Source: an uncultured Oscillospiraceae bacterium
Lineage (GTDB): Bacteria > Bacillota > Clostridia > Oscillospirales > Oscillospiraceae
Assembly (NCBI GenBank): GCA_947632175.1
Contig: CANROC010000011.1
Coordinates: 1-64,000, forward strand
Direction: 5' to 3'
DNA length: 64,000 nucleotides
This document shows positions 1 through 64,000 of the stretch, one piece after another (the first letter of the stretch is position 1; every line of letters starts with the position of its first letter). The translations under genes and the position numbers were made by a program. The notes beneath the pieces were generated by a model, which was not told the DNA's origin, searched no databases, and saw nothing but the letters and a program-made list of their open reading frames with translations.

Positions 1-258
1 ATCCTTCAAAACAACACGGGCAACAAGCACAGCCCCACAGTCATAGCGGCGGCCATCACTACCAGCCGCACGAAGTCACGGTTACCCACCCATGTGTCGC
101 TGGCCGGATTGCCCGGAATGCGGAAACGCTCCATGGTGCTGTTGGAGCAGATCAGGACGATAGACAAAAGCCGCCTGCTTGACCGCATCTGTGCGGCAAG
201 CCCGGAGATCATGAACAAAGTGGATGCCGCCCTCGCCATCAGCGTCGGCGGCGATTGA
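1..258 (+). CDS. MazF/PemK-family toxin, C-terminal part
   Basis: The frame is open at the left edge and ends at a TGA at 256-258, so only the last 85 residues are seen. They contain the family signature NNTGNKHSPTVIAAAIT, then LPTHV and LLEQIRTIDKSRL, which are typical of the C-terminal half of MazF/PemK ribosome-independent mRNA interferases. The catalytic N-terminal strand and any MazE-like antitoxin lie outside the window. It sits 19 bases upstream of a DUF3789 gene at the head of a recombinase cluster, a common place for such toxins in clostridial integrative elements. Activity cannot be judged because the start is missing. Confidence 0.85.
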   Translation: MLQNNTGNKHSPTVIAAAITTSRTKSRLPTHVSLAGLPGMRKRSMVLLEQIRTIDKSRLLDRICAASPEIMNKVDAALAISVGGD

Positions 259-277
259 CATCTAACAGGAGGAGAAT

Positions 278-463
278 ATGCTTACATTAATTATAGGAAT
301 GATGGTCGGCGGTATCGTCGGCTTTTTTGCTTTCTGTCTGCTGACCGCGGGCAAGGACAGCGACAGGTATGAGGAGGAATCAGAACGCAACTCTTTTGAG
401 GACGCGCAGTATGTTCAAATCAGGGACACCGGCACGGAGGTGAGGTCGGATGACCCGCAGTGA
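278..463 (+). CDS. DUF3789-like small membrane protein
   Basis: This 61-residue protein starts at an ATG preceded by AGGAGGAG. Residues 3-24 form one hydrophobic segment with GMMVGGIVGFF, followed by an acidic, hydrophilic tail. The layout matches the short DUF3789 family found in mobile elements of gut Firmicutes; no function is established for that family. Its end overlaps the start of the next small gene by 14 bases, suggesting coupled translation. The family call rests on pattern and context only. Confidence 0.6.
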   Translation: MLTLIIGMMVGGIVGFFAFCLLTAGKDSDRYEEESERNSFEDAQYVQIRDTGTEVRSDDPQ

Positions 464-596
464 ACTGACTGACAACCTGACCTTCGTGTCCGCCGTCCAG
501 ATGCTTCGGCATCTTACGGAGGACAACGTGCTTACGGAGGCCGAGGCCGAGAAGGTGCGGGCGGAGCTTGCGCGAAGGCTCCGCCCCACCGTATAA
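450..596 (+). CDS. SHOCT-like short helical protein
   Basis: A 48-residue protein begins at ATG 450 inside the end of the DUF3789-like gene and ends at TAA 594-596. It is predicted to be almost all helical, with the pattern ML-x2-L-x5-V-L-T-E-A-E-A-E, which resembles the C-terminal SHOCT motif (usually GLITEEE). SHOCT-like peptides are often encoded directly upstream of large serine recombinases in clostridial elements, as here. It may be an accessory oligomerisation peptide, but this is inference. Confidence 0.5.
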   Translation: MTRSELTDNLTFVSAVQMLRHLTEDNVLTEAEAEKVRAELARRLRPTV

Positions 597-598
597 CG

Positions 599-707
599 TA
601 GCTTTCCGCACAGATCCAAGCCATCATTTTCGTTGGATTCGGTGATAGCTATTCGGAGAATGATTTGGTATTGTGGACGCTGACGCTAAAAGGAGGTTAA
701 GAATACT
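599..707 (+). repeat. Duplicated leader, copy 1
   Basis: The stretch from TAGCTTTCCGCACAGATCC to the AGGAGGTTAA ribosome binding site is repeated with small changes at 1254-1356. Each copy lies directly upstream of a recombinase reading frame that starts MEN, so leader and gene start were duplicated together. Confidence 0.8.
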
Positions 708-1208
708 ATGGAAAACGATAAAATTGTGGCATATGGCACCCACGTCACCGTGATCGACAAGGTAACGCCGGAGCCAACGAAGCTCCGCGTTGCGGCCTAT
801 GTTCGAGTGGACAACGGCTCTCAGGACCAAATTGATCTTCTCGGTACCCAAGTGGACCACTACACTAAATTCATTACAGCATATGATGGCTGGGAGCTGG
901 TAGATGTTTATTCCGACCTTGGACCTGCGGGGACGGATGCGGAACATCGGGAGTCTTTCCACAGGATGATCCAGGACTGCAAAGACGGTAAAATCGACCG
1001 CATCTTTGTTAGATCCATGTCTCGCTTCTCCCGGAACACCCAGGAGTGTATCAATTATATGCTGATGCTTCTCCGGCTTGGCGTCACCGTCTTCTTTGAA
1101 AAAGAAAATATGGATACCGGGACAAACACATTCCTGCGGTTGATGACGGCGGCATCGCTTTCCTGCGGGAAAAATCCCGGAACGCTGGTGGAACATGAGT
1201 TGACTTGA
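708..1208 (+). pseudogene. Dead truncated serine recombinase (catalytic domain copy)
   Basis: The 166 residues align over their first ~135 with the start of the recombinase at 1357: same MEN start, YGTHVTVIDK, then the resolvase fold. The active-site motif that reads YARVSS in the neighbour reads YVRVDN here, so the catalytic serine is Asp. After FEKENMDTG the sequence leaves the family and stops, so the recombinase and zinc-ribbon domains are absent. The second conserved arginine motif (SRFSRNTQE) is kept. It arose by tandem duplication and cannot cleave DNA by the normal chemistry. A role as a DNA-binding or dimerisation inhibitor is possible but unsupported. Confidence 0.8.
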
Positions 1209-1253
1209 TTGAATGCACATGAACTTGCGAAAGTTCTGACCGGCACAATGGAT

Positions 1254-1356
1254 TAGCTTTCCGCACAGATCCAGACCCCTTATTTCGTTGGGTTTGGTGA
1301 TAGCTATTCAGGAATTGTTTTGGTATTGTGGTCGCTGGAAGGAGGTTAAAAACACT
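1254..1356 (+). repeat. Duplicated leader, copy 2
   Basis: Second copy of the leader seen at 599-707, ending in the GGAGGTTAAA ribosome binding site that decides the ATG at 1357 as the start of the next recombinase. Confidence 0.8.
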
Positions 1357-2937
1357 ATGGAAAACGTAAAAAATGTGGCATATGGCACTCACGTCACTGT
1401 GATCGATAAAATCGATACAGAGCCGGTCAAGCTCCGTGTGGCGGCCTATGCCCGCGTCAGCAGCGACTCCGAGGACCAGCTCAATTCCTACATCGCCCAA
1501 GTGGACTTCTACACCAAATACATCACCACCCATGAGGGCTGGGAGCTGGTGGACATCTACGCCGACGAGGGTCTGACGGGGATGGAAACGAAGCACCGGG
1601 ACGATTTCAACCGTATGATCCAGGATTGCCGTGACGGAAAGATTGACCGCGTCCTTGTCAAGTCCGTCTCCCGCTTCGCCCGGAACACCCAGGAGTACAT
1701 CCTCTATATGCGGGAGCTTCTTCGGCTAGGCGTCACCATCTACTTCGAGAAGGAGAATCTGGACACCGGGAAAATGTCCAATGAACAGGCCGCCGATATC
1801 TACGGAGCTTTCGCCCAGATGGAAACCACGGGGCATTCGCAGAATATGCGGGTGAGTAACCGGATTCGGATGGAGAAGGGACTGTTCACCCCGCCAACCG
1901 CTCCTTACGGTTATAGGTTGAAAGATAAGGAGCTTGTTATTATACCGGAGGAGGCTGAGGTGATCCGATACATCTTTCACGCATTCCTCAATGGGAGCGG
2001 GAGGGATATTATCGCCAGGGAACTCAATAATCGCGGCGTCAAAAAGAAAACGGAATGCGACACTTGGTATCCAAGCAGTATCGGATACATTCTCAAGAAC
2101 ATTACATACACGGGAAATCAAATATGGCAGAAGTACAACAGAACGGATGTGATACCATTCAGACAGGTACGGAACAAAGGGAGTAAACCGAAATATTACG
2201 TTGAAAAATGTTGCCCTGCCATTATCACCCAAGAAGAATTCGACTTAACACAAGAGTTGATACGCAAGAGAGAGGGGAAAAGAAAAGCTCAAAATATTTG
2301 TCCTAACCCCTTTAAAGGACATATATATTGTGCAGAATGCGGGTGCGTGTGCCGTACAAAAATCATCAACGAAAAAACGTACTGGGTATGTCGGAGGCGT
2401 GACCAAGGCAAACAATTTTGCCAAGTTCCACAGGTCTCTGATGCGGAAATAAGAAATGCCATCCAAAACTTCTGTTTAAAAATGATATCCAGTAAAGGAA
2501 CGATTCTCATTCCTGCCATGGACAGTTTAAGAGAACTGCGGGAACTGAGCGTAAGAAAGAACAGAAAAGTTGCGGATATCGATGAGGAAACAGCAAAACT
2601 TACACAGCGGGATCTTGTACTCACAAAGCTAAAGGCCAAAGGGTACATGGATCCCGCTATTTATATATCAGAACGGAGCATGATCAACAGAAGGACCTGG
2701 GAGCTCCGAAAACTTCGCCGCAGCATCCTTGAAAGCAGTCAGGAGGATGAAACTATCCGAAAGACCGAAATGATGCTTGAATATTTGGAAAGTGAAAACC
2801 AACCAGATCCAACCGATAGTAATATTTTTACAATGTTAATTGAGAAAATACACCTCGCTCCCAATGGTCAGATTCAGATTACCGCTATAAATGGTATGAC
2901 GTTTACGGAAAGTCTGGGAAGGACGGTGAGAAAATGA
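1357..2937 (+). CDS. Large serine recombinase 1
   Basis: A 526-residue site-specific recombinase that would integrate or excise the element. The N-terminal resolvase domain has the nucleophile motif YARVSSDSEDQ near residues 30-40 and the conserved SRFARNTQEY. The recombinase domain begins near APYGYRL at about residue 188. A zinc ribbon (CAECGC ... CRRRDQGKQFC) and a helical, probably coiled-coil C-terminus follow. The ATG at 1357 is chosen over upstream starts because it follows GGAGGTTAAA and matches the start of the dead copy. Its stop overlaps the next start (ATGA at 2934-2937), so the recombinases are translationally coupled. Confidence 0.93.
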   Translation: MENVKNVAYGTHVTVIDKIDTEPVKLRVAAYARVSSDSEDQLNSYIAQVDFYTKYITTHEGWELVDIYADEGLTGMETKHRDDFNRMIQDCRDGKIDRVLVKSVSRFARNTQEYILYMRELLRLGVTIYFEKENLDTGKMSNEQAADIYGAFAQMETTGHSQNMRVSNRIRMEKGLFTPPTAPYGYRLKDKELVIIPEEAEVIRYIFHAFLNGSGRDIIARELNNRGVKKKTECDTWYPSSIGYILKNITYTGNQIWQKYNRTDVIPFRQVRNKGSKPKYYVEKCCPAIITQEEFDLTQELIRKREGKRKAQNICPNPFKGHIYCAECGCVCRTKIINEKTYWVCRRRDQGKQFCQVPQVSDAEIRNAIQNFCLKMISSKGTILIPAMDSLRELRELSVRKNRKVADIDEETAKLTQRDLVLTKLKAKGYMDPAIYISERSMINRRTWELRKLRRSILESSQEDETIRKTEMMLEYLESENQPDPTDSNIFTMLIEKIHLAPNGQIQITAINGMTFTESLGRTVRK

Positions 2938-3800
2938 GTCAGAATCGGACCATCCCATTCGGATATAAAATGGAGCATGCTAAGATTGTTCCAAACGAAA
3001 CGGAGGCCGACACAGTCAATCAGATTTTCTCCCTGTACCTGGAGGGCAACTCACTGCGATGCATATCCGAGCGGATGGAGGCATATGGTGCCCACTACCA
3101 CGATGAAACTTGTGTGTGGAACAAGAATATGATCAAGCGTATTTTGGAAAATGAGCGTTACATTGGAACCTCTGATTATCCAAGGATCGTTGACGACAAG
3201 ACCTATTTAGCGGTCCAATGTCTGATACAAGAAAAACAAAGCCAACGGAAACCACGATTGGAAAGTTTAAAGGAAATCGGGAATAAAATAGTATGCTCAG
3301 AATGTGGAATGATGATGCAGCGCCACACCAAGGCAAGTGTGGTACGTTGGGATTGTGTAAACAAAGAATGTAGTAAATCAATCACGATGCCGGATGAAGT
3401 TCTCCGTGCCAAGCTGGACCATTGCATTACACAACTCGCCATGTCACCCGCCTTGTTGGCCCCGTGTGCCCACGATGAACAGCAGGTAAGCCCGGACGTC
3501 CTCCGGCTCAAAAACGAGCTCACAGCCGCCTTTAACCGTGGCACGGAGAGCCCCGAATATATGCGCTCCCTCATCTTCGCCCTGGCCGCCGAGCAGTACA
3601 ACGCCCTGCCGGATATGAGTCTCATTCACACCCTGAAAGAGCTTCAGGACAGGATTGCCGCCGAGGGCATCACGGAAGATAACCGCAGAGAGATAGAACA
3701 AAAAGTCGTTCGCCGGATTCTCCTTGGCAGAGAATCCGGCGTTTCCATAGAGCTCATAAACGGAAAAATTATATCCAGTAAGGAGGAGGCAGAGCAATGA
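2934..3800 (+). CDS. Recombinase-like protein lacking the catalytic domain
   Basis: This 288-residue protein starts directly in the recombinase DNA-binding domain (IPFGYKMEHAKIVPNETEADTVNQIF). It continues with a zinc ribbon (CSECGMMMQ ... CVNKECSKS) and a helical C-terminus. The resolvase domain with the active-site serine is absent, and no lost N-terminus is visible because the preceding gene fills the space in another frame. It overlaps both neighbours by four bases (ATGA), so it is a planned middle cistron of a triad rather than debris. It may act as a site-recognition or directionality partner of the two catalytic recombinases; this is inference. Confidence 0.8.
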   Translation: MSQNRTIPFGYKMEHAKIVPNETEADTVNQIFSLYLEGNSLRCISERMEAYGAHYHDETCVWNKNMIKRILENERYIGTSDYPRIVDDKTYLAVQCLIQEKQSQRKPRLESLKEIGNKIVCSECGMMMQRHTKASVVRWDCVNKECSKSITMPDEVLRAKLDHCITQLAMSPALLAPCAHDEQQVSPDVLRLKNELTAAFNRGTESPEYMRSLIFALAAEQYNALPDMSLIHTLKELQDRIAAEGITEDNRREIEQKVVRRILLGRESGVSIELINGKIISSKEEAEQ

Positions 3801-5428
3801 TCACCCAACAGCGCGTCGCAAAGAACGTCACCATCATGCCGCCCGACCCGACGCTCGTCCAGCGGGACATCCGCAAGAAGCGCCTCCGGGTAGCGCCATA
3901 CTGCCGCGTCTCCACCGACTCCGATGAGCAGCTCAACAGCTACGAGGCGCAGATCGAATACTACACCGCCAAAATCGCGGACAACCCGGAATGGACCATG
4001 GTCCGTATGTACGCTGACGAGGGCATAACCGGCACCTCGATGAAGAAGCGTAAGGAATTCCTGCGGCTGATTGCCGACTGCAAAAAGGGCAAGGTAGACT
4101 TGGTAATCACCAAGTCCGTCACCCGCTTCGCCCGGAACACGCTGGAGGGGCTCCAAACGGTCCGACAGCTCAAAAACCTTGGAATTGGTGTCTATTTTGA
4201 GAAAGAGAATGTCAATACCCTAAACATGGACAACGAAATGCTCCTGACCTTCTTCTTCACGCAGGCCCAGGCGGAAAGCGAGTCCCTCAGTGGCAACGTG
4301 AAGTGGGGCCATCGGAAGAATTTCCAGGACGGCAAGGTCTACTACCACTACGACAGCTTCCTCGGATACAGAAAAGGGGAGGACGGCCAGCCTGTGGTGG
4401 ACGAGGAACAGGCCAAGATCGTCCGACGCATTTACTCCCAATACCTGATGGGTTACAGTGTGCGAAAGATATGCACAGGATTAGAGGGCGACGGCATCAG
4501 GACGGCACGTGGTACATCGGAGTGGCACGACAGCACCGTCCAGGGCATCCTTCGGAACGAGAAGTACATAGGCGACGCCATCCTCCAAAAGACATATGTG
4601 GCGGATCTGTTCAACCACCAAACGAAGAAGAACATGGGCGAGCTCCCCAAATACTACGTCCACGACTGCCACCCGGCCATCATCGATCGGGTCACCTTCC
4701 AGAAGGTGCAGGAGGAGATCGCCCGCCGCGCCGGAAAGCGAAAAACATCCTCCAGAGCCAAGACGGAGCTTGGCAAATATAGCGGAAAGTACGCCCTCAG
4801 TGAGATATTGATCTGCGGAGAGTGCGGGAGCCCTTACCGCCGCCAGACCTATATGCCAAAGGGCGAGAAGATATATGTGTGGCGCTGCCTCAACCGTATG
4901 GAAAACGGCAAGCGAATCTGTAAAAACTCTCCCACCTTCAGAGAGGAGGTCCTGCACAACGCCATTGTCGCTGCCATGAACGAAATGTTCTCCCAACAGG
5001 CAGCCAGAGACGTGCTACGGGAGAGCGTGGCTACGGTGCTTGCATCCACGCAGCCGAAAATGTCCCTTCCTGCCATAGAGAATCGTATGAGAGAGCTGAA
5101 AGCACGTCAGGATGAGCTTGTGACCCTCGTCTCCTGCGGGGATGCTACATTCGAGGCGGTTGAAACCGAGTTCAGCAAAATAGGTGAGGAGTGGAATGAC
5201 CTCAAGCTCCTACATACCAAGATGGAGTTGGAACAGCCCTCCACCAGTGAACTCGACCAGCGCATGGAGCAAATCAGCTCCGCCATCGACCAGATGGATG
5301 CCTCCATCACCAAATATGACGATATACGCACCCGCCAGCTCATCAGCACCATCAAGGTAGTGGACAAAGAAACTCTCCAAATTCGCTTCAAGGACGGGAC
5401 GGAGATCACGCAACATATTGAGAAATAA
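3797..5428 (+). CDS. Large serine recombinase 2
   Basis: A 543-residue recombinase with all expected parts: resolvase domain with YCRVSTDSDEQ (nucleophilic serine) and SVTRFARNTLEG; recombinase domain from about residue 180; zinc ribbon ICGECGSPYRR ... CLNRMENGKRIC; and a long helical C-terminus with coiled-coil character before a beta-rich end (RFKDGTEITQ). It overlaps the upstream catalytic-domain-less protein by ATGA and is the last gene before a terminator. Paired large serine recombinases acting together are known from ccrA/ccrB of SCC elements; the same logic may apply here. Confidence 0.93.
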   Translation: MITQQRVAKNVTIMPPDPTLVQRDIRKKRLRVAPYCRVSTDSDEQLNSYEAQIEYYTAKIADNPEWTMVRMYADEGITGTSMKKRKEFLRLIADCKKGKVDLVITKSVTRFARNTLEGLQTVRQLKNLGIGVYFEKENVNTLNMDNEMLLTFFFTQAQAESESLSGNVKWGHRKNFQDGKVYYHYDSFLGYRKGEDGQPVVDEEQAKIVRRIYSQYLMGYSVRKICTGLEGDGIRTARGTSEWHDSTVQGILRNEKYIGDAILQKTYVADLFNHQTKKNMGELPKYYVHDCHPAIIDRVTFQKVQEEIARRAGKRKTSSRAKTELGKYSGKYALSEILICGECGSPYRRQTYMPKGEKIYVWRCLNRMENGKRICKNSPTFREEVLHNAIVAAMNEMFSQQAARDVLRESVATVLASTQPKMSLPAIENRMRELKARQDELVTLVSCGDATFEAVETEFSKIGEEWNDLKLLHTKMELEQPSTSELDQRMEQISSAIDQMDASITKYDDIRTRQLISTIKVVDKETLQIRFKDGTEITQHIEK

Positions 5429-5444
5429 GGAAACCAAATAACAG

Positions 5445-5472
5445 CGGAGCCACAAAGAGCGGCTCCGTTTTT
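5445..5472 (+). terminator. Rho-independent terminator after the recombinase operon
   Basis: CGGAGCC and GGCTCCG form a 7-bp stem around a 9-base loop, followed by TTTTT, 16 bases after the recombinase stop. Confidence 0.8.
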
Positions 5473-5489
5473 GCGAAAGGAATGAAAAT

Positions 5490-6344
5490 ATGACGGCAAC
5501 AAAAATACGCTCTCGTACCGGCAACCTACGGGGAATGAAAAAACCGTGGGAATTCGATATCCCACTCGACCATGAGGGTATGACCGTTCGGCATACGGCC
5601 AACAACGCCACTGGTGCAAGGACAACCAGACCCGTGGGACACGTCTCAAGCCAGAAGAAGCGATACTCGCCGAAGCATCTCCGGATGCACAGAATCGCGG
5701 TGCGGCCCTCCCTCCTTCTGCTGGCTTTACTCGCCGCTTTTCTGCTCGGCATTACAATAGGGCTGGTGACGAGGCCGACAACGACGGCGCTGGCGGCATC
5801 CGATGATGTCTCACACGTTGAGACAGTCCAGCAAGCCTCCGCAACGCCCGATGAAAGCCCGGCCCATGAAGCCGCTCCAATAGCAGCCGACCCCGCACCG
5901 GAGCCGGTTCGCCACCGTGATGATATTACGAGCGAAGGCCGGCTTCTGAGCTTTGACCTTCAGGAAGTCATGCAAGACTGCTGTGAGAAATACAATGTGC
6001 CCTACGCTCTGGCTTTGGCCATCGCCGAGGTTGAGAGCCATTTTGACCCGGACGCCAAAAGCTCCACCAACGACTTTGGCCTCATGCAGATCAACGCCAT
6101 CAACCTCGACTGGCTCCGCGATATGGGTATGGACCCTCTGACTCCTGCGGGAAACATCGAATCCGGCGTTTACATCATCGCCCAGCACCTCCAAGCCTAC
6201 GGCGACCCGGAGCTGGCGCTGATGGCCTACAACAACGGTCAGACAGGTGCCAAGAAGCTCTGGAACAAGGGGATTTATCAGACGGGTTACTCCCAAAAGG
6301 TCATGTCAGCGTTTGCGAAGTGGACAAGCATTCTTGGGGCATGA
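5490..6344 (+). CDS. Membrane-anchored lytic transglycosylase (SLT domain)
   Basis: A 284-residue protein with a basic cytoplasmic N-terminus, one membrane segment at about residues 74-92, an Ala/Pro/Glu-rich linker and a C-terminal lysozyme-like SLT domain from about residue 155. The core reads AIAEVESHFDPDAKS with the likely catalytic glutamate at about 182, then NDFGLMQIN and MAYNNGQTGA. It would cut peptidoglycan glycan strands at the outer membrane face, as VirB1-like proteins do for conjugation machines, and such enzymes are common cargo of integrative elements. Broken copies of its 3' end recur at 7618 and 15216. Confidence 0.88.
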   Translation: MTATKIRSRTGNLRGMKKPWEFDIPLDHEGMTVRHTANNATGARTTRPVGHVSSQKKRYSPKHLRMHRIAVRPSLLLLALLAAFLLGITIGLVTRPTTTALAASDDVSHVETVQQASATPDESPAHEAAPIAADPAPEPVRHRDDITSEGRLLSFDLQEVMQDCCEKYNVPYALALAIAEVESHFDPDAKSSTNDFGLMQINAINLDWLRDMGMDPLTPAGNIESGVYIIAQHLQAYGDPELALMAYNNGQTGAKKLWNKGIYQTGYSQKVMSAFAKWTSILGA

Positions 6345-6444
6345 TCCCACGATTTTTGTCCGGGCGATTTAGTAGAATCGCCTCTTGCGGTTTTCCGCCC
6401 TCTGTGGTATCATTACCCTTACCGCATTTCAGGAGGTAAAAACC

Positions 6445-7569
6445 ATGACACGCAAAGAATTGGCGGAGCTGAGGCGGCATTTTAGGCCGGACCGTGTGGC
6501 GGTCCAGCGGATATACGGTTGCTATGTGAACGCCAATAGACAGATCATCGCCTACATAGACGAACCGCTGAGTACCATGGCTCAGAACGAGCAAGAGAAA
6601 TATCTGGGGCTTTTGAAAAAGAGCCTCTCCGGAGCGTTGGGCCGGAACCTCATCGACATTGTCTTCTCTACCCAGCAGGTGGCCGGCAGTGAGGAGCACG
6701 GGCTCTTGATGGAGCTTCGCGCCTCCAAGCTCCAGAATAAGGAGGCGCGGGACAGGCTCTATGATAAAATCATCGCCGCACTGGACATGGAGGACTCCAA
6801 CTATGTGATCCTTCTGGCCTACGACTCTTACGACATTCCTCGGAAGAATAAGGACGGCTCGGAGGCGGACTCCGAGGACGTATATAGCTACATCCTCTGC
6901 GCCGTCTGCCCCACCAAGGACGTAAAGCCGGAGCTCCAGTTTTTCCCCGGCGACAACGAGTTCCACAGCTCCGCCGCAAGTCAGGTGATCGCCCCCACGG
7001 AGCTCGGCTTCCTTTTCCCCGCCTTCGACGACAGGGCCGCTAACATCTACAACGCCATTTTCTACACCCGGAACGCCTCCGACACCCACTCCGACGTGAT
7101 CGACGCGCTCTTCCGTGTGGAGCTGCCCATGTCGGCGGACGAACAGAGGGAAGCCTTTGAGTCGGCATTAAGCGACGCTTTGGGCGAGGAGTGCGGCTTT
7201 GAGACAGTCCAGGCGCTGAACGACCGGATGGCCGCCCAAATTCGGGAGCATAAGGAGGAGAACGACCCCGAACCCCTGACCATGACCGCCGGAGAGGTGG
7301 GGGATATGCTCACGGACATGGGTGTCTCCGGCGAGGCGGTGGAGCGCTTCAAGGCCCGCTGCGGCGAAACTCTTGGCGAGGGCGCGGTCATTAAGCCTGA
7401 AAACGTCATCGATGAAAAGAAATTTGTGGTCAAGGCCAATGAACTCACCGTCTCCGTCAGCCAGGAGGAAAGCTTCCGCCTGGAATCCCGCGTCATCGAC
7501 GGCCGGAAGTACCTCCTCATCCCCGTAGGCGCCACAGTGGAGGTAAACGGCATGGAAACTAAGGTCTGA
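6445..7569 (+). CDS. DUF4317 family protein
   Basis: The ATG at 6445 follows AGGAGGTAAAAACC and gives 374 residues; an upstream in-frame extension lacks such a site. The start MTRKELAELRRHF, the conserved YIDEPLSTMAQNEQEKYLGLLKKSLSG region and the GNNEFHSS-like segment (GDNEFHSSAAS) match the DUF4317 family of Clostridia. It looks cytosolic, acidic and without transmembrane segments. The family has no known role. It lies alone between the transglycosylase and a block of duplicated sequence, 100 bases downstream of the former. Confidence 0.75.
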   Translation: MTRKELAELRRHFRPDRVAVQRIYGCYVNANRQIIAYIDEPLSTMAQNEQEKYLGLLKKSLSGALGRNLIDIVFSTQQVAGSEEHGLLMELRASKLQNKEARDRLYDKIIAALDMEDSNYVILLAYDSYDIPRKNKDGSEADSEDVYSYILCAVCPTKDVKPELQFFPGDNEFHSSAASQVIAPTELGFLFPAFDDRAANIYNAIFYTRNASDTHSDVIDALFRVELPMSADEQREAFESALSDALGEECGFETVQALNDRMAAQIREHKEENDPEPLTMTAGEVGDMLTDMGVSGEAVERFKARCGETLGEGAVIKPENVIDEKKFVVKANELTVSVSQEESFRLESRVIDGRKYLLIPVGATVEVNGMETKV

Positions 7570-7617
7570 GTACTGCCGAATTTTGAAAAACATTGAGAGA
7601 TGAGAAATAAGAAATCA

Positions 7618-7740
7618 GGGGCCTATCAGACGGTCTACTCTCAAAAGGCCACGGTGGCATATACGAAGTGGACGAACCTTCTCGCGGCAAGACATGAACT
7701 TATAAGCCAAGATGTAGTCATTCCCAAAGCGGAAAAATGA
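7618..7740 (+). pseudogene. 3' fragment of a lytic transglycosylase gene, copy 1
   Basis: The 40 codons in this frame read GAYQTVYSQK then YTKWTNLLAA, matching the C-terminus of the intact enzyme at 5490 (GIYQTGYSQKVMSAFAKWTSILGA region). The stop present in the other copy is AGA here, so the frame runs on to 7740. It marks the left edge of the first permease cassette. Confidence 0.75.
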
Positions 7741-7785
7741 TCTCACAATATTTTGAGTATCAATCTTTCCTTTTCCAAAATTCAG

Positions 7786-7794
7786 TGATATACT
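7786..7794 (+). promoter_or_regulatory. Extended -10 promoter of permease copy 1
   Basis: TGATATACT (extended -10) lies 23 bases before the permease ATG. The same sequence in the same place precedes copies 2 and 3 (TTCAGTGATATACT), so the promoter is part of the duplicated unit. No good -35 is seen, as expected for an extended -10. Confidence 0.55.
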
Positions 7795-7817
7795 ATCAAA
7801 GAAGCGAGGTGTCGGGA

Positions 7818-8624
7818 ATGGAATGGATCTGGTACATGATCGCCGCCTTGGGCGCCGGTATCGGGACCGGGCTCGCGGGGCTGTCCGCCGCCACGGTGAT
7901 GGTGCCGATACTGATTGTGCTGTGTCCCTCCTTCTCCGGGGAGACGGGGGTCTATCAGGCCACGGCCATCGCGCTGGCCTCAGACATACTGGGCTCCGCC
8001 GTCACCACCTGGACATACGCGAAGCACAAAAATATCGACCTCCGGCGCGGATGGATCATGCTGGTGTGCATCCTCGCCATGAGCACCATCGGCAGCTATG
8101 TGGCGTACCTGGCGGGGAACGTGGTACTGGGGAGCTTCACGCTTTTTCTCACCTTCTTCATCGGCATCCGCTTCCTGGTGAAGCCCGACACCAGCCGGGA
8201 GCGCCAGACGGCAAAGGGCCAGAGGCTGGACTGGAAGGGCGTCGCCATCTCCCTCTTTTTTGGGCTGACCATCGGCTTCGGCACGGGCTTCGTGGGCACC
8301 GGCGGCGGGATGATGATGCTGGTGGTCTTCACGGCGTTTTTGGGCATGGAGCTGAAGACGGCGGTGGGCACCAGCACCTTCATCATGACCTTCACGGCCC
8401 TGATCGCCTCCGTCAGCCACATCCTCATCCACCCGGCCATCGTTCTGGAAAAGTGGGATGTGATGATCCTGTGTATCGCCGTGGCCACGATCTCCAGCCT
8501 CCTGTCCGCCCGGTTTGCCAACCGGGTCCCCGCGCGTACCGTGGGACTTGCCACCGGTGGAGTGCTGACGGTCCTCGGCGGAGCCATGCTGGTGCTCAAC
8601 TACTGGAGCGCACTCTTTGGATGA
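7818..8624 (+). CDS. TauE/SafE-family permease, copy 1
   Basis: A 268-residue polytopic membrane protein of the sulfite/organosulfonate exporter family (TSUP). It has two similar halves, each with a glycine-rich motif (GAGIGTGLAGLSAATVMVP near the N-terminus and GFGTGFVGTGGGMMML near residue 155), and 8 or so membrane segments. Members move sulfite, sulfoacetate or related anions; the substrate here is unknown. The ATG at 7818 is chosen because all three copies start there and share the GCGAGGTGTCGG ribosome-binding region. Copies 2 and 3 differ by only a few residues although many synonymous bases differ. Confidence 0.88.
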   Translation: MEWIWYMIAALGAGIGTGLAGLSAATVMVPILIVLCPSFSGETGVYQATAIALASDILGSAVTTWTYAKHKNIDLRRGWIMLVCILAMSTIGSYVAYLAGNVVLGSFTLFLTFFIGIRFLVKPDTSRERQTAKGQRLDWKGVAISLFFGLTIGFGTGFVGTGGGMMMLVVFTAFLGMELKTAVGTSTFIMTFTALIASVSHILIHPAIVLEKWDVMILCIAVATISSLLSARFANRVPARTVGLATGGVLTVLGGAMLVLNYWSALFG

Positions 8625-8638
8625 ATGAGCCAAAACCC

Positions 8639-8693
8639 AAATCCGTTGCGCCGCAAGGCTTTTGAAAAGTAGGATTTTTAACCACTTATTCCA
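8639..8693 (+). repeat. Tail repeat R1
   Basis: A 55-base conserved block that begins 14 bases after the permease stop. It holds a near-palindrome TTGCGCCGCAAGG, a CTTTT stretch, the constant TAGGATTTTTAACCACTTA and ends TTCC. Copies lie at 10742, 15001 (partial), 16212 and 22470. In each case the block is followed by a hairpin and a new gene module. Confidence 0.9.
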
Positions 8694-8699
8694 AGCGGT

Positions 8700-8739
8700 A
8701 AGCTACATTTCAGTCTTTCAAGAGATTGGAATGTAGCTT
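8700..8739 (+). terminator. Hairpin after R1
   Basis: AAGCTACATT pairs with AATGTAGCTT, with an inner CAGTCT/AGATTG stem, followed by ATTTCTTT. It is a probable terminator for permease copy 1. The stem sequence is unrelated to the hairpins after the other tail repeats. Confidence 0.65.
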
Positions 8740-8804
8740 ATTTCTTTATCAAAACCTTCGTGTTATACTGCACATACAGATGCAGAAAATACGGAGGTTT
8801 TGCT

Positions 8805-9716
8805 ATGCCCAAATATGTAGTAGAGATTCCCGGAAATGAATATCCTGGGCCGATATGGGAGCAACGGCTTCGTGTGGCGGCTTATTGTCGGGGCAGTACG
8901 GAGCATGAGGAACAGCAGAACAGTCTGGTGAATCAAATTGAGTTTTATACAGATTACATCCAGCAAAATCCCTATTGGCACTTTTTCGCTGTCTACTACG
9001 ACACTGGTTCCGGTTTGCGGGTAAACAACCGGCCGGGGTATCAGCAATTGCTCAGGGACTGCATGAAAAGAAAAATTGACCTGATAATCGTCAAATCTCT
9101 TAGTCGCTTTGGGCGGGACACTGTGGAGACGATTAAACAAATACGGAGGTTAAAAACTATGAATATTGGCGTTTATATCGAGACTGGCGGCATCAATACT
9201 TTGACCGCCAGCAATCTCATCATCGAACAGTTGGCCGCCATCGACCAGGCGGAGAGCTGGTCAAGGAGCAGGGACATCAAGTTTGGTCTCCGGCAGCGTA
9301 TGATGGAAGGCAAAACAATTCTCAATCATACCCGCTTTCTCGGCTACACCAAAGGCCCGGATGGCGTATTGCAAATTGTCCCGGAAGAGGCGGAGATTGT
9401 AAGAAAGATTTTTGACCTGTACGTTCAGGGGAACGGTGTTCGGAAAATCAAGAAGTACCTGGAATCCCACGGCATCAAGACCGTCACTGGCAAATCCGAG
9501 TGGAGTACTTCCACCATTGATCGGATGCTCAGCAACGAGAAGTATGCTGGAGACGTGTTGATGCAGAAGACGTACACGCCAGATTTTCTGACGGGCAAGA
9601 AAGAAAAGAATTGTGGGCAGGTGGAGAAGTACTTGGTGGAAAACGCTCATGAGCTGATCATCGACAGGATAATGTTTGATAGGGTGCAGGAGATGAAGGG
9701 GCATATCAAAAAATAA
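8805..9716 (+). CDS. Short serine recombinase (no zinc ribbon)
   Basis: 303 residues from an ATG after CGGAGGTTTTGCT. The resolvase domain is complete, with YCRGSTEHEEQ (catalytic serine kept, though Gly replaces the usual Val before it) and SLSRFGRDTVET. The recombinase domain continues to DRVQEMKGHIKK and then stops, where full-length relatives carry a zinc ribbon and coiled coil. A neat terminator follows directly, so this may be a fixed short form rather than recent debris. An extended -10 (TGTTATACT at 8761-8769) gives it its own promoter just downstream of tail repeat R1. Activity is uncertain. Confidence 0.82.
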   Translation: MPKYVVEIPGNEYPGPIWEQRLRVAAYCRGSTEHEEQQNSLVNQIEFYTDYIQQNPYWHFFAVYYDTGSGLRVNNRPGYQQLLRDCMKRKIDLIIVKSLSRFGRDTVETIKQIRRLKTMNIGVYIETGGINTLTASNLIIEQLAAIDQAESWSRSRDIKFGLRQRMMEGKTILNHTRFLGYTKGPDGVLQIVPEEAEIVRKIFDLYVQGNGVRKIKKYLESHGIKTVTGKSEWSTSTIDRMLSNEKYAGDVLMQKTYTPDFLTGKKEKNCGQVEKYLVENAHELIIDRIMFDRVQEMKGHIKK

Positions 9717-9738
9717 GAACATCGTTCTTTATTTTTTT
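9715..9738 (+). terminator. Terminator after the short recombinase
   Basis: AAGAAC-ATC-GTTCTT overlaps the stop codon and is followed by TATTTTTTT. Confidence 0.6.
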
Positions 9739-9777
9739 CACCGCCTGTGATACAATGAATTCGTGAGGTGATCATAG

Positions 9778-9981
9778 ATGTCAACGGCTGAGCAGAAAAG
9801 GCGAATCGCCGCCATAAAGACAGCGGATGCCATCAATGCCATTGAGGGCGCACCAATATCTGACTTCGCGAGAAAGCTCTCCAATAGCTGGGCCAGAGGG
9901 GAGCTGACAGACGAGCAGGTGCAGGACGCTCTCTGGCTCTACCATCAGCAGATCGCGGAGCGGGTGAACGGTCATGCCTGA
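9778..9981 (+). CDS. VbhA-like Fic antitoxin
   Basis: A 67-residue helical protein directly before and overlapping a Fic gene by 8 bases. Its middle, ADAINAIEGAPIS followed by a helix ending GELTDEQVQDAL, fits the small class I (VbhA-type) antitoxins that block the ATP site of Fic enzymes with an inhibitory helix containing a Ser/Thr-x3-Glu-Gly/Asn motif. The Glu-Gly pair is present, but the position four before Glu is Ile rather than Ser/Thr. Two-gene architecture is the main support. The start ATG follows GTGAGGTGATCATAG. Confidence 0.75.
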   Translation: MSTAEQKRRIAAIKTADAINAIEGAPISDFARKLSNSWARGELTDEQVQDALWLYHQQIAERVNGHA

Positions 9982-10699
9982 CCCATATCTCTATGACGAT
10001 GTGCCCGTCCTCAAAAACAAGCTGGGCATCAAGGATGACAAGGTCCTGGAGCTGATCGAGGCGGAGCAGTCCCGGCAGAACATGGCCATCCTTTACAAGC
10101 GGGGGTTTGATGATTTCTCTCCTGTAGGGCTGTGCGAGATTCACCGGTTTCTTTTCGGGAAGGTCTACGAGTGGGCCGGACAGTACAGGATCATCAACAT
10201 CGAGAAACGGGAAAAGCTCCTTGCCGGACGCAGCGTGTGGTACAGCAACGATGAGGACATACCGAGGGAGTTGACCGATGCCTTCTGGGACATAAACGCC
10301 CTTAATTGGCCCGTTATGAACCACGATGAGTTTGTGAAAGCTGTGACCGCAGAATTTCCCAAGCTGTGGCGGATACATCCTTTCAGGGAGGGAAACACGC
10401 GGACGGTCGTGATGATGCTCACGTTCTTTGTGGAGCATTACGGCTTTTTTATGGACCAAGAGCTTATGGCCTCCTGCGCCGGGTATGTGAGGGACGCGTT
10501 TGTGATGGCTTCCCTTGACGAGTATTCGGAGTATGAGCATCTGGAAAAGATTTTGTCTGACGCTATATGCGAGGAGCCGATCGAATACTCCGTCGAATCC
10601 TTGGACACGCCGGCCTCTGACGGTGCCGCCAATGATAAATACGCGAAATACCAAAAAGAGAAATACGAATCGCAGCCCCATTATAAGCGCGAGAATTGA
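9974..10699 (+). CDS. Fic-family toxin (probable AMP-transferase)
   Basis: A 241-residue Fic domain protein. The signature HPFREGNTRT (consensus HxFx[D/E]GN[G/K]R) supplies the catalytic histidine and phosphate-binding residues, and the flap region before it (HRFLFGKVYEWAGQYR) is typical. Such enzymes transfer AMP from ATP to target proteins such as gyrase and topoisomerase IV and are kept silent by the small antitoxin encoded just upstream. The Ser/Glu-rich C-terminus after about residue 190 is extra and probably disordered. There is no obvious terminator before tail repeat R2. The pair forms a toxin-antitoxin module within the island. Confidence 0.9.
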   Translation: MPDPYLYDDVPVLKNKLGIKDDKVLELIEAEQSRQNMAILYKRGFDDFSPVGLCEIHRFLFGKVYEWAGQYRIINIEKREKLLAGRSVWYSNDEDIPRELTDAFWDINALNWPVMNHDEFVKAVTAEFPKLWRIHPFREGNTRTVVMMLTFFVEHYGFFMDQELMASCAGYVRDAFVMASLDEYSEYEHLEKILSDAICEEPIEYSVESLDTPASDGAANDKYAKYQKEKYESQPHYKREN

Positions 10700-10741
10700 A
10701 TTGATCTCGCTCCTCTAACGATTGTACACGATGAAAAGTCC

Positions 10742-10796
10742 AAATTCCTTGCGCCGCAAGGCTTTTTGGAAATAGGATTTTTAACCACTTACTCCA
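10742..10796 (+). repeat. Tail repeat R2 (solo copy, no permease)
   Basis: Same 55-base block as R1, starting 42 bases after the Fic stop. Here the palindrome is perfect (CCTTGCG-C-CGCAAGG) before CTTTTT and TAGGATTTTTAACCACTTA. No permease is attached, showing that the tail can occur without that gene. Confidence 0.9.
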
Positions 10797-10802
10797 GACA
10801 AT

Positions 10803-10839
10803 AGCAACCTGTTTTTCATACAACGAAAAACAGGTTGCT
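10803..10839 (+). terminator. Hairpin after R2
   Basis: A perfect 15-bp stem (AGCAACCTGTTTTTC with GAAAAACAGGTTGCT, loop of 7) followed by TTGTTATTTT. Its sequence is unrelated to the other post-tail hairpins. Confidence 0.75.
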
Positions 10840-11020
10840 TTGTTATTTTCACTAATTTTCACCACCCAATTTAGGCAAAATGACAAGGTCGACTACCCGT
10901 GCAACGGTTATTATAGCGGTTTGTGCGGTTATAACCCACATATAAGTATATTTAATATGAATTTACAATTTAAAACACACTTATAAGTAAAATAAAACTT
11001 TATCAGCAAGGGGCTTTAAA

Positions 11021-11650
11021 TTGAAACTTCCATATGGATTTTATTTAAATTCCGATGGCGTTGTGTCCATCAATGAAGAAAAGGCAAATATAGTTCGGTT
11101 GATTTATCGGCAGTACCTCTCCGGCATGAGCTTGGGCGGTATCGCCGATTTGCTTTATTCGGAACACATTCCATCACCCAAGGGGAAAGAACGCTGGACA
11201 CAAGCTGTGATCAGCGGTATTCTGTCAAACTCGAAATACATTGATGCCGTCATACCTTTTGATGACTTCTTTGCCGTACAGTTTGAGAAAGGCAAGCGCA
11301 GTCTCAACGACGAATATACGGGCAAGAGAAAGGCCACCCGGTACAGCTCCCAGAACGTACTGAGCGGCCTTTTGGTTTGTGAAGAATGCGGATGCAACTA
11401 CCGGCGAATCACTCGTCCTTCCGGCGAGGTGGTCTGGCGGTGCGCTAACCGTGTGGAGCATGGGAAGCAGTTTTGTAAGAGTTCACCAACTATTACCGAG
11501 CAGGAAGTAATTACTGCTATATGCAGAACACTGAGAACGGCAGAATTTGATGACCAGAAGGTAAGAAATCAAATCGAAAAAATCGTTGTTGGAGAGAGAG
11601 GTACACTGAACATTGAAATAAGGCATCAGATAATGGCGCAATCTTTTTGA
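11021..11650 (+). CDS. Recombinase-like protein without catalytic domain
   Basis: 209 residues from a TTG start after GCAAGGGG. It starts at the recombinase domain (LPYGFYLNSDGVVSINEEKANIVRLIY), has a zinc ribbon (CEECGCNYRR ... CANRVEHGKQFC) and ends in a short helical and beta region. The resolvase domain with its serine is absent. It repeats the design of the protein at 2934 but is not a copy of it. The AT-rich 180 bases upstream, with two TATAAGTA repeats, show no trace of a resolvase domain. It could be a remnant or a stand-alone DNA-binding factor. Confidence 0.7.
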   Translation: MKLPYGFYLNSDGVVSINEEKANIVRLIYRQYLSGMSLGGIADLLYSEHIPSPKGKERWTQAVISGILSNSKYIDAVIPFDDFFAVQFEKGKRSLNDEYTGKRKATRYSSQNVLSGLLVCEECGCNYRRITRPSGEVVWRCANRVEHGKQFCKSSPTITEQEVITAICRTLRTAEFDDQKVRNQIEKIVVGERGTLNIEIRHQIMAQSF

Positions 11651-11681
11651 TGTCAGTATTCCATTTTTCCGGCTATTCTGT

Positions 11682-11687
11682 TATAAT
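11682..11687 (+). promoter_or_regulatory. Promoter of the KilA-N/NACHT unit
   Basis: TGTTATAAT, an extended -10 with consensus TATAAT, lies 30 bases before the KilA-N start; a weak TTCCAT sits 17 bases upstream as -35. Confidence 0.55.
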
Positions 11688-11717
11688 ATCCCTATATGTA
11701 GATTTGCGAGGGATATT

Positions 11718-12314
11718 ATGACAGCGGAAGAAAAGCGGACTGAGGCTATTTGGACATACATGATATCGAAGGAACGAATCTTTCGCCGTTTAGTGGACAA
11801 GGGCATCGTCAGCCAGGAAAATGTTGATTACTTTTTGGACCTGATGTATGATGACATTGACTTGGACAAGATTCCCGGAGCACGGATTACCCCGTTAGGC
11901 GAAAAAATGCGAAGCCCCGACCCTTGCATGAAGCCATATGTTTCTTTGACGGATATAGCGAAGGAAAAAGGTACAGCCTCTCCTGGTTATCTGATTCAGA
12001 GTTGGCTGCGGAGCAGCAATACGACGGATTACCTGAAATGTTGGGAAAAGAAGAATAATTTGAAGTTCTGGGAAGACAAATGTGACGAGTTGATAAAGAA
12101 AGTCCACTCAACAAGCCTGACATTGACGCCGACGCTATGGATAACCAGCACCAACGCCATAGGCATAAAGACATCCCGCGGCAAAGGTGGAGGGACAAAA
12201 GCGCATCCCGAGATCGCTATGATGTTCAGAGCGTGGTTGTTCCCGGAGTTTATGATGGAACTGGTGAGGTTTTATCGGAACTTTCAACATTCGGATAGCG
12301 AGGGAACAAGTTAA
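11718..12314 (+). CDS. KilA-N domain protein
   Basis: A 198-residue protein with a helical N-terminal 70 residues and a KilA-N domain from about residue 75. Visible parts are YVSLTDIAKEKG with a long helix after it, then TRSGKGGGTKAHPEIAMMFRAWL-type sequence (GGTKAHPEIAMMF) and SPEF-like LFPEFMMELVRF. KilA-N domains bind nucleic acid and occur in phage and virus regulators and in defence loci. The gene sits 39 bases upstream of a large NACHT-type NTPase and under a shared promoter, suggesting a two-gene unit. The start follows GCGAGGGATATT. Function is inferred only at the domain level. Confidence 0.75.
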   Translation: MTAEEKRTEAIWTYMISKERIFRRLVDKGIVSQENVDYFLDLMYDDIDLDKIPGARITPLGEKMRSPDPCMKPYVSLTDIAKEKGTASPGYLIQSWLRSSNTTDYLKCWEKKNNLKFWEDKCDELIKKVHSTSLTLTPTLWITSTNAIGIKTSRGKGGGTKAHPEIAMMFRAWLFPEFMMELVRFYRNFQHSDSEGTS

Positions 12315-12353
12315 GGTTATTAAAGAGCTTTTATGGGAAAGTGAAGGAAAGCC

Positions 12354-14870
12354 ATGAAGAAAATAAGGTTTAATGCCAAGGAGCTTGTCTCTGTAATGGC
12401 GGAAGCAGTTACTTCTGCTTATTTACTCTCAATAGGAGCCTCTCCCGAACAGGCTAAGCTGATTGGGTCATGTATTAGCAGCTTGGCAAAGGGGCTGTCC
12501 TTGTCTGAGCAAAACTCGTCTACTACAATTTTAACCTCAATTGAGAAAACAGTTGTGGATTTGGCCGACAACAGCTCAGTGGAACTACCCGAAAACTGCA
12601 AAGATTTTTTACGCGAAGATGTCCTCTCACCCCAAAAAATCATACAATTTATGTGTCAGCAAGATCCTCGCACTGCCTTAAAAAAGCAAATTATAGATAT
12701 TTGTGAACGTGACCCCGATTGTGATATCGGCACTTTACCGGTAGATGAACTTGTGACGCAGATTATCGAAGCGTTTGATCAGGCTACGCTTAGTAGCCAC
12801 GAACTGGCATCTTACGCAGCCTATTGCATGTTACGTAGCTATCGAGTATCACCAGTTATATATACTGCCAACTTACAGTATGCTTCGAGTTTCACAGAGC
12901 CGCTATTTTTACACAAAAAGGGGAAAAATTCAAGAGTTAATTTACTGAATCTCTTTATTATGCCAAAGTATAAGGTTATAAATGACGGTCACAGCAATGC
13001 ACGAGATGCCGCAAACAATTCTCAAAGTGATTTACAAAAAAGAATTGCAGATTTTCTGAGAAATGATAATTTATCTTTTCTTTTTATCGAAGGTGATGCA
13101 GGGTGTGGCAAAACAACGCTTGCGGCTTGGATGAATTATCATTATTATCAGAATGACGAGGTATCGAACCAACTTTTTGGAGACCGCCCGTTGGTGACGA
13201 TTCGCCTAAGAGATTTAGACAAGAAAGATATCAGTACAAATGCAAGTCTTTCTTCCGCGATCCGTAAGTATATGCACCTGACCTCTTTAGACGAGCTTGA
13301 GCAGTTTTTTCCAAAAGCCATAATGCTTTTGGACGGATTTGACGAATTGTGCATGATTGAAAAAATAAACTTTAATCGTGATGAACTCTTATACGATTTA
13401 CAACGTAAAGGATTACAGGACTTTAATTTTATTATTACGACACGGCCAAAATTTGTTTCCACTAGAATAAATTTGCCAAACATGTATATCTCTCTTCAGC
13501 ATTTCGACGCAGAGCAACGTACCACTTGGCTCAATCAGTATACTTCGATAGAATATTGTTCCCAGCCCATTGATGAAACAATTTGTGAATACATAAAAAG
13601 TATTGGCGACGATACATCGTCGTGTATTTGCGATACTCCCATGACTCTGTATATGCTTGCAGCAAAAAAAGTCCCTTATGACATATTGAACAATAGCTGG
13701 TCACTTTATCATCACATTTTTTACGAGGAATTGAGCGAAACTGAGTATAATAAGATGTTTCCGAATCCTGACCGCAATTATGTTCACGGTATTCACATCT
13801 TGCGCGATGTTTTATATCAGATTAGTGAGGAAATTGCCTATCTGATGTACCAAAGAGGGAATCAGTCTTTCTATCTTTCTGATAAAGAACTTTCGGACAT
13901 TATTATAACCTTGAGCGAACAAATTCCCATATTGAAACAAGCTAATATGAAAGAGATTGCGCAACATTGTTATGCGCTTTGTTGCTACTGGAAAGCAAAC
14001 GCTGACCGTGGTGTGGTGGAATTTCTTCACAACAATATTCGGGATTTTTTCTTGGCCGAAAAGATTTACCGCGAAATGGACAAACTTGCAAATTATGCAA
14101 AACAGGAATGCTGGAATTCGGGGAAATATGCTGTACTTATTGGCAGAAAACTATGCTCCTTATTTCAATATGGCGCTTTGGAGACAAAGGTTTGCGAGTT
14201 TATTTTTTTGCGTGCAGCGTATAATGCGGAAAAGAGCATATTCGATTTTGCCCAATACGGATACCAGAATACAATCATTGGATCAATTATTTCCTTTATG
14301 TCCCGCAACGAATTGTATTCCGATGTAATGTCAAGACATTCCTCATATAATCCTGTGGAACTTATTACTAATATTTTGTCTTGCACTGTCCAGATTTACA
14401 GAAATGTGTACGAGGTGTACTTGAGGGAGAAGGATACGATTCCGTGGTTACCACACAAAGGTCACAATCATTTTCTGGAAACGATTTTTAAACCTGTATT
14501 TTGTCAGGTTCCCGTCACCATATCATATGACCATATGATAACTCTTGGAAGTCGTGGATACTTTCGTAGCATGGATTTTAAAGCGCATGACTTAAGAAAT
14601 ATTGGGTTTCAACACTCACAAATTGAGAAAGCGGATTTTTCTGATGCTATATTATGTGGATGTGATTTTTCGTTTGCAAAATTAGATGGTTCAAACTTTT
14701 CAAATGCGGACATACATTATGCCTCGTTTGAAAATGCCTCTTTGAACCATTGCGATTTGATTGGAGCAGATATTAGGGGTACCGAATTGCCAGATGGATT
14801 TGTGAGTAATGAGCAAGATGAACAAGTTGAGCATTTGAAATCTCTGAATATTCCCGGATTGAAAATATGA
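12354..14870 (+). CDS. NACHT-type NTPase with pentapeptide repeats (candidate defence protein)
   Basis: 838 residues. A helical N-terminal region of about 235 residues precedes a STAND-type NTPase: Walker A GDAGCGKTT at about 247-255, and an extended Walker B MLLDGFDEL at about 324-332 with the small-residue and acidic pattern of NACHT domains. ITTRP follows as sensor. A helical region with LHNNIRDFFLAEKIY (NACHT-associated helical style) leads to a C-terminal beta-helix of pentapeptide repeats (A-D-F/L-S/G, about 740-815). Bacterial NACHT proteins are known antiphage sensors. The pentapeptide tail replaces the usual leucine-rich or TPR sensor. AT-rich composition suggests transfer. Confidence 0.82.
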   Translation: MKKIRFNAKELVSVMAEAVTSAYLLSIGASPEQAKLIGSCISSLAKGLSLSEQNSSTTILTSIEKTVVDLADNSSVELPENCKDFLREDVLSPQKIIQFMCQQDPRTALKKQIIDICERDPDCDIGTLPVDELVTQIIEAFDQATLSSHELASYAAYCMLRSYRVSPVIYTANLQYASSFTEPLFLHKKGKNSRVNLLNLFIMPKYKVINDGHSNARDAANNSQSDLQKRIADFLRNDNLSFLFIEGDAGCGKTTLAAWMNYHYYQNDEVSNQLFGDRPLVTIRLRDLDKKDISTNASLSSAIRKYMHLTSLDELEQFFPKAIMLLDGFDELCMIEKINFNRDELLYDLQRKGLQDFNFIITTRPKFVSTRINLPNMYISLQHFDAEQRTTWLNQYTSIEYCSQPIDETICEYIKSIGDDTSSCICDTPMTLYMLAAKKVPYDILNNSWSLYHHIFYEELSETEYNKMFPNPDRNYVHGIHILRDVLYQISEEIAYLMYQRGNQSFYLSDKELSDIIITLSEQIPILKQANMKEIAQHCYALCCYWKANADRGVVEFLHNNIRDFFLAEKIYREMDKLANYAKQECWNSGKYAVLIGRKLCSLFQYGALETKVCEFIFLRAAYNAEKSIFDFAQYGYQNTIIGSIISFMSRNELYSDVMSRHSSYNPVELITNILSCTVQIYRNVYEVYLREKDTIPWLPHKGHNHFLETIFKPVFCQVPVTISYDHMITLGSRGYFRSMDFKAHDLRNIGFQHSQIEKADFSDAILCGCDFSFAKLDGSNFSNADIHYASFENASLNHCDLIGADIRGTELPDGFVSNEQDEQVEHLKSLNIPGLKI

Positions 14871-14881
14871 TGTTGATTTCG

Positions 14882-14910
14882 TGCTATGCCTAAACTATAG
14901 CATGTTTTTT
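14882..14910 (+). terminator. Terminator after the NACHT gene
   Basis: TGCTAT and ATAGCA form a stem followed by TGTTTTTT, 12 bases after the stop. Confidence 0.7.
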
Positions 14911-15000
14911 GAACGATAGTTATCTCACTTTGTGGCTTGCGCCATATAAGAAGAATGCAAAACATTAGTGATAAATTTGGCATTCTTAGGTTTTCACACG

Positions 15001-15026
15001 CTTTTTAAAAAATAGGATTTTTAACC
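15001..15026 (+). repeat. Tail repeat R3 (partial)
   Basis: Only the 3' half of the tail is present: CTTTTT, AAAAA, then TAGGATTTTTAACC. Compared with R4 it lacks the last 12 bases before the shared downstream block. Confidence 0.7.
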
Positions 15027-15210
15027 TGAATGCGACCCCGTTTTCGAACTTTTTTATCGAAAACGGGATCGCTTCGTTTTGAAAAGTGTTGCGGGAGTAG
15101 GAGAATCAGGAAACGGAAGAAATTGGGTGACTATCAAAACTTCCTATTTTCGCAAACTAAATTTTCGTGAGAAGCGCGGTTTTTAGACAGTGGTTTCTCA
15201 TAAAACTTCA
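15027..15210 (+). repeat. 184-base direct repeat, left copy
   Basis: Begins TGAATGCGACCCCG, includes a 16-bp hairpin (15032-15047 with 15057-15072), and runs to TGGTTTCTCATAA. It is repeated at 16269-16452 with scattered substitutions, so the two copies bracket permease copy 2. Confidence 0.85.
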
Positions 15211-15215
15211 CCCTA

Positions 15216-15263
15216 AAGGTCATGGCAGCCTTTGCAAAGTGGACAAACCTTCTCGCGGCATGA
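15216..15263 (+). pseudogene. 3' fragment of a lytic transglycosylase gene, copy 2
   Basis: Fifteen codons KVMAAFAKWTNLLAA then TGA, nearly identical to the end of the intact enzyme (KVMSAFAKWTSILGA). It marks the left side of permease cassette 2, as the fragment at 7618 does for cassette 1. Confidence 0.75.
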
Positions 15264-15284
15264 CATGATCTTATAAACCAAGAT

Positions 15285-15325
15285 GAGGTCATCCCCAAAA
15301 CGAACGGATGACCTCACTATATTTT
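15285..15325 (+). terminator. Hairpin upstream of permease copy 2
   Basis: GAGGTCATCC pairs with GGATGACCTC, followed by ACTATATTTTT. The same hairpin lies before copy 3 and a decayed form before copy 1. It probably terminated the ancestral upstream transglycosylase gene. Confidence 0.7.
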
Positions 15326-15389
15326 TGAACGGCGGTCTTTCCTTTTCCGAAATTCAGTGATATACTGTCAAAAGAGCGAGGTGTCGGGA

Positions 15390-16196
15390 ATGGAATGGGT
15401 CTGGTACATGATCGCCGCCTTGGGCGCCGGGATTGGGACCGGGCTTGCGGGGCTGTCCGCAGCCACAGTGATGGTGCCGATTTTGATCGTGCTGTGTCCC
15501 TCCTTCTCCGGAGAAACGGGGGTCTACCAGGCCACGGCCATCGCGCTGGCCTCGGACATTCTGGGCTCCGCCGTCACTACCTGGACATACGCGAAGCACA
15601 AAAACATCGACCTCCGGCGCGGATGGATCATGCTGGTGTGCATCCTCGCCATGAGCACCGTGGGCAGCTATGTGGCGTACCTGGCGGGGAACGTGGTGCT
15701 GGGGAGCTTCACGCTTTTTCTCACCTTCTTCATCGGTATTCGCTTCCTTGTAAAGCCCGACACCGGCCGGGAGCGCCAGGCGGCAAAGGGCCAGAGGCTG
15801 GACTGGAAGGGCGTAGCCATCTCCCTCTTTTTCGGGCTGACCATCGGCTTCGGTACGGGCTTCGTGGGCACCGGCGGCGGGATGATGATGCTGGTGGTCT
15901 TCACGGCGTTTTTGGGCATGGAGCTGAAGACGGCGGTGGGCACCAGCACCTTCATCATGACCTTCACGGCCCTGATCGCCTCCGTCAGCCACATCCTCAT
16001 CCACCCGGCCATCGTGCTGGAAAAGTGGGATGTGATGATCCTGTGCATCGCCATAGCCACGATCTCCAGCCTCCTGTCCGCCCGGTTTGCCAACCGGGTC
16101 CCCGCGCGTACCGTGGGACTTGCCACCGGCGCCGTGCTGACGGTCCTCGGCGGAGCGATGCTGGTGCTCAACTACTGGAGCGCGCTCTTTGGCTGA
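15390..16196 (+). CDS. TauE/SafE-family permease, copy 2
   Basis: 268 residues, same length and start as copy 1. Differences are conservative and few (STV for STI, GRERQA for SRERQT, AIA for AVA, GAV for GGV), while many third-codon positions differ. That pattern fits selection for the protein after duplication. The duplicated glycine-rich motifs of the two halves are intact. It is the only gene of its module, bracketed by the 184-base repeats. Substrate is unknown; the family exports sulfite or organosulfonates. Confidence 0.87.
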   Translation: MEWVWYMIAALGAGIGTGLAGLSAATVMVPILIVLCPSFSGETGVYQATAIALASDILGSAVTTWTYAKHKNIDLRRGWIMLVCILAMSTVGSYVAYLAGNVVLGSFTLFLTFFIGIRFLVKPDTGRERQAAKGQRLDWKGVAISLFFGLTIGFGTGFVGTGGGMMMLVVFTAFLGMELKTAVGTSTFIMTFTALIASVSHILIHPAIVLEKWDVMILCIAIATISSLLSARFANRVPARTVGLATGAVLTVLGGAMLVLNYWSALFG

Positions 16197-16211
16197 ATGA
16201 ACCAGAAGCCT

Positions 16212-16266
16212 AAATCCGTTGCGCCGCAAGGCTTTTTGGAAATAGGATTTTTAACCACTTATTCCA
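16212..16266 (+). repeat. Tail repeat R4
   Basis: Full 55-base tail, 15 bases after the permease stop, directly followed by the right copy of the 184-base repeat. Confidence 0.9.
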
Positions 16267-16268
16267 GA

Positions 16269-16452
16269 TGAATGCGACCCCGTTTTCGAACTTTTTTATC
16301 GAAAACGGGATCGCTTCGTTTTGAAAAGTGTTGGGGGAGTAGGAGAATTTAAAAACAGTAGGAATCAAGCGACTATCAAAACTCCCCATTTTCGCAAACT
16401 AAATTTTTGTGATAAGCACGGATTTTAGACAGTGGTTTCTCGTATAATTTCA
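16269..16452 (+). repeat. 184-base direct repeat, right copy
   Basis: Matches 15027-15210, including the long hairpin (16274-16289 with 16299-16314). It follows the complete tail R4. Confidence 0.85.
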
Positions 16453-16488
16453 TGCGCCTTCTCAAAATGTTTTTCCTCAAGGTCCATA

Positions 16489-16542
16489 GAACACAAAGTA
16501 ATTCGCCGGATTCTCCTTGGCAGAGAGTCCGGCGTTTGCATT
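16489..16542 (+). pseudogene. 3' fragment of the catalytic-domain-less recombinase gene
   Basis: The 18 codons EHKVIRRILLGRESGVCI match EQKVVRRILLGRESGVSI near the end of the protein at 2934-3800, and the DNA is nearly identical. No other part of the gene is left, so this is a scar of a lost recombinase copy. Confidence 0.7.
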
Positions 16543-16678
16543 GCGTCACATAAACCCATAGCTCTGCCATGTGGCAAAAAAACTTTAGCTAAAGGCATCG
16601 AGCGAAGCGAGTCACTATAAAGCAGGACTACAACATCAGCGGTGCGGCGGTAATCGGAAATCCAAATATAAGACCAAA

Positions 16679-16730
16679 CGCCCGTTTCCGGCGGCTGGAA
16701 CGTGTCAGCCGTATCGGGGACGGGCGCTTT
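16679..16730. terminator. Hairpin at the 3' end of the LysR gene
   Basis: CGCCCGT pairs with ACGGGCG and an inner CGGCTG with CAGCCG; CTTTATT follows on the plus side and GTTTGG on the minus side. It can end transcription of the minus-strand LysR gene, whose stop is 40 bases away. Confidence 0.6.
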
Positions 16731-16770
16731 ATTCTGAGTGGCTTATATAGAACCATGAAACCATTAAAAC

Positions 16771-17646
16771 TCAGACAAACCTATCCTTCAATCCCGCAAG
16801 CAGACGTTCCGCGATAGGCGAAAAAGCCTGATACTTTCTCCAAATCAAGTACATCTTTGCCTCCAATTTCGGTGAAAGCGGGCGGAACACAAGTCCGCTT
16901 CCCGGACTCGTATCGATCAAATGGTCAAGGGTCAACAGAAGCCCCAGACCCTCCCTGACAAACAGAGAAGCGTTATAGGACAGGCGAAAGGAACCCTCCA
17001 GATGCAGCTTGTCCATTTTTTCTCCGGCCCAGCGTGGAATGTCGCGTTTCCACCCTTGCTCCGAACAAAACAGTGGCAACCCGGTAACGTCATCCACAAG
17101 GATGCTATCTTTTTTCGCCAAAGGGTGATCCACAGGTATGACGAGCCCCCATACGTCCGCCTCCGGGAAGGTGAGATAGTGATACTTTGCCGTATCCGGC
17201 TCCTCCGCAAGCACGGCAAAGTCAAGAATACCCTTGTCCAGCTTTTCTGTGACCTGTTCCGTATCCCCACTGCTGATGTGATAGCGCAGTCCTGGATAAA
17301 TCTCTTTGAAACGCTTGATCTCCTGCGCAAGGTAACGAATTTGATAGGATTCAGCAAGCCCAAAATAAATATCTCCGCCGGTTATATCGTCCAAAGACAC
17401 AAATTCGCCGATGATCTTATCCGCCATCGAAACTAAATCTTCCGCCCGCTTTCTGAGAAGGATTCCTTCCTCGGTCAGCGAAATACTGAAGCTGTGCCGT
17501 GTAAACAACTTTTTCCCCAGCTCGTCCTCTAATGCCCGCAACGTCTTGGAAAGAGTGGGCTGCGTGACGTGCAGGATCTCTGCGGCTTTTGTCATGTTTT
17601 CCTCTCTTGCAATGGCAAGAAAGTATCTTAAAGTACGAATTTCCAT
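16771..17646 (-). CDS. LysR-family transcriptional regulator
   Basis: 291 residues from the ATG at 17646, which follows GGAGG; upstream in-frame codons lack a ribosome binding site. The N-terminal winged helix-turn-helix is clear (MEIRTLRYFLAIAREENMTKAAEILHVTQPTLSKTLRALEDELG region), then a co-inducer binding domain with GDIYFGLAES. It is divergent from the small protein/hydrolase/SLH-flavodoxin operon and separated from it by a region with inverted repeats, the classical arrangement for a LysR activator of that operon. Ligand is unknown. Confidence 0.93.
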   Translation of the reverse strand: MEIRTLRYFLAIAREENMTKAAEILHVTQPTLSKTLRALEDELGKKLFTRHSFSISLTEEGILLRKRAEDLVSMADKIIGEFVSLDDITGGDIYFGLAESYQIRYLAQEIKRFKEIYPGLRYHISSGDTEQVTEKLDKGILDFAVLAEEPDTAKYHYLTFPEADVWGLVIPVDHPLAKKDSILVDDVTGLPLFCSEQGWKRDIPRWAGEKMDKLHLEGSFRLSYNASLFVREGLGLLLTLDHLIDTSPGSGLVFRPLSPKLEAKMYLIWRKYQAFSPIAERLLAGLKDRFV

Positions 17647-17662
17647 ATTCGTGTCCTCCGTT

Positions 17663-17701
17663 AAATATCGCGATATTCGGCGAAAGAATATCACGATATT
17701 C
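17663..17701. promoter_or_regulatory. Probable LysR operator between divergent genes
   Basis: Repeated dyads: GATATTC and GAATATC face each other around GGCGAAA, with further CGATAT units on both sides. The position between the LysR gene and the plus-strand operon fits a shared operator. A plus-strand TGCTATACT extended -10 lies downstream at about 17732-17740. Confidence 0.6.
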
Positions 17702-17782
17702 ATTATAACCATTAGTGAAAAAACAGTCAATATGCTATACTTAAGATGTCAGAAAAAAGTCGGACTCGGAAAGGGTGAGAGA

Positions 17783-18010
17783 ATGAGCGAACAAACAGAA
17801 AGTCTACTCACGGGAATGGCCGACGCAGGATGCAAAGCGGAGGAAATCGAGATGGCCGAGCGCATTTTGCAAACGGGCAGCCTGAGCGAATTGACAAGAT
17901 TCCTCAAGCAATGCCGCTGCCGTCTGCTTGACCGGATGCACGAAAGTCAACAGCGGGTAGACCTAATGGATTATCTGATACGGAAGACTGAAAAACAATC
18001 AATGAAATAA
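17783..18010 (+). CDS. Small helical protein, first gene of the LysR-linked operon
   Basis: 75 residues from an ATG after AGGGTGAGAGA. The protein is helical, with a conserved-looking CRCRLLDRMHESQQRVDLMDYLI C-terminal helix and no membrane segment. Similar short proteins accompany LysR and reductase or hydrolase genes in Clostridia, where they resemble a loose 'YgiQ-free' helical adaptor without assigned role; I do not recognise a named family. It ends 19 bases before the hydrolase start, so the two are likely co-transcribed. Confidence 0.6.
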   Translation: MSEQTESLLTGMADAGCKAEEIEMAERILQTGSLSELTRFLKQCRCRLLDRMHESQQRVDLMDYLIRKTEKQSMK

Positions 18011-18029
18011 CGAAAGGATGGCAAACATC

Positions 18030-19028
18030 ATGAAAAAGGAAGAACTGAAACTGACGGCGGAATGGGATAAAACCTTCCCAAAGAGCGAAAAGGTAGACCA
18101 TAGTAAAGTCACCTTCGTGAACCGTTATGGCATCACGTTGGCGGCGGATTTGTATGTACCGAAAAAGGCGGAGGGGAAGCTCCCGGCGATTGCCGTTTGC
18201 GGTCCCTTCGGAGCGGTGAAGGAGCAAGCGGCGGGGCTGTACGCCCAGACCATGGCGGAGCGTGGATTTTTGACGGTTGCCTTTGACCCCTCCTTTACCG
18301 GCGAGAGCGGAGGAAATGTCCGTTACATGGCGTCCCCCGACATCAATACCGAGGACTTTATGGCGGCGGTGGATTTTCTGTCGCTGCACGAGAAAGTCGA
18401 TCCTGACCGAATCGGTATTATCGGCATCTGCGGCTGGGGCGGCATGGCGCTGAACACGGCGGCGCTGGATACGAGAGTCAAAGCGACCGTGGCTTCCACG
18501 ATGTACGACATGACGAGGGTAAACGCCAAAGGCTATTTTGACGCCGAGGACAGCGAGGAGGCCCGGTATCAGAAGCGGGCGGCCATGTGCGCCCAGCGGA
18601 TTGCGGATTTGGAGGCGGGAGAATATGCCCTCGGCGGCGGTGTCGTTGATCCGCTGCCGGAGGATGCGCCGTTCTTTGTGAAGGACTATTACGACTACTA
18701 TAAGACCCAGCGCGGCTATCATCCCCGCAGCCTCAACTCCAACGGTGGGTGGAATGTGATCGGTTGCGAGTCCTTCCTCAATCAGCCCATTCTCAAATAC
18801 AGCAATGAAATCAGAAGCGCCGTGCTGATTATGCATGGTGAAAAGGCGCACTCCTGCTACTTTTCAAAGGATGCTTACGCAGCCATGACCAAGGACAGCA
18901 AGTACACGGACAACAAAGAATTGCTGATTATCCCGGACGCCGTCCACACCGACCTCTATGACGGCGGTGGGAAGGATGCTATTCCCTTTAACAAGCTGGC
19001 GGATTTCTTCCGCGAGTATCTCGGGTGA
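18030..19028 (+). CDS. Alpha/beta hydrolase with probable cysteine nucleophile
   Basis: 332 residues. The fold is seen in the oxyanion-side segment AVCGPFGAVKEQAA, DPSFTGESGG, the nucleophile elbow IGICGWGGMA and the histidine near the end, PDAVHTDLYD. The elbow carries Cys where most esterases have Ser, as in dienelactone hydrolases and some YcjY-like proteins. ATG 18030 is preferred because ATG 18018 lies too close to the AAAGG site. No signal peptide is seen, so it acts in the cytosol. Its partners are the LysR regulator and the SLH-flavodoxin-DUF362 lipoprotein. Substrate is unknown. Confidence 0.85.
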   Translation: MKKEELKLTAEWDKTFPKSEKVDHSKVTFVNRYGITLAADLYVPKKAEGKLPAIAVCGPFGAVKEQAAGLYAQTMAERGFLTVAFDPSFTGESGGNVRYMASPDINTEDFMAAVDFLSLHEKVDPDRIGIIGICGWGGMALNTAALDTRVKATVASTMYDMTRVNAKGYFDAEDSEEARYQKRAAMCAQRIADLEAGEYALGGGVVDPLPEDAPFFVKDYYDYYKTQRGYHPRSLNSNGGWNVIGCESFLNQPILKYSNEIRSAVLIMHGEKAHSCYFSKDAYAAMTKDSKYTDNKELLIIPDAVHTDLYDGGGKDAIPFNKLADFFREYLG

Positions 19029-19055
19029 TTTTTGGTATAAGCGGGAGTGAATAAG

Positions 19056-21461
19056 ATGAAAAGAATAGCGTTTTTACTGGCCTTCTGCTTGGCTCTTTCC
19101 TGTGTTGCCTGCGGAACGGCGTCAGGGGCAGGCGGGACGGAGGCGCAACCGTCCGGCACCGTACCGCTGAGCAGCACATCAACGCAGGACAGTTTTACGG
19201 ATGTTCCCACCGATGCCTGGTATGCCGAGGCGGTGATATGGTGTCGGGAGAACGGGATCATGAGCGGTACATCTGAGAGTGAATTTTCGCCCGATGAGCC
19301 TATGTCCCGCGCTATGTTGGCCACAGTTCTCTGGAGAAGAGAAAACAGTCCCCTGGTGGATCATACCATGGATTTCTCCGATGTCCAAACCGATACCTGG
19401 TATACCGAGGCCGTGCGCTGGGCGTCCTCTGAGGGTGTTATGAGCGGGTATGGCAACGGGTCATTCGGCGTGGATGACCCGGTGACCCGTGAGCAATTTA
19501 CAACCGTCCTCTGGCGCTATGCGGATTCCCCAGACGGTGGGGAGACGGAAACATTTGCGGATGAAAGTGCGATCTCACCCTGGGCGAAAGACGCGGTAAA
19601 ATGGGCAAGGGCAAACGGCATTGTAGGCGGTAAAGGCGAAAACCGCTTCGATCCCAAGGGCAACGCCACAAGAGCGGAGGCGGCGATGATTTTGTATAAC
19701 TTCTTCCGTCGTCAGACTACCAATCCGCAAAACGCGAAAATCCTGGTGGCCTATTTCTCTTGCACCAATACCACCGAGGGCGTGGCGGAGCAGATTGCGG
19801 ACTATCTGAGTGCCGACCTCTTTGAGATCGTCCCGGAAGTCCCCTATACAGAGGCTGACCTTGACTATTACAGTGGCGGTAGGGCAGATCAGGAACAGGC
19901 TAATCCCGCCACACGGCCCGCCATTGCGGGTCGTGTGGAGGACATGGAAAACTACGACATCGTGTTCCTGGGCTACCCCATCTGGCACGGCCAGGCTCCC
20001 AAAATTATTTATACTTTCCTGGAAAGCTACGATTTTGCCGGGAAAACCATCGTCCCCTTCTGCACCTCTCATTCCAGCGGCATCGGCTCCAGCGCAGACA
20101 ACCTCCACGGCCTTGTCTCGGATACAGCCGAGTGGCTGGTGGGCAGGCGCTTCGGAAGCGGCGCGGCGGCGACAGAAATTCAGGGATGGATCGATGAACT
20201 TGACCTTCCGCTTACAAAGGAGGTTCCCACATTGCCTTATGACGGAATTTATCCGGAGCATGAGCCCTACGGCACAGGCATCGGCGCCATGCCGGGGCGC
20301 GTGGTCTGGACCTGGGACCCGGACAGCGTGGACTGGGATGGAAACGGCTACTGGTGGGAACTTAACCATTTCGACGAGAGCGTCATCTTGAATATGGTCA
20401 ATGACTCCGTCGCCGCGCTCGGTGGGAAGGATACTGCCCGGGATGGCTGGGCGGCGCTGTTCACCGCGAATAACAACGCCCGCGGAAGAACTGGCGGGTA
20501 TAAAGCGGGCGAAAAAATAGCTATCAAAGCCAACATCAACGGCTCCGCCGTCTATGACGACGATACCTCCGGCGAAACAAAAATGAGCTACACGAACCCC
20601 GTTCTGCTGAAAACCTTGCTCATCTCCCTCGTTGAGGAGGCCGGCGTCAGGGCTGAGGACATCACCGTCTATGATGTGTCCCGGCTGTTCCCGGACTACA
20701 TGGTTAAGATGTGTACCGAAGGAGAATTGAAAGGCGTCCGCTTCGTGGACCGGGACACCGGCGTGGCGGACGAGTCCGCCCCCATTGTCTGGTCATACTC
20801 TTTCAGCGGCAAGGTCAACTACCTGCCCACCTGCGTCACCGAGGCGACTTACCTCATCAATCTTGCCAATCTCAAGGGCCACAGCTACGGGATCACGCTG
20901 TGCGGCAAAAACCACTTTGGTTCCTTCATCAACGGCAACACCATGCGTCCGCCGGAGGGTGCAAACCTTCACCAGTGGCTCACCCGAAACGAGATGGGAA
21001 TTTACAGCCCTCTTGTTGACTTAATGGCAAACGCGGACCTTGGCGGTAAAACGGTGCTCTACATGCTGGACGCCCTCATTTGCGCCCCCAGCGAGGGGGC
21101 CTCCATCACCGGAGACAATTCCAGATGGCAACAGTCACCCTTTAATGGGGATTACACATCAAGCGTGTTTGTCTCTCAGGACCCGGTGGCCATTGACAGT
21201 GTGGGTGCGGATCTCCTGATGAACGAACCGACAGTCACAGAAAATAACGGAGCGCTGCGCGGCGATCCCACTGTAGAAAATTATCTGCATGAGGCCGGAC
21301 TTGTCGGGAACGCGCCGTCTGGCACGATCTACACGGATAGTCAGGGGCATACAGTTACGAACTTGGGTGTCCATGAGCATTGGTGCAACTCTACGGAAAA
21401 GCTGTATAGCCGTAATCTCGGAAAAAGCGAAGGAATCGAACTGATTCAAATTGCAAAGTAA
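19056..21461 (+). CDS. SLH-flavodoxin-DUF362 fusion lipoprotein
   Basis: 801 residues. A signal peptide ends in a lipobox (LALSCVACG). Three S-layer homology repeats (about 45-215: FTDVPTDAWYAEAV, FSDVQTDTWYTEAV, AISPWAKDAVKWA) would bind the cell wall. A flavodoxin-like domain follows (about 225-385: ILVAYFSCTNTTEGVAEQIA, the FMN phosphate loop, and FLGYPIWHG). The rest is a DUF362 domain (NLANLKGHSYGITLCGKNHFGS), elsewhere found in iron-sulfur or photosystem-assembly-like proteins. Only scattered cysteines are present and no ferredoxin motif. An extracytoplasmic flavin redox protein tethered to the wall is the simplest reading. Confidence 0.85.
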   Translation: MKRIAFLLAFCLALSCVACGTASGAGGTEAQPSGTVPLSSTSTQDSFTDVPTDAWYAEAVIWCRENGIMSGTSESEFSPDEPMSRAMLATVLWRRENSPLVDHTMDFSDVQTDTWYTEAVRWASSEGVMSGYGNGSFGVDDPVTREQFTTVLWRYADSPDGGETETFADESAISPWAKDAVKWARANGIVGGKGENRFDPKGNATRAEAAMILYNFFRRQTTNPQNAKILVAYFSCTNTTEGVAEQIADYLSADLFEIVPEVPYTEADLDYYSGGRADQEQANPATRPAIAGRVEDMENYDIVFLGYPIWHGQAPKIIYTFLESYDFAGKTIVPFCTSHSSGIGSSADNLHGLVSDTAEWLVGRRFGSGAAATEIQGWIDELDLPLTKEVPTLPYDGIYPEHEPYGTGIGAMPGRVVWTWDPDSVDWDGNGYWWELNHFDESVILNMVNDSVAALGGKDTARDGWAALFTANNNARGRTGGYKAGEKIAIKANINGSAVYDDDTSGETKMSYTNPVLLKTLLISLVEEAGVRAEDITVYDVSRLFPDYMVKMCTEGELKGVRFVDRDTGVADESAPIVWSYSFSGKVNYLPTCVTEATYLINLANLKGHSYGITLCGKNHFGSFINGNTMRPPEGANLHQWLTRNEMGIYSPLVDLMANADLGGKTVLYMLDALICAPSEGASITGDNSRWQQSPFNGDYTSSVFVSQDPVAIDSVGADLLMNEPTVTENNGALRGDPTVENYLHEAGLVGNAPSGTIYTDSQGHTVTNLGVHEHWCNSTEKLYSRNLGKSEGIELIQIAK

Positions 21462-21466
21462 TCGAA

Positions 21467-21514
21467 CGCGACCCCGTTTTTAAATTTTTTTCGAAAACTG
21501 AGTCGCGTCTTTTT
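21467..21514 (+). terminator. Terminator after the SLH-flavodoxin gene
   Basis: CGCGAC pairs with GTCGCG, with an inner TTTT/AAAA stretch, then TCTTTTT. The hairpin is a diverged relative of the one in the 184-base repeat. Confidence 0.65.
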
Positions 21515-21543
21515 GAAAACGGTTGGGGGAAATAAACCAAGAT

Positions 21544-21586
21544 GAGGTCATCCCTAAAACGAAAGGATGACCTCACAATTTTTTGA
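21544..21586 (+). terminator. Hairpin upstream of permease copy 3
   Basis: GAGGTCATCC with GGATGACCTC, followed by ACAATTTTTTG; the same element as at 15285. Confidence 0.7.
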
Positions 21587-21647
21587 ACGTCTATCTTTCC
21601 TTTCCCAAAATTCAGTGATATACTATCAAAGAAGCGAGGTGTCGGAA

Positions 21648-22454
21648 ATGGAATGGATCTGGTACATGATCGCCGCCTTGGGAGCCGGGATTGGGACCGG
21701 GCTTGCGGGGCTGTCCGCAGCCACAGTGATGGTGCCGATTTTGATCGTGCTGTGTCCCTCCTTCTCCGGGGAAACGGGGGTCTACCAGGCCACGGCCATC
21801 GCGCTGGCCTCGGACATCCTGGGCTCCGCAGTCACCACCTGGACATATGCGAAGCATAAGAACATTGACCTCCGGCGCGGATGGATCATGCTGGTTTGCA
21901 TCCTTGCCATGAGCACCGTGGGCAGCTACGTGGCGTACCTGGCGGGGAACGTGGTGCTGGGGAGCTTCACGCTTTTTCTCACCTTCTTCATCGGTATTCG
22001 CTTCCTTGTAAAGCCCGACACCGGCCGGGAGCGCCAGGCGGCAAAGGGCCAGAGGCTGGACTGGAAGGGCGTAGCCATCTCCCTCTTTTTCGGGCTGACC
22101 ATCGGCTTCGGTACGGGCTTCGTGGGCACCGGCGGCGGGATGATGATGCTGGTGGTCTTCACGGCGTTTTTGGGCATGGAGCTGAAGACGGCGGTGGGTA
22201 CCAGCACCTTCATAATGACCTTCACGGCCCTGATAGCTTCCGTCAGCCACATCCTCATCCACCCGGCCATCGTACTGGAAAAGTGGGATGTGATGCTCCT
22301 GTGCATCGCTGTGGCCACAATCTCCAGCCTCATATCCGCACGGTTTGCCAACCGGGTCCCCGCACGCACCGTGGGTCTTGCCACCGGCGCAGTGCTGACG
22401 GTCCTCGGCGGAGCAATGTTGGTGCTCAACTACTGGAGCGCGCTCTTTGGCTGA
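21648..22454 (+). CDS. TauE/SafE-family permease, copy 3
   Basis: 268 residues, the third near-identical copy. It is closer to copy 2 than to copy 1 in the middle (STVGSY, TGRERQA) and has its own changes near the end (MLLCIAV, SLISARF). The promoter TGATATACT, ribosome-binding region and tail repeat are kept. It follows the LysR-linked operon and forms the last plus-strand gene before the minus-strand giant module. It is probably a sulfite or organosulfonate exporter, substrate unproven. Confidence 0.87.
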   Translation: MEWIWYMIAALGAGIGTGLAGLSAATVMVPILIVLCPSFSGETGVYQATAIALASDILGSAVTTWTYAKHKNIDLRRGWIMLVCILAMSTVGSYVAYLAGNVVLGSFTLFLTFFIGIRFLVKPDTGRERQAAKGQRLDWKGVAISLFFGLTIGFGTGFVGTGGGMMMLVVFTAFLGMELKTAVGTSTFIMTFTALIASVSHILIHPAIVLEKWDVMLLCIAVATISSLISARFANRVPARTVGLATGAVLTVLGGAMLVLNYWSALFG

Positions 22455-22469
22455 ATAAACTAAAAGCTC

Positions 22470-22525
22470 AAATCCGTTGCGCCGCAAGGCTTTCTGAAAA
22501 ATAGGATTTTTAACCACTTACTCCA
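22470..22525 (+). repeat. Tail repeat R5
   Basis: 56-base copy of the tail, 15 bases after the permease stop, with GCTTTCTGAAAAATAGG in place of GCTTTTTGGAAATAGG. Confidence 0.9.
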
Positions 22526-22561
22526 AAAAGTCCCTAATTTCGGTGAAATTGGGGACTTTTT
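22525..22561. terminator. Bidirectional terminator between permease 3 and the giant gene
   Basis: A 17-bp stem with one G-U pair and a 3-base loop begins AAAAAGTCCC and ends GGGGACTTTTT. With A and T runs on both sides it can stop both converging transcripts. Confidence 0.8.
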
Positions 22562-22682
22562 ATAGCTTTTTGAGGTTTTGCCTGTGGGTCAGCGTTTTGT
22601 CGTGGGTGTGACGGAAGGAGTTGGGGTCGAATATGGTGACGGTCTTGAGTGAGGGAACAGATAGAGGTTGTCCGGGTGCTGT

Positions 22683-25600
22683 TCATGTTCGGCCGCGAGG
22701 AGGGCAACTGTCTGCTTTGGTTTTCGGATTTTCAGCTCCGAACCGATAATACTGGAAATCGTCCCCGGCGCCAGATGCAGTTCCGGTGGCACTTGTGGGT
22801 GTTTCTTCCTCTACGCTCATGTTCAGAAGAACATATCCATGTATTCCTAACCGCTCCGGGTCGTGAAGCCTGTCGGCCACAAGGAAGTGGACGATTTCTC
22901 CTTTGTCGTTCTTTTTGGAGGTTTCCGCGTACGCATGGATATGACCGGCAAGGAAGAGATCGATGGTCTCATCGGTTTCCTTTTCAATTTCACCCATTAA
23001 GTCTTTGAAGTTTCGATCATCGTATTTGCTCATCATCAGGCTCTCGTTGACTTCAAAAATAAGCTTGGAGATCTGCTCATCGCAAAGAGCGCTGATTTTC
23101 TTACTCAAATCCTGTCTGTCCGTAAGATGATTATCCTCAAGCCATTTTTCATAGCTCTTGATTTGCAAATAGAGGTCGTTCTTCCGCATATTCTCCACAG
23201 CCTTTTTGATATCGCCCTTGGCGGTATCTTTCAGGCGGGTATAATACATGTCGCTTTCATACTGCTTGGACTCGTGACCGGCCTCCAGATCTTGCATGGC
23301 ATGATCCAGCGCCCTGATCTGCTTGAGGAAATCGGTACGGGCTGTGTAAAGCTCCTCTTCCACGCCGCTTATGGAGGAAACGGGGGCTGCGGGAGTGGCT
23401 GCGGCCGCTGAAAGATCGCCGGAGAGCCCAATTTCCACGCGATATTGGAGCTCCCTCCGCAGGGCAGCGCAGAAGCAGTCTGAAAGCATATTGATGGGGC
23501 AGTTTTTGGCGAGTACGGGATCCCATTGCCATCCGGGCATGTAGGAGTAATTATCAATAAAATACGATGGCTCATACTCCATAGAGTAATGAGCGGCGCA
23601 GATACGGAAGGGGCGGCGCAGGTACGGAACACGTTCCGGATCGTCCGGATCGCCCTTGCTGACGGCAACGACTCTCTGCGTCTTGTCCCTCCACGCTTTT
23701 CTCCCGACCAGCTCGATCACCTTATCTTTGTCTACTCCGATCTTATTTGTCCGGCGCGTGGTCGCTGTCCCGGAGCAATTCAGGGACAGCACGCGAACGC
23801 CCAGATTGCGGTAATTCCGCACCTCGTTGAGGTCGTTTAGGAGCAGCTCATCGATGGGCGCATCCAGGTATCGGACCATAAAATCTATAAAATACGCAAA
23901 TTTGGACATGGTGCTGCTGTCCATCTCCACCGGCATGGCGGAGATCAAAGCTCTGCGCTGGAGCGATGCTTTGTACTGATTCATGGAGGCATAATCATGG
24001 TTACCGGTGGTTATGATGATGCGCCGGCGCCAATCGTGCGGAAGATATCCGTCCTCATCCTTCCACAGTTCGAAAACGATGGCGTTCAACAGCTTCATAG
24101 CTCGCCTGTAATTTTTCTCCATCTGCGGAGCGTTTGCTTCTCTGCCGTCCACCACATCTCCCGTGATGATCAAAAGGTCCACCTTCGTGAGCCCCAGCGA
24201 GTCGCGGATACAGCTCCTGACCTTTTCGCAAAGGTCATCGACCTCATCTTTTATATGCAGGTCTGAAATATGTATCGCGGCAGGATGCCCGGCATTCTGC
24301 AAGTCAAAGGGCCGAATATAGGCGCAGTCAAACCGGAAATTGATCAAAACAGTATAGTCACGGGAAAGGATCAGCTGCAGGCTCTCACGCATGAACAAAA
24401 TATCCCGTGACTTGCGCATCGCGGTCTGGATATTTGCGCTTCTGTCTGTGCCAAACACATGTTCCTCCGAAAGAGACTGAAGCACCAGATGGAAACGGTT
24501 CGAATTTGTTTTGTCCCCTTTAAAGGTGAGGCTGAGGACTAAATAGTCACACTGATCCTTTTCCCCTTGTATGATGGACACATTCGGGATAAGCGTTGTT
24601 ACCCTGTACTTCTCGTTGGGATCGCCCTGTTCGCCGTTGGAGCGGATATATCGCAGCAGCCGGTCAATGTCATGTGGAGTCAGGATCTTGTCGAGCAGCT
24701 TTTTGCAGTAGCCGGACTGAGTAAATATTTCCGGATAGTTTCCGGTTGACTCATAGGCGATATAACACATCTGAAAACCTGTCAGACCGCAGATCGTCCT
24801 GCATAGGTCCTCGTACTGATAAGGCAGCTCGTCGATCGTATGATTTTCGACCAGGTAATTAATGCGCCTGAAGTATTGAAGCATATAGGTAAGCGGATGA
24901 ATGCCCTCCTCTTCCTTGCTGGTAGCGGCCGCGCTTCCTGTACTTAGATGCCAAAAACGGCAGAAGTTTCCCAAAATGTTCTGGTACAGGATGTTACGCG
25001 TTTCGCCATCGCCGTCCAGGTTGGAGTAGCAGCCGGCCAGGACTTTAACGACTTCTCTGTTCAGGAGGCGCATGTATTGCGGGTATTTGTCCGCAGGCCG
25101 GAAGCTGCGCTGCATTGCCCAAAAATCCGATGAAATGCTCTTTTCCAGGTCGCGCATGCCGGTGTACAGCATTTGGGTGTTTTCCAGATATATGTATCTC
25201 GCAAACAGCACCATGTTTTTCCGGACCGGGAGCGGCATGGAGCTGGTGATCTGGCTCTCCAGCCTCAGAGGCGTTTCTGTAAGCAGCAGACACGGAACGG
25301 CGTCGTCTGATAGCATGGTTGCGGATTTCGCGGATTTGAGGTACCGAATGACCATCCTGTCAGAGGTGGGAAGCGCCATATGGGCGGCAAGGACCGCACG
25401 GTCCGAAGTCCCGTCCGGCGCGGTGAAATAGGTGTTAAGATACTGCTCATAGGCTGTTGCGATCGATCTCACGCCGCCGGCGTTGATCTCGGCGCTGATC
25501 TGCAGGTCGGCCATCCGGTGGATCAAGATCATCTGCATATGATACTGAAGCAATACGCAGAGTTTCCCGCAATGAAATTCCCTGTACTCATTCGGGCTGC

Positions 25601-28600
25601 ATATCGGTTTCAGCGCGGATATGATCTTCTCCCAATCCGCACTTTCCTCCATGAGGTCACTGATCCTGGCATCAGAAGCCTTCCCTTCGCGCAGGTTCTC
25701 CATGACTGCCAGCAAATCGTCCAGGATCCCGGTAATCGCCCGCCTGAACTCATAATAATTCACAAGCTGTTCACGGGATGCGACCTTTATGTAGGAAATG
25801 ATCCACTCGGCGTTTCTGGCTAAGCAGAAGCGAAGGCTTTCGGCCTTTGCCTCCGAATTGGCCACGGCTTTCATGTCGGCCTCAACGTATCGAAGAGGTT
25901 CGGCCATCAGCCTGACCAGATCTGTTCGATAGTCCGCTTTGCACGGATCTCCTGTGCTTATCCGGTAAACAAGCTCATAGGTCTTCTGCATGCTCAAAAG
26001 CCGCATGTAGCTGCGGACCCCGATCAGCTCTCTGTGTACAAGGCTCAGCACCTCTTGCTGAAATCTCTCCGCATCTGCCGGGCTGTCAAAATCCCGGACA
26101 TAGTTGACAACCTCCCGAATTGTGAGTTTCGCGCAGTTGTTGAGATAATTCTGTCTGGACTGATAAAGCGTCTCAGGATCGGCGGACAGATTTGGATGCT
26201 GAAATTTATATGAGTATGCCTTAAAAAACCGAATAAACTTCTCCGCCACATCTACCGCGGCGTCATACTCCTGCCGCTTCAAATTGTCGGCCGTTGTGCC
26301 GCGGACGGCGGCCATGCGCTCATAGCGCTCCTGGGCCTCCTCCTGGACAAAACTGAAGAGGCCGGTGTTCTTGCCGTGCTCCGGGACATTGACATAAAGC
26401 CATTGGACAAGCCACGCGAAGTAAGACGAGTGGTCAAGAATGGCCTCGTCCAGATCCCTGTCATATTCCTCTCTGGAGCGTTTGCGGTGCTTCTCCTTGA
26501 GCCTCTCAAACTCACTGCTGAGCTGCTCGGTAGAGGACCGTTTTTCCAGCAGATCGTACTTTTTTGCCGTCCGGCACGCCGGGCAGCGGTCGTTTTCCGT
26601 GTTATACGAGGGGATCGCGAGATGAATATACGCGAAGAGATTTTTCTCCGGCTCATGGACGAAGAAATTCGCTGAATCATAGGAGCTGCGGTTGACCAGC
26701 AGGAAAAGCCGGTCAAACAGGAACACGTTTCCATAGGGAATGCCGGAATGTTCGAGCAGCATCTGCACCAGCAGCCGCGCGCGATTCAGGATATCTCCGG
26801 TGACAACCGAGCTGTCCGCAAAATGGACCAGGAAGCGGGAATGGGGATCGGACCGCTTTACTCTGCGGTAATCCTCCGCGATAAAGCTGAATTTTGCGCG
26901 CATCTCTTCCCGGTAGATATCAGTGAGGTTGAGGCGCAGGACTCTGACCTGTCCCCGGAAAACGATGTCTATCACCGCTTTAACGAACCCGGAATTGGCA
27001 AACTGCATCGGCACCACTAAAACATGGTAAGCATCTACCTGGGCAGGCCACTCCTGAAGCAGATGACCGATCTCCCGGCGATTATCGCGGAAAAGGTTTT
27101 CAAAGTCAATGTAAAACTGAAAATGGTTGTTGCCGGAATAGATGTGGGAATAGTGTACATTCTGAAAGAGACTGCGAATACGTTCCCGATTTGCCTTTGC
27201 GCCGCCGGTTTTACGCACCAGCCGTTCAAATCCGTTAAAGCGCTGTTCGTGGAGAGTGAAGATGGCATTGGGCTCCGTCTCGGAATGGCGTACATCTATG
27301 ATCGGGCTCAGGGACTTCCCCGTTGCATTGCAGATAGGACACGTATCCGGCGCATACCATTTTATATTCACCGGGATCAGGTACTTCACCCTGCATTCAG
27401 ACAGCGAGGAATTTTCGGGACGTGGTACAACAGAGTGATCCGCGCTATTAAAGCGCTCCCAAAAGCGCGCAGAGGTATCGCTCAGATTTCCGTCCGAATT
27501 GAACAGGTCCTTGTTGATCAGGACCAGGCAGAAATTGCGCGAGGGGACATTGAGGACAGCTTCACCCAGCTCTCTTTCGTTTTGGAGCTTCTGAGACCGC
27601 GAGCTCCTGCTTTGGGCTTTGCAGTCCCTCTCTGCCGCCTCTCGCTTTTCCTGAAGGAACTTACGGGCGCGGTTATGCAGCTTATATACTGTCGAAAGCG
27701 TAGTGCCCACAGGTAAGACTGTCACGATTTGGATGTTCGCAAAATCAGCGTAGGTGAAAGCATCGGGATCGAAATACGGCTTAAAATACACCTCTCCATC
27801 GCTGGGCCCGTCATAGACGATCGCGGAATATACCTTTGCTTTTTCAAGCGCATTCTCCAACCAGAACTTGATTTGGAGGAAAAGAGTCGAGGAATATTTT
27901 TCATATCCCAACAGCAACAGCGAGGAGTCCTTATTTTTCCTGTCATCACGGTACAGGAGCTCTGTAACGATCAAATAGGCAAAATACGCGATATTGCCCA
28001 TGTTGTGGAAAAGCAGCTCCGCTTCGCAAAATTGCTTCAAATGGAGCTTGGAGCCAAGGCGGATATGGGTGTTGCGAAGCATACAGCCGTATTCATTTGA
28101 CTGCATGTCCGTTTCAAGCACTGCGGAAATACGTCTGACAAACCAATTGTCTCCCCAGGGGACATCCTCCAACGAAGCTGTTCCGGCGCCATCGGGAACG
28201 CGGGCCGGTAAAAACAGATCGAACGGGAACAACTCGATAGGATGTATCTCGGGAGAAGCTTGCGCGCCATTATACGTAAGATAATTTAATAACGGAAGAT
28301 ACTCCAGAGTGTATTCCGAGTGCTGGTACGCGAAAAGGGCCGCGCCTCTTTGCGCGTCTGACAAAACGCGGCCGGAAAGGATCGTCTGTGTACACGGAAT
28401 GCCCGCTCTCCATTCGGAGCACAGCGCGATCTGCACGTTGGTCATATCCGGTTGCACTCCGTCAATGTAAAATACGGAATACCACCGTATAAATTCGTGC
28501 AGCGTATCCATGTCCGGAAAGAGCAGCGCGATACGCAGGGGGATGTTTTTCTCCGTTAATTGGACATATGCGATCTGCCTGAACAGGGCCTTGGCCAGGA

Positions 28601-30281
28601 GCTCGACCCCGTGAGATCTAAGGTGCCTCAAATTCAGCAGGATGACCGCATCAGACAGGCTTCCGGCGCAGCTCGACCGGAGCTGGTCGTTCAGCCTCTT
28701 TTGGATCTTGATGATGTCATCGATCTTGGAGGAAAACGCCACCTCGTCAAAGAGCGTCTTATAATCAACAAAAATCAGGCGTTTGCGCGGCGGGAGGACC
28801 TTCGGTCCGAAATAGCTCAACTGGTTTGGCCCATCTCCCGTCGTATCGGGAAGAGCGGGCCAGGCATCGCTTATCGGGATGAGCGCATTCCACTCTGTGA
28901 CGTATGAGTCCGCCGGCTCATATTCATCTCCATCGAATGAAAGCTTATTCTCGTTGTTATAAACAAGCGTCCTTCCGCTGCCGTCCGGCGTGCGCCCCAT
29001 AAGGTAGCCGTCATTGACGCTGACAATGCGTTGGAGCAAACGCAATCCGTAATGAACGGTCACATCCTCAAGGTGGGAATCGAGCGGCGCTTCCCTTGGC
29101 GGAAGATGAAAAAGGTCGTGCAGCTGCCCGGCATACTGCCGATGCGCGGATAATTCCTTATTCGAAAGACTTCCCTCCAGCAGGATCGCGTCCTTGTTGA
29201 ACTGGGCGTCCTTGGAGGCGTATAACTCGATGGCTTCCAAAAAGACACGTTCATTATATTGGCGGATCATCCCGATTCGCCCATTTTCGCCCATTGCGCT
29301 GTCAAGAACAAAAAATTCAAAATAAAACCGGTAATCCCGATTGAAGATATTGTCTCTGTCAGTCGATGTCCCGTTCCTTTTTACTTTGGTAAAGCAGGGC
29401 TTATATTTCTCATAAAGCTCTATACGGTTTTTAGACTCCTGGGGAAAATTGGACATCGTTGTGTCGCGCCCCGCCCGATGGACTCGAATGCCGAACCATG
29501 CCCGATGTCCCTGAGAGTGCAGGCACGCGTTTTCGATAAGCTGATACAACGCCTCTCCGTATGTGATCGCGTCTATTCGGCTCTTCTTGAGCAAGGCCTC
29601 ATTGATCTGAGGCTTGTCATTCACGCTGTAAAGGGCCTTTTCTTTGATAAGTTCCAAAAGGAGATATGTCCAGATGATTTTCGCCAATACGGTCATACTG
29701 TCCAAATGGGCCTGGATATAGTCGTTGACATGCCCGCGAAGAGCGCTTTTTGTGGCTTCGCTGAATCCAAATTGCTGGTCCCCCAGGTATTCCGCGTTTT
29801 CTACGGCGTGTACCAGCATATTCGCCATATGAAAATACTCCGGCATCTCGTCTGCCGGGCCTGAATAACGGCTGGTATTCAAAACCTGATAGCTCTTATA
29901 GGCGTCCGGATTTAACGCGATGGAACACAGCGGGAAGATCCGGCTTTTCGCCCAGTCGTAACCCGAAAACTGTATTCCATTTACATTGATCTGAATATAC
30001 TTTGTCTGCTCCAATTGGGATAAGAAGGCAGCCACACGCCCGTACTCATCGCTGTCGATCTTCCCATTTTTCTCCCTAAGAAAGATATCCAGGGTAAGCT
30101 TTTGCTCAGGACTGATGCGTTGTGTGCGATACAGGTAATCGGCAAAGGGAAAGAAGTATCTGAGCTGGGTGACCTCGCTGGACGCATCGTTCAGCTTGAC
30201 CCGGATCCTTAAATCTTTGTCCTCGGGAGGCGTATTATATAATGCCTGCCAGGCGACTCTATCAAGCCCATTTAAATCCAT
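22683..30281 (-). CDS. Giant GHKL ATPase / PRTase-like / metallophosphoesterase protein
   Basis: 2532 residues, ATG after AAGGAGAATATACAT. Residues 1-235 are helical and unassigned. A GHKL ATPase fold follows: N-box YQLIENACLHS (about 247-256), a G1-like VLDSAMGENG (about 325-334), and a G2-like HYGLRLLQRIV with GR/GRT end (about 410-440). Two phosphoribosyltransferase-like regions are suggested by VLPVGTTLST (about 855-864) and HFADSSVVTGDIL (about 1153-1165), followed by CPIC and CPAC pairs. A long helical region leads to a calcineurin-like phosphoesterase at 2003-2532: SDLH, GDVVDG, GNHDY, AAHYS and AGHIH are all present, with a coiled-coil insert before GHIH. It is probably the sensor or signal enzyme of a two-gene system. 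Confidence 0.75.
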   Translation of the reverse strand: MDLNGLDRVAWQALYNTPPEDKDLRIRVKLNDASSEVTQLRYFFPFADYLYRTQRISPEQKLTLDIFLREKNGKIDSDEYGRVAAFLSQLEQTKYIQINVNGIQFSGYDWAKSRIFPLCSIALNPDAYKSYQVLNTSRYSGPADEMPEYFHMANMLVHAVENAEYLGDQQFGFSEATKSALRGHVNDYIQAHLDSMTVLAKIIWTYLLLELIKEKALYSVNDKPQINEALLKKSRIDAITYGEALYQLIENACLHSQGHRAWFGIRVHRAGRDTTMSNFPQESKNRIELYEKYKPCFTKVKRNGTSTDRDNIFNRDYRFYFEFFVLDSAMGENGRIGMIRQYNERVFLEAIELYASKDAQFNKDAILLEGSLSNKELSAHRQYAGQLHDLFHLPPREAPLDSHLEDVTVHYGLRLLQRIVSVNDGYLMGRTPDGSGRTLVYNNENKLSFDGDEYEPADSYVTEWNALIPISDAWPALPDTTGDGPNQLSYFGPKVLPPRKRLIFVDYKTLFDEVAFSSKIDDIIKIQKRLNDQLRSSCAGSLSDAVILLNLRHLRSHGVELLAKALFRQIAYVQLTEKNIPLRIALLFPDMDTLHEFIRWYSVFYIDGVQPDMTNVQIALCSEWRAGIPCTQTILSGRVLSDAQRGAALFAYQHSEYTLEYLPLLNYLTYNGAQASPEIHPIELFPFDLFLPARVPDGAGTASLEDVPWGDNWFVRRISAVLETDMQSNEYGCMLRNTHIRLGSKLHLKQFCEAELLFHNMGNIAYFAYLIVTELLYRDDRKNKDSSLLLLGYEKYSSTLFLQIKFWLENALEKAKVYSAIVYDGPSDGEVYFKPYFDPDAFTYADFANIQIVTVLPVGTTLSTVYKLHNRARKFLQEKREAAERDCKAQSRSSRSQKLQNERELGEAVLNVPSRNFCLVLINKDLFNSDGNLSDTSARFWERFNSADHSVVPRPENSSLSECRVKYLIPVNIKWYAPDTCPICNATGKSLSPIIDVRHSETEPNAIFTLHEQRFNGFERLVRKTGGAKANRERIRSLFQNVHYSHIYSGNNHFQFYIDFENLFRDNRREIGHLLQEWPAQVDAYHVLVVPMQFANSGFVKAVIDIVFRGQVRVLRLNLTDIYREEMRAKFSFIAEDYRRVKRSDPHSRFLVHFADSSVVTGDILNRARLLVQMLLEHSGIPYGNVFLFDRLFLLVNRSSYDSANFFVHEPEKNLFAYIHLAIPSYNTENDRCPACRTAKKYDLLEKRSSTEQLSSEFERLKEKHRKRSREEYDRDLDEAILDHSSYFAWLVQWLYVNVPEHGKNTGLFSFVQEEAQERYERMAAVRGTTADNLKRQEYDAAVDVAEKFIRFFKAYSYKFQHPNLSADPETLYQSRQNYLNNCAKLTIREVVNYVRDFDSPADAERFQQEVLSLVHRELIGVRSYMRLLSMQKTYELVYRISTGDPCKADYRTDLVRLMAEPLRYVEADMKAVANSEAKAESLRFCLARNAEWIISYIKVASREQLVNYYEFRRAITGILDDLLAVMENLREGKASDARISDLMEESADWEKIISALKPICSPNEYREFHCGKLCVLLQYHMQMILIHRMADLQISAEINAGGVRSIATAYEQYLNTYFTAPDGTSDRAVLAAHMALPTSDRMVIRYLKSAKSATMLSDDAVPCLLLTETPLRLESQITSSMPLPVRKNMVLFARYIYLENTQMLYTGMRDLEKSISSDFWAMQRSFRPADKYPQYMRLLNREVVKVLAGCYSNLDGDGETRNILYQNILGNFCRFWHLSTGSAAATSKEEEGIHPLTYMLQYFRRINYLVENHTIDELPYQYEDLCRTICGLTGFQMCYIAYESTGNYPEIFTQSGYCKKLLDKILTPHDIDRLLRYIRSNGEQGDPNEKYRVTTLIPNVSIIQGEKDQCDYLVLSLTFKGDKTNSNRFHLVLQSLSEEHVFGTDRSANIQTAMRKSRDILFMRESLQLILSRDYTVLINFRFDCAYIRPFDLQNAGHPAAIHISDLHIKDEVDDLCEKVRSCIRDSLGLTKVDLLIITGDVVDGREANAPQMEKNYRRAMKLLNAIVFELWKDEDGYLPHDWRRRIIITTGNHDYASMNQYKASLQRRALISAMPVEMDSSTMSKFAYFIDFMVRYLDAPIDELLLNDLNEVRNYRNLGVRVLSLNCSGTATTRRTNKIGVDKDKVIELVGRKAWRDKTQRVVAVSKGDPDDPERVPYLRRPFRICAAHYSMEYEPSYFIDNYSYMPGWQWDPVLAKNCPINMLSDCFCAALRRELQYRVEIGLSGDLSAAAATPAAPVSSISGVEEELYTARTDFLKQIRALDHAMQDLEAGHESKQYESDMYYTRLKDTAKGDIKKAVENMRKNDLYLQIKSYEKWLEDNHLTDRQDLSKKISALCDEQISKLIFEVNESLMMSKYDDRNFKDLMGEIEKETDETIDLFLAGHIHAYAETSKKNDKGEIVHFLVADRLHDPERLGIHGYVLLNMSVEEETPTSATGTASGAGDDFQYYRFGAENPKTKADSCPPRGRT

Positions 30282-30298
30282 ATGTATATTCTCCTTTT

Positions 30299-31228
30299 TT
30301 ATCCGTTGCCGGTATCGGGGCCTTTTTTCTCTCCGGGGCCGGCGAAATTGGAGGCGGCCCTGAAATCGAAGATCGCAATGGATGAGATCGTCTCAAGCTC
30401 TTTGGCGCTCTTCGCAAAAAACCAGCCGTTCTTCCAATCGCCACTGTTATAGATCAGCCTGTAAAGATACTCGGGAATCGCGCTTCCGGTGTGCCGGATC
30501 CCCCAGTTTCCCGCGGGAGCGTCACGCGTTTCCCGTGACATATAAAATCGATCGATCGCCGAAAAGATCTCTGCGGCTTTTTCGTCATCGAATTTCTGCT
30601 GAGGCTGTGCCCGGCCCTTATTATGGTCGAACAGCGCGTGCTGGCTGTTCCAAATAAAGTCGCATACGGATAAGCCAAGAGAGCCGTTCAGCAGGTCCAC
30701 ATCGGATACTTTCTGGATAGTGCTGTTGAAATACGTCTCTTTTACACTCTCCGCAGAGGCAAGATATATGCCGTTGACGCAGTTTTCGCACCAAAGTACG
30801 ATTTGTTTGTCAAGATAGGGGAAGCTCTGCAGCTGCATCTGTGGGACCGGCCTGGAGCATGAATAGTATAAGTACAGCGGCATGGCTGACCTGATTTTGG
30901 CAGCCTTGATCAGCAGATCGATCTGATATCCGTTCCTGTTCTTGTATACGATAGACGGGCGAACGTTCGTGTTGGCTTTCAAATATTTTGCCTGCACCAA
31001 AAAGCGATACGCGCATAAGACATCTTTCTCGTTCGTCAGCGCCCACCATTCCATATCGGCGCCGATATGCGCCTCCTCCTGCCGTGTCAGGGGTATGAAA
31101 CGGACCCTCTCCGACAGGCCCGACATGCTTAAAAGCCCGAACTGAAGCCAATCTGTAATAGATTCTTCTTTCACCCATGGGTTTTTGCTCAGCCAGCGAT
31201 ATATTTCCTCGGAAATGCAGTGAAACAC
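30299..31228 (-). CDS. DUF6615-like, nuclease-fold candidate partner of the giant protein
   Basis: 309 residues from a GTG start after AAGGTGG, ending 17 bases before the giant gene, which it precedes in the operon. The start EESITDWLQFGLL, then EEAHIGADMEWW and LVQAKYLK, and later YQIDLLIKAAK and PLYLYYSC, fit the DUF6615 pattern. The order GAD-x-E-W ... Q-A-K resembles a PD-(D/E)xK nuclease core (Asp, then Gln-x-Lys). Together with the giant ATPase/phosphoesterase it could be the effector of a defence system. Both the family name and nuclease reading are pattern-based. Confidence 0.6.
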   Translation of the reverse strand: MFHCISEEIYRWLSKNPWVKEESITDWLQFGLLSMSGLSERVRFIPLTRQEEAHIGADMEWWALTNEKDVLCAYRFLVQAKYLKANTNVRPSIVYKNRNGYQIDLLIKAAKIRSAMPLYLYYSCSRPVPQMQLQSFPYLDKQIVLWCENCVNGIYLASAESVKETYFNSTIQKVSDVDLLNGSLGLSVCDFIWNSQHALFDHNKGRAQPQQKFDDEKAAEIFSAIDRFYMSRETRDAPAGNWGIRHTGSAIPEYLYRLIYNSGDWKNGWFFAKSAKELETISSIAIFDFRAASNFAGPGEKKGPDTGNG

Positions 31229-31583
31229 AAAAACACCACCTTAAAAATAATTTGAAGAGTACAGCGGGCGATACATTCCCGTGTTCTCGTTTCAGGAAGT
31301 GCTGATTACATATTTTTGCCGTTCCTTGATGAAATCCTCCTAATATTTAATGTTTTGGGCGAAGCGTTATGTTACAAAAAGATTTATTTTATACCAAAAA
31401 TATTGTTTAAGTATGTTTGTCCCTGTTTGCCTGGTCTTGTATCGTTGCCGCCGTCCAGACCTTGCTCACCGCGGGGCCATGGCCTGCCATATCCCCGCGG
31501 AGACAGCGGCGATAAATTCGTGGGACAGAATTTCCGGGCAGGCCCTTATACTTTTACTCCCTTGCTTGACAGCGCGGCGAGGG
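31229..31583. other. AT-rich to GC-rich boundary, gene-free
   Basis: The first ~180 bases are AT-rich and must hold the minus-strand promoter of the giant operon, though I see no clear pair of boxes. From about 31430 the composition shifts to the GC-rich core. No attachment-site repeat matching the left side is visible. This is the likely right edge of the island. Confidence 0.5.
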
Positions 31584-31612
31584 TTGACAGGAGAAAAGGG
31601 AGAAGGTATAAT
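31584..31612 (+). promoter_or_regulatory. Consensus promoter of the DUF488 operon
   Basis: TTGACA, a 17-base spacer, then TATAAT, 24 bases before the GTG start. Confidence 0.85.
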
Positions 31613-31635
31613 TTTGGGAAAAAGGGGGCGAGAGG

Positions 31636-32235
31636 GTGGTGTATTCGATTGGGTACTCAGGCTTTACGCCGGAGGAGTTTGTCCGGGCGCTTTTGGAAAA
31701 CGGCGTGACGGCGCTGGTGGATGTGCGGTCATCGCCCTATTCGGCCTACCACACGGAGTATGACCGGGAGACGCTGGCCCGGACGCTGAAAGAGAGCGGA
31801 ATACTTTACCGCAACTACGCCAGGGAGTTTGGGGCGAGGCAGGAGAACAGGAGCTTTTTAAGCCCCGGAGGGTATCTGGACTTTGAAAAATTCTCGGCCT
31901 CGGAGCAGTTCAGGGAGGGCGTGAGCAAGATCGAGGCGGGTATGGAGCGGGGGTATGTTTTCTGCTTCATGTGCGCGGAGACGGACCCCATGACCTGCCA
32001 CCGGGCCATACTTGTGACCAGGGCCTTTTCAAGGCTTGGATACGAGGTCATACACCTCATGCCCGGGAACGTCCGGGAGACACAGCGGGAGATGGAAAGG
32101 CGGATGGTGGAAAAGCTCTTTCCTGACAGAGAGCAGCTGTCGCTTTTCGGGGACAAGTCGGAAGAGGACTGGGTGGAGGAGGCTTACGCCCGGCAAAACA
32201 GGGCCATCGGATTCAGACCGGGGGAGGGCATGTGA
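31636..32235 (+). CDS. DUF488 family protein 1
   Basis: 199 residues from a GTG after GGGGGCGAGAG. The family start MVYSIGYSGFTPEEFVRAL, LVDVRSSPYS and the C-terminal FMCAETDPMTCHRAIL (conserved Cys with Cys-His) are all present; the tail EKLFPDREQLSLFG is common to the long DUF488 type. The biochemical role of DUF488 is unproven. Its stop overlaps the next start (TGATG). It forms an operon with a second DUF488 gene and a dual-OB protein. Confidence 0.88.
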   Translation: MVYSIGYSGFTPEEFVRALLENGVTALVDVRSSPYSAYHTEYDRETLARTLKESGILYRNYAREFGARQENRSFLSPGGYLDFEKFSASEQFREGVSKIEAGMERGYVFCFMCAETDPMTCHRAILVTRAFSRLGYEVIHLMPGNVRETQREMERRMVEKLFPDREQLSLFGDKSEEDWVEEAYARQNRAIGFRPGEGM

Positions 32236-32675
32236 TGGAGCTTTACACCATGGGTTTTACGCAAAAATCGGCGGAGAGATTTTTCGGACTCATAAGCGAA
32301 AATAAGATAGAGATGCTGGTAGACGTCAGGCTCAACAACCGCTCACAGCTGGCGGGCTTTACGAAAGGAGAGGATCTGGCCTTCTTCCTTGACAAGCTCT
32401 GCGGGTGCGCGTATTGCCACCGGGAGGATATGGCCCCGACGAAGGATATCCTGGACGCTTATAAAAAGGGGACCATCGGCTGGGAGGAGTACGAGGAGCT
32501 GTTCATTCCCCTCATGAAAAGCCGCGGGAGCGTGGAGAGATTTTTAGAGGAGCTGGGGGAATATGACCGGGTACTCCTTTTGTGCAGTGAGCCCACGCCG
32601 GAAAAATGCCACCGGAGGCTTTTGGCGGAGCTCATCGCCGAGGCAGGGGAGAATATCGAAATAAAGCACATCTGA
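32235..32675 (+). CDS. DUF488 family protein 2
   Basis: 146 residues; the ATG at 32235 overlaps the preceding stop, so translation is coupled (a GTG three bases earlier is the alternative). MELYTMGFTQKSAERFF, LVDVRLNNRSQLAGF and LLLCSEPTPEKCHRRLL match DUF488 and parallel the first protein, but it is the shorter subtype and only distantly similar. Two different DUF488 paralogues in one operon suggest a heteromer or two successive steps. Function unknown. Confidence 0.87.
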   Translation: MELYTMGFTQKSAERFFGLISENKIEMLVDVRLNNRSQLAGFTKGEDLAFFLDKLCGCAYCHREDMAPTKDILDAYKKGTIGWEEYEELFIPLMKSRGSVERFLEELGEYDRVLLLCSEPTPEKCHRRLLAELIAEAGENIEIKHI

Positions 32676-32690
32676 GAGAGGGAATAGCGC

Positions 32691-33320
32691 ATGGTGGGCA
32701 GGACTGTAGAAGCGCTGCTGCTGTCGAGCTCGGCAAAACACAAAGGAAAGTGCGTAGCCGGAGTGAGCCTTGACACGGGGGAGCTTATAAGATTTGTCTC
32801 CGAGGACAGGGGAACCATGGGGGCGCTGACTTACGGGGACATGAGGTGTGCCGATGGGCGCATCTGCGGGCCCTGCGATGTTGTGATCGCGCCGGTGATC
32901 GGACCCGTGCCCACGGCCCACCAGCCGGAAAACTGGCTCATTGACAGGCGGCGCTATTGGAAACGGTTAAAGACCTTGACGCCGGGGGAGACAGCTGAGC
33001 TCATACCGGTGACGAGACCCCGCATGATATTCGATACGTGGGGCGGTTTCCTTACGGAGGAGCTTTACCCCAACAGGTCCCTGGAGCTTATTGAGGCGGA
33101 AGAGCTTGTCTTTGCGAAAGAGCCGGGGAAGAAGTCCAAGGTCACATTTACATACAACGGGCGCGAGTACACGAAAATGTCCATGACCGACAGAGACTAT
33201 TACTCCGCTCAGAACGGCGACAGGATAGGCAGGGCCGTACTGCTCATGAGCCTTCCGGAGGACGATTACAACGGGAAGTATTTTAAGTTCGTGGCGAAAA
33301 TATTTCAGGTGGGAGAGTGA
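32691..33320 (+). CDS. Dual OB-domain (DuOB-like) protein
   Basis: 209 residues, 15 bases after the second DUF488 gene. Predicted mainly beta with two OB-like halves; the pattern LLSSSAKHKGKCVAGVSLDTGELIRFVS and the later ENWLIDRRRYW fit the dual-OB proteins often encoded with DUF488 genes. OB folds suggest binding of nucleic acid or nucleotide. The operon ends here, followed by a strong hairpin. The family name is a recollection from operon context and pattern and should be treated as moderate. Confidence 0.65.
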   Translation: MVGRTVEALLLSSSAKHKGKCVAGVSLDTGELIRFVSEDRGTMGALTYGDMRCADGRICGPCDVVIAPVIGPVPTAHQPENWLIDRRRYWKRLKTLTPGETAELIPVTRPRMIFDTWGGFLTEELYPNRSLELIEAEELVFAKEPGKKSKVTFTYNGREYTKMSMTDRDYYSAQNGDRIGRAVLLMSLPEDDYNGKYFKFVAKIFQVGE

Positions 33321-33363
33321 AACGAGGGGCGGAGCCCAGCGGGAATCAGACCTAAATAAGAAA

Positions 33364-33406
33364 CCCGGCCCCGGGTTCGGATGTGTTGTCCGAAGACGGG
33401 GCCGGG
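33364..33406. terminator. Terminator between converging operons
   Basis: A 10-bp GC stem (CCCGGCCCCG with CGGGGCCGGG). On the minus strand it is followed by TTTCTTATTT, ending the GH127 transcript; it also lies 44 bases after the dual-OB stop. Confidence 0.8.
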
Positions 33407-33426
33407 ATGATTATATGTGTTTGCCG

Positions 33427-36400
33427 TCAATCCTGAAAGAGGATCATGATGTAGCAGAGGTTGATGCACTTATCCTCGGTGGTGATGTCCAGTTGAAGCT
33501 CCCCGCCGGTGACGGTGACGGTAAACTGAACGGGCTGGGCGATGGGGGCGTTTTCCGCGACCGCCTTGCCGTTGGCGGCGATCGTGGGGTTCTTGGAGCA
33601 GCTCCAGGGGTCGGCGAAGTAGAGAACCACGGTGTAGGTCCCGTCCTCCAGCTCGAACTTATAGTGGAGGTTCCGGTCCACGCCGTTTTCGAACTGGTTC
33701 TTGGTGTAGCGGTTGGAGGCGGTCTTATCGATGCCGTCGGAGCCCACCTGCTCGTTGGCCCAGGTGCTGGGGGTAGACAGGCCGTGGGGAGCCTTGCTGC
33801 CGGCGGTGCCGGGGTTCGAGTCGTCCCAGATGCCCCACATTTTGCCGGTCACCGGGTCGGCGCCGTAGACCTGCTCGGTGACGGAGTTGTAGACACCCAG
33901 GGCGTCGCCCTCGGAGACGGTGCTGGGATCCCAGTCGCCGCAGTCCACGAAGTAGGCCAGGTGGTTGACAAAGGTCTTGGTGTAGACGAAGGAGCAAAGC
34001 CGCGCGGACTCGGCCCCGTCAATGCCGCTGACGGTGAGGGGGATGACGTCCGTGATCTCCTCGCCCAGGAAGGTCTTCGTCTCAGCGGCGTTGACCACCG
34101 CCTCGGGGATATCCACGGTGACCTCGTAGAGGTCGGACTGGCCGGTATAGTTGAGCGTGGCGGCGTAGAGGACGGTGTCGCCGGACTTGATTTGAAGCGT
34201 CTTGCCGTTGTCCTCCCGGGCGAGGGAGAAGACCAGCCTGTTGACCGCGCCGGCCTCCACTTTCATCCAGTAGGTGAAGCTGCCGCCCGCCGCGGCGTAC
34301 CGGGAGGTGCCGCCGGCGGCGTCGGCGGTGGAGCCCACGGAGCCCTGGTCCTCCAAGGTCTTCTCATACTGTCCGTAGCCGGGCTGGACGGTGTCCAGGG
34401 TGGTATATTCAAAGGGCGTCACGGGCTTCTGGACCTCCACGCTGGAGTCGGCGAAGGTGAAGTAGAGGCCGTAGCGCTGGGTGTGCTGGCGGTAGTGGAC
34501 GGAGTAGGTGAGGGGAGAGACCTTGGTCCCCTCCAGCACGAACGTTCCGTCGCCGGCGGGCTTCATGAAGTCATTGATGCGGGCGATGAAGTCCTCCACC
34601 GTGCCCTCGCTGACGGGAATGGTCTCGGAGGCCAGGGGGCCCAGGTCCTTGGCGGCGGGGACGGTGACGTTGACGCCGGTGGTGCCGGTGGTCATGTTCT
34701 TATCCCCCAGCTCGGCGGAGAGGACGAAGGGGCCGTATTTGAAGGCGTAGGCGTGGGGGTTGTCCGGCAGGGCGTGAGCGGTGACGGTCTTCTCCACCGC
34801 GACGGTGAGTGTGTCCCCGGCCTTGACCGGTACGGACACAAAGCCGTTTTCCGCCTGGCTGTCTACCGCCGCGCCGTTGAGCGTGACGTCGAATTTCGCC
34901 GTCCAGTCGGGGACGCGCAGCTTCAGCGTAGCCGCGCCCTCGGTGACGGTGAAGGTGATCTCGTCGGAGTGCTCCAGGTCGGCGGACTGGGTGAGCTTCA
35001 CGTTTCCGCCGTTATAGGTTGAGGACAGGTACAGCGCCACATAGACCGCGTCCCCATCGGTGTAGTAGACGCTGTCGTTGAGCTTGGACCAGCTCTCCAT
35101 GCCGCTGCCGGTGCAGCACCAGAAGTTCCCCTCCGGGGTGGAGTAGACCTTGAAGTAGCCGGTGGCCATGGGCTGGAAGTAGGTGGTCATGCCCGTTTCC
35201 GGGTTCTGGGAGGAGAGGATCGCGTTTATGTAGGCGTTCTCATAGTAATCCAGGTACTTCTTGTCCCCGGTGACGGCAAAGAGCGTCCGGGAGAGCTTCA
35301 GCATATTGTAGACGTTGCACGTCTCGCAGTTGGCGTTGGTGCGCTCGCCGTCCAGGACGTCGTCCTCGCCGAAGTGCTCCCACTCGGAGTTGCCGCCGGT
35401 GATGTAGGTGTGGTGCTCGGTGACCCGAGTCCAGAATTTCTCGGCGACCTCCAGCATCTGCGCGGCGTCCACCGTCTCGCCGTTCACGGTCTTGCCGTTC
35501 AGGACGACGTAGCGGTTGAGGGCGCCGATGATCTTGGGGATGGTGGTGTTGGCGTGGAGGTTGTTGAGGTAGTTGGGCGTCTCGGAGAGGATCTTGTCAA
35601 ACAGCGCCTGCTCGTCGAACATATGGGCGGCGACGGCGTATTTGTCCTCCCCGGTGACGGCATAGAGGTTATAAAGCGCGTCGTTCATGCCGCCGTACTC
35701 GATGGCCAGGACCCGGTTTTGCGTGGCGGCGTCCCAGCGGGAGACGCGCTCATAGGTCCAGTCGCCCAGGCCTTTGGCGACCTCCAGAGCCGTGGCTGAG
35801 CCGGTGAGAGTGTAGACGTCCAGAAGGCCGGCCAGGATCTTGTGCATGGTGTACCAGGGTACCCACGCCTGGGTGCTGATGTTGGTCAGGCCCTTTTCCA
35901 CGTTGTCAAACTGCGCCTCCGGCGTGTCGCCCACGGGCTTCGCGCCCCAGAGGAAGCCCTTTTGCGCCCCGGCGGCCTCGGCGTTGTCCTGACACTCCTT
36001 GAGGGCGGCGACGATGCCGTCCAGCTTCGTTTTCAGCGCCGCCCGGTCGGCCTCGGGCGTCCCGGCGTTGACGGACGCCTGCGCGAGGGCCGAGAGGTAG
36101 TGGCCCATGGTGTGCCCGCCGATCAGCGCCCCCTCCCAGCCGCCGCCGTAAGAGGCGGACGCCGTGGGCGTGAGGCCGGCGTTTTTATAAAAGCAGAACA
36201 GAAGCCTGTCCGCGTCCAGACTCAGGAGGTACTCTACCTCCTTCGCCATCCCGTTGACGATGTACGGGTCCGTAACCGTCACACTGGCAAGCCCGGTAAA
36301 CCCGATCCCGTCCGCGCCGGGTACGATGGGGGTGTCGGTCCCTTGTGTGGATTCCGGCCCTTCTTTCTTTCCGCAGGCGGCCAGAAGCCCCATGAGAATG

Positions 36401-36462
36401 GTCACACAAAGTAAGACCGCGATGAGGGCTGCCGTGGGGCCTTTTTGATTTTTCCTTGACAT
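33427..36462 (-). CDS. GH127-type beta-L-arabinofuranosidase lipoprotein
   Basis: 1011 residues from the ATG at 36462, after GGAGGAGCG. The lipobox LMGLLAACG anchors it outside the membrane. The catalytic (alpha/alpha)6 domain (DUF1680) carries the zinc-thiolate site of the family: NCETC supplies Glu and Cys, and WCCTGSG supplies the paired cysteines, one of them the nucleophile. About 350 residues beyond the usual length follow, as beta-rich modules including a malectin-like end (YFVDCGDWDPS to KCINLCYIMI). It would cut arabinofuranosides from plant arabinan or arabinogalactan. The divergent AraC gene probably controls it. Confidence 0.88.
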   Translation of the reverse strand: MSRKNQKGPTAALIAVLLCVTILMGLLAACGKKEGPESTQGTDTPIVPGADGIGFTGLASVTVTDPYIVNGMAKEVEYLLSLDADRLLFCFYKNAGLTPTASASYGGGWEGALIGGHTMGHYLSALAQASVNAGTPEADRAALKTKLDGIVAALKECQDNAEAAGAQKGFLWGAKPVGDTPEAQFDNVEKGLTNISTQAWVPWYTMHKILAGLLDVYTLTGSATALEVAKGLGDWTYERVSRWDAATQNRVLAIEYGGMNDALYNLYAVTGEDKYAVAAHMFDEQALFDKILSETPNYLNNLHANTTIPKIIGALNRYVVLNGKTVNGETVDAAQMLEVAEKFWTRVTEHHTYITGGNSEWEHFGEDDVLDGERTNANCETCNVYNMLKLSRTLFAVTGDKKYLDYYENAYINAILSSQNPETGMTTYFQPMATGYFKVYSTPEGNFWCCTGSGMESWSKLNDSVYYTDGDAVYVALYLSSTYNGGNVKLTQSADLEHSDEITFTVTEGAATLKLRVPDWTAKFDVTLNGAAVDSQAENGFVSVPVKAGDTLTVAVEKTVTAHALPDNPHAYAFKYGPFVLSAELGDKNMTTGTTGVNVTVPAAKDLGPLASETIPVSEGTVEDFIARINDFMKPAGDGTFVLEGTKVSPLTYSVHYRQHTQRYGLYFTFADSSVEVQKPVTPFEYTTLDTVQPGYGQYEKTLEDQGSVGSTADAAGGTSRYAAAGGSFTYWMKVEAGAVNRLVFSLAREDNGKTLQIKSGDTVLYAATLNYTGQSDLYEVTVDIPEAVVNAAETKTFLGEEITDVIPLTVSGIDGAESARLCSFVYTKTFVNHLAYFVDCGDWDPSTVSEGDALGVYNSVTEQVYGADPVTGKMWGIWDDSNPGTAGSKAPHGLSTPSTWANEQVGSDGIDKTASNRYTKNQFENGVDRNLHYKFELEDGTYTVVLYFADPWSCSKNPTIAANGKAVAENAPIAQPVQFTVTVTGGELQLDITTEDKCINLCYIMILFQD

Positions 36463-36536
36463 TTTTCGCTCCTCCTTGTCAATTTTGCCCGAACAGGGCT
36501 TGCACGGTAGGGGAAAGTATGGTAAACTTACCTCAC

Positions 36537-36565
36537 AGTATAGGCCCCGGGGGGCCAAATGTAAA
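36537..36565 (-). promoter_or_regulatory. Promoter of the GH127 gene
   Basis: On the minus strand TTTACA, a 17-base spacer and TATACT. The spacer contains the dyad GGCCCC/GGGGCC, a possible operator for the divergent AraC regulator. Confidence 0.7.
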
Positions 36566-36600
36566 GCTCATTTCACCATGAGAGGGTATCATAAGGTAAT

Positions 36601-37389
36601 ATGCTGCACTTCAATCTGTCTCATCCTGTGGAGATGCTCTGGTTCGGCGAGTTCATCGCGCCGGAGGAGGGCTTCGTCCACCTGTCCCGGGCCCTTTTTG
36701 AATACGAGCTCATGGCTGTCACCGAGGGGGAGTTGTACATCGCCGACGAGCGCTCGGAATACCGGGTGGGGGCGGGGGAGTATTTCGTTATGTCGCCCAC
36801 CCGCCACCAGCACGGCACCCGCAACTGCCGCTGCCGCTTCTACTGGCTCCACTTTAAGGCCGACACCCGCCCGCCGGTGACGTTTTCCCTGCCGGAGCAG
36901 GGGCGTTTCACGGACCCGGCGGCGCTGGAGGGGCTGGCGGCGCGGCTCATGGACGCGGAGAAGACGGAGCACCGGGGGGCGCTGTCCCACTACGTAGCCA
37001 CGGAGCTTTTGCTGGAGCTGGCCCGTCAGCAGCGCACCCAACCGCCGCCGGGGGAGGCCCGGAGCCACGGGGAGGAGCTGTGCGAGCGCATTCGTGCCTT
37101 TGTGGCGTGGCACCGGTTTTCGGAGTTTCGCGTCTCCGACATCGCCCGGGCTCTGGGCTACCATGAAAAATACCTCTCGGCGGTCTTCCACCGCACGGAG
37201 GGCGTCACCCTCAAGCGCTACCTGGTGGAGACGCGCCTTAACGAGGCCAAGCGCCTGCTCACCGACACCGACTACGGCGTGGCCGAGGTAGCCAGCTACC
37301 TCAATTTTGCCTCCGCCCACAACTTCTCCCGTTTTTTCAAGGCGGAGACGGGCCTGACGCCCACGCAGTTTCGGGAACGGGAACACTGA
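36601..37389 (+). CDS. AraC-family regulator with cupin sensor
   Basis: 262 residues. The N-terminal ~140 form a cupin-like sugar-sensing domain (ELMAVTEGELYIADERSEYRVGAGEYFVMSP). The C-terminal ~100 carry the double helix-turn-helix, with DIARALGYHEKYLSAVFHR, then VAEVASYLNFASAHNFSRFFKAETGLTPTQFRE. It is divergent from the GH127 lipoprotein, which it most likely activates in response to arabinose-type sugars. The ATG at 36601 is accepted although no strong ribosome binding site is seen. Confidence 0.92.
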   Translation: MLHFNLSHPVEMLWFGEFIAPEEGFVHLSRALFEYELMAVTEGELYIADERSEYRVGAGEYFVMSPTRHQHGTRNCRCRFYWLHFKADTRPPVTFSLPEQGRFTDPAALEGLAARLMDAEKTEHRGALSHYVATELLLELARQQRTQPPPGEARSHGEELCERIRAFVAWHRFSEFRVSDIARALGYHEKYLSAVFHRTEGVTLKRYLVETRLNEAKRLLTDTDYGVAEVASYLNFASAHNFSRFFKAETGLTPTQFREREH

Positions 37390-37405
37390 TGAAAGATAAA
37401 AATGA

Positions 37406-37432
37406 TGCCCCTCCGTTGAGGGGCAATTTTTT
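37406..37432 (+). terminator. Terminator after the AraC gene
   Basis: TGCCCCTC and GAGGGGCA form the stem, followed by ATTTTTT. Confidence 0.85.
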
Positions 37433-37443
37433 GTATTTCCCTC

Positions 37444-37505
37444 TTGACAACCTCCCTAACGTGTGCTATAACTGTACTATAACACCCAGTACACACAATA
37501 CAGTC
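37444..37505 (+). promoter_or_regulatory. Promoter and operator of the first GntR/ABC operon
   Basis: TTGACA, 17 bases, TATAAC (37467-37472). The next 30 bases hold CTGTAC/GTACAC-type dyads ending in ATACAG, the expected operator for the YtrA-type regulator encoded at once downstream. Confidence 0.8.
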
Positions 37506-37519
37506 AGGGAGGTGAGGGC

Positions 37520-37888
37520 TTGATCGAGGTGGATTTCAGGGACGCGCGGCCCATTTATGAGCAGGTGCGGGACGGGCTGAGGCGGCTCATCATCACCGGC
37601 GTCATCGAGGCCGGGGAGAAGCTGCCGTCGGTGCGGGCGCTGTCGGCGTCGCTGGCCATCAACCCCAACACCATCCAGAAGGCCATGGACGCCCTGGAGC
37701 AGGAGGGGTACGCCTACTCGGTCCCCGGACGGGGGAGCTTCGCGGCTTTGCCCACGGACGTGGGGGAGGGGCGGCGGCGGGAGCTTTTGAAGAGGCTCTC
37801 GGCGGCGGCGCAGGAGCTTCGGTTTCTGGGCGTCCCGGAGGAGGAGCTCATAGAGGCCGTGAGGAAAAGAGAGGAGGACGACCGATGA
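37520..37888 (+). CDS. GntR-family (YtrA-type) regulator 1
   Basis: 122 residues from a TTG after GGGAGGTGAGGGC. The winged helix is complete (PIYEQVRDGLRRLIITGVIEAGEKLPSVRALSASLAINPNTIQKAMDALEQEGYAYSVPGRGSF region) and the short C-terminus is the YtrA dimerisation helix pair, with no ligand domain. Such regulators repress their own ABC operon and release under envelope stress, for example cell-wall antibiotics. Its end overlaps the ATPase gene by 4 bases. Confidence 0.93.
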   Translation: MIEVDFRDARPIYEQVRDGLRRLIITGVIEAGEKLPSVRALSASLAINPNTIQKAMDALEQEGYAYSVPGRGSFAALPTDVGEGRRRELLKRLSAAAQELRFLGVPEEELIEAVRKREEDDR

Positions 37889-38787
37889 TCGAGGTCAGGG
37901 ACTTAGTCAAAAGCTTTGAGGGCTTCCACGCCCTGGATGGCGTCAGTATGACGGTGCCCAAGGGGGCCATCTACGGCCTGGTGGGGCCCAACGGGGCGGG
38001 GAAGAGCACGCTGTTGCGGCACCTGTGCGGGGCGTACAGGCCGGACGCCGGTCAGATCACCGTGGAGGACGCCCCCGTCTATGAAAACCCGGCGGTGAAG
38101 CGCCGGGTGGCGGTGATCCCGGACGAGGTCTACTGGTTCGGCTCCGCCTCGACCCGGGACATGATGCGCTTTTACCGGGGCGTCTACCCCGCCTTTGACG
38201 AAGAGCGCTACGCCAAGCTCCGGGACGCTTTCCCGGAGGTGGACGAGAAGCGCCCCATCCGGCGGCTGAGCAAGGGGATGCAGAAGCAGTCCGCCTTCTG
38301 GCTGGCGCTGAGCTGCCGGCCCGACTACCTTCTGCTGGACGAGCCGGTGGACGGCTTGGACCCGGTGATGCGCCGGCAGGTCTGGAGCCTCCTTATGGGG
38401 GATGTGGCGGAACGTGGGACCACGGTGCTGGTGTCCTCCCACAACCTCCGGGAGCTGGAGGACGTCTGCGACCACGTGGGCATCATGTCCCACGGCAAGG
38501 TGGTGCTGGAGCGCTCCCTCACCGAGCTCCAGGGCGGCATCGTGAAGCTCCAGATCGCCTTCAAGACGGCGGGCGCGCCCAGCTTCCCGGAGGGGGTGGA
38601 GCCCCTGCATGTCTCCAACCTCGGGCGGGTTTACACCTGCATCCTCCGGGGGAACGTCCAGGAGCTGGAGGCGAAATTCGCCGCGCTGGACCCCATTTTC
38701 ATGGAGGCGCTGCCGCTGTCCTTAGAGGAGATATTTATTTACGAGATGGGAGGTGAGGACTATGCGGTCCGGGATATCGTTCTTTGA
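37885..38787 (+). CDS. ABC transporter ATP-binding protein 1
   Basis: 300 residues with Walker A GPNGAGKST, signature RRLSKGMQKQ (a degenerate LSGGQ typical of this class), Walker B YLLLDEPVDGLD and the switch histidine SSHNLRE. It fits the YtrB/BcrA type of exporters coupled to YtrA regulators. ATGA overlap with the regulator and a 26-base overlap with the permease gene show tight coupling. Confidence 0.94.
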   Translation: MIEVRDLVKSFEGFHALDGVSMTVPKGAIYGLVGPNGAGKSTLLRHLCGAYRPDAGQITVEDAPVYENPAVKRRVAVIPDEVYWFGSASTRDMMRFYRGVYPAFDEERYAKLRDAFPEVDEKRPIRRLSKGMQKQSAFWLALSCRPDYLLLDEPVDGLDPVMRRQVWSLLMGDVAERGTTVLVSSHNLRELEDVCDHVGIMSHGKVVLERSLTELQGGIVKLQIAFKTAGAPSFPEGVEPLHVSNLGRVYTCILRGNVQELEAKFAALDPIFMEALPLSLEEIFIYEMGGEDYAVRDIVL

Positions 38788-40606
38788 CAAGACGCTCTTC
38801 AAAAAGACGGTGGCGCGCTGGTGGCCCATTTGGGCGTCATACCTCGTACTGTGGATCTTCATCCTGCCGGTGCATCTGGCGATGACGGGCGAAGGCTACC
38901 GGAGCGAGATCTCCGGGACTTTCGTGCCGCAGATGGTGATCACCATGATCTTTGCGCTGTTCGCCGCCATGGCGGTGCTGAGCCACCTCTATTGGCCCCG
39001 GTCGGCCAACTTTTTCGGCTCCCTGCCCGTCCGGCGGGAGGCACAGTTTGTGACGCTGTACCTGGCGGGGCTCTCCTTCCTCCTGGCGCCGGACGTCATC
39101 GTGGCGTGCCTCACGGCGCTGGCGGTGAGCGGCAGTAAGGTCCTCGCCGTCGGTCAGGCCTTCGCGTGGCTGCTCACGGCCGCGGTGGACGGGTTCTTCT
39201 TCTATTCCTTCGCCATTGTGGTGGGGCTTTTGGTGGGGCATATCCTGGCCCTCCCGGCCCTCTACACCGCCTTCAACTTCCTGGCCGCGCTGGTGGAGCT
39301 GCTCCTGGAGATGGTCGCCGGGGTCTTCTACCCCAGTTTCGTCGGCTTCCCCCAGGCGGCGGACAAAGCCGTCCTGTGGCTGACGCCCTCGTTCCAGCTG
39401 ATCAAGGTCCAGCTGATGACCGTCTCATACGAGGTCTATCCGGGTACCGGCTCATACATTGAGGAGTTTGTGAATGACGGCTCATGGCGTTTCTACGGCG
39501 GGCACATCCTGGCCATATACGCCGGTGTGGCGGCGGTGCTGACGGTGCTGGCCTTCTTCCTCTACCGTCATCGCCGCATGGAGAGCGCCGGGGACGCGGT
39601 GGCTGTCCGGGCGGTGAGGCCGGTCTTTAAGTACGGCGGGGCGCTGTGCGCGGGGCTGGGCCTGGGGGTCATCACCTCCCTCATTTTGGGGGAGAAGTCC
39701 ATGCCCTATACCGTGACGGCCTGGACGGTGCTCAGCGTCTTCGTGGCGCAGATGATCCTGGACAAGACTTTCCGGGTCTTCAAAAAGTGGAAAGGCGCGG
39801 CGGTGCTGGGCGCGCTGGTCGCCGCAGCCTTTGTGGTGATGGCCTGCGACCTCACGGGCTTTGAAAGCCGCGTGCCGGACCCGGCGGATGTGGAAAGCGT
39901 GAAGGTCAGCTACATGCGTACGAGCTCCGCGCTGGGCGACTGGGCGGACTACGCCGACTTCACCGTCACGGACCCGGAGGAGATTCGGGAGCTTACGGAT
40001 TTGCACGAGGCCGCCGTTCGGGAAGGGGAGGGGCACGGCGCGGGGTATGTGTCCATGTCGATCACATACCGTTTGAAGCACGCCACCATGCGCCGGTCTG
40101 TGTCGGTGCGCTTCGATCCCAACGAAGCCCACACCCCCGGTACCGTCGCCGCGGCGGCGGAGGCCGTCTTCGCCGACCGGGACCTGTGGCGGCGGATCTA
40201 CGGCCTCGACGAGCTGGAGGATGCCCTGGCCGCCGGCGGGCGGATCTACGAGGCGGACTACGGATACAGTGTCTACTCCTGGGATGAGATCGACCCGGAC
40301 GACCCGGAACAGCAGTACAAATACCTCCGCGACGGCGGGATGCTGACCATCCTGAACGCCGAGGACATCAGTGCCCTCACAGACGCGCTCCTCGCCGACT
40401 TTGAAGACGGCCTCATCGGCCGCCGCCGCGCCGACCGTCCCATGGTAAACGACGGCAAGACCCAGCGTTCCGTCACCCTGGCCTGGACTTTCGGCGACGA
40501 CTCCGACTCCATTAGATTCGCACTTACCCCCGAAGCAAAACGCACCTACGACCTCATCCAGGCGCTCATCCCAAGGCTCCTCGAGGAGCAGGGATTGGAA
40601 AAATAA
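38762..40606 (+). CDS. ABC transporter permease with extracytoplasmic domain
   Basis: 614 residues from ATG 38762, after GGAGGTGAGG. Membrane segments cover about the first 300 residues and again 300-370 (11 or so in all). The C-terminal 240 residues after MACDLTGFESRVPD are soluble and acidic and should lie outside. It is the membrane partner of the ATPase upstream and the last gene of the operon. The substrate may be a peptide antibiotic or lipid; the sequence does not say. Confidence 0.85.
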   Translation: MRSGISFFDKTLFKKTVARWWPIWASYLVLWIFILPVHLAMTGEGYRSEISGTFVPQMVITMIFALFAAMAVLSHLYWPRSANFFGSLPVRREAQFVTLYLAGLSFLLAPDVIVACLTALAVSGSKVLAVGQAFAWLLTAAVDGFFFYSFAIVVGLLVGHILALPALYTAFNFLAALVELLLEMVAGVFYPSFVGFPQAADKAVLWLTPSFQLIKVQLMTVSYEVYPGTGSYIEEFVNDGSWRFYGGHILAIYAGVAAVLTVLAFFLYRHRRMESAGDAVAVRAVRPVFKYGGALCAGLGLGVITSLILGEKSMPYTVTAWTVLSVFVAQMILDKTFRVFKKWKGAAVLGALVAAAFVVMACDLTGFESRVPDPADVESVKVSYMRTSSALGDWADYADFTVTDPEEIRELTDLHEAAVREGEGHGAGYVSMSITYRLKHATMRRSVSVRFDPNEAHTPGTVAAAAEAVFADRDLWRRIYGLDELEDALAAGGRIYEADYGYSVYSWDEIDPDDPEQQYKYLRDGGMLTILNAEDISALTDALLADFEDGLIGRRRADRPMVNDGKTQRSVTLAWTFGDDSDSIRFALTPEAKRTYDLIQALIPRLLEEQGLEK

Positions 40607-40614
40607 AGCTCCCC

Positions 40615-40638
40615 CGGGCGGCCAAAAAAGGCCGCCCG
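40615..40638 (+). terminator. Hairpin after the ABC permease
   Basis: CGGGCGGCC-AAAAAA-GGCCGCCCG, a perfect 9-bp stem 8 bases after the stop; no T run follows. Confidence 0.5.
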
Positions 40639-40642
40639 AGCC

Positions 40643-40731
40643 TGTCGGAAAAGGCCTGCGGCCTTTTCCGACAAAGGGGAACGTGCGAAAAAGATTTCGG
40701 AAATGTCTGCGGACATTTCCGAAATCTTTTT
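40643..40731 (+). repeat. Variable-stem hairpin repeat, copy 1
   Basis: Hairpin 40643-40673 (13-bp stem, CTGCG loop), the constant spacer AAGGGGAACGTGCGAAA (40674-40690), and hairpin 40688-40731 (perfect 20-bp stem, TGCG loop), followed by CTGCCGT. The same layout with other stem sequences lies at 50773-50857. Confidence 0.75.
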
Positions 40732-40946
40732 CTGCCGTTTTGCTCCGCGCACGGCCTCGTCGTCGCCGATGCCGCTTTGCCTCGGGCTCCCGTTGGTCGC
40801 CCTCGGGCGCTGGCATCGCTCCTCCTCTCCCCAGCGGGCTTCGCCCGCCGGGGACCCCGGGCCGCACACTCCGCAAAACAAAAGGTATTTTTTCCGACGT
40901 ACATGCCGCCGGAAAAAATGCTCGATTTGAGTTTTTGGACAGACTG

Positions 40947-40975
40947 GGGCGGCCAAAAGGCCGCCCGATTTTTTT
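40947..40975 (+). terminator. Hairpin with T run
   Basis: GGGCGGCC-AAAA-GGCCGCCC followed by GATTTTTTT; near-copy of the hairpin at 40615. Confidence 0.65.
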
Positions 40976-41019
40976 GCGCGGCGCTTTTAGTTTTTTCAAA
41001 AAAATTTTCCCCACACCCC

Positions 41020-41082
41020 TTGACAACCAACTGTATTACGTTTATAATACGGTCAAGAACTGTATTACACACATAATACGGT
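41020..41082 (+). promoter_or_regulatory. Promoter with tandem operators of the second GntR/ABC operon
   Basis: TTGACA, 17 bases, TATAAT (41043-41048). Two operator copies follow each other: CTGTATTAC-n6-TAATACGG at 41031 and again at 41061, each a GTATTA/TAATAC dyad. The first overlaps the -10 box, so bound regulator would block polymerase. Confidence 0.85.
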
Positions 41083-41098
41083 GAAAGGAGGGGAGCGC

Positions 41099-41506
41099 GT
41101 GGGACTGTTTGGGGATTTCCCGGCGAGGGGCGAGGGGCCGGTGTATCTGCGGCTGGTGCGGTATGTGCGGGGGAAGATCGCCGCGGGGTCCGTGGCGGAC
41201 GGGGAGGAGCTGCCCTCCCGGCGGGTGGTGTCGGCCACGCTGGGGGTGAACCCCAACACGGTGCAGAAGGCCTACCGCCTCCTGGAGGAGGAGGGGCTGG
41301 TGGTCTCCCGGGCCGGGGCCAGGAGCTTCGCCCGTGTGACGCCGGAGACGGTGGCGGCGGCGCGGCTCCGTCTCCAGGAGGAGGAGATCGGCCGGGCTGT
41401 CGCCAGCCTTCGCCGGTCCGGCATGGACAAAACGGAGGCCATGGCGCTGCTGTCACGCCTCTGGGACGAGGATCAGGAAAACGAGGAAAGGGGAGAGGGA
41501 ACATGA
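41099..41506 (+). CDS. GntR-family (YtrA-type) regulator 2
   Basis: 135 residues from GTG 41099, five bases after AAAGGAGGGG; a GTG at 41081 would lie before that site and is not preferred. The winged helix includes GEELPSRRVVSATLGVNPNTVQKAYRLLEEEGLVVSRAGARSF, matching regulator 1 in design. It probably binds the two GTATTA dyads just upstream and autoregulates the operon. Its stop overlaps the next start by 4 bases. Confidence 0.92.
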   Translation: MGLFGDFPARGEGPVYLRLVRYVRGKIAAGSVADGEELPSRRVVSATLGVNPNTVQKAYRLLEEEGLVVSRAGARSFARVTPETVAAARLRLQEEEIGRAVASLRRSGMDKTEAMALLSRLWDEDQENEERGEGT

Positions 41507-42216
41507 AAAAAGCGCTTTCCATTCCGGCGCTGTGGGTCCGGATGACCTTTTGGGGCGGCGCGGGGATCATTCTGGCGGCTTTCGGGCTGGAGCTGGGGCT
41601 CATCGCCCGGGGCCTTGACGGTGTGCGGGCCGGGTCGGTCCTGTCCTTTTCGGAGCTTCTGGACGGGGCGGGGCTGGAGACGGTCTGCCGCGTGGCGTTC
41701 CCGCTTCTGGCCGTCTTTCTTCTCCTGTGGGCGCGGGCCAAACGGGAGACGCTGGGGCGGCTGCGCGTCACCGAGACCGCCGTCGCCCTCTGGTACGCCG
41801 CCGTGGCGCTGGGATGGTTCATCCTGCTCCACGCCGCCGAGCTTGCCGCCGTGCTCGTAGGATACGAGCTCTTCCTTCGGGCCGTGGACCCCGCCGTCGT
41901 CAGCGGTCAGACGCTGATGCTGGCCTCGTATCTGAACCTCGCCTTCCACGGCCTTATGCCGCTGTCGGACTGGCTGGCCGGCGTCTCGCTGGCGGTCCTC
42001 ACGGTGTCCCTGGCCCTGACGCTGGCCTCCGACACCGCCATGATGCGCCGGGGACGGCTGTTTCCTTTCGGCTCGGCGGTGCTGACGGCGCTGTGGGAGC
42101 TGGATTTCGGGCGCTTCGGGGCGGGAACGTCGGTCTTCTGCCTTATCGCGGCGCTTGTTGTGGGCGGGCTGGAGCTTTGGAGCCTCCTGAACGCCGGAAA
42201 GGGGGAGAGCCAATGA
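41503..42216 (+). CDS. Polytopic membrane protein of the GntR2 operon
   Basis: 237 residues with six or so hydrophobic segments, starting inside the membrane soon after MKKALSIPALWVRMTFWGG. No ATP-binding motif. It overlaps the regulator (ATGA) and the next gene (ATGA). By position it corresponds to a YtrC/YtrD-like permease subunit of the ABC unit at 43173. No family recognised from the sequence alone. Confidence 0.7.
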   Translation: MKKALSIPALWVRMTFWGGAGIILAAFGLELGLIARGLDGVRAGSVLSFSELLDGAGLETVCRVAFPLLAVFLLLWARAKRETLGRLRVTETAVALWYAAVALGWFILLHAAELAAVLVGYELFLRAVDPAVVSGQTLMLASYLNLAFHGLMPLSDWLAGVSLAVLTVSLALTLASDTAMMRRGRLFPFGSAVLTALWELDFGRFGAGTSVFCLIAALVVGGLELWSLLNAGKGESQ

Positions 42217-42698
42217 AATGGGATAAGCTCACTCCCGTGGGCATAAACGTCCGGACGGAGCTCTCCGCCATCCTGGCCGCCCTGAGTGCGGCGGTCCTCT
42301 GGAGCCTCACCGCGGTGGTGCGCATCGTCGATCACATGAACGGCCTGACCTACACCTCATCCTACGGCGCCAAGGCAATCACGTTTTCGCCCTACCGGGT
42401 GCTGTTGGGCCCGGCGCTGGACGGCTTTTTTCTGGTGGCGCTGGTGCTGGTTTCCCTGGCCCTGGGCCACTACCTCTACCACCGCCGGGGGGCCCGGACG
42501 GACTACCTGATGCGCAGGCTTCCCCGGCCCTGGGAATACCATCTGCGGTGCCTTGCCCTGCCGGTCCTGGGCATCCTCCTGGCCCTGGCGCTGGCGGCTT
42601 TGGGATACTTCGGCTGCCGCGCCCTCTACCGGACGCTCCTGGAAAAGGTCGCCCAAATAGCCGCCGGTCGCGGACAGCAACTGGTTGAGGGGTGGTGA
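42213..42698 (+). CDS. Small membrane protein A (paralogue pair)
   Basis: 161 residues, ATG overlapping the previous stop after GGGGGAGAGC. Three hydrophobic segments; starts MKWDKLTPVGINVRTELSA. It is related to the next gene product: both begin MK-W/L-D, have a WSLT motif in the first membrane segment and a cytosolic R/K-rich loop before the last segment. A likely membrane subunit of the ABC unit. No named family recognised. Confidence 0.7.
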   Translation: MKWDKLTPVGINVRTELSAILAALSAAVLWSLTAVVRIVDHMNGLTYTSSYGAKAITFSPYRVLLGPALDGFFLVALVLVSLALGHYLYHRRGARTDYLMRRLPRPWEYHLRCLALPVLGILLALALAALGYFGCRALYRTLLEKVAQIAAGRGQQLVEGW

Positions 42699-42702
42699 CG
42701 GC

Positions 42703-43170
42703 ATGAAGCTTGACTGGAAGGTGCTGGCCCCGGAGGGCGTCAGCGCCAAAAAGGAGGCGGCCTGGACGGGCGCTGCCGTGGCCGCGTCCACGGTGTGGAG
42801 CCTCACCTTTCTCCTGCGCCTGCGCGCGGAGCGCGCCGCGGCGGAGCCGGAGAGTGCGGCGGGGCGGGTCGTGTCGCTGATGAGCTTCCACACCATGCTG
42901 GGCACGGCGCTGTTGGGCTTCTACCTCGTGGCGCTGGGCATGGCGGTGCTGGCCATGTGGCACTACGCCAAGCTGCGGAAAAACGCCAAGAAGGAGCGGG
43001 CCCTGGACCCCCGGGAGGCCCACTGGCGGGCGCTGACCATGCCGGTCCTCGGCCTCTGCGCCGCCGTGGCGGCCACCACCGTCGTCTACTTTGTCTACCG
43101 GGGCCTCTTCGCGAGCTACCGGGAACATTTGAGCGAGCTTTTTAACGCCGCGCTTCATTTGGAGGGATGA
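42703..43170 (+). CDS. Small membrane protein B (paralogue pair)
   Basis: 155 residues, 4 bases after protein A stops. MKLDWKVLAPEGVSAKKE, a WSLTFLL first segment, an HTMLGTALLGFYLVALGMAVLAMWHY second segment and a C-terminal segment LGLCAAVAATTVVYFVY mirror protein A. Together they may form the translocation half of the exporter. Function otherwise unknown. Confidence 0.7.
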   Translation: MKLDWKVLAPEGVSAKKEAAWTGAAVAASTVWSLTFLLRLRAERAAAEPESAAGRVVSLMSFHTMLGTALLGFYLVALGMAVLAMWHYAKLRKNAKKERALDPREAHWRALTMPVLGLCAAVAATTVVYFVYRGLFASYREHLSELFNAALHLEG

Positions 43171-43172
43171 CT

Positions 43173-43913
43173 ATGCTGGAGCTTCACGATATCACAAAAC
43201 GCTATTACGGCACTACAAAGGCCCTGCAGGGCGTGAGCCTCACACTCCGCCCGGGGGAGCTGGTGGGCCTCTTCGGGGAAAACGGGGCGGGGAAGACCAC
43301 GCTTCTCAAGTCCGTCCTGTGCCTTCTCCCGCACGGCGGGGAGGTCCTGCTGGACGGGGAGCCGGTGACGCGCAAGAACATCGAGCGCCTGAGCTTCGCT
43401 ACCTCGGAGCACTCCTTCTTCCCCAATCTCACCGCCCAGGCCCATCGGGACTTCTACCGGGAGCATTTTCCCACCTGGCGGGACGGGCGCTTCAAGGCGC
43501 TGACGGAGTTTTTTGATCTCCCGGACTACAAGCCCCTCCGGGCCTTCTCCACCGGACAGAAAAACCAGTTCGAGGTCATTCTGGCCCTGTGCCAGGGGGC
43601 GGATTATATCCTCATGGACGAGCCCTTCGCCGGCAACGACGTCTTCAACCGGGAGGACTTCTACAAGGTCCTGCTGGGCATTCTGGAGCCCCACGAGACG
43701 GTGATCCTCTCCACTCACCTCATCGAGGAGGTGTCCGGCTTTGTGAGCCGCGCGGTGCTCCTCAAAAAGGGCCGCATCGTGGGGGACAAGAGCCTCTCCG
43801 CCCTGGAGGACGAGGGCGTGACCCTCATGGAGTACGTCAAGTCCGCTTACGGTTACCGGCCCGACCGGGTAAGCCGCGCCCTCGATAAGCTCACGGGAGA
43901 GGAGGAGCCATGA
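43173..43913 (+). CDS. ABC transporter ATP-binding protein 2
   Basis: 246 residues from ATG 43173 after GGAGGGATGACT (ATG 43167 is the alternative). Walker A GENGAGKTT, a degenerate signature FSTGQKNQF, Walker B YILMDEPFAGND and STHLIEE are present. It serves the membrane proteins around it in the GntR2 operon and overlaps the next gene by 4 bases. Confidence 0.93.
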   Translation: MLELHDITKRYYGTTKALQGVSLTLRPGELVGLFGENGAGKTTLLKSVLCLLPHGGEVLLDGEPVTRKNIERLSFATSEHSFFPNLTAQAHRDFYREHFPTWRDGRFKALTEFFDLPDYKPLRAFSTGQKNQFEVILALCQGADYILMDEPFAGNDVFNREDFYKVLLGILEPHETVILSTHLIEEVSGFVSRAVLLKKGRIVGDKSLSALEDEGVTLMEYVKSAYGYRPDRVSRALDKLTGEEEP

Positions 43914-45361
43914 GAAAACTGTTTATCTTCTTCACCGCCCTCGCCCTGTCCCTGGCGCTGCTTGTGACCGCCGGCGTCCGGCTGCTGCGGTCCCAGACCG
44001 AGGTGGAGGTCCGGGAAACGGTCCTTTCCGGCTCCCGGGATGCCGCCCGGGGGCTCACCGTGGACTTCACCGCCATGATGCAGCCCTGGAAGTTCCTGGC
44101 CTTCGAGGTCAGCCTGCCCCTCATCGAGGGCGAGCTTTCGCCGGAGACGGACTTCACCTATGATTACACACTCTACCGGGACATCACCGGCTGGGACCGC
44201 GACCTGGCCCTCACATTGCGCACCTACGGCATCGGCGTAAGCAGCAACGCGGACCTTTTCGACGGCAGAGGGAACATCGGCATCACCCACAACGCCTATG
44301 GGGACGACACCGCCATGGCCGTCGCCGGGGACGTGGCCGCCCGCACCGATCCCGGCACCATCCGCACTGAATGGGTGCCCCTGCGCGACTACATCGACGC
44401 CTTCACCTGGACGTATGCCGACGGCTACACGGGCCCTACGGAGAGCGTCCTGGCCAACGACGCCAAGCTCTCCAAGCTCTTCTATCTGGAGGTGCCGGAG
44501 GACTGCTGTCTCTGGGTACGCATCGCCAAGACCGCCCAGGGGGCCGTGACGCGGCTGGATACGCAGCTCGTCTTGGGCCGGGAGGAGACGACGGTGGAGC
44601 CCTATGAATCGGAGAAGCTGCCCCCCATCCCCAGCGTGGAGGGCCTTTCCGTGGACGGCTGGTCCCTCTCCGTCCGGGGGGAGGGCGGCGTGTGGGCCTA
44701 TCCCTCTATCCGGGACAGCGAGGGCCGCGAGCGCATCGACTACGCCCTGGGCCCCGGCCTCACCTTCATCCCTTTTAGAAGCGAAAACTACAACATCGAC
44801 ATGAATAACGTCCGCGTAGTCTATCCCACCGACGAGGAGCCCCTGCGCGTCACCCTGGACGGGGGCGTGGTGGAGCTGGTGACCAGGGCGGGGGAGAACC
44901 TCGCCCTCACCGCCGTGGACGAGGCCACTAAGGAGTTCCTCTCCCGCGTGACGCTCTTTGAGAACGCCCCGGCGGGGGCGCGGCTCCAAGTGGTGGAGCA
45001 GGACGATCTGCGCCTTTACTTCCTGGAGGACGGCCGCTTTGCCCTCACCAAGGCCCGCCAGGGCGTGGTCCTCACGGGACAGGTGGACGCGGAGCATGAG
45101 TATGCCACCCCCGGCAATTATCACGCCATGACGGCCCTCCTCCGCGACCGGACGACCGCCCTCGCCTGGGACGGCGCGCGCCTGGCCATCGCCCACGGCG
45201 ACTACCGGGAGGTGGCGGTCTTCGACGAAACGGGCCTTATCTACCACGCCTATTTGGATTACAGCCCCGTCTGGAACGCCCGCCACCCCCTGTCCACCCA
45301 TGGCGACGCCTACCCGGCCTTCGACGAGGACCGGTCCATGACCTTGCGCTTCGAAAACTGA
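43910..45361 (+). CDS. Single-pass extracytoplasmic protein of the GntR2 operon
   Basis: 483 residues with one N-terminal membrane segment (MRKLFIFFTALALSLALLVTAG) and a large beta-rich outer domain. No recognised motif. It is coupled by ATGA overlap to the ATPase gene, so it is probably part of, or a sensor for, the same exporter. Its placement parallels the large outer domain fused to the permease in the first operon. Confidence 0.65.
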   Translation: MRKLFIFFTALALSLALLVTAGVRLLRSQTEVEVRETVLSGSRDAARGLTVDFTAMMQPWKFLAFEVSLPLIEGELSPETDFTYDYTLYRDITGWDRDLALTLRTYGIGVSSNADLFDGRGNIGITHNAYGDDTAMAVAGDVAARTDPGTIRTEWVPLRDYIDAFTWTYADGYTGPTESVLANDAKLSKLFYLEVPEDCCLWVRIAKTAQGAVTRLDTQLVLGREETTVEPYESEKLPPIPSVEGLSVDGWSLSVRGEGGVWAYPSIRDSEGRERIDYALGPGLTFIPFRSENYNIDMNNVRVVYPTDEEPLRVTLDGGVVELVTRAGENLALTAVDEATKEFLSRVTLFENAPAGARLQVVEQDDLRLYFLEDGRFALTKARQGVVLTGQVDAEHEYATPGNYHAMTALLRDRTTALAWDGARLAIAHGDYREVAVFDETGLIYHAYLDYSPVWNARHPLSTHGDAYPAFDEDRSMTLRFEN

Positions 45362-45382
45362 AACAATGTGGAGGTACAGCGA

Positions 45383-45571
45383 ATGAAAGATACAATTTTT
45401 AATGAAACCGTCATAAGAGTGATGATTTCTCTTGCGCTATTTATTGGAATCTACTACCTATCCGGGCCAATCATCGGATGGACACAATATGACATGTATT
45501 TAAAGGGTATCGAGTTCTTGGCAGCTGTGATCGGCGCGGGGTGCTATTGGATAGGAAGCCGTAAGCGTTGA
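45383..45571 (+). CDS. Small two-segment membrane protein
   Basis: 62 residues from the ATG after GGAGGTACAGCGA. Two hydrophobic segments (VIRVMISLALFIGIYYL and IEFLAAVIGAGCYWIG) with a basic end. It is AT-richer than its neighbours. It follows the operon closely, 21 bases after the previous stop. No function can be given. A weak ACGGAAAA/TTTTCCGT stem at about 45583-45615 could end the transcript. Confidence 0.6.
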   Translation: MKDTIFNETVIRVMISLALFIGIYYLSGPIIGWTQYDMYLKGIEFLAAVIGAGCYWIGSRKR

Positions 45572-45666
45572 CTTTTTGAATGGACGGAAAACTGAAAGCT
45601 TTTTCCATTTTCCGTTGACTTTTTCCTCCGCCGGGTTTACACTGAGCATGACAGGAGGCGGCTGGA

Positions 45667-46851
45667 ATGACGGAGAGACAGGCAGATCGTGGCTTGACGG
45701 CCATAGGGACGCGGCGGCGCGCGCTGGCCCTGGCGCTGGCGCTGGTGCTGGCCCTCGCCCTGTCCTCCTGCGCCCTCCTTCCCGGCCTTTTCAAGGCCCT
45801 TGAGGAGCGGGAGGACCCCCGGACCGAGGCCGCGTCCCTCATGGAACACTTTGAGGACCGGTATTTCTTAAGCGCCCTGGACGATGCCCGCCTTGAGGCC
45901 GTCTGCCGGATCTACGAGGCCGCCATGGCCTTTGAAAAGTCCTGCGCCCTGGAGCGCCTGAGCTCGGAGGAGCTCTCCCAGGTCCTGACCTTGATCGCCG
46001 CCGAGTGTCCGGAGCTTTTCCAATTGGACTACACCGGTTCCTTCACCGGCCTCACCGACCGGTCTGGCAAGTTTGTCTCCCTGGACCTTGCCTACCTCAT
46101 GGATAAAAGCGAATATGAACAGTGCCGCCGGGCGTGCGAGGCGGTCCTTAATGGCTTCGTCCGGGACACGGCGGGGCTCAGTGCCGAGGAGCGGGAGCGC
46201 TTCGTCTTCGACGCCGTGGCCGCCTCCTGCCGCTACGACCTTGGAAGCTCCCGCGCCGGCACCGCCTGGGGCGCCCTGGTGGACCACCGGGCCAAGTGCG
46301 ACGGCGTCAGCGCCGCCTTCAAGTGGGCCATGGAGGCCCTGGACATCCCCTGCGTCACCCTCACCGCCGACGTGGTGGGCGGCGTGGTGGGCCACGCCTG
46401 GAACGCGGTGGAGCTGGACGGCGCCTGGTACCGTGTGGACCTGACGCAGAGCACCAGGATCGAGGAGCTGGAAAACGCCGGCCTCACCGACGTCATCTAC
46501 TACGCCTTCAACATCTCCGACGCTTTCGTCACCGAGCGCTATGAGGTCCTGGACGCCTTTGCCTCCGTCCGCCCCCTGCCGGTGTGCCAGCGCATGGACC
46601 GCAGCTATTACGCCCTCCACGGGCTCTATATTGACTCGGACGCCCGGCGCGACGAGATCGCGTCCCGGGAGCTGGCCGCCCTCCCGGCGGAGGGCGGGAG
46701 CTTTACCCTCCAGTTCGCCACTCCCGAGGCCGCCCAGGCCTTCCCCAACGCCCTGGCCCCCCTCATCGCCGCCTCCTACCCCCATCCCTACTCCTCCTGG
46801 ACCTGCCAGACTTTGCCATATAACGTGTGCGTCGTGACGGTGAAGCCCTGA
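45667..46851 (+). CDS. Transglutaminase-like lipoprotein
   Basis: 394 residues. A long hydrophobic signal ends in a lipobox (LALSSC). The transglutaminase-like core shows the Cys-His-Asp order: HRAKCDGVSAAFKWAMEALDIPC, then VGHAWNAVELDGAWYRVDLT. Such secreted proteins in Firmicutes are thought to act on cell-wall or surface proteins as peptidases or crosslinkers. The gene stands alone, with a GAGGCGGCTGGA region as ribosome binding site and a terminator about 100 bases downstream. Confidence 0.85.
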   Translation: MTERQADRGLTAIGTRRRALALALALVLALALSSCALLPGLFKALEEREDPRTEAASLMEHFEDRYFLSALDDARLEAVCRIYEAAMAFEKSCALERLSSEELSQVLTLIAAECPELFQLDYTGSFTGLTDRSGKFVSLDLAYLMDKSEYEQCRRACEAVLNGFVRDTAGLSAEERERFVFDAVAASCRYDLGSSRAGTAWGALVDHRAKCDGVSAAFKWAMEALDIPCVTLTADVVGGVVGHAWNAVELDGAWYRVDLTQSTRIEELENAGLTDVIYYAFNISDAFVTERYEVLDAFASVRPLPVCQRMDRSYYALHGLYIDSDARRDEIASRELAALPAEGGSFTLQFATPEAAQAFPNALAPLIAASYPHPYSSWTCQTLPYNVCVVTVKP

Positions 46852-46950
46852 CCCGCCGCCCAAACCCTGCCTTGCCCCTCCAACGGAGGGGCAGCGCGAA
46901 GCGCCGGGGTGGTTCTAAAATCCGACATCCCGCGGCGACGGGAAAAAGCT

Positions 46951-46974
46951 ATGCGGCCTGCGCCGCATTTTTTT
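46951..46974 (+). terminator. Terminator after the transglutaminase-like gene
   Basis: ATGCGGC-CTGC-GCCGCAT followed by TTTTTT. A second palindrome (GCCCCTCC/GGAGGGGC) lies upstream at about 46873. Confidence 0.8.
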
Positions 46975-47042
46975 ATTCCCCGCCCGCCCCCGCAACCTTT
47001 TTACCCCCCCTCCCGCCCGGGGCAAAAATCCACAAATTCGTC

Positions 47043-47071
47043 TTGCCCCGGGCGGGAAAATGTGGTATACT
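47043..47071 (+). promoter_or_regulatory. Promoter of the thioesterase gene
   Basis: TTGCCC, 17 bases, TATACT, 39 bases before the start. Confidence 0.6.
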
Positions 47072-47110
47072 TGACAAAACGCGCAAATACTAAGGCCCGG
47101 AGGGGTTTTT

Positions 47111-47521
47111 ATGGTGGCTTATGAGCGGCGGGTCAACTACTATGAGACGGACAAGATGGGGGTGGTTCACCACTCCAACTACATCCGGTATTTTGAGGAG
47201 GCGCGCACGCGCTTTATGGAGGTCGCGGGCTACCCGTATCCGCGCCTGGAGGCGGAGGGGGTCATGAGCCCGGTGATCGCCGTGGCCTGCGCGTACAAAA
47301 AGCCTGTCCGTTACCCGGAGAATATCACGGTGGAGGTGGCGCTGACCTCCATGGGGAAGTTCCGCTGCGCCTTCCGCTACGAGGTGAAGGGCCCGGACGG
47401 GACCTTGCGGGCCACGGGGACCAGCGAGCATTGCTATCTTGCGGAGGACGGGTCCATCGTGAACATCCAGAAAACCAACCCGGAATTTTTCCAAACTTTC
47501 CTCGCCATGGTGGAGGAATGA
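47111..47521 (+). CDS. Acyl-CoA thioesterase (YbgC/FadM-like, hotdog fold)
   Basis: 136 residues of the 4HBT family. The active-site segment YYETDKMGVVHHSNYIRYFEEAR has the catalytic Asp and the HHSNY helix start; the second half VACAYKKPVRYPENITVEVAL fits the hotdog sheet. It would hydrolyse acyl-CoA thioesters in the cytosol. It precedes the FAD oxidoreductase operon by 33 bases and may be co-transcribed with it. The substrate chain length cannot be read. Confidence 0.9.
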   Translation: MVAYERRVNYYETDKMGVVHHSNYIRYFEEARTRFMEVAGYPYPRLEAEGVMSPVIAVACAYKKPVRYPENITVEVALTSMGKFRCAFRYEVKGPDGTLRATGTSEHCYLAEDGSIVNIQKTNPEFFQTFLAMVEE

Positions 47522-47554
47522 AAGACGAATTTTGACACAAAGGAGGCAAGGCCA

Positions 47555-48991
47555 TTGATCGACGTATTGATCATCGGATGCGGCGTCACGGGAGCGGCCA
47601 CGGCCATGGAGCTGTCCCGATACCGGCTGAACGTGGCGGTGCTGGAACGGGAAAACGACGTGGCGCTGGGGGCGACCCGCGCCAATTCCGCCATTGTCCA
47701 CGCCGGGTACGACCCCAAGCCCGGGACGCTCATGGCAAAGCTCAACGTCCGGGGGTGTAAGCGCACGGCGGAGCTGTGCGAAAAGCTGGACGTGCCCTAT
47801 CAAAACTGCGGGTCTTTCGTGCTGGCCTTTTCGGAAGAGGAGGTAGGCACGCTGCATACGCTTCTCGACCGGGGCGTCCAAAACGGCGTGCCGGGGCTGG
47901 AGATCCTCTCCGGCGACGAGGCGCGGCGGCGGGAGCCGCACCTTGCCGATACCGTCCAGGCCGCCCTCTGGGCCCCCACGGCGGGCATCGTCTCCCCCTG
48001 GGAGCTGTGCCTTGCCATGGCGGAGACGGCGGTCAAAAACGGCGCGGCGCTCCATCTGGAGACAGCCGTCACCGGCCTTGAGCGGACAGGGGAGAGATGG
48101 CTGGTCCACACGACCCGCGGCGACTTCGCGGCCCGCTATGTGGTGAACGCCGCCGGGGTGGATTCCGCCCTCATCCACGACATGGCCGCGCCCCACGAAT
48201 TTGACATCAAGCCCAGCCGGGGGGAGTATTACATCCTGGACAAGTCCGAGGGCAAACGGGTCAGCGCCGTCATTTTCCAGTGCCCGTCGGAGCGGGGGAA
48301 GGGCGTCCTGGTGGGCCCCACGGTCCACGGGAACCTGATCGTCGGCCCCAACGCCGAGCCCTCCGAGGCCCACGACACCGCCACCACGGCGGAGGGGCTG
48401 GATTTTGTGAAAAAAACCGCCATGCTCTCCGTGCCGGACTTGAATTTCGGCCAGTCCATCCGCAATTTCTCCGGCGTCCGGGCCAATTCCGGCCGGGACG
48501 ACTTCGTCATCGGCTTCAAGGCCCCGGGATTCCTGGACCTGGCGGCCATCTGCTCGCCGGGGCTCACCTCCGCGTCGGCCATCGGGGAGTACGCGGCGGA
48601 GCTTTTGCGGGAGGACGGCCTTGTCATGGAGGCAAAGCCCGATTTCACCCTGGAGCGCCGCAGGACGCGTTTTAAGGAGCTCTCGCCCGAGGACCGCGCG
48701 GCGCTTGTTGCGCGCGACCCCGCCTACGGCCGGGTCATCTGCCGGTGCGAGACGGTGACGGAGGGGGAGATTTTAGAAAGTCTCCGTTCACCCATCCCGC
48801 CCCGCACGGTGGACGGTGTGAAGCGCCGGGTCAACGCCGGCATGGGCCGGTGCCAGGGGGGCTTTTGCGGACCCCGCGTGGTAGACATTTTGGCGCGGGA
48901 GCTTGGCTTGAAGCTGGACGAAATCTTGCAGGACAGGACCGGGAGCCGGATCCTGGTGGGGAAGACAAAGGAGGCGGGAGAGGATGTATGA
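47555..48991 (+). CDS. FAD-dependent glycerol-3-phosphate dehydrogenase-like (GlpA type) with BFD domain
   Basis: 478 residues from a TTG after AAAGGAGGCAAGGCCA. The N-terminal Rossmann motif IIGCGVTGAATAMELSR binds FAD and the DAO fold runs to about residue 370. The C-terminus has a BFD-like [2Fe-2S] domain (VICRCETVTEGEI ... GRCQGGFCGP). This architecture is typical of anaerobic GlpA-type dehydrogenases in Firmicutes encoded with an FAD/NAD oxidoreductase and a DUF1667 protein, as here. L-2-hydroxyglutarate-type substrates remain possible. Overlap with the next gene is 8 bases. Confidence 0.88.
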   Translation: MIDVLIIGCGVTGAATAMELSRYRLNVAVLERENDVALGATRANSAIVHAGYDPKPGTLMAKLNVRGCKRTAELCEKLDVPYQNCGSFVLAFSEEEVGTLHTLLDRGVQNGVPGLEILSGDEARRREPHLADTVQAALWAPTAGIVSPWELCLAMAETAVKNGAALHLETAVTGLERTGERWLVHTTRGDFAARYVVNAAGVDSALIHDMAAPHEFDIKPSRGEYYILDKSEGKRVSAVIFQCPSERGKGVLVGPTVHGNLIVGPNAEPSEAHDTATTAEGLDFVKKTAMLSVPDLNFGQSIRNFSGVRANSGRDDFVIGFKAPGFLDLAAICSPGLTSASAIGEYAAELLREDGLVMEAKPDFTLERRRTRFKELSPEDRAALVARDPAYGRVICRCETVTEGEILESLRSPIPPRTVDGVKRRVNAGMGRCQGGFCGPRVVDILARELGLKLDEILQDRTGSRILVGKTKEAGEDV

Positions 48992-50234
48992 CCTGATCGT
49001 CGTGGGCGGAGGCCCCGCCGGCCTTGCCGCCGCTGTGTCCGCCTGGGACAGCGGCCTGCGCTCCATCCTCATCGTGGAGCGGGACCGGGAGCTGGGGGGT
49101 ATCCTCAACCAGTGCATCCACAACGGCTTCGGCCTGACGTACTTCAAGGAGGAGCTCACCGGCCCCGAGTACGCCCACCGGTTTGTGGAGCTTCTCCAAA
49201 AGACGGGCGTGGAGGTTCGCACGGACACTATGGTCCTGGACGTGACGCCGGACCGGAAGGTCCACATGACCGGCCCCGCCACGGGCTATCGCGTCGAGGA
49301 GGCAAAGTCCGTCATCCTGGCCATGGGCTGCCGGGAGCGCACGCGCGGCGCCATCGGCACGCCGGGGACGCGCCCCGCCGGCGTCCTCACCGCCGGCGCC
49401 GCCCAGCGGTACGTGAACGTGGAGGGGTACATGCCGGGGCGGCGCGTGGTCATCCTCGGCTCCGGCGATATCGGCCTCATCATGGCCCGCCGTATGACGT
49501 TGGAGGGGGCCAAGGTCCTGGCGTGTGTGGAGGTCATGCCCTATTCCGGCGGCCTTACGCGGAACATCGTCCAATGCCTGGAGGATTTTGACATCCCTCT
49601 CTACCTCTCCCACACCGTCACCGAGATTCGCGGCGACCGGCGCGTGGAGCAGGTGGTGGTGAACCGCGTGGACGAGCGCCGCCGGCCCATTCCCGGCACA
49701 GAGATGGTTTTTGACTGCGACACGCTCCTTTTGTCCGTGGGCCTCATCCCGGAGACGGAGCTCAACACCCGCGCCGGCATCGAGCTCGACCCCCGCACCA
49801 AGGGCGCGGCGGTCTACGAGAACATGGAGACGAGCCTTCCCGGCGTCTTCACCTGCGGCAACGTGACCCACGTCCACGATCTGGTGGACTTCGTGACCCA
49901 GGAGAGCCAGCGCGCCGGCGCGGCGGCGGCCAAATACGTGCTGGGCGGCGAGCCCACGGGGGAGGTCATCCCCCTCCAAAACGGCGACGCCGTGAGCTAC
50001 ACCGTCCCCCAGCGCGTCCGTCCGGCCAATGTGGACAAGGCCGTGGAGGTCTTCTTCCGGGTCAACCGCATCTGCGGAAAATCGGAAATTCTTGTGACAG
50101 CGGGGGAGCGCAGGCTCGCCGCCTTCAAGCGCGACCGCCTCGCCCCCGGCGAAATGGAGCATATCACCCTGCCCAAGGCGCTTCTCACGGGCGTCACGGG
50201 CCCAATCACAGTATCGGTAAAGGAGGCGGGATAA
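48984..50234 (+). CDS. FAD/NAD-linked oxidoreductase (operon partner)
   Basis: 416 residues. FAD motif VVGGGPAGLAAAVSAWDSG at the start, a second nucleotide motif VVILGSGDIGLIMARRMTLEG near residue 155, and the late FAD motif GVFTCGNVTHVHDLVD. It most likely passes electrons between the GlpA-like protein and NAD(P). The first cysteine pair lies in LNQCIHNGFG. It is followed with no gap by the DUF1667 gene. The role as GlpB-like subunit is inferred from the conserved three-gene order. Confidence 0.9.
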   Translation: MYDLIVVGGGPAGLAAAVSAWDSGLRSILIVERDRELGGILNQCIHNGFGLTYFKEELTGPEYAHRFVELLQKTGVEVRTDTMVLDVTPDRKVHMTGPATGYRVEEAKSVILAMGCRERTRGAIGTPGTRPAGVLTAGAAQRYVNVEGYMPGRRVVILGSGDIGLIMARRMTLEGAKVLACVEVMPYSGGLTRNIVQCLEDFDIPLYLSHTVTEIRGDRRVEQVVVNRVDERRRPIPGTEMVFDCDTLLLSVGLIPETELNTRAGIELDPRTKGAAVYENMETSLPGVFTCGNVTHVHDLVDFVTQESQRAGAAAAKYVLGGEPTGEVIPLQNGDAVSYTVPQRVRPANVDKAVEVFFRVNRICGKSEILVTAGERRLAAFKRDRLAPGEMEHITLPKALLTGVTGPITVSVKEAG

Positions 50235-50582
50235 ATGAGAGAGCTTGTCTGCATCGTCTGCCCCCGGGGCTGTCACATGCAGGTGGACGAGGACCTTAAC
50301 GTCACCGGCAACTTCTGCCCCCGGGGCGCGGCCTACGCCAAAGCGGAGCTGACCCACCCCACGCGGGTCGTGACCTCCACCGTCCGCCTCACCGGCGGGA
50401 CCTACCCCCGCTGTCCCGTGAAGACCTCCGCCCCCATCCCGAAGGATCAGGTGGCCGCCCTCATGTCCGCCCTGAACGACCTGGAGCCCGCCGCCCCCGT
50501 CCATGTGGGCGACGTGCTGGTCCGGAACATCCTCTCCACCGGCGCGGACCTGGTCGTCACCCGCGACATCCCCCAAAAATGA
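50235..50582 (+). CDS. DUF1667 iron-sulfur-like protein
   Basis: 115 residues. Two cysteine pairs near the start (CIVCPRGCHM, then FCPRGAAYA) and RCPVKTSAPIPK match DUF1667. The cysteine pattern suggests an iron-sulfur cluster. It begins in the base after the previous stop and completes the anaerobic GlpA-like triad, probably as an electron-transfer subunit. Confidence 0.88.
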   Translation: MRELVCIVCPRGCHMQVDEDLNVTGNFCPRGAAYAKAELTHPTRVVTSTVRLTGGTYPRCPVKTSAPIPKDQVAALMSALNDLEPAAPVHVGDVLVRNILSTGADLVVTRDIPQK

Positions 50583-50587
50583 CCCCG

Positions 50588-50635
50588 GCCCTCCGAAAAA
50601 TCATCGGAGGGCTACACAAAAATCATCGGAGGGCT
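50588..50635 (+). terminator. Terminator of the oxidoreductase operon
   Basis: GCCCTCCGA pairs with TCGGAGGGC (50604-50612); the arm TCATCGGAGGGCT is repeated at 50623-50635 and followed by AAAAAA, so two alternative stems are possible. Confidence 0.65.
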
Positions 50636-50646
50636 AAAAAATTTCC

Positions 50647-50675
50647 TTGACATTCCCCCCAAACCTCACTATAAT
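50647..50675 (+). promoter_or_regulatory. Consensus promoter of tRNA-Pro
   Basis: TTGACA, exactly 17 bases, TATAAT, 12 bases before the tRNA. Confidence 0.9.
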
Positions 50676-50687
50676 GGTGTAGCGCTT

Positions 50688-50764
50688 CGGGGTGTGGCGA
50701 AGTTTGGTATCGCGCATGGTTCGGGACCATGAGGCCGCGGGTTCAAGTCCCGCCACTCCGACCA
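50688..50764 (+). tRNA. tRNA-Pro (anticodon CGG)
   Basis: A 77-base tRNA with encoded CCA. Acceptor CGGGGTG pairs with CACTCCG, anticodon stem CATGG/CCATG encloses TTCGGGA, so the anticodon is CGG and reads CCG. T arm GCGGG-TTCAAGT-CCCGC is perfect. No integrase or partial tRNA repeat is seen beside it. Confidence 0.96.
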
Positions 50765-50772
50765 AAGCTGGC

Positions 50773-50857
50773 TTTGAAGGCCGCGTTGCGGCCTTCAAAT
50801 GCCAAGGGGAACGTGCGAAACCCCCGGCGTGAATTCTGCGGAATCCACGCCGGGGGT
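50773..50857 (+). repeat. Variable-stem hairpin repeat, copy 2
   Basis: Hairpin 50773-50799 (perfect 12-bp stem), constant spacer AAGGGGAACGTGCGAAA (50804-50820), hairpin 50820-50857 (17-bp stem with one mismatch, TGCG loop), then TTCTGCTGT. It also serves as terminator for the tRNA and lies at the end of the converging toxin gene. Confidence 0.75.
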
Positions 50858-50877
50858 TTCTGCTGTCGATGGGGGCG

Positions 50878-51198
50878 TCACTGGATAAGCCAATCATAGT
50901 CCTGGCGACAGTCCAGAATGTAGTCTACATACACGGTGTCGTTTTGGATCTGATACAGCACAAGGTATGTCTTCCTAATGAAGAGGCGATGGTATGTATT
51001 TGGCGGGATAAAGTCCCCGCCCTCAAAAAACGGGTACCGGTTCGGCATCGTGGACAGTGACCGAAGCTCCGCCATGATCTCCTTTTTCTTTTCCTCGGCG
51101 GCCGTCTTGCTCACCTTGGCAAGAAAAGCGATGTGAGCCCCCAACATACATCTGGCGCGGTCGGAAACGACTACCTTATATCTTTTTTTCTCCGGCAT
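50878..51198 (-). CDS. RelE/ParE-family toxin
   Basis: 106 residues. The fold is seen in YKVVVSDRARCMLGAHIAFLAKVSK, then YRFFI-like HRLFIRKTYLVLYQIQNDTVYVDYILDCRQDY, the standard end of ParE/RelE toxins. ATG 51198 is used; an in-frame GTG at 51204 overlaps the antitoxin stop. It is the second gene of a toxin-antitoxin operon. RelE members cut mRNA on the ribosome and ParE members poison gyrase; which applies is unclear. Confidence 0.87.
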   Translation of the reverse strand: MPEKKRYKVVVSDRARCMLGAHIAFLAKVSKTAAEEKKKEIMAELRSLSTMPNRYPFFEGGDFIPPNTYHRLFIRKTYLVLYQIQNDTVYVDYILDCRQDYDWLIQ

Positions 51199-51200
51199 GG

Positions 51201-51467
51201 TCACGCCTCGTGGATGATCTCATCAAGATAGGCTTCCAGCTCCTCCAGCGTGTAATCCCGCTGACCGCTGAGCCGCGCCTCCTCTACGGACAGAAGCTCC
51301 TCCCGGAGCTTCAACATTTTTTCGCGGCGGGTGAAGGATTCAATGTCCATGACAACCAAATCTCCCTCCCCGTTTTTGGTGAGGTAGACCGGCTCGGCTG
51401 TCCTCCTGCAAAGTTCCGCGATCTCGTTGTAATTTTGGCGTATCGCCGCCGACGGACGTATATTCAT
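51201..51467 (-). CDS. Phd/YefM-family antitoxin
   Basis: 88 residues from the ATG after AAGGAGGCGTGACG. MNIRPSAAIRQNYNEIAELCRRTAEPVYLTKNGEGDLVVMDIESF is the typical Phd/YefM DNA-binding half; the acidic C-terminal helix would wrap the toxin. It would autorepress the promoter just upstream together with the toxin. Confidence 0.9.
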   Translation of the reverse strand: MNIRPSAAIRQNYNEIAELCRRTAEPVYLTKNGEGDLVVMDIESFTRREKMLKLREELLSVEEARLSGQRDYTLEELEAYLDEIIHEA

Positions 51468-51503
51468 CGTCACGCCTCCTTGAGATAGTCATATTATACC
51501 CAC

Positions 51504-51532
51504 ATTATAATCAAATTCTATCATACTGTCAA
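51504..51532 (-). promoter_or_regulatory. Promoter of the toxin-antitoxin operon
   Basis: On the minus strand TTGACA, 17 bases, TATAAT. The repeated TATAATRTG stretches around it are probable antitoxin sites. Confidence 0.8.
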
Positions 51533-51571
51533 CACCGGGTCCACACATTCCTCCCGCCCCCTCAAAAGCAT

Positions 51572-51600
51572 TTGACAATGGGGCACAGTGAGGCTATAAT
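51572..51600 (+). promoter_or_regulatory. Promoter of feoAB
   Basis: TTGACA, 17 bases, TATAAT, 38 bases before the start. No clear Fur box is seen. Confidence 0.85.
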
Positions 51601-51638
51601 CGGGGGCGGAAGAAAATTCGCGTTTGCGGAGGCGTGAT

Positions 51639-53975
51639 ATGACCCTGAAGGAACTGAAAATAGGGGAGAGCGGACGGATCGACGCCGTGGGGGGCGAGGG
51701 CGCCCTGCGGCAGCATTTTCTGGATATGGGCGTCATCCCCGGCGCGGAGGTGACGGTGGTGAAGTTCGCCCCCATGGGCGACCCGGTGGAGGTGCGCATC
51801 CACGGCTACGAGCTCACCCTGCGTCTCGACGACGCCGCCAGGATCGACGTCACCAAGATCGACGCGGCGGAGGCCGAGACGGCCAGCGCCCCCCGCCGGC
51901 CCGTGGCGCACCCGCACCTGGGCGAGCCCGGCGTCCATCACGTAAAAGGGGAGACGGAGCCCCTGCCGGAGGACCACGTCCTCACCTTCGCCCTGGTGGG
52001 CAATCAGAACTGCGGCAAGACCACCCTCTTTAACCGCCTCACCGGCGCCAATCAGCACGTGGGAAACTTCCCCGGCGTCACCGTGGACCGCAAGAGCGGC
52101 GCTATCCTGGGCCACTCCAACACCTCCATCACGGACCTTCCGGGCATCTACTCCATGTCGCCCTACTCCGCCGAGGAGCTTGTCAGCCGTGCCTTCGTCT
52201 TAGATGAGAAGCCCGACGCCATCATCAACATCGTGGACGCCACGAACATCGAGCGCAACCTGTACCTCACCATGCAGCTTCTGGAGATGGACCGGCCCAT
52301 GGTGGTGGCCCTCAACATGATGGACGAGCTCACCGGCAACGGCGGCTTCATCAGCGTCAACGCCATGGAGGCCATGCTGGGCGTCCCGGTGGTGCCCATC
52401 TCCGCTGCGAAGAACGAGGGCGTGGACGAGCTCGTCACCCACGCCATCCACATCGCCCGCTACCAGGAGAAGCCCCTGAAGGTGGACTTCTGCGCCAAGG
52501 ACGCCGCCGGCGGCGCCGTCCATCGGTGCCTCCATGCCGCCGTACACCTCATCGAGGACCACGCGGAGGCCGCCGGAATGCCCGTGCGCTTCGCCGCCGC
52601 CAAGGCCATCGAGGGGGAGAGCCTCACCATCGAGCGGCTGAAGCTGGACCAGAACGAAAAGGACCTTCTGGAGCACATCACCGTCCAGATGGAGGCCGAG
52701 CGGGGCCTCGACCGCAGCGCCGCCATCGCGGACATGCGCTTCAACTTCATCAACAACGTCTGCCGGGACTGCGTCCGCAAGCCCCGGGAGACGAAGGAGC
52801 ACGCCCGCAGCGCCAAGATCGACCGGATCCTCACCGGCAAATATACCGCCATCCCCGTCTTTGTGGCCATCATGGCGCTGGTCTTCTACCTCACCTTCAA
52901 CGTCATCGGCGCGTTCTTCCAGGACCTTTTAGAGCGGGGCATCGACGCCCTCACCGTCCTCGTGGACAACGCCATGGCCTCCGCCCACGTCAACCCCGTC
53001 CTCCGGGATCTGGTGGTGGGCGGCATCTTCGAGGGCGTGGGGTCGGTGCTGAGCTTCATGCCCATCGTGGTCACCATGTTCCTCTTCCTGTCCCTGCTGG
53101 AGGACTCCGGCTACATAGCCCGCGTGGCTTTCTTCATGGACAAGCTCCTGCGCAAGCTGGGCCTTTCGGGCCGGAGCATCGTGCCCATGCTCATCGGATT
53201 CGGCTGTACCGTCCCCGCCGTCATGGCTACCCGGACCCTGCCCAGCGAGCGGGACCGGCGGATGACCATCCTGCTCACGCCCTTCATGAGCTGCACGGCC
53301 AAGCTACCCATCTACGCCTTCTTCGTCAGCGCTTTCTTCCCCGGCAAGGGCGGGTTCATCATGACGGGTCTTTACCTACTCGGTATCCTCATGGGCATCG
53401 CCCTGGCGTTCCTCTATAAAAAGGTCCTCTTCAAGGGCGAGGCGGTGCCCTTCGTCATGGAGCTTCCCAACTACCGCCTCCCCAGCGTCCGCACCACGGC
53501 GCAGCTGGTGTGGGAGAAGGCCAAGGACTTCCTCCAGCGCGCCTTCTCCATCATCCTCATCGCCTCGGTGGTGGTCTGGTTCCTCCAGAGCTTCGACCCG
53601 CGCTTCAATCTGGTGGAGGACTCCTCCAAGAGCATCATGGCATTGCTGGCCGGCTTTATCGCCCCCCTCTTCAAGCCCCTGGGCCTGGGGGACTGGCGCA
53701 TCTGCACCTCCCTCATCAGCGGCTTCATGGCCAAGGAGAGCGTGGTCTCCGTGATGGAGGTCCTCTTCGGCGGCGGCGTCACCACCGCCATCAGCTCCGT
53801 CTCCGCCGGCGCCCTCCTGGTCTTCAGTCTCCTCTACACCCCCTGCGTGGCCTCCATCGCCGCCATCCGCCGGGAAATGGGCGCCAAATGGGCCGCCGGC
53901 GTCGTCCTCTGGCAATGCGTCCTGGCCTACCTCGCCGCGTTGGTCACAAGAGCGGTGCTGATTTTGGTGATGTAA
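51639..53975 (+). CDS. feoB: FeoA-FeoB fusion ferrous iron transporter
   Basis: 778 residues from the ATG after GCGGAGGCGTGAT. Residues 1-80 are an SH3-like FeoA domain (LKELKIGESGRIDAVGG ... LRLDDAARIDV). FeoB follows: G-protein with GNQNCGKTT (G1), NFPGVTVD (G2), DLPG (G3) and NMMDE (G4), then gate-containing membrane domains with GFGCTVPAVMATRTL and SCTAKLPIYAFF. It imports Fe2+ across the membrane using GTP. The FeoA fusion and single gene are seen in some anaerobes. A palindrome lies 16 bases after the stop. Confidence 0.96.
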   Translation: MTLKELKIGESGRIDAVGGEGALRQHFLDMGVIPGAEVTVVKFAPMGDPVEVRIHGYELTLRLDDAARIDVTKIDAAEAETASAPRRPVAHPHLGEPGVHHVKGETEPLPEDHVLTFALVGNQNCGKTTLFNRLTGANQHVGNFPGVTVDRKSGAILGHSNTSITDLPGIYSMSPYSAEELVSRAFVLDEKPDAIINIVDATNIERNLYLTMQLLEMDRPMVVALNMMDELTGNGGFISVNAMEAMLGVPVVPISAAKNEGVDELVTHAIHIARYQEKPLKVDFCAKDAAGGAVHRCLHAAVHLIEDHAEAAGMPVRFAAAKAIEGESLTIERLKLDQNEKDLLEHITVQMEAERGLDRSAAIADMRFNFINNVCRDCVRKPRETKEHARSAKIDRILTGKYTAIPVFVAIMALVFYLTFNVIGAFFQDLLERGIDALTVLVDNAMASAHVNPVLRDLVVGGIFEGVGSVLSFMPIVVTMFLFLSLLEDSGYIARVAFFMDKLLRKLGLSGRSIVPMLIGFGCTVPAVMATRTLPSERDRRMTILLTPFMSCTAKLPIYAFFVSAFFPGKGGFIMTGLYLLGILMGIALAFLYKKVLFKGEAVPFVMELPNYRLPSVRTTAQLVWEKAKDFLQRAFSIILIASVVVWFLQSFDPRFNLVEDSSKSIMALLAGFIAPLFKPLGLGDWRICTSLISGFMAKESVVSVMEVLFGGGVTTAISSVSAGALLVFSLLYTPCVASIAAIRREMGAKWAAGVVLWQCVLAYLAALVTRAVLILVM

Positions 53976-53991
53976 GGAGTGCCCGCACCTC

Positions 53992-54013
53992 AACCTCCCC
54001 CAAGGGGGAGGTT
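53992..54013 (+). repeat. Palindrome left of the nitrilase-family gene
   Basis: AACCTCCCCC-AA-GGGGGAGGTT, a perfect 10-bp stem followed by AAAATT. A near-copy lies at about 55268-55288. Confidence 0.75.
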
Positions 54014-54040
54014 AAAATTGTCAATATGACGGAGGACCTT

Positions 54041-54892
54041 ATGAAAAAATTGAAGGTAGCTCTTATTCAGTATGATACCGTCATGCCCGATGTAGACCAG
54101 AATACTATAACAGCTATAAAACTGATTCGGGAAGCAAGTGAAAATGGTGCGGATTTAGTCTTATTTCCGGAATGCTTTCTTACTGCTTACGCGGTACCGG
54201 ATATTTGTGAGAAATTGCTGCCTGTTCATGATATTGAAAGTCATCCCCAATTTATAAAATGGTGCGAAAATGCTTTGACAGAGGATGAAGAACATTTTGT
54301 TCAAATAACAAATCTTGCCGCCGAACTGAACATAGGCGTTGTCATGACCGGTTTTTCTAAGGGAAAGCGATATCCGCAAAATACGGCGTGGATCATCGAC
54401 AGAGACGGAAAAGTAATTTTGAAGTATTCAAAGGTTCATACCTGTGATTTCGACTGGGAAAGATATCTGGAAGCCGGAGATTCCTTTCCCGTATGCGAAT
54501 TTGACGGGATCACAATGGGATGTATGATCTGTTATGACAGGGAATATCCGGAGAGTGCCAGAGAGCTTATGCTGAACGGCGCGGAGCTGATCATGCACCC
54601 CAACAGCTGCGGCGACATGCCGCCGAGATTAAAAGAGCTGTCTGTGCGGGCTATGGAAAATATGGTCGGCATAGCGATGGCAAATCCCCCGGCAAAGGGG
54701 ATGGGAAATTCCTGCGCGTTTAGTCCTGTGGTATGGACAAAGGAAGGATTTGATAACACTATTTTCGTAGGAAAAGAGCTTGAGGAAACGATATACTATG
54801 TTGAGTTTGATATAGAGGAAATCAGAGCATATAGAGAAAGAGAGGATTTGGGAAAATACAGAAAACCAACAGCATACAAAAAACTGGTGTGA
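54041..54892 (+). CDS. Carbon-nitrogen hydrolase (nitrilase superfamily)
   Basis: 283 residues from the ATG after GGAGGACCTT. The Glu-Lys-Cys triad is visible: LVLFPECF, KYSKVHTCDF and GCMICYDREYPE. The enzyme would hydrolyse an amide or carbamoyl group in the cytosol; the branch resembles N-carbamoylputrescine or omega-amidase types but is not decided. The gene is clearly AT-richer than the core genes around it and is bracketed by CCTCCCCC palindromes, which suggests recent arrival. Confidence 0.88.
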   Translation: MKKLKVALIQYDTVMPDVDQNTITAIKLIREASENGADLVLFPECFLTAYAVPDICEKLLPVHDIESHPQFIKWCENALTEDEEHFVQITNLAAELNIGVVMTGFSKGKRYPQNTAWIIDRDGKVILKYSKVHTCDFDWERYLEAGDSFPVCEFDGITMGCMICYDREYPESARELMLNGAELIMHPNSCGDMPPRLKELSVRAMENMVGIAMANPPAKGMGNSCAFSPVVWTKEGFDNTIFVGKELEETIYYVEFDIEEIRAYREREDLGKYRKPTAYKKLV

Positions 54893-55313
54893 AGCAATGG
54901 GCTGTAATATTTGGCCGTTTCGACCTTATTGCGCCGGAGGCGCAATTGAATATAAACGCGCCGCAAGGCGGCGCAAACCTTTTAAAGCCCCCTCCTCGTA
55001 GGAGGGGGGCAGGGGGGAAGCGAGGGTTGGATGTTAGAGCGGTATCGACAAAACGCGCCCTTCAAAGCCCCTCCCTCCGGGAGGGGTGGCCGCGCGCAGA
55101 GCCGGCCAGGGTGGGGATGACTATTGGACAGCTCAGAAACTCGGACCCACCCCTGTCCCATCCCAAAAGGTTTTCTCGCTGTTCGGATGAACCCACATTC
55201 TCACCACATCCGGCCCTGTGGGGAAGGCTGGGACGGGGGGACCCTTCCGCCTCGCTTTGCTCGGCACCTCCCCCAGGGGGGAGGTTAAAAACTCCCCGTT
55301 AACGCCCCCTTAC
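54893..55313. other. Palindrome-rich intergenic region
   Basis: No gene is seen. It holds short dyads (TTGCGCC/GGCGCAA, GCGCCGC/GCGGCGC, CCCCCTCC/GGAGGGGG), a CCCTCCGGGAGGGGTGGCC block, and the palindrome ACCTCCCCC/GGGGGAGGT at about 55268 that matches the one at 53992. Confidence 0.7.
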
Positions 55314-55366
55314 AAAAAAAGAGCACCCACCTGCCAACATCATGGCAGGTGGGTGTGCTGTTTTTT
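55314..55366. terminator. Bidirectional terminator
   Basis: A long stem CACCTGCCA/TGGCAGGTG extended by AGCAC/GTGCT, with AAAAAAA before and TTTTTT after. It ends the minus-strand carboxypeptidase transcript 7 bases beyond its stop. Confidence 0.85.
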
Positions 55367-55372
55367 CCAATT

Positions 55373-56839
55373 TTACCTCTTCCTCGTCTCCTGCATCTCC
55401 CGGGCGTGTCTTGCTTCGATCTCCTCGAAGGACTTGCCGGTGCTGGGCTCCTGGGAGCGCTGGTACTCCTGGACGCGGCGGCGGGCCAGCTCGTGGGCCA
55501 CGCGGCGCTTGTTGTAGCGGCGGAGGTTATAGTAGACGATGAAGGCCACGTAGAGGATGAGGATGACGGCGAAGAGCGTGATGCCCAGGCGCACGTACTT
55601 GTTGGAGAGAGTGGAGCGGATCTCCGTCATCATATAGGCCCCCCGGTCCAGCTCCACCTTGTAGTTGGCCACCAGGTTGACGGTGCCGTAGTCCACGCCG
55701 TTGAAGCTGACGGCCACCTCGCCCAGGATCTGGCCCTGGTCCACGGGGGCGGTGAGGTCGGTGGTGAAGACCCGGCGGTCCAGCACCACCTGAGTGAGGT
55801 CCGCGTCGTTGGGCAGGAGGGCGCTGACGGTCCGCTCGGGACGGAGAGTGACGGAGGAGGTGCCCCGGCCCAGGGCCACGGGGATCTCCGCCAGGGGGGC
55901 GGTGGAGAGGATCTCCTGGTAGCTGAAGTTGTCAAAGCCCCACTCCAGAAGCCGCTTCGTCTCCGTAAAGCTGGTGGGCACGGTGCGGCCGCTGTCCAAA
56001 ACGGCGGATTCCCCGCCCAGCACGACGCTCAGAAGCTGGCGGCCGTCCTTTGTGGCGTAGGCGATGAGGCAGTACCCGGCGGCGTTGGTGTGGCCGGTCT
56101 TCATCCCGGCGGCGTACTCATAGTACTCGGGGCTCGAGGGCTGGATGAGGTTGTTGGTGTTCTTGAGGACCCGTTCATTGGACATGTTCGTGGCGGGGAC
56201 GGTGTAGGTGGGAGTGGAGACGACGCGCTTGAGAAGATTGTGCTTCAGCGCCTCCTCCGCGATCCTGCACAGGTCCTCGGCGGTGGAGTAGTGCGTCTCG
56301 TCCGGCATCCCGTGAGTGTTGGCAAAGTGGGTATCCGTACAGCCCAGCTCTGCCGCGCGGGTGTTCATCCGCTCCACAAAGGACGTCACGTCCCCGGCCA
56401 GGACCTGGGCCAGGACGTTGCACCCCTCGTTGGCGGAGGCGAGGAGGGAGCAGTAGAGAAGCTGCTCAAAGGTCAGCTCCTCGCCCACCTTGATGCCGGC
56501 GCTGCTGCCGTCGGGCGTGATGTCGAAGTAGGGGTCGTCCGTGACGGTGATCTTGTCGGAAAGGCCGATCTCGCCGTTCTCATAGGCCTCCACGGCCAGA
56601 AGAGCGGTCATGATCTTCGTGAGGCTCGCGGGGGCCCGCCGCTCCGCCGGATTCTTGGCGTACAGGACCTGCCGGGCGTCCAGATCCCAGAGGTACGCGG
56701 CGGCGGTGGTGATGGCCGGATCGTCGATGGCCCCGGCCCTTGGGGCAAGACCGGGGAGGGACGCGGCGAAAAAGAGGACGAGGGCCAGCGCCAGGGCGGC
56801 CAGCTTTTTGGCGGGTGAAGCGTTTGATACAGGTTTCAT
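55373..56839 (-). CDS. D-alanyl-D-alanine carboxypeptidase (DacF type)
   Basis: 488 residues from the ATG at 56839 after GGAG; the frame stays open far upstream but lacks a signal peptide there. A signal peptide (LAALALALVLFFAASLPGLAPRAGA) precedes the penicillin-binding domain: SLTK (ASLTKIMTA), SAN (SANEGCN) and KTG (KTGHTNAAG). A C-terminal beta domain is followed by a membrane segment (LGITLFAVILILYVAFIVYY) and a basic cytoplasmic tail, unlike the amphipathic anchor of DacA. It trims peptidoglycan stem peptides and may have a sporulation role as in DacF. Confidence 0.92.
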   Translation of the reverse strand: MKPVSNASPAKKLAALALALVLFFAASLPGLAPRAGAIDDPAITTAAAYLWDLDARQVLYAKNPAERRAPASLTKIMTALLAVEAYENGEIGLSDKITVTDDPYFDITPDGSSAGIKVGEELTFEQLLYCSLLASANEGCNVLAQVLAGDVTSFVERMNTRAAELGCTDTHFANTHGMPDETHYSTAEDLCRIAEEALKHNLLKRVVSTPTYTVPATNMSNERVLKNTNNLIQPSSPEYYEYAAGMKTGHTNAAGYCLIAYATKDGRQLLSVVLGGESAVLDSGRTVPTSFTETKRLLEWGFDNFSYQEILSTAPLAEIPVALGRGTSSVTLRPERTVSALLPNDADLTQVVLDRRVFTTDLTAPVDQGQILGEVAVSFNGVDYGTVNLVANYKVELDRGAYMMTEIRSTLSNKYVRLGITLFAVILILYVAFIVYYNLRRYNKRRVAHELARRRVQEYQRSQEPSTGKSFEEIEARHAREMQETRKR

Positions 56840-57004
56840 AGAAAAACTCCAAAGAAATGTTGGACAAAGTCCGAAAGATATAGTATGATAAGAGATGGGG
56901 CAGACGGACGCCGCCCCGCGCCATACACCTATATCATATCTTTTTTTCGCCGCAAAATCAATAAGGAAAGTCGAATTTGTGGGAAAAATCAAAGCTGGTA
57001 CGTT

Positions 57005-57349
57005 ATGAAGCTGAAAAAATGGGAGCTTTCCCTGTTGGCTGTGGCCCTCGCGGCGGCCTTTTTCACCGCCGGGTACTTCTCCGGCCGGGGACGGGCGGGA
57101 AGCGTGAACGTCACCGTGTCCCAAAGCACCGAGCCCCCCGCCGCCGGGAGCGTCGAGGCCCGCATCGACCTGAACGCCGCCTCCCGCTGGGAGCTCATGA
57201 GCCTTCCGGGGGTGGGGGAGACCATCGCCGACAGGATCATCGCGTACCGGACCGAGCACGGTGGCTTTGAGGCCGTGGAGGAGCTCATGGAGGTCCGGGG
57301 GATTGGGGAGAGCCTTTTTGAGGCCGTGAAGGACTATCTCACGGTCTGA
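57005..57349 (+). CDS. ComEA-like helix-hairpin-helix protein
   Basis: 114 residues: one N-terminal membrane segment (LSLLAVALAAAFFTAGYF), a short linker and a double HhH motif (RIDLNAASRWELMSLPGVGETIADRIIAYR, then LMEVRGIGESLFEAVKDYL). ComEA proteins bind incoming double-stranded DNA at the cell surface during transformation; short forms occur without the rest of the competence set. The ATG at 57005 lacks a strong ribosome binding site. It is divergent from the carboxypeptidase. Confidence 0.85.
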   Translation: MKLKKWELSLLAVALAAAFFTAGYFSGRGRAGSVNVTVSQSTEPPAAGSVEARIDLNAASRWELMSLPGVGETIADRIIAYRTEHGGFEAVEELMEVRGIGESLFEAVKDYLTV

Positions 57350-57394
57350 CCGTCCCGGACAGCGGGAATGAAAAAGAGCAGGGGAGGAGAGCCT

Positions 57395-58075
57395 ATGAAG
57401 ATCCTGGTAGTAGACGACGAAAAGCTCCTGGTGCGGGGCATCAAATTCAATCTGGAGAACGAGGGCTACCAGGTGGAGGCGGCCTACGACGGCCAGGAGG
57501 GGCTGGAGCTGGCCCGCACCGGCAATTTTGACCTCATCATCCTGGACCTGATGATGCCGAAGATGTCGGGGCTGGAGGTGTGCATGCACCTTAGGGAGAC
57601 CTCCCAGGTGCCCATCATCATGCTCACCGCCCGCACGGACGACATGGACAAGATCATCGGCTTTGATTACGGCGCGGACGACTACGTCACCAAGCCCTTC
57701 AACATCCTGGAGCTCAAGGCCCGCATCCGGGCCCTCCTGCGCCGCGCCGCCCCCAAGACCCAGGCGGAGGACGGGCAGCTCCTCACCGCCGGCCACATCG
57801 CCATCGACTGCGACAGGCGCACGGCTTACAGGGACGGGGCCCTGGTGGAGCTGACGGGCCGGGAATTTGACGTCATCGAGCTTCTCATGAAAAACCCCGG
57901 CCGGGTCTACAGCCGGGAGAATCTTCTGAACCTCATCTGGGGCTTCGACTACCAGGGCGACATCCGCACCGTGGACGTCCACGTCCACAGGCTTCGCGAC
58001 AAGCTGGAGACGAACCCCTCGGAGCCGGAGTACATCATCACGAAGTGGGGAGTGGGGTACTATTTCAAGGGCTGA
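57395..58075 (+). CDS. OmpR/PhoB-family response regulator
   Basis: 226 residues from the ATG after GGGGAGGAGAGCCT. Receiver domain with DDE acidic pocket, phosphorylated Asp in LIILDLMMPKMSG, and lysine in DDYVTKPF; C-terminal winged helix with VYSRENLLNLIWGFDYQGDIRTVDVHVHRLRDKLE. It pairs with the histidine kinase encoded directly downstream. Confidence 0.96.
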   Translation: MKILVVDDEKLLVRGIKFNLENEGYQVEAAYDGQEGLELARTGNFDLIILDLMMPKMSGLEVCMHLRETSQVPIIMLTARTDDMDKIIGFDYGADDYVTKPFNILELKARIRALLRRAAPKTQAEDGQLLTAGHIAIDCDRRTAYRDGALVELTGREFDVIELLMKNPGRVYSRENLLNLIWGFDYQGDIRTVDVHVHRLRDKLETNPSEPEYIITKWGVGYYFKG

Positions 58076-58148
58076 CAGGGGCGTCAAGGGACGCCATCTC
58101 AGCATCCGCACCAAATATTTCCTCTCTTTTCTGCTCTTCACGGGGCTC

Positions 58149-59492
58149 GTGATCGCGGTGCTGAACATCTACCCCATGCGCATCTCCCGGAACCTCATCA
58201 TCTTCGCCAAGGAGGAATCCATCCCGCCCTACGCCCGGCAAGTGGCGGACCTTTTGGGAGAGCTCCCGGCGCTGACGCCGGAGAGCGTAGAGCAGGTCCT
58301 GGAGACGTGGGAGGCGGACAGCCTCTCCCGCGTGGTCATATTCGATCTCAATAAGGACGAGCTGTGTGCCCGGGGGAACGATGCCCCGGGCTATGATGAG
58401 CGCGTCCTTTTTTCCATGGCCGAAAAGGCCCTCTCGGAGGGGGAGGCGGACTTCCGCTCCAGCCTCACCGACGGGGCGTTCCTCACCTATGCCTGCGCCC
58501 CGGTGGAAAGCGGCGGCCAGGCCGCGGCGGCGGTGGGCGTCTACGAATACGACGACGCCGCCGGGGCGCTGGTGATGGGCATCCGGGATGACATGTTGAA
58601 GGCGGCCCTTGGCTTCGGCGCCGCCGCCGTGATCGTCAGCCTCCTCCTGTCCCGGACCCTCAGCGCCGGCCTCACCCGCGTCCTCACCGGCATCCGCAAG
58701 GTGCGGGAGGGGGACTACACCTTCCGCGCGCAGGTCCGGGGCCACGATGAGTTCGCCACGCTCACGGAGGAGTTCAACACCCTCACGGAGCGTATGCAGC
58801 AGACGGAGGAGCGCCGCCGGCGCTTCGTCTCCGACGCCTCCCACGAGCTCAAGACGCCCCTCTCCGCCATCATGCTCCTGGCGGACACCATCCTGGAGAG
58901 CGACAACATGGACGCCGGGACCATGCGGGAGTTCGTCACCGGCATCCGGGAGGAGGCCCAGCGCCTGGGCCGCACCACCTCCCAGCTTCTGGACCTCACC
59001 AAGCTCGACCGGCCCGTGGAGGAAAAGCGGGTGGACGTGGACTGCGTCGCGGTGGCCAAGCGCGTCCTCTCCGCTCTGGACCCCATAGCCCGCAAGGCCG
59101 GCGTCGCCGTCACCGCCCGCTTCGACGCCAACTGCCACGTCCTGGCCACGGAGGACGACCTTTTCCACCTCCTCCACAACCTGGTGGACAACGCCATCAA
59201 GTACAATACGGAGAACGGCCGCGTGACCGTCTCGGTCCTCCGCGACGGGGGAGACGTGGTGATCACCGTGGAGGACACCGGCATCGGCATCCCCGAGGAG
59301 GACCTGCCCTACATCTTCGACCGCTTCTACCGGGTGGAGAAGTCCCGCGACCGGGGCGAGGGCGGCACGGGCCTGGGCCTCTCCATCGTCAGATCCACCG
59401 CCGACCGCCACGGCGGCGTCCTCTCCGTCCGTCCCGTATCCCCCCACGGCACTGCCTTCACCGTCACCTTCCCCGGCACCATGCCGGAATAA
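58149..59492 (+). CDS. PhoR-type sensor histidine kinase (start uncertain)
   Basis: 447 residues from the first usual start, GTG 58149. Two membrane segments (one at the very N-terminus, one near ALGFGAAAVIVSLLLSRTL), a HAMP linker, HisKA with FVSDASHELKTPLSAI, and HATPase with N (NLVDNAIKYN), G1 (VEDTGIGIPE), F and G2 (GEGGTGLGLSI) boxes. The in-frame sequence before 58149 reads GRHLSIRTKYFLSFLLFTGL, which completes a normal first membrane helix, yet no ATG, GTG or TTG lies in it. An ATT at 58062 inside the regulator gene is possible. Confidence 0.9.
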   Translation: MIAVLNIYPMRISRNLIIFAKEESIPPYARQVADLLGELPALTPESVEQVLETWEADSLSRVVIFDLNKDELCARGNDAPGYDERVLFSMAEKALSEGEADFRSSLTDGAFLTYACAPVESGGQAAAAVGVYEYDDAAGALVMGIRDDMLKAALGFGAAAVIVSLLLSRTLSAGLTRVLTGIRKVREGDYTFRAQVRGHDEFATLTEEFNTLTERMQQTEERRRRFVSDASHELKTPLSAIMLLADTILESDNMDAGTMREFVTGIREEAQRLGRTTSQLLDLTKLDRPVEEKRVDVDCVAVAKRVLSALDPIARKAGVAVTARFDANCHVLATEDDLFHLLHNLVDNAIKYNTENGRVTVSVLRDGGDVVITVEDTGIGIPEEDLPYIFDRFYRVEKSRDRGEGGTGLGLSIVRSTADRHGGVLSVRPVSPHGTAFTVTFPGTMPE

Positions 59493-59509
59493 ACCCTTTG
59501 ACGCCCCCC

Positions 59510-59536
59510 CGGCCCGCCTTGCGCGGGCCGGTTTTT
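59510..59536 (+). terminator. Terminator after the histidine kinase
   Basis: CGGCCCGC-CTTGC-GCGGGCCG followed by GTTTTT. Confidence 0.88.
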
Positions 59537-59596
59537 CGTACTAGCGCACAGAAGCCCCGCATAGACTTGTACAAATTTCCTTGAGGGGGTCCGGGC

Positions 59597-60394
59597 ATGG
59601 TATATGAGGGGCGAAAACGCGGGGGGAGGGGAAAGCGGCGCGGCGGGACGGTGTTCCGTGTGCTGGCGTGGGGACTGGCGCTCACCGTCGCCGCCTCGCT
59701 TCTGTTCCCGGGACCGGCGGCGAAGGTCCGGGACAGGTTGGGCCGCGCCGTCGGCGTGGACATCGGCGGGGCCATGGAGGTCTTCAGCCGCGAGGCCAAG
59801 GCCAAGAATGTCTTCACCGCCGCCAAAAGCGCTTTCCAATACGCCTTTTCCGCCGAGGGCGGCGAGGGCGTGCCCGTCTCGGCGGAGGACACGGACCCGC
59901 CGCCCACGGACGCCGCCGAGCCCGCCGGTTCCGCCCCCGCCGTCATCAATCCGGATGCCTTCAAGGACCTGCCCCTGCCCGCCCATGTAACGGGGGAGCG
60001 GCCCCGGGAAAATCTGGTGCTGGCCGGCCCCCTGCGGGGCAGCGTGGTCCGGGGCTTCGGCTACGGAGCGGATGAGAGCGGCGAGCCCGTCTTCCACTAC
60101 GGCATCGACGTCCAGGGCGAGAGCGAGAGCCCCGTCCGGTGCGTGGCGGACGGGACCGTGACGGCGGTGGGGGAGAGCACCGTCTTCGGCACCTACGTCC
60201 TCATCACCCACTCCGACGGCGTGGAATCCCTGTACGCCCTGTTGGGCGCGACGCCCTTAAAGGAGGGCGACGCCCTGGCGGCGGGAGAGACGGTGGGAAC
60301 TTTGGCGGGGGACACGGTCCATCTGGAGCTGCTGATAGATGGAACTTATGTTAACCCGCAACATTATGTATACCGCGATGACCCACAAAGTTAA
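59597..60394 (+). CDS. spoIVFA: SpoIVFA-like protein (inactive M23 fold)
   Basis: 265 residues: basic start, one membrane segment (VFRVLAWGLALTVAASLLF), a linker and a C-terminal LytM/M23 fold. HYGIDVQG keeps the H-x3-D motif, but the usual final HxH is TVH (TVHLELLIDG), so zinc peptidase activity is doubtful. Followed and overlapped by a SpoIVFB-like protease gene, it fits SpoIVFA, the inhibitor and scaffold of the pro-sigma-K processing complex at the outer forespore membrane. Symbol given by context and architecture. Confidence 0.75.
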   Translation: MVYEGRKRGGRGKRRGGTVFRVLAWGLALTVAASLLFPGPAAKVRDRLGRAVGVDIGGAMEVFSREAKAKNVFTAAKSAFQYAFSAEGGEGVPVSAEDTDPPPTDAAEPAGSAPAVINPDAFKDLPLPAHVTGERPRENLVLAGPLRGSVVRGFGYGADESGEPVFHYGIDVQGESESPVRCVADGTVTAVGESTVFGTYVLITHSDGVESLYALLGATPLKEGDALAAGETVGTLAGDTVHLELLIDGTYVNPQHYVYRDDPQS

Positions 60395-60983
60395 CATAAC
60401 ATCCGGTTTTCTTCTGCTCCTCATCGCCGTGACGGTGCTGGCCGGGCCAAAACGGACGCTGATCGTGGCGCTGGCGGCGGCGGTCCACGAGCTGGGCCAT
60501 CTTGCCGCCCTGCGGCTGCTGGGGGCGCGGGTGGAGCGTTTCTCCCTGGCGGGGGCGGGGGCGCGGATCGTGTTCGCAAGGCGCCTTTCCTACCCCGCCG
60601 AGATGGCGGCGGCTCTGTCCGGGCCCCTGGCGGGGGCACTGCTTGCCGGCCTTGCCCTGTGGGCGGGGCGGCGGTGGGGCGGGAACTTCCTTCTGGAGCT
60701 CGCGGCGGTCAGCGCCCTCTACACCGCCGTGAACCTGGTGCCGGCCAGCATCACCGACGGCGGCCGCGCCCTGGATGCGGCGGTGAGTTTCTTCTTTGGC
60801 CCGGACGCTGCGTGGCATACCGCCCTCACGCTGGACATCCTGTGCGTGGCGGCGGCGTTTATCGCCGGATGCGCCCTCTTTTTCCGTCCAAACGGCAGTG
60901 CGGCGGTCCTATTCTACGCGTTTTTTCTCCTGAACGGCTGTTGCAAAAAGCGGCGCTTTGGTGTAAAATCTAAGCTGGGGTGA
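60339..60983 (+). CDS. spoIVFB: SpoIVFB-like intramembrane zinc protease (M50)
   Basis: 214 residues from ATG 60339 (ATG 60351 or 60378 are alternatives). HELGH in the second membrane segment binds zinc; NLVPASITDGGRALD supplies the NxxP...DG third ligand region. Five or so membrane segments. It overlaps the SpoIVFA-like gene by 56 bases. In sporulating Firmicutes this protease releases mature sigma-K in the mother cell. A more general site-2 protease is the alternative. Confidence 0.82.
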   Translation: MELMLTRNIMYTAMTHKVNITSGFLLLLIAVTVLAGPKRTLIVALAAAVHELGHLAALRLLGARVERFSLAGAGARIVFARRLSYPAEMAAALSGPLAGALLAGLALWAGRRWGGNFLLELAAVSALYTAVNLVPASITDGGRALDAAVSFFFGPDAAWHTALTLDILCVAAAFIAGCALFFRPNGSAAVLFYAFFLLNGCCKKRRFGVKSKLG

Positions 60984-61265
60984 GGCGGCGGGAGTCGAAC
61001 CCGCGCCGGTTTCTGGCGGCGGATTTGCGCCCGTGCGGCGTCAAAGCCCTTGGCAATACGGAAGTATTCCCTGCGGGCTTTTCCTTGCCCGGACGAAAAT
61101 CCGCTCGCCAGAAACTGCTTCGCACTCCACGCGGTGCAATTTTCGAGGGATTTTCGCCGAGGCGGAGGAAGCCTTGCTGACGCAAGGCGACGACAACGAG
61201 GCGAAAAGCACCGAAAAGGGCCCGCGTGGAGCGGCGCGGGCTCGGCTCCCGCCGCCTTAGCCCCG
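60977..61265. repeat. tRNA-like inverted repeat element
   Basis: No gene. The left end (60977-61012) contains GGCGGGAGTCGAACCCGCGCC, a T-arm-like block read on the minus strand; the right end (61229-61265) is its near inverted copy. Inside, GTTTCTGGCGGCGGATTT (about 61010) faces AAATCCGCTCGCCAGAAAC (about 61097). Confidence 0.7.
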
Positions 61266-61289
61266 CATTCTTCCCTTGGGAGGGACCCT

Positions 61290-63125
61290 ATGACACCGAA
61301 GCTCCGGCGCGTGCTGACGCGCGTGCAAAAGCCCGCCCGCTACACCGGCGGAGAATATAACGAGATCGTGAAGGACAAGGCCGCAGTGGACCTGCGCATG
61401 GCCTTCTGCTTCCCGGACACCTACGAGATCGGCATGTCCAACCTCGGCCTCCAGATCCTCTACGGCGCCATTAACGCCGAGCCCGGCATGTGGTGCGAGC
61501 GGTGCTTCGCCCCCTGGGGGGACATGGAGGAGGAGCTGCGCCGGGAGCGCATCCCCCTCTACGCCCTGGAAAGCGGCGACCCCCTCACGGCGTTTGACGC
61601 CGTCGGCTTCTCCCTGGGCTACGAAATGGCCTACACCTCCGTCCTCAATATGCTGGACCTGGCGGGGATCCCGGTGAGGAGCGCCGACCGGACGGCCCTA
61701 ACGCCCCTTGTCTTCGCCGGCGGCACCTCCTGCGTCAACCCGGAGCCCATGGCGGTCTTCATGGACCTCTTCGTCCTCGGCGAGGGGGAGGAGCTGGACG
61801 TGGAGCTCCTGCGCCTTTTGCGGAAGGCCAAACAGGAGAACTGGACCAAGGACGAATTTCTGCGCCGTGCCATGGACATCCCCGGCGTCTATGTGCCGCG
61901 CTTTTATACCCCCGTCTACAACGGCGACGGGACCCTTTCGAGGGTTGACCGGGAGGCCGGCGCGCCGGAGACGGTGCGCAAGCGCGTCATCGAGGACCTG
62001 GACACCGCCTTTTTCCCCACCAAATGCGTCGTCCCCAGCACCGAGATCGTCCACGACCGGGTGGTGCTGGAGGTCATGCGCGGGTGCATCCGGGGCTGTC
62101 GGTTCTGTCAGGCGGGCTTCGTCTACCGCCCCGTGCGGCGGCACTCCGCCGATTTCCTGCTGGAAAAGGCCAAGGCGGCCCTCCAAAACTCCGGCTATGA
62201 GGAGATCACCCTCTCCAGCCTCTCCACCAGCGATTTCAAGGGCCTGCCGGAGCTGGCCGACGGCCTCCTCGACTGGTGTGAGCCCCGGAAGATCTCCCTG
62301 TCCCTGCCGTCCCTCCGGGCGGACAACTTCTCCATGGCCCTCATGGAGCGGGTGCAGAAGGTCCGCAAGACGGGCCTCACCTTCGCCCCGGAGGCCGGGA
62401 GCCAGCGCCTCAGGGACGTGATCAACAAAAATGTGACCGAGGAGGACGTCCTGCACTCCTGCCGCGTGGCCTTCGAGGGGGGCTGGAACACCTTAAAGCT
62501 CTACTTCATGCTGGGCCTGCCCACGGAGACGGACGAGGACGTCATCGCCATCGCGCGTCTGGCGGAAAAGATCCTCCACACCTGGCGGGAGTACGCCGTC
62601 AACAAATCCCGCGGCGTGAAGATCACCGTCAGCACCTCCATGTTCGTGCCCAAGCCCCACACGCCCTTTGAGTGGGAGGCCCAGGTGACCGTGGAGGAGT
62701 ATCTGCGGCGCGTCAGGCTCCTGCGGGAGTCCATCCACTCCCGCTCCATCGTCTACAACTGGCACGAGCCCCACGTCAGCCTCATCGAGGCCGCCCTTTC
62801 CCGGGGCGACCGGCGGATGGGCGCGGTGCTGGAGGAGGTCTGGAAAACCGGCGGGAGGCTGGATTCCTGGAGCGACTACTTCAGTATGGACCGGTGGCTC
62901 AAGGCCTTTGCGGCCCGCGGCCTGGACCCGGCCTTCTACGCCCTGCGGGAGCGGGGAGAGGACGAGCTTTTCCCCTGGGACGTCATCGACGTGGGCGTGC
63001 GCAAGGGCTATCTCGCCCGGGAGCGGCGGGAGGCTTACGCCGGACGCGTCACCCCGGACTGCCGGGTACAGTGCATGGGCTGCGGCGCCAATTGTCTTTT
63101 GGAGAGGAGGGCGTGCGATGAGTAG
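61290..63125 (+). CDS. Radical SAM protein, TIGR03960-type (YgiQ-like)
   Basis: 611 residues from the ATG after GGGAGGGACCCT. An N-terminal B12-binding-like fold (FPDTYEIGMSNLGLQILYGAIN) precedes the radical SAM core with RGCIRGCRFCQAG, whose C-x3-C-x2-C binds the 4Fe-4S cluster. The C-terminus has a CRVQCMGCGANC cluster. This family is encoded with a DUF2344 partner in Firmicutes, as here by a short overlap. The reaction is unknown; a tRNA or rRNA modification role has been proposed for the pair elsewhere but is not shown by sequence. Confidence 0.92.
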   Translation: MTPKLRRVLTRVQKPARYTGGEYNEIVKDKAAVDLRMAFCFPDTYEIGMSNLGLQILYGAINAEPGMWCERCFAPWGDMEEELRRERIPLYALESGDPLTAFDAVGFSLGYEMAYTSVLNMLDLAGIPVRSADRTALTPLVFAGGTSCVNPEPMAVFMDLFVLGEGEELDVELLRLLRKAKQENWTKDEFLRRAMDIPGVYVPRFYTPVYNGDGTLSRVDREAGAPETVRKRVIEDLDTAFFPTKCVVPSTEIVHDRVVLEVMRGCIRGCRFCQAGFVYRPVRRHSADFLLEKAKAALQNSGYEEITLSSLSTSDFKGLPELADGLLDWCEPRKISLSLPSLRADNFSMALMERVQKVRKTGLTFAPEAGSQRLRDVINKNVTEEDVLHSCRVAFEGGWNTLKLYFMLGLPTETDEDVIAIARLAEKILHTWREYAVNKSRGVKITVSTSMFVPKPHTPFEWEAQVTVEEYLRRVRLLRESIHSRSIVYNWHEPHVSLIEAALSRGDRRMGAVLEEVWKTGGRLDSWSDYFSMDRWLKAFAARGLDPAFYALRERGEDELFPWDVIDVGVRKGYLARERREAYAGRVTPDCRVQCMGCGANCLLERRACDE

Positions 63126-63768
63126 GCTCCTTTTCAAAAAGACGGGCCGTGCGGTGTTCATCTCCCACCTCGACCTCATGCGCACCATGCAGCGGGTCTT
63201 TCTCCGGGCGGGCCTGCCCATCCGGCACACGGAGGGCTTCAACCCCCACCCCTACATGAATTTCGCCCTGCCCCTTTCCGTGGGGACGGAGAGCGTCTGC
63301 GAGCTCATGGACTTTGAGCTCACGGGAAGCTTCGACCCCGCCGCCCTCCCGGCGCTTTTGAACGCCGTCAGTCCCGAGGGCATCGAGGCCGCGGCGGTCT
63401 ATGAGTCCCCGCGGAAATTTAAAGACATCAAATGGCTTGACATTGAGGCGAGATTGTTTTACGATAGGAAGACGTGGATGGCCGAGGCCCTCCGGGGTTT
63501 CTACGCCGCCCCGGAGATCGTCGTTGAGAAGAAGACCAAGCGCTCCACGGCGCGGGTGGACGTCAAGCCCCTCATCGCCGCGCTGCAGATATCGGACGAG
63601 GCGGAGCACGCGGCGCTCCTGCGGGCGCGTCTGGCGGCCCAGGACCCGGCGCTGTCGCCGGCCCAGCTTCTCTCCGCCCTTACCCAGCTTGCCCCGGAGC
63701 TTGCGCCGGACGACGCGGCCTTCCGGCGGATCGAGGTCTATGACAAGGACATGGTCCTGTTCAGATAG
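63118..63768 (+). CDS. DUF2344 (TIGR03936) partner of the radical SAM protein
   Basis: 216 residues, start overlapping the radical SAM stop by 8 bases after GGAGAGGAGG. LLFKKTGRAVFISHLDLMRTMQRVFLRAGLPIRHTEGFNPHP is the family signature. In some species the two are fused, supporting joint action. No enzyme motif is evident. Confidence 0.93.
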   Translation: MSRLLFKKTGRAVFISHLDLMRTMQRVFLRAGLPIRHTEGFNPHPYMNFALPLSVGTESVCELMDFELTGSFDPAALPALLNAVSPEGIEAAAVYESPRKFKDIKWLDIEARLFYDRKTWMAEALRGFYAAPEIVVEKKTKRSTARVDVKPLIAALQISDEAEHAALLRARLAAQDPALSPAQLLSALTQLAPELAPDDAAFRRIEVYDKDMVLFR

Positions 63769-63786
63769 AGAATGGAGGATCCCACT

Positions 63787-64000
63787 ATGGAATCAAAAGT
63801 GAAGAGGATAGGCGTTCTCACCTCCGGCGGCGACGCGCCGGGGATGAACTCCGCCATACGCGCCGTGGCCCGCACCGCCCACAGCCTGGGCGTCGAGTGC
63901 ATCGGCATCCGCCGGGGCTACCACGGCCTTATCACCGGCGATATGGAGCCGCTGTCGCCCCAGGACGTCTCCGGTATCACATCCCTCGGCGGCACCATCC
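63787..64000 (+). CDS. pfkA: ATP-dependent 6-phosphofructokinase, N-terminal part
   Basis: 71 residues from the ATG after GAATGGAGGATCCCACT; the frame runs off the right edge. [24 protein letters not shown] is the PfkA nucleotide-binding start, and YHGLITGD fits the next conserved part. It makes fructose-1,6-bisphosphate in glycolysis. It lies 18 bases after the DUF2344 gene. Confidence 0.95.

Follow-up and report, generated by a model that had tools for sequence, protein, structure and literature searches.

A giant GHKL protein with two PRTase-like domains and a phosphoesterase end, encoded with a DUF6615 partner, is a candidate nucleotide-sensing defense system

The window, meaning the whole 64,000-nucleotide stretch of DNA analyzed here, carries two adjacent genes on its minus strand. 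The upstream gene encodes a 309-residue partner and is followed after 17 bases by a gene for a giant protein of 2,532 residues. An earlier note, made from the letters alone, had placed both reading frames and the 17-base gap, and we found both frames there and intact. The features discussed below are as follows.

22683..30281, minus strand: giant gene, 2,532 amino acids, single intact ORF
30299..31228, minus strand: partner gene, 309 amino acids, DUF6615, intact, probable PD-(D/E)xK-type nuclease (predicted)
28842..29714, minus strand: divergent GHKL (Bergerat-type) ATPase domain of the giant, residues ~190-480 (hhalign profile, conservation, predicted secondary structure)
27336..28163, minus strand: phosphoribosyltransferase (PRTase)-fold domain 1, residues ~707-982, loop LPVGTTLST without an acidic pair (predicted structure)
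27330..27341, minus strand: first CxxC pair, C981/C984 (124/124)
26652..27179, minus strand: PRTase-like domain 2, residues ~1035-1210, PRPP-type loop D1156-G1162 with S1157 at the second acid (profile, conservation, secondary structure order)
26574..26585, minus strand: second CxxC pair, C1233/C1236 (124/124)
25182..25229, minus strand: module boundary, residues ~1685-1700, where L005, L008, and sister L028 have two ORFs
22932..24275, minus strand: calcineurin-like phosphoesterase, residues 2003-2450, metal ligands present (Pfam, conservation, profile)
30986..31057, minus strand: putative active-site stretch of the partner, D58..Q79-x-K81, with E21 upstream (conservation)

Protein searches returned 59 and 65 giants, 124 in all; the window's own giant is in the first list, which came from scoring the 7,989 candidates that shared the most words. 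Using a GNH[DE] motif in the last 700 residues for assignment, we counted 56 phosphoesterase-type proteins, like that of the window, and 68 of a sister type. The former are consistently large, with 50 of the 56 (own included) reaching at least 2,350 amino acids. In the relative L004, another uncultured Oscillospiraceae bacterium whose giant is 76% identical, both genes are present in the same order as in the window. Against this relative, the giant has a dN/dS of 0.147 and the partner one of 0.29 (Nei-Gojobori, own script). With both values below 0.3, the two genes seem to be maintained, the partner less strictly.

A few relatives carry the giant as two ORFs. The split falls in the alignment columns around residues 1685 to 1700 in L005, L008, and L028 and near residue 674 in sister L009, which suggests module borders at these places. 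The split in L005 is a single in-frame TAA, and that gene may be broken.

Full-length Pfam and NCBIfam scans recognized only the phosphoesterase in the giant. Matches to 4-alpha-glucanotransferase, rubredoxin, DnaB, the DNA polymerase II small subunit, and GerR fell below cut-offs and were set aside. Sequence profiles of residues ~14-150 and ~484-672 retrieved no solved structure of relevance, and our structure model spans 1,141 of the 2,532 residues.

Pfam gave no GHKL match for the window's giant, and among ten relatives HATPase_c was matched in one (E 0.017). A profile built from 111 of the 124 giants (13 were dropped by length) was aligned with HATPase_c domains from the same genome, using 16 of its 29 matches as references. 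This comparison reached an hhalign E value of 4.4e-5, with a probability of 69% locally and 80% globally, against 0.27 for the reversed control. The N, D, and G boxes aligned in order and correspond to E250-N251, D327, H410-x-G412, and a T462/P469 strand, which bears out the GHKL signature read in the earlier note. The same region matched no PDB sequence by profile. From box order and profile similarity, we predict a GHKL fold here that would bind ATP. A STAS domain in front of it, guessed by eye after the CapK paper, was unsupported, with no solved-structure match for the N-terminal region.

The two PRTase-like domains differ in the kind of evidence behind them. For domain 1, the predicted structure has a mean pLDDT of 81, and both Foldseek and VIA matched it to PRTases, mostly over residues ~707-982. 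Its sequence profile against PRTases of the same genome gave 0.67, a negative result, so its PRTase fold rests on the predicted structure; at that level, domain 1 is predicted to be of type I. Loop 1 lacks the acid pair in the sequences displayed. For domain 2, the loop profile aligned loop on loop with real PRPP loops of the same genome (5 of its 7 PRTase matches served as references) at an E value of 1.5e-3 and a probability of 17%, with 0.2 for the reversed control; against kinases, the profile gave 0.018, so the margin is modest. Domain 2 does not appear among the VIA matches listed, which are taken up by domain 1. The sole PRTase family to match it at all was PRTase-CE (PF24390), in 1 of 10 members and not significantly (E 0.35), and the profiles of both regions found no relevant solved structure by sequence. 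Where the earlier note had two PRTase-like loops, structure prediction returned a PRTase fold for the first, and domain 2 is matched at the level of its loop. The cysteine pair that the note had seen after each of these domains is universal, with C981, C984, C1233, and C1236 kept in 124/124 giants. The profiles of the two domains match each other at a CxxC only, and a tandem duplication was not supported.

The PRPP loop of domain 2 separates the two branches. Its aspartate, D1156, is kept in 124/124 proteins. The next position, the second acid of the loop, is D in 68/68 sister proteins. Among the 56 phosphoesterase-type proteins, it is T in 29, N in 14, S in 6, V in 3, and A in 2, with two untabulated, of which at least one (P0056) has D. 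The second acid is therefore D in at most 2/56, and the state of the loop tracks the type of output. The two adjacent acids of a catalytic PRTase are not both present in the window's giant, which has S1157. In the phosphoesterase branch, the loop is thus without the acid found at its second position in every one of the 68 sisters, which makes catalysis unlikely there, and by sequence this branch probably binds nucleotide rather than making it. This pattern shifts our reading from signal-making to ligand-sensing. The earlier note had allowed for a defense or stress protein that senses and makes or removes a nucleotide signal; sensing is favored by these data, and nucleotide-making is disfavored by S1157.

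At its C terminus, the giant matched Pfam Metallophos over residues 2003 to 2121 (E 9.7e-9). D2007, H2009, D2042, N2094, H2095, and H2231 are kept in 56/56 phosphoesterase-type proteins (own included), and H2447 and H2449 are found in 55/56, with one gap. Profile and motifs (D-x-H, GD, GNH, H, and GH-x-H) together identify a calcineurin-like phosphoesterase, and the complete motif set that the earlier note had listed for residues 2003-2450 is indeed there. In a profile search, SbcD/Mre11 exonucleases came first (E 0.0027, ~50 residues matched) and are its best solved relatives. Unlike them, the domain is built into the end of a much larger polypeptide, and we found no SbcC-like gene among the neighbors scanned.

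In a FastTree tree of the core (115/124 proteins, 9 being dropped by length, over 903 columns), 54 phosphoesterase-type and 61 sister-type proteins separated exactly, with supports of 1.0 and 0.95; the tree is unrooted. The sister proteins end differently. A profile of their C termini (71 sequences, from 67 sister proteins and four loci) matched histidine-kinase ATPase domains of the window's genome at an E value of 3.5e-8 with a probability of 95% (reversed, 0.33), versus 0.68 for the phosphoesterase-type C termini. On this profile evidence, the sister branch is predicted to end in a kinase-type GHKL domain, which matched the N-terminal GHKL profile weakly (0.011). In all four sister loci read (L009, L027, L028, and L031), two ORFs come after the giant, a small one of 186 to 267 amino acids and then a DUF2971-type one of 332 to 409 amino acids. 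The Pfam match to DUF2971 was over the cut-off in L009 and L027 and under it in L031, and L028 was assigned by blastp only. By eye, the small protein suggested a receiver, an identity that the profiles did not support. The four together scored 0.021 against 10 real receivers (reversed, 0.49), and singly they scored 0.0047 for L028 (reversed, 0.37), 0.39 for L031 (0.45), 0.34 for L009 (0.033), and 0.37 for L027 (0.16).

The partner matched DUF6615 (Pfam PF20320) over residues 20 to 124 with an E value of 5.6e-10 and 39.6 bits against a cut-off of 23.8. The Pfam entry gives no function, and we found no paper naming DUF6615 in the open-licence literature searched. The GAD..QAK pattern pointed out in the earlier note is present and well kept across ten partner-family proteins (own included), with D58 in 9/10 and Q79 and K81 in 10/10; these three residues supply the D..(E/Q)-x-K of PD-(D/E)xK enzymes. 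The model of the partner (pLDDT 69, pTM 0.75) matched RecU, Hjc, SwaI, and PvuII in VIA. Foldseek with this model returned nothing better than E 0.1, and the partner's profile found no relevant solved structure by sequence. We take the partner to be a probable PD-(D/E)xK-type nuclease. Pfam detected no ligand-binding domain in it.

The earlier note had suggested surveying whether the pairing is conserved. DUF6615 adjoins the giant in 2/6 phosphoesterase-type loci, close relatives only, in counts that rest on those 6 loci and 4 of the sister type. Among 10 giant-holding genomes, it occurred in the same 2 only, and in 250 genomes of the family it occurred in 1, the window's own. Where found here, DUF6615 sits with the giant, and the giant does not need DUF6615. 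An EEP-family gene near two phosphoesterase-type giants (L008, 8252-9019, and L005, 18077-19009) was considered as an alternative partner; the two genes showed no clear relationship (blastp E 1.8), and we regard this as a lead only.

Giants of either branch were found in 7/400 family, 4/394 order, and 2/398 phylum genomes, in samples that overlap and include the window's own genome. They are rare and patchily distributed. No relatives turned up in viral contigs, plasmids, or phages, the phages having been searched with the window's giant as the sole query.

The nearest defense-like genes lie at 31636-33320, divergent from the pair. They comprise two DUF488 genes and a dual-OB gene, which match the PADLOC candidates PDC-M45B, PDC-M45C, and PDC-M45A. 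On the opposite side, the 3' side of the giant, TauE, flavodoxin-type, and hydrolase genes come first, and farther out come NACHT-pentapeptide and KilA-N genes, recombinase pieces, and a Fic gene (PDC-S04) accompanied by a small ORF that we take to be VbhA-like. The earlier note had the pair in a mobile island beside the VbhA-Fic and NACHT genes. These genes are present, but "beside" is a loose description: the NACHT gene ends ~7.8 kb and the Fic gene ~12 kb beyond the giant's 3' end, and the recombinase pieces flank the Fic gene on either side, not the giant, so a mobile island that includes the giant is not supported. Elsewhere, the genes adjoining sister L009 include brxA, brxB, and brxC (BREX), one that is AbiH-like, and a large ATPase-like one that matches PDC-M54A, and at L007 a PDC-S01 match is found ~5 kb beyond the giant. 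By eye, the flanks of L004, L005 (part of the flank only), L006, and L008 appeared mostly ordinary.

We compared the giant with known systems. PADLOC 2.0.0 gave 0 families for giant or partner at E values up to 5, and the GHKL/PRTase core is covered by neither PADLOC nor NCBIfam. DS8_antiphage (NF053861) has the calcineurin-like domain in common with the giant, the best stretch being 2004-2119 (E 2.5e-6); the giant reached 25.5 bits against its cut-off of 790, and the match leaves the GHKL and PRTase parts untouched. The sister branch resembles Detocs in that a GHKL domain of kinase type occurs with downstream genes in a defense setting, but it has no confirmed receiver, and Detocs is not known to have a tandem PRTase-like core. 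CapK and VapK are described, in the available passages of PMC13373217, as GHKL kinases that are activated by single-stranded DNA and control immune or toxin genes. The coupling of GHKL to such an output resembles the giant; their architecture is HTH-STAS-GHKL or STAS-GHKL, and those passages mention neither a PRTase nor a phosphoesterase. The Ter system, as far as the consulted parts of PMC7824862 go, pairs nucleotide-making PRTases and phosphoesterases with ligand-binding proteins. It resembles the giant in bringing two PRTases together with phosphoesterases in a conflict setting, whereas the Ter phosphoesterases are of the HAD fold and no GHKL giant is mentioned in the portions seen of PMC7824862 and PMC5512222. 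In the open-licence literature, we recognized no paper describing the giant's architecture. This architecture is real, and none of the resources searched has a name for it, in agreement with the earlier note, which knew of no named system of this kind.

We propose, with a probability of roughly 0.4, that giant and DUF6615 partner form a phage defense system in which the giant is an ATP-binding, nucleotide-sensing switch that activates nucleic acid cleavage. The ligand of the two PRTase-like domains would be a nucleotide, PRPP, or a related compound that is altered during infection, bound in the way that the regulators PurR and PyrR bind theirs. Ligand binding, with ATP at the GHKL domain, would cause a conformational change that releases the phosphoesterase and the partner to degrade DNA or RNA. 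Among the sisters, the state of the core would pass via the C-terminal GHKL domain to the DUF2971-type protein. This reading of the giant as an ATP-gated sensor in defense draws on the fold and motif evidence, the kinase-type match of the sister C termini, the exact split of the tree, the correlation of loop and output, the SbcD/Mre11 match, the neighboring candidate defense genes, the BREX genes at L009, the patchy distribution, and dN/dS below 0.3. Its defense function is inferred, as are its ligand and what the two presumed nucleases would cut.

Other explanations would use the same parts differently. In line with the idea of the earlier note, the PRTase-like domains could synthesize a nucleotide signal to switch on the partner nuclease, with the phosphoesterase removing that signal. 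D1156 in 124/124, the full DD loop in 68/68 sisters, and the Ter-system pairing of PRTases and phosphoesterases with ligand-binding proteins (PMC7824862, from the parts consulted) are consistent with this, yet the second acid is found in at most 2/56 of this branch, and loop 1 has no acid pair in the sequences displayed. One chain would also have to both synthesize and remove the signal, and Pfam shows no ligand-binding domain in the partner. We consider this explanation unlikely. Somewhat in the manner of MutL or SbcCD, a GHKL clamp with an Mre11-like nuclease might instead process DNA ends or structures on invading or damaged DNA, the PRTase-like domains being structural or nucleic acid binding. 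The SbcD/Mre11-like phosphoesterase, the GHKL domain in the N-terminal part, and the predicted Hjc/RecU-like fold of the partner would suit such a role, and binding of single-stranded RNA is ascribed to classic PRTases (PMC5512222, in its available passages). However, a kinase-type GHKL domain replaces the phosphoesterase in the sister branch, which suits signaling better, and no SbcC-like gene was seen among the neighbors scanned. We judge it about as unlikely.

A GHKL kinase switch activated by DNA damage, as in CapK/VapK, would phosphorylate a target to release an effector, with the phosphoesterase as the resetting phosphatase. The GHKL domain, the nearby immune-type genes, the kinase-type domain in the sister branch, and the CapK/VapK precedent (PMC13373217, as excerpted) point this way. 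Against it, we recognized no STAS protein, the N-terminal region matched no solved structure, and the small sister-branch protein is unconfirmed as a receiver; we find this quite improbable. Even less probable is ordinary regulation or stress housekeeping unrelated to phage. It would fit the TauE, flavodoxin-type, and hydrolase neighbors and the indirect nature of the defense assignment, but not the patchy distribution or the candidate defense genes near the giant in both the window and L009.

Returning to the sensor switch in defense, we tentatively extend it to the family. The GHKL and tandem PRTase-like CxxC core might then represent a new class of bacterial immune sensor of ~2,000 to 2,500 residues that reads a change in nucleotides or PRPP. 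Its PRTase-like domains would be catalytically silent in the phosphoesterase branch, and its outputs would be interchangeable. One branch would pair a built-in Mre11-like phosphoesterase with a PD-(D/E)xK partner, and the other would pair a built-in kinase with a DUF2971-type protein. If true, this would add very large immune sensors, a family that uses the folds of metabolic enzymes for its sensing part. Detection of phage by watching nucleotide metabolism (PRPP, nucleobases, and nucleotides) would become a testable idea. The two branches would also offer a natural experiment, with one core, two outputs, and a PRPP-loop state that tracks the output.

In the closest relative (locus L004), the DUF6615 partner carries DSH where the window's partner has GAD, and it therefore lacks the putative catalytic D58. 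Near the phosphoesterase-type giants without DUF6615 at two related loci, L008 and L005, we identified ORFs of the endonuclease/exonuclease/phosphatase family, and clear kinship between these two ORFs was not found. Three relatives have the giant gene split at one common place, corresponding to about residue 1690 of the giant (25182-25229); at L005 the split is a single in-frame TAA.

L004:4566-5480, partner with DSH
L008:8252-9019, endonuclease/exonuclease/phosphatase-family ORF (Pfam E 0.0055, under cut-off)
L005:18077-19009, endonuclease/exonuclease/phosphatase-family ORF (Pfam E 8.7e-9)

The sister giants (L009, L027, L028, and L031) are predicted to consist of GHKL, a PRTase-like pair, and a C-terminal kinase-type GHKL. 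All four are followed by a small ORF and then a DUF2971-type ORF, and at L009 the system adjoins brxA, brxB, and brxC. Divergent from the window's giant operon are genes that match PADLOC candidates, the DUF488 genes matching PDC-M45B and M45C and the dual-OB gene PDC-M45A.

31636-33320, the pair of DUF488 genes with the dual-OB gene

The window's Fic gene, whose motif reads HPFREGNT (usually HPFxxGNG), overlaps a small ORF that we take to be VbhA-like, and a recombinase piece lies on each side. One TauE/SafE permease gene is present three times, with 93-96% DNA identity among copies and a spacing of 7.6 and 6.3 kb.

7737-8624, TauE/SafE copy 1
8760-9716, recombinase piece
9778-10699, VbhA-like ORF and Fic gene
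11021-11650, recombinase piece
15357-16196, TauE/SafE copy 2
21567-22454, TauE/SafE copy 3

These three copies around the Fic-NACHT stretch probably reflect duplication or else repeated insertion.
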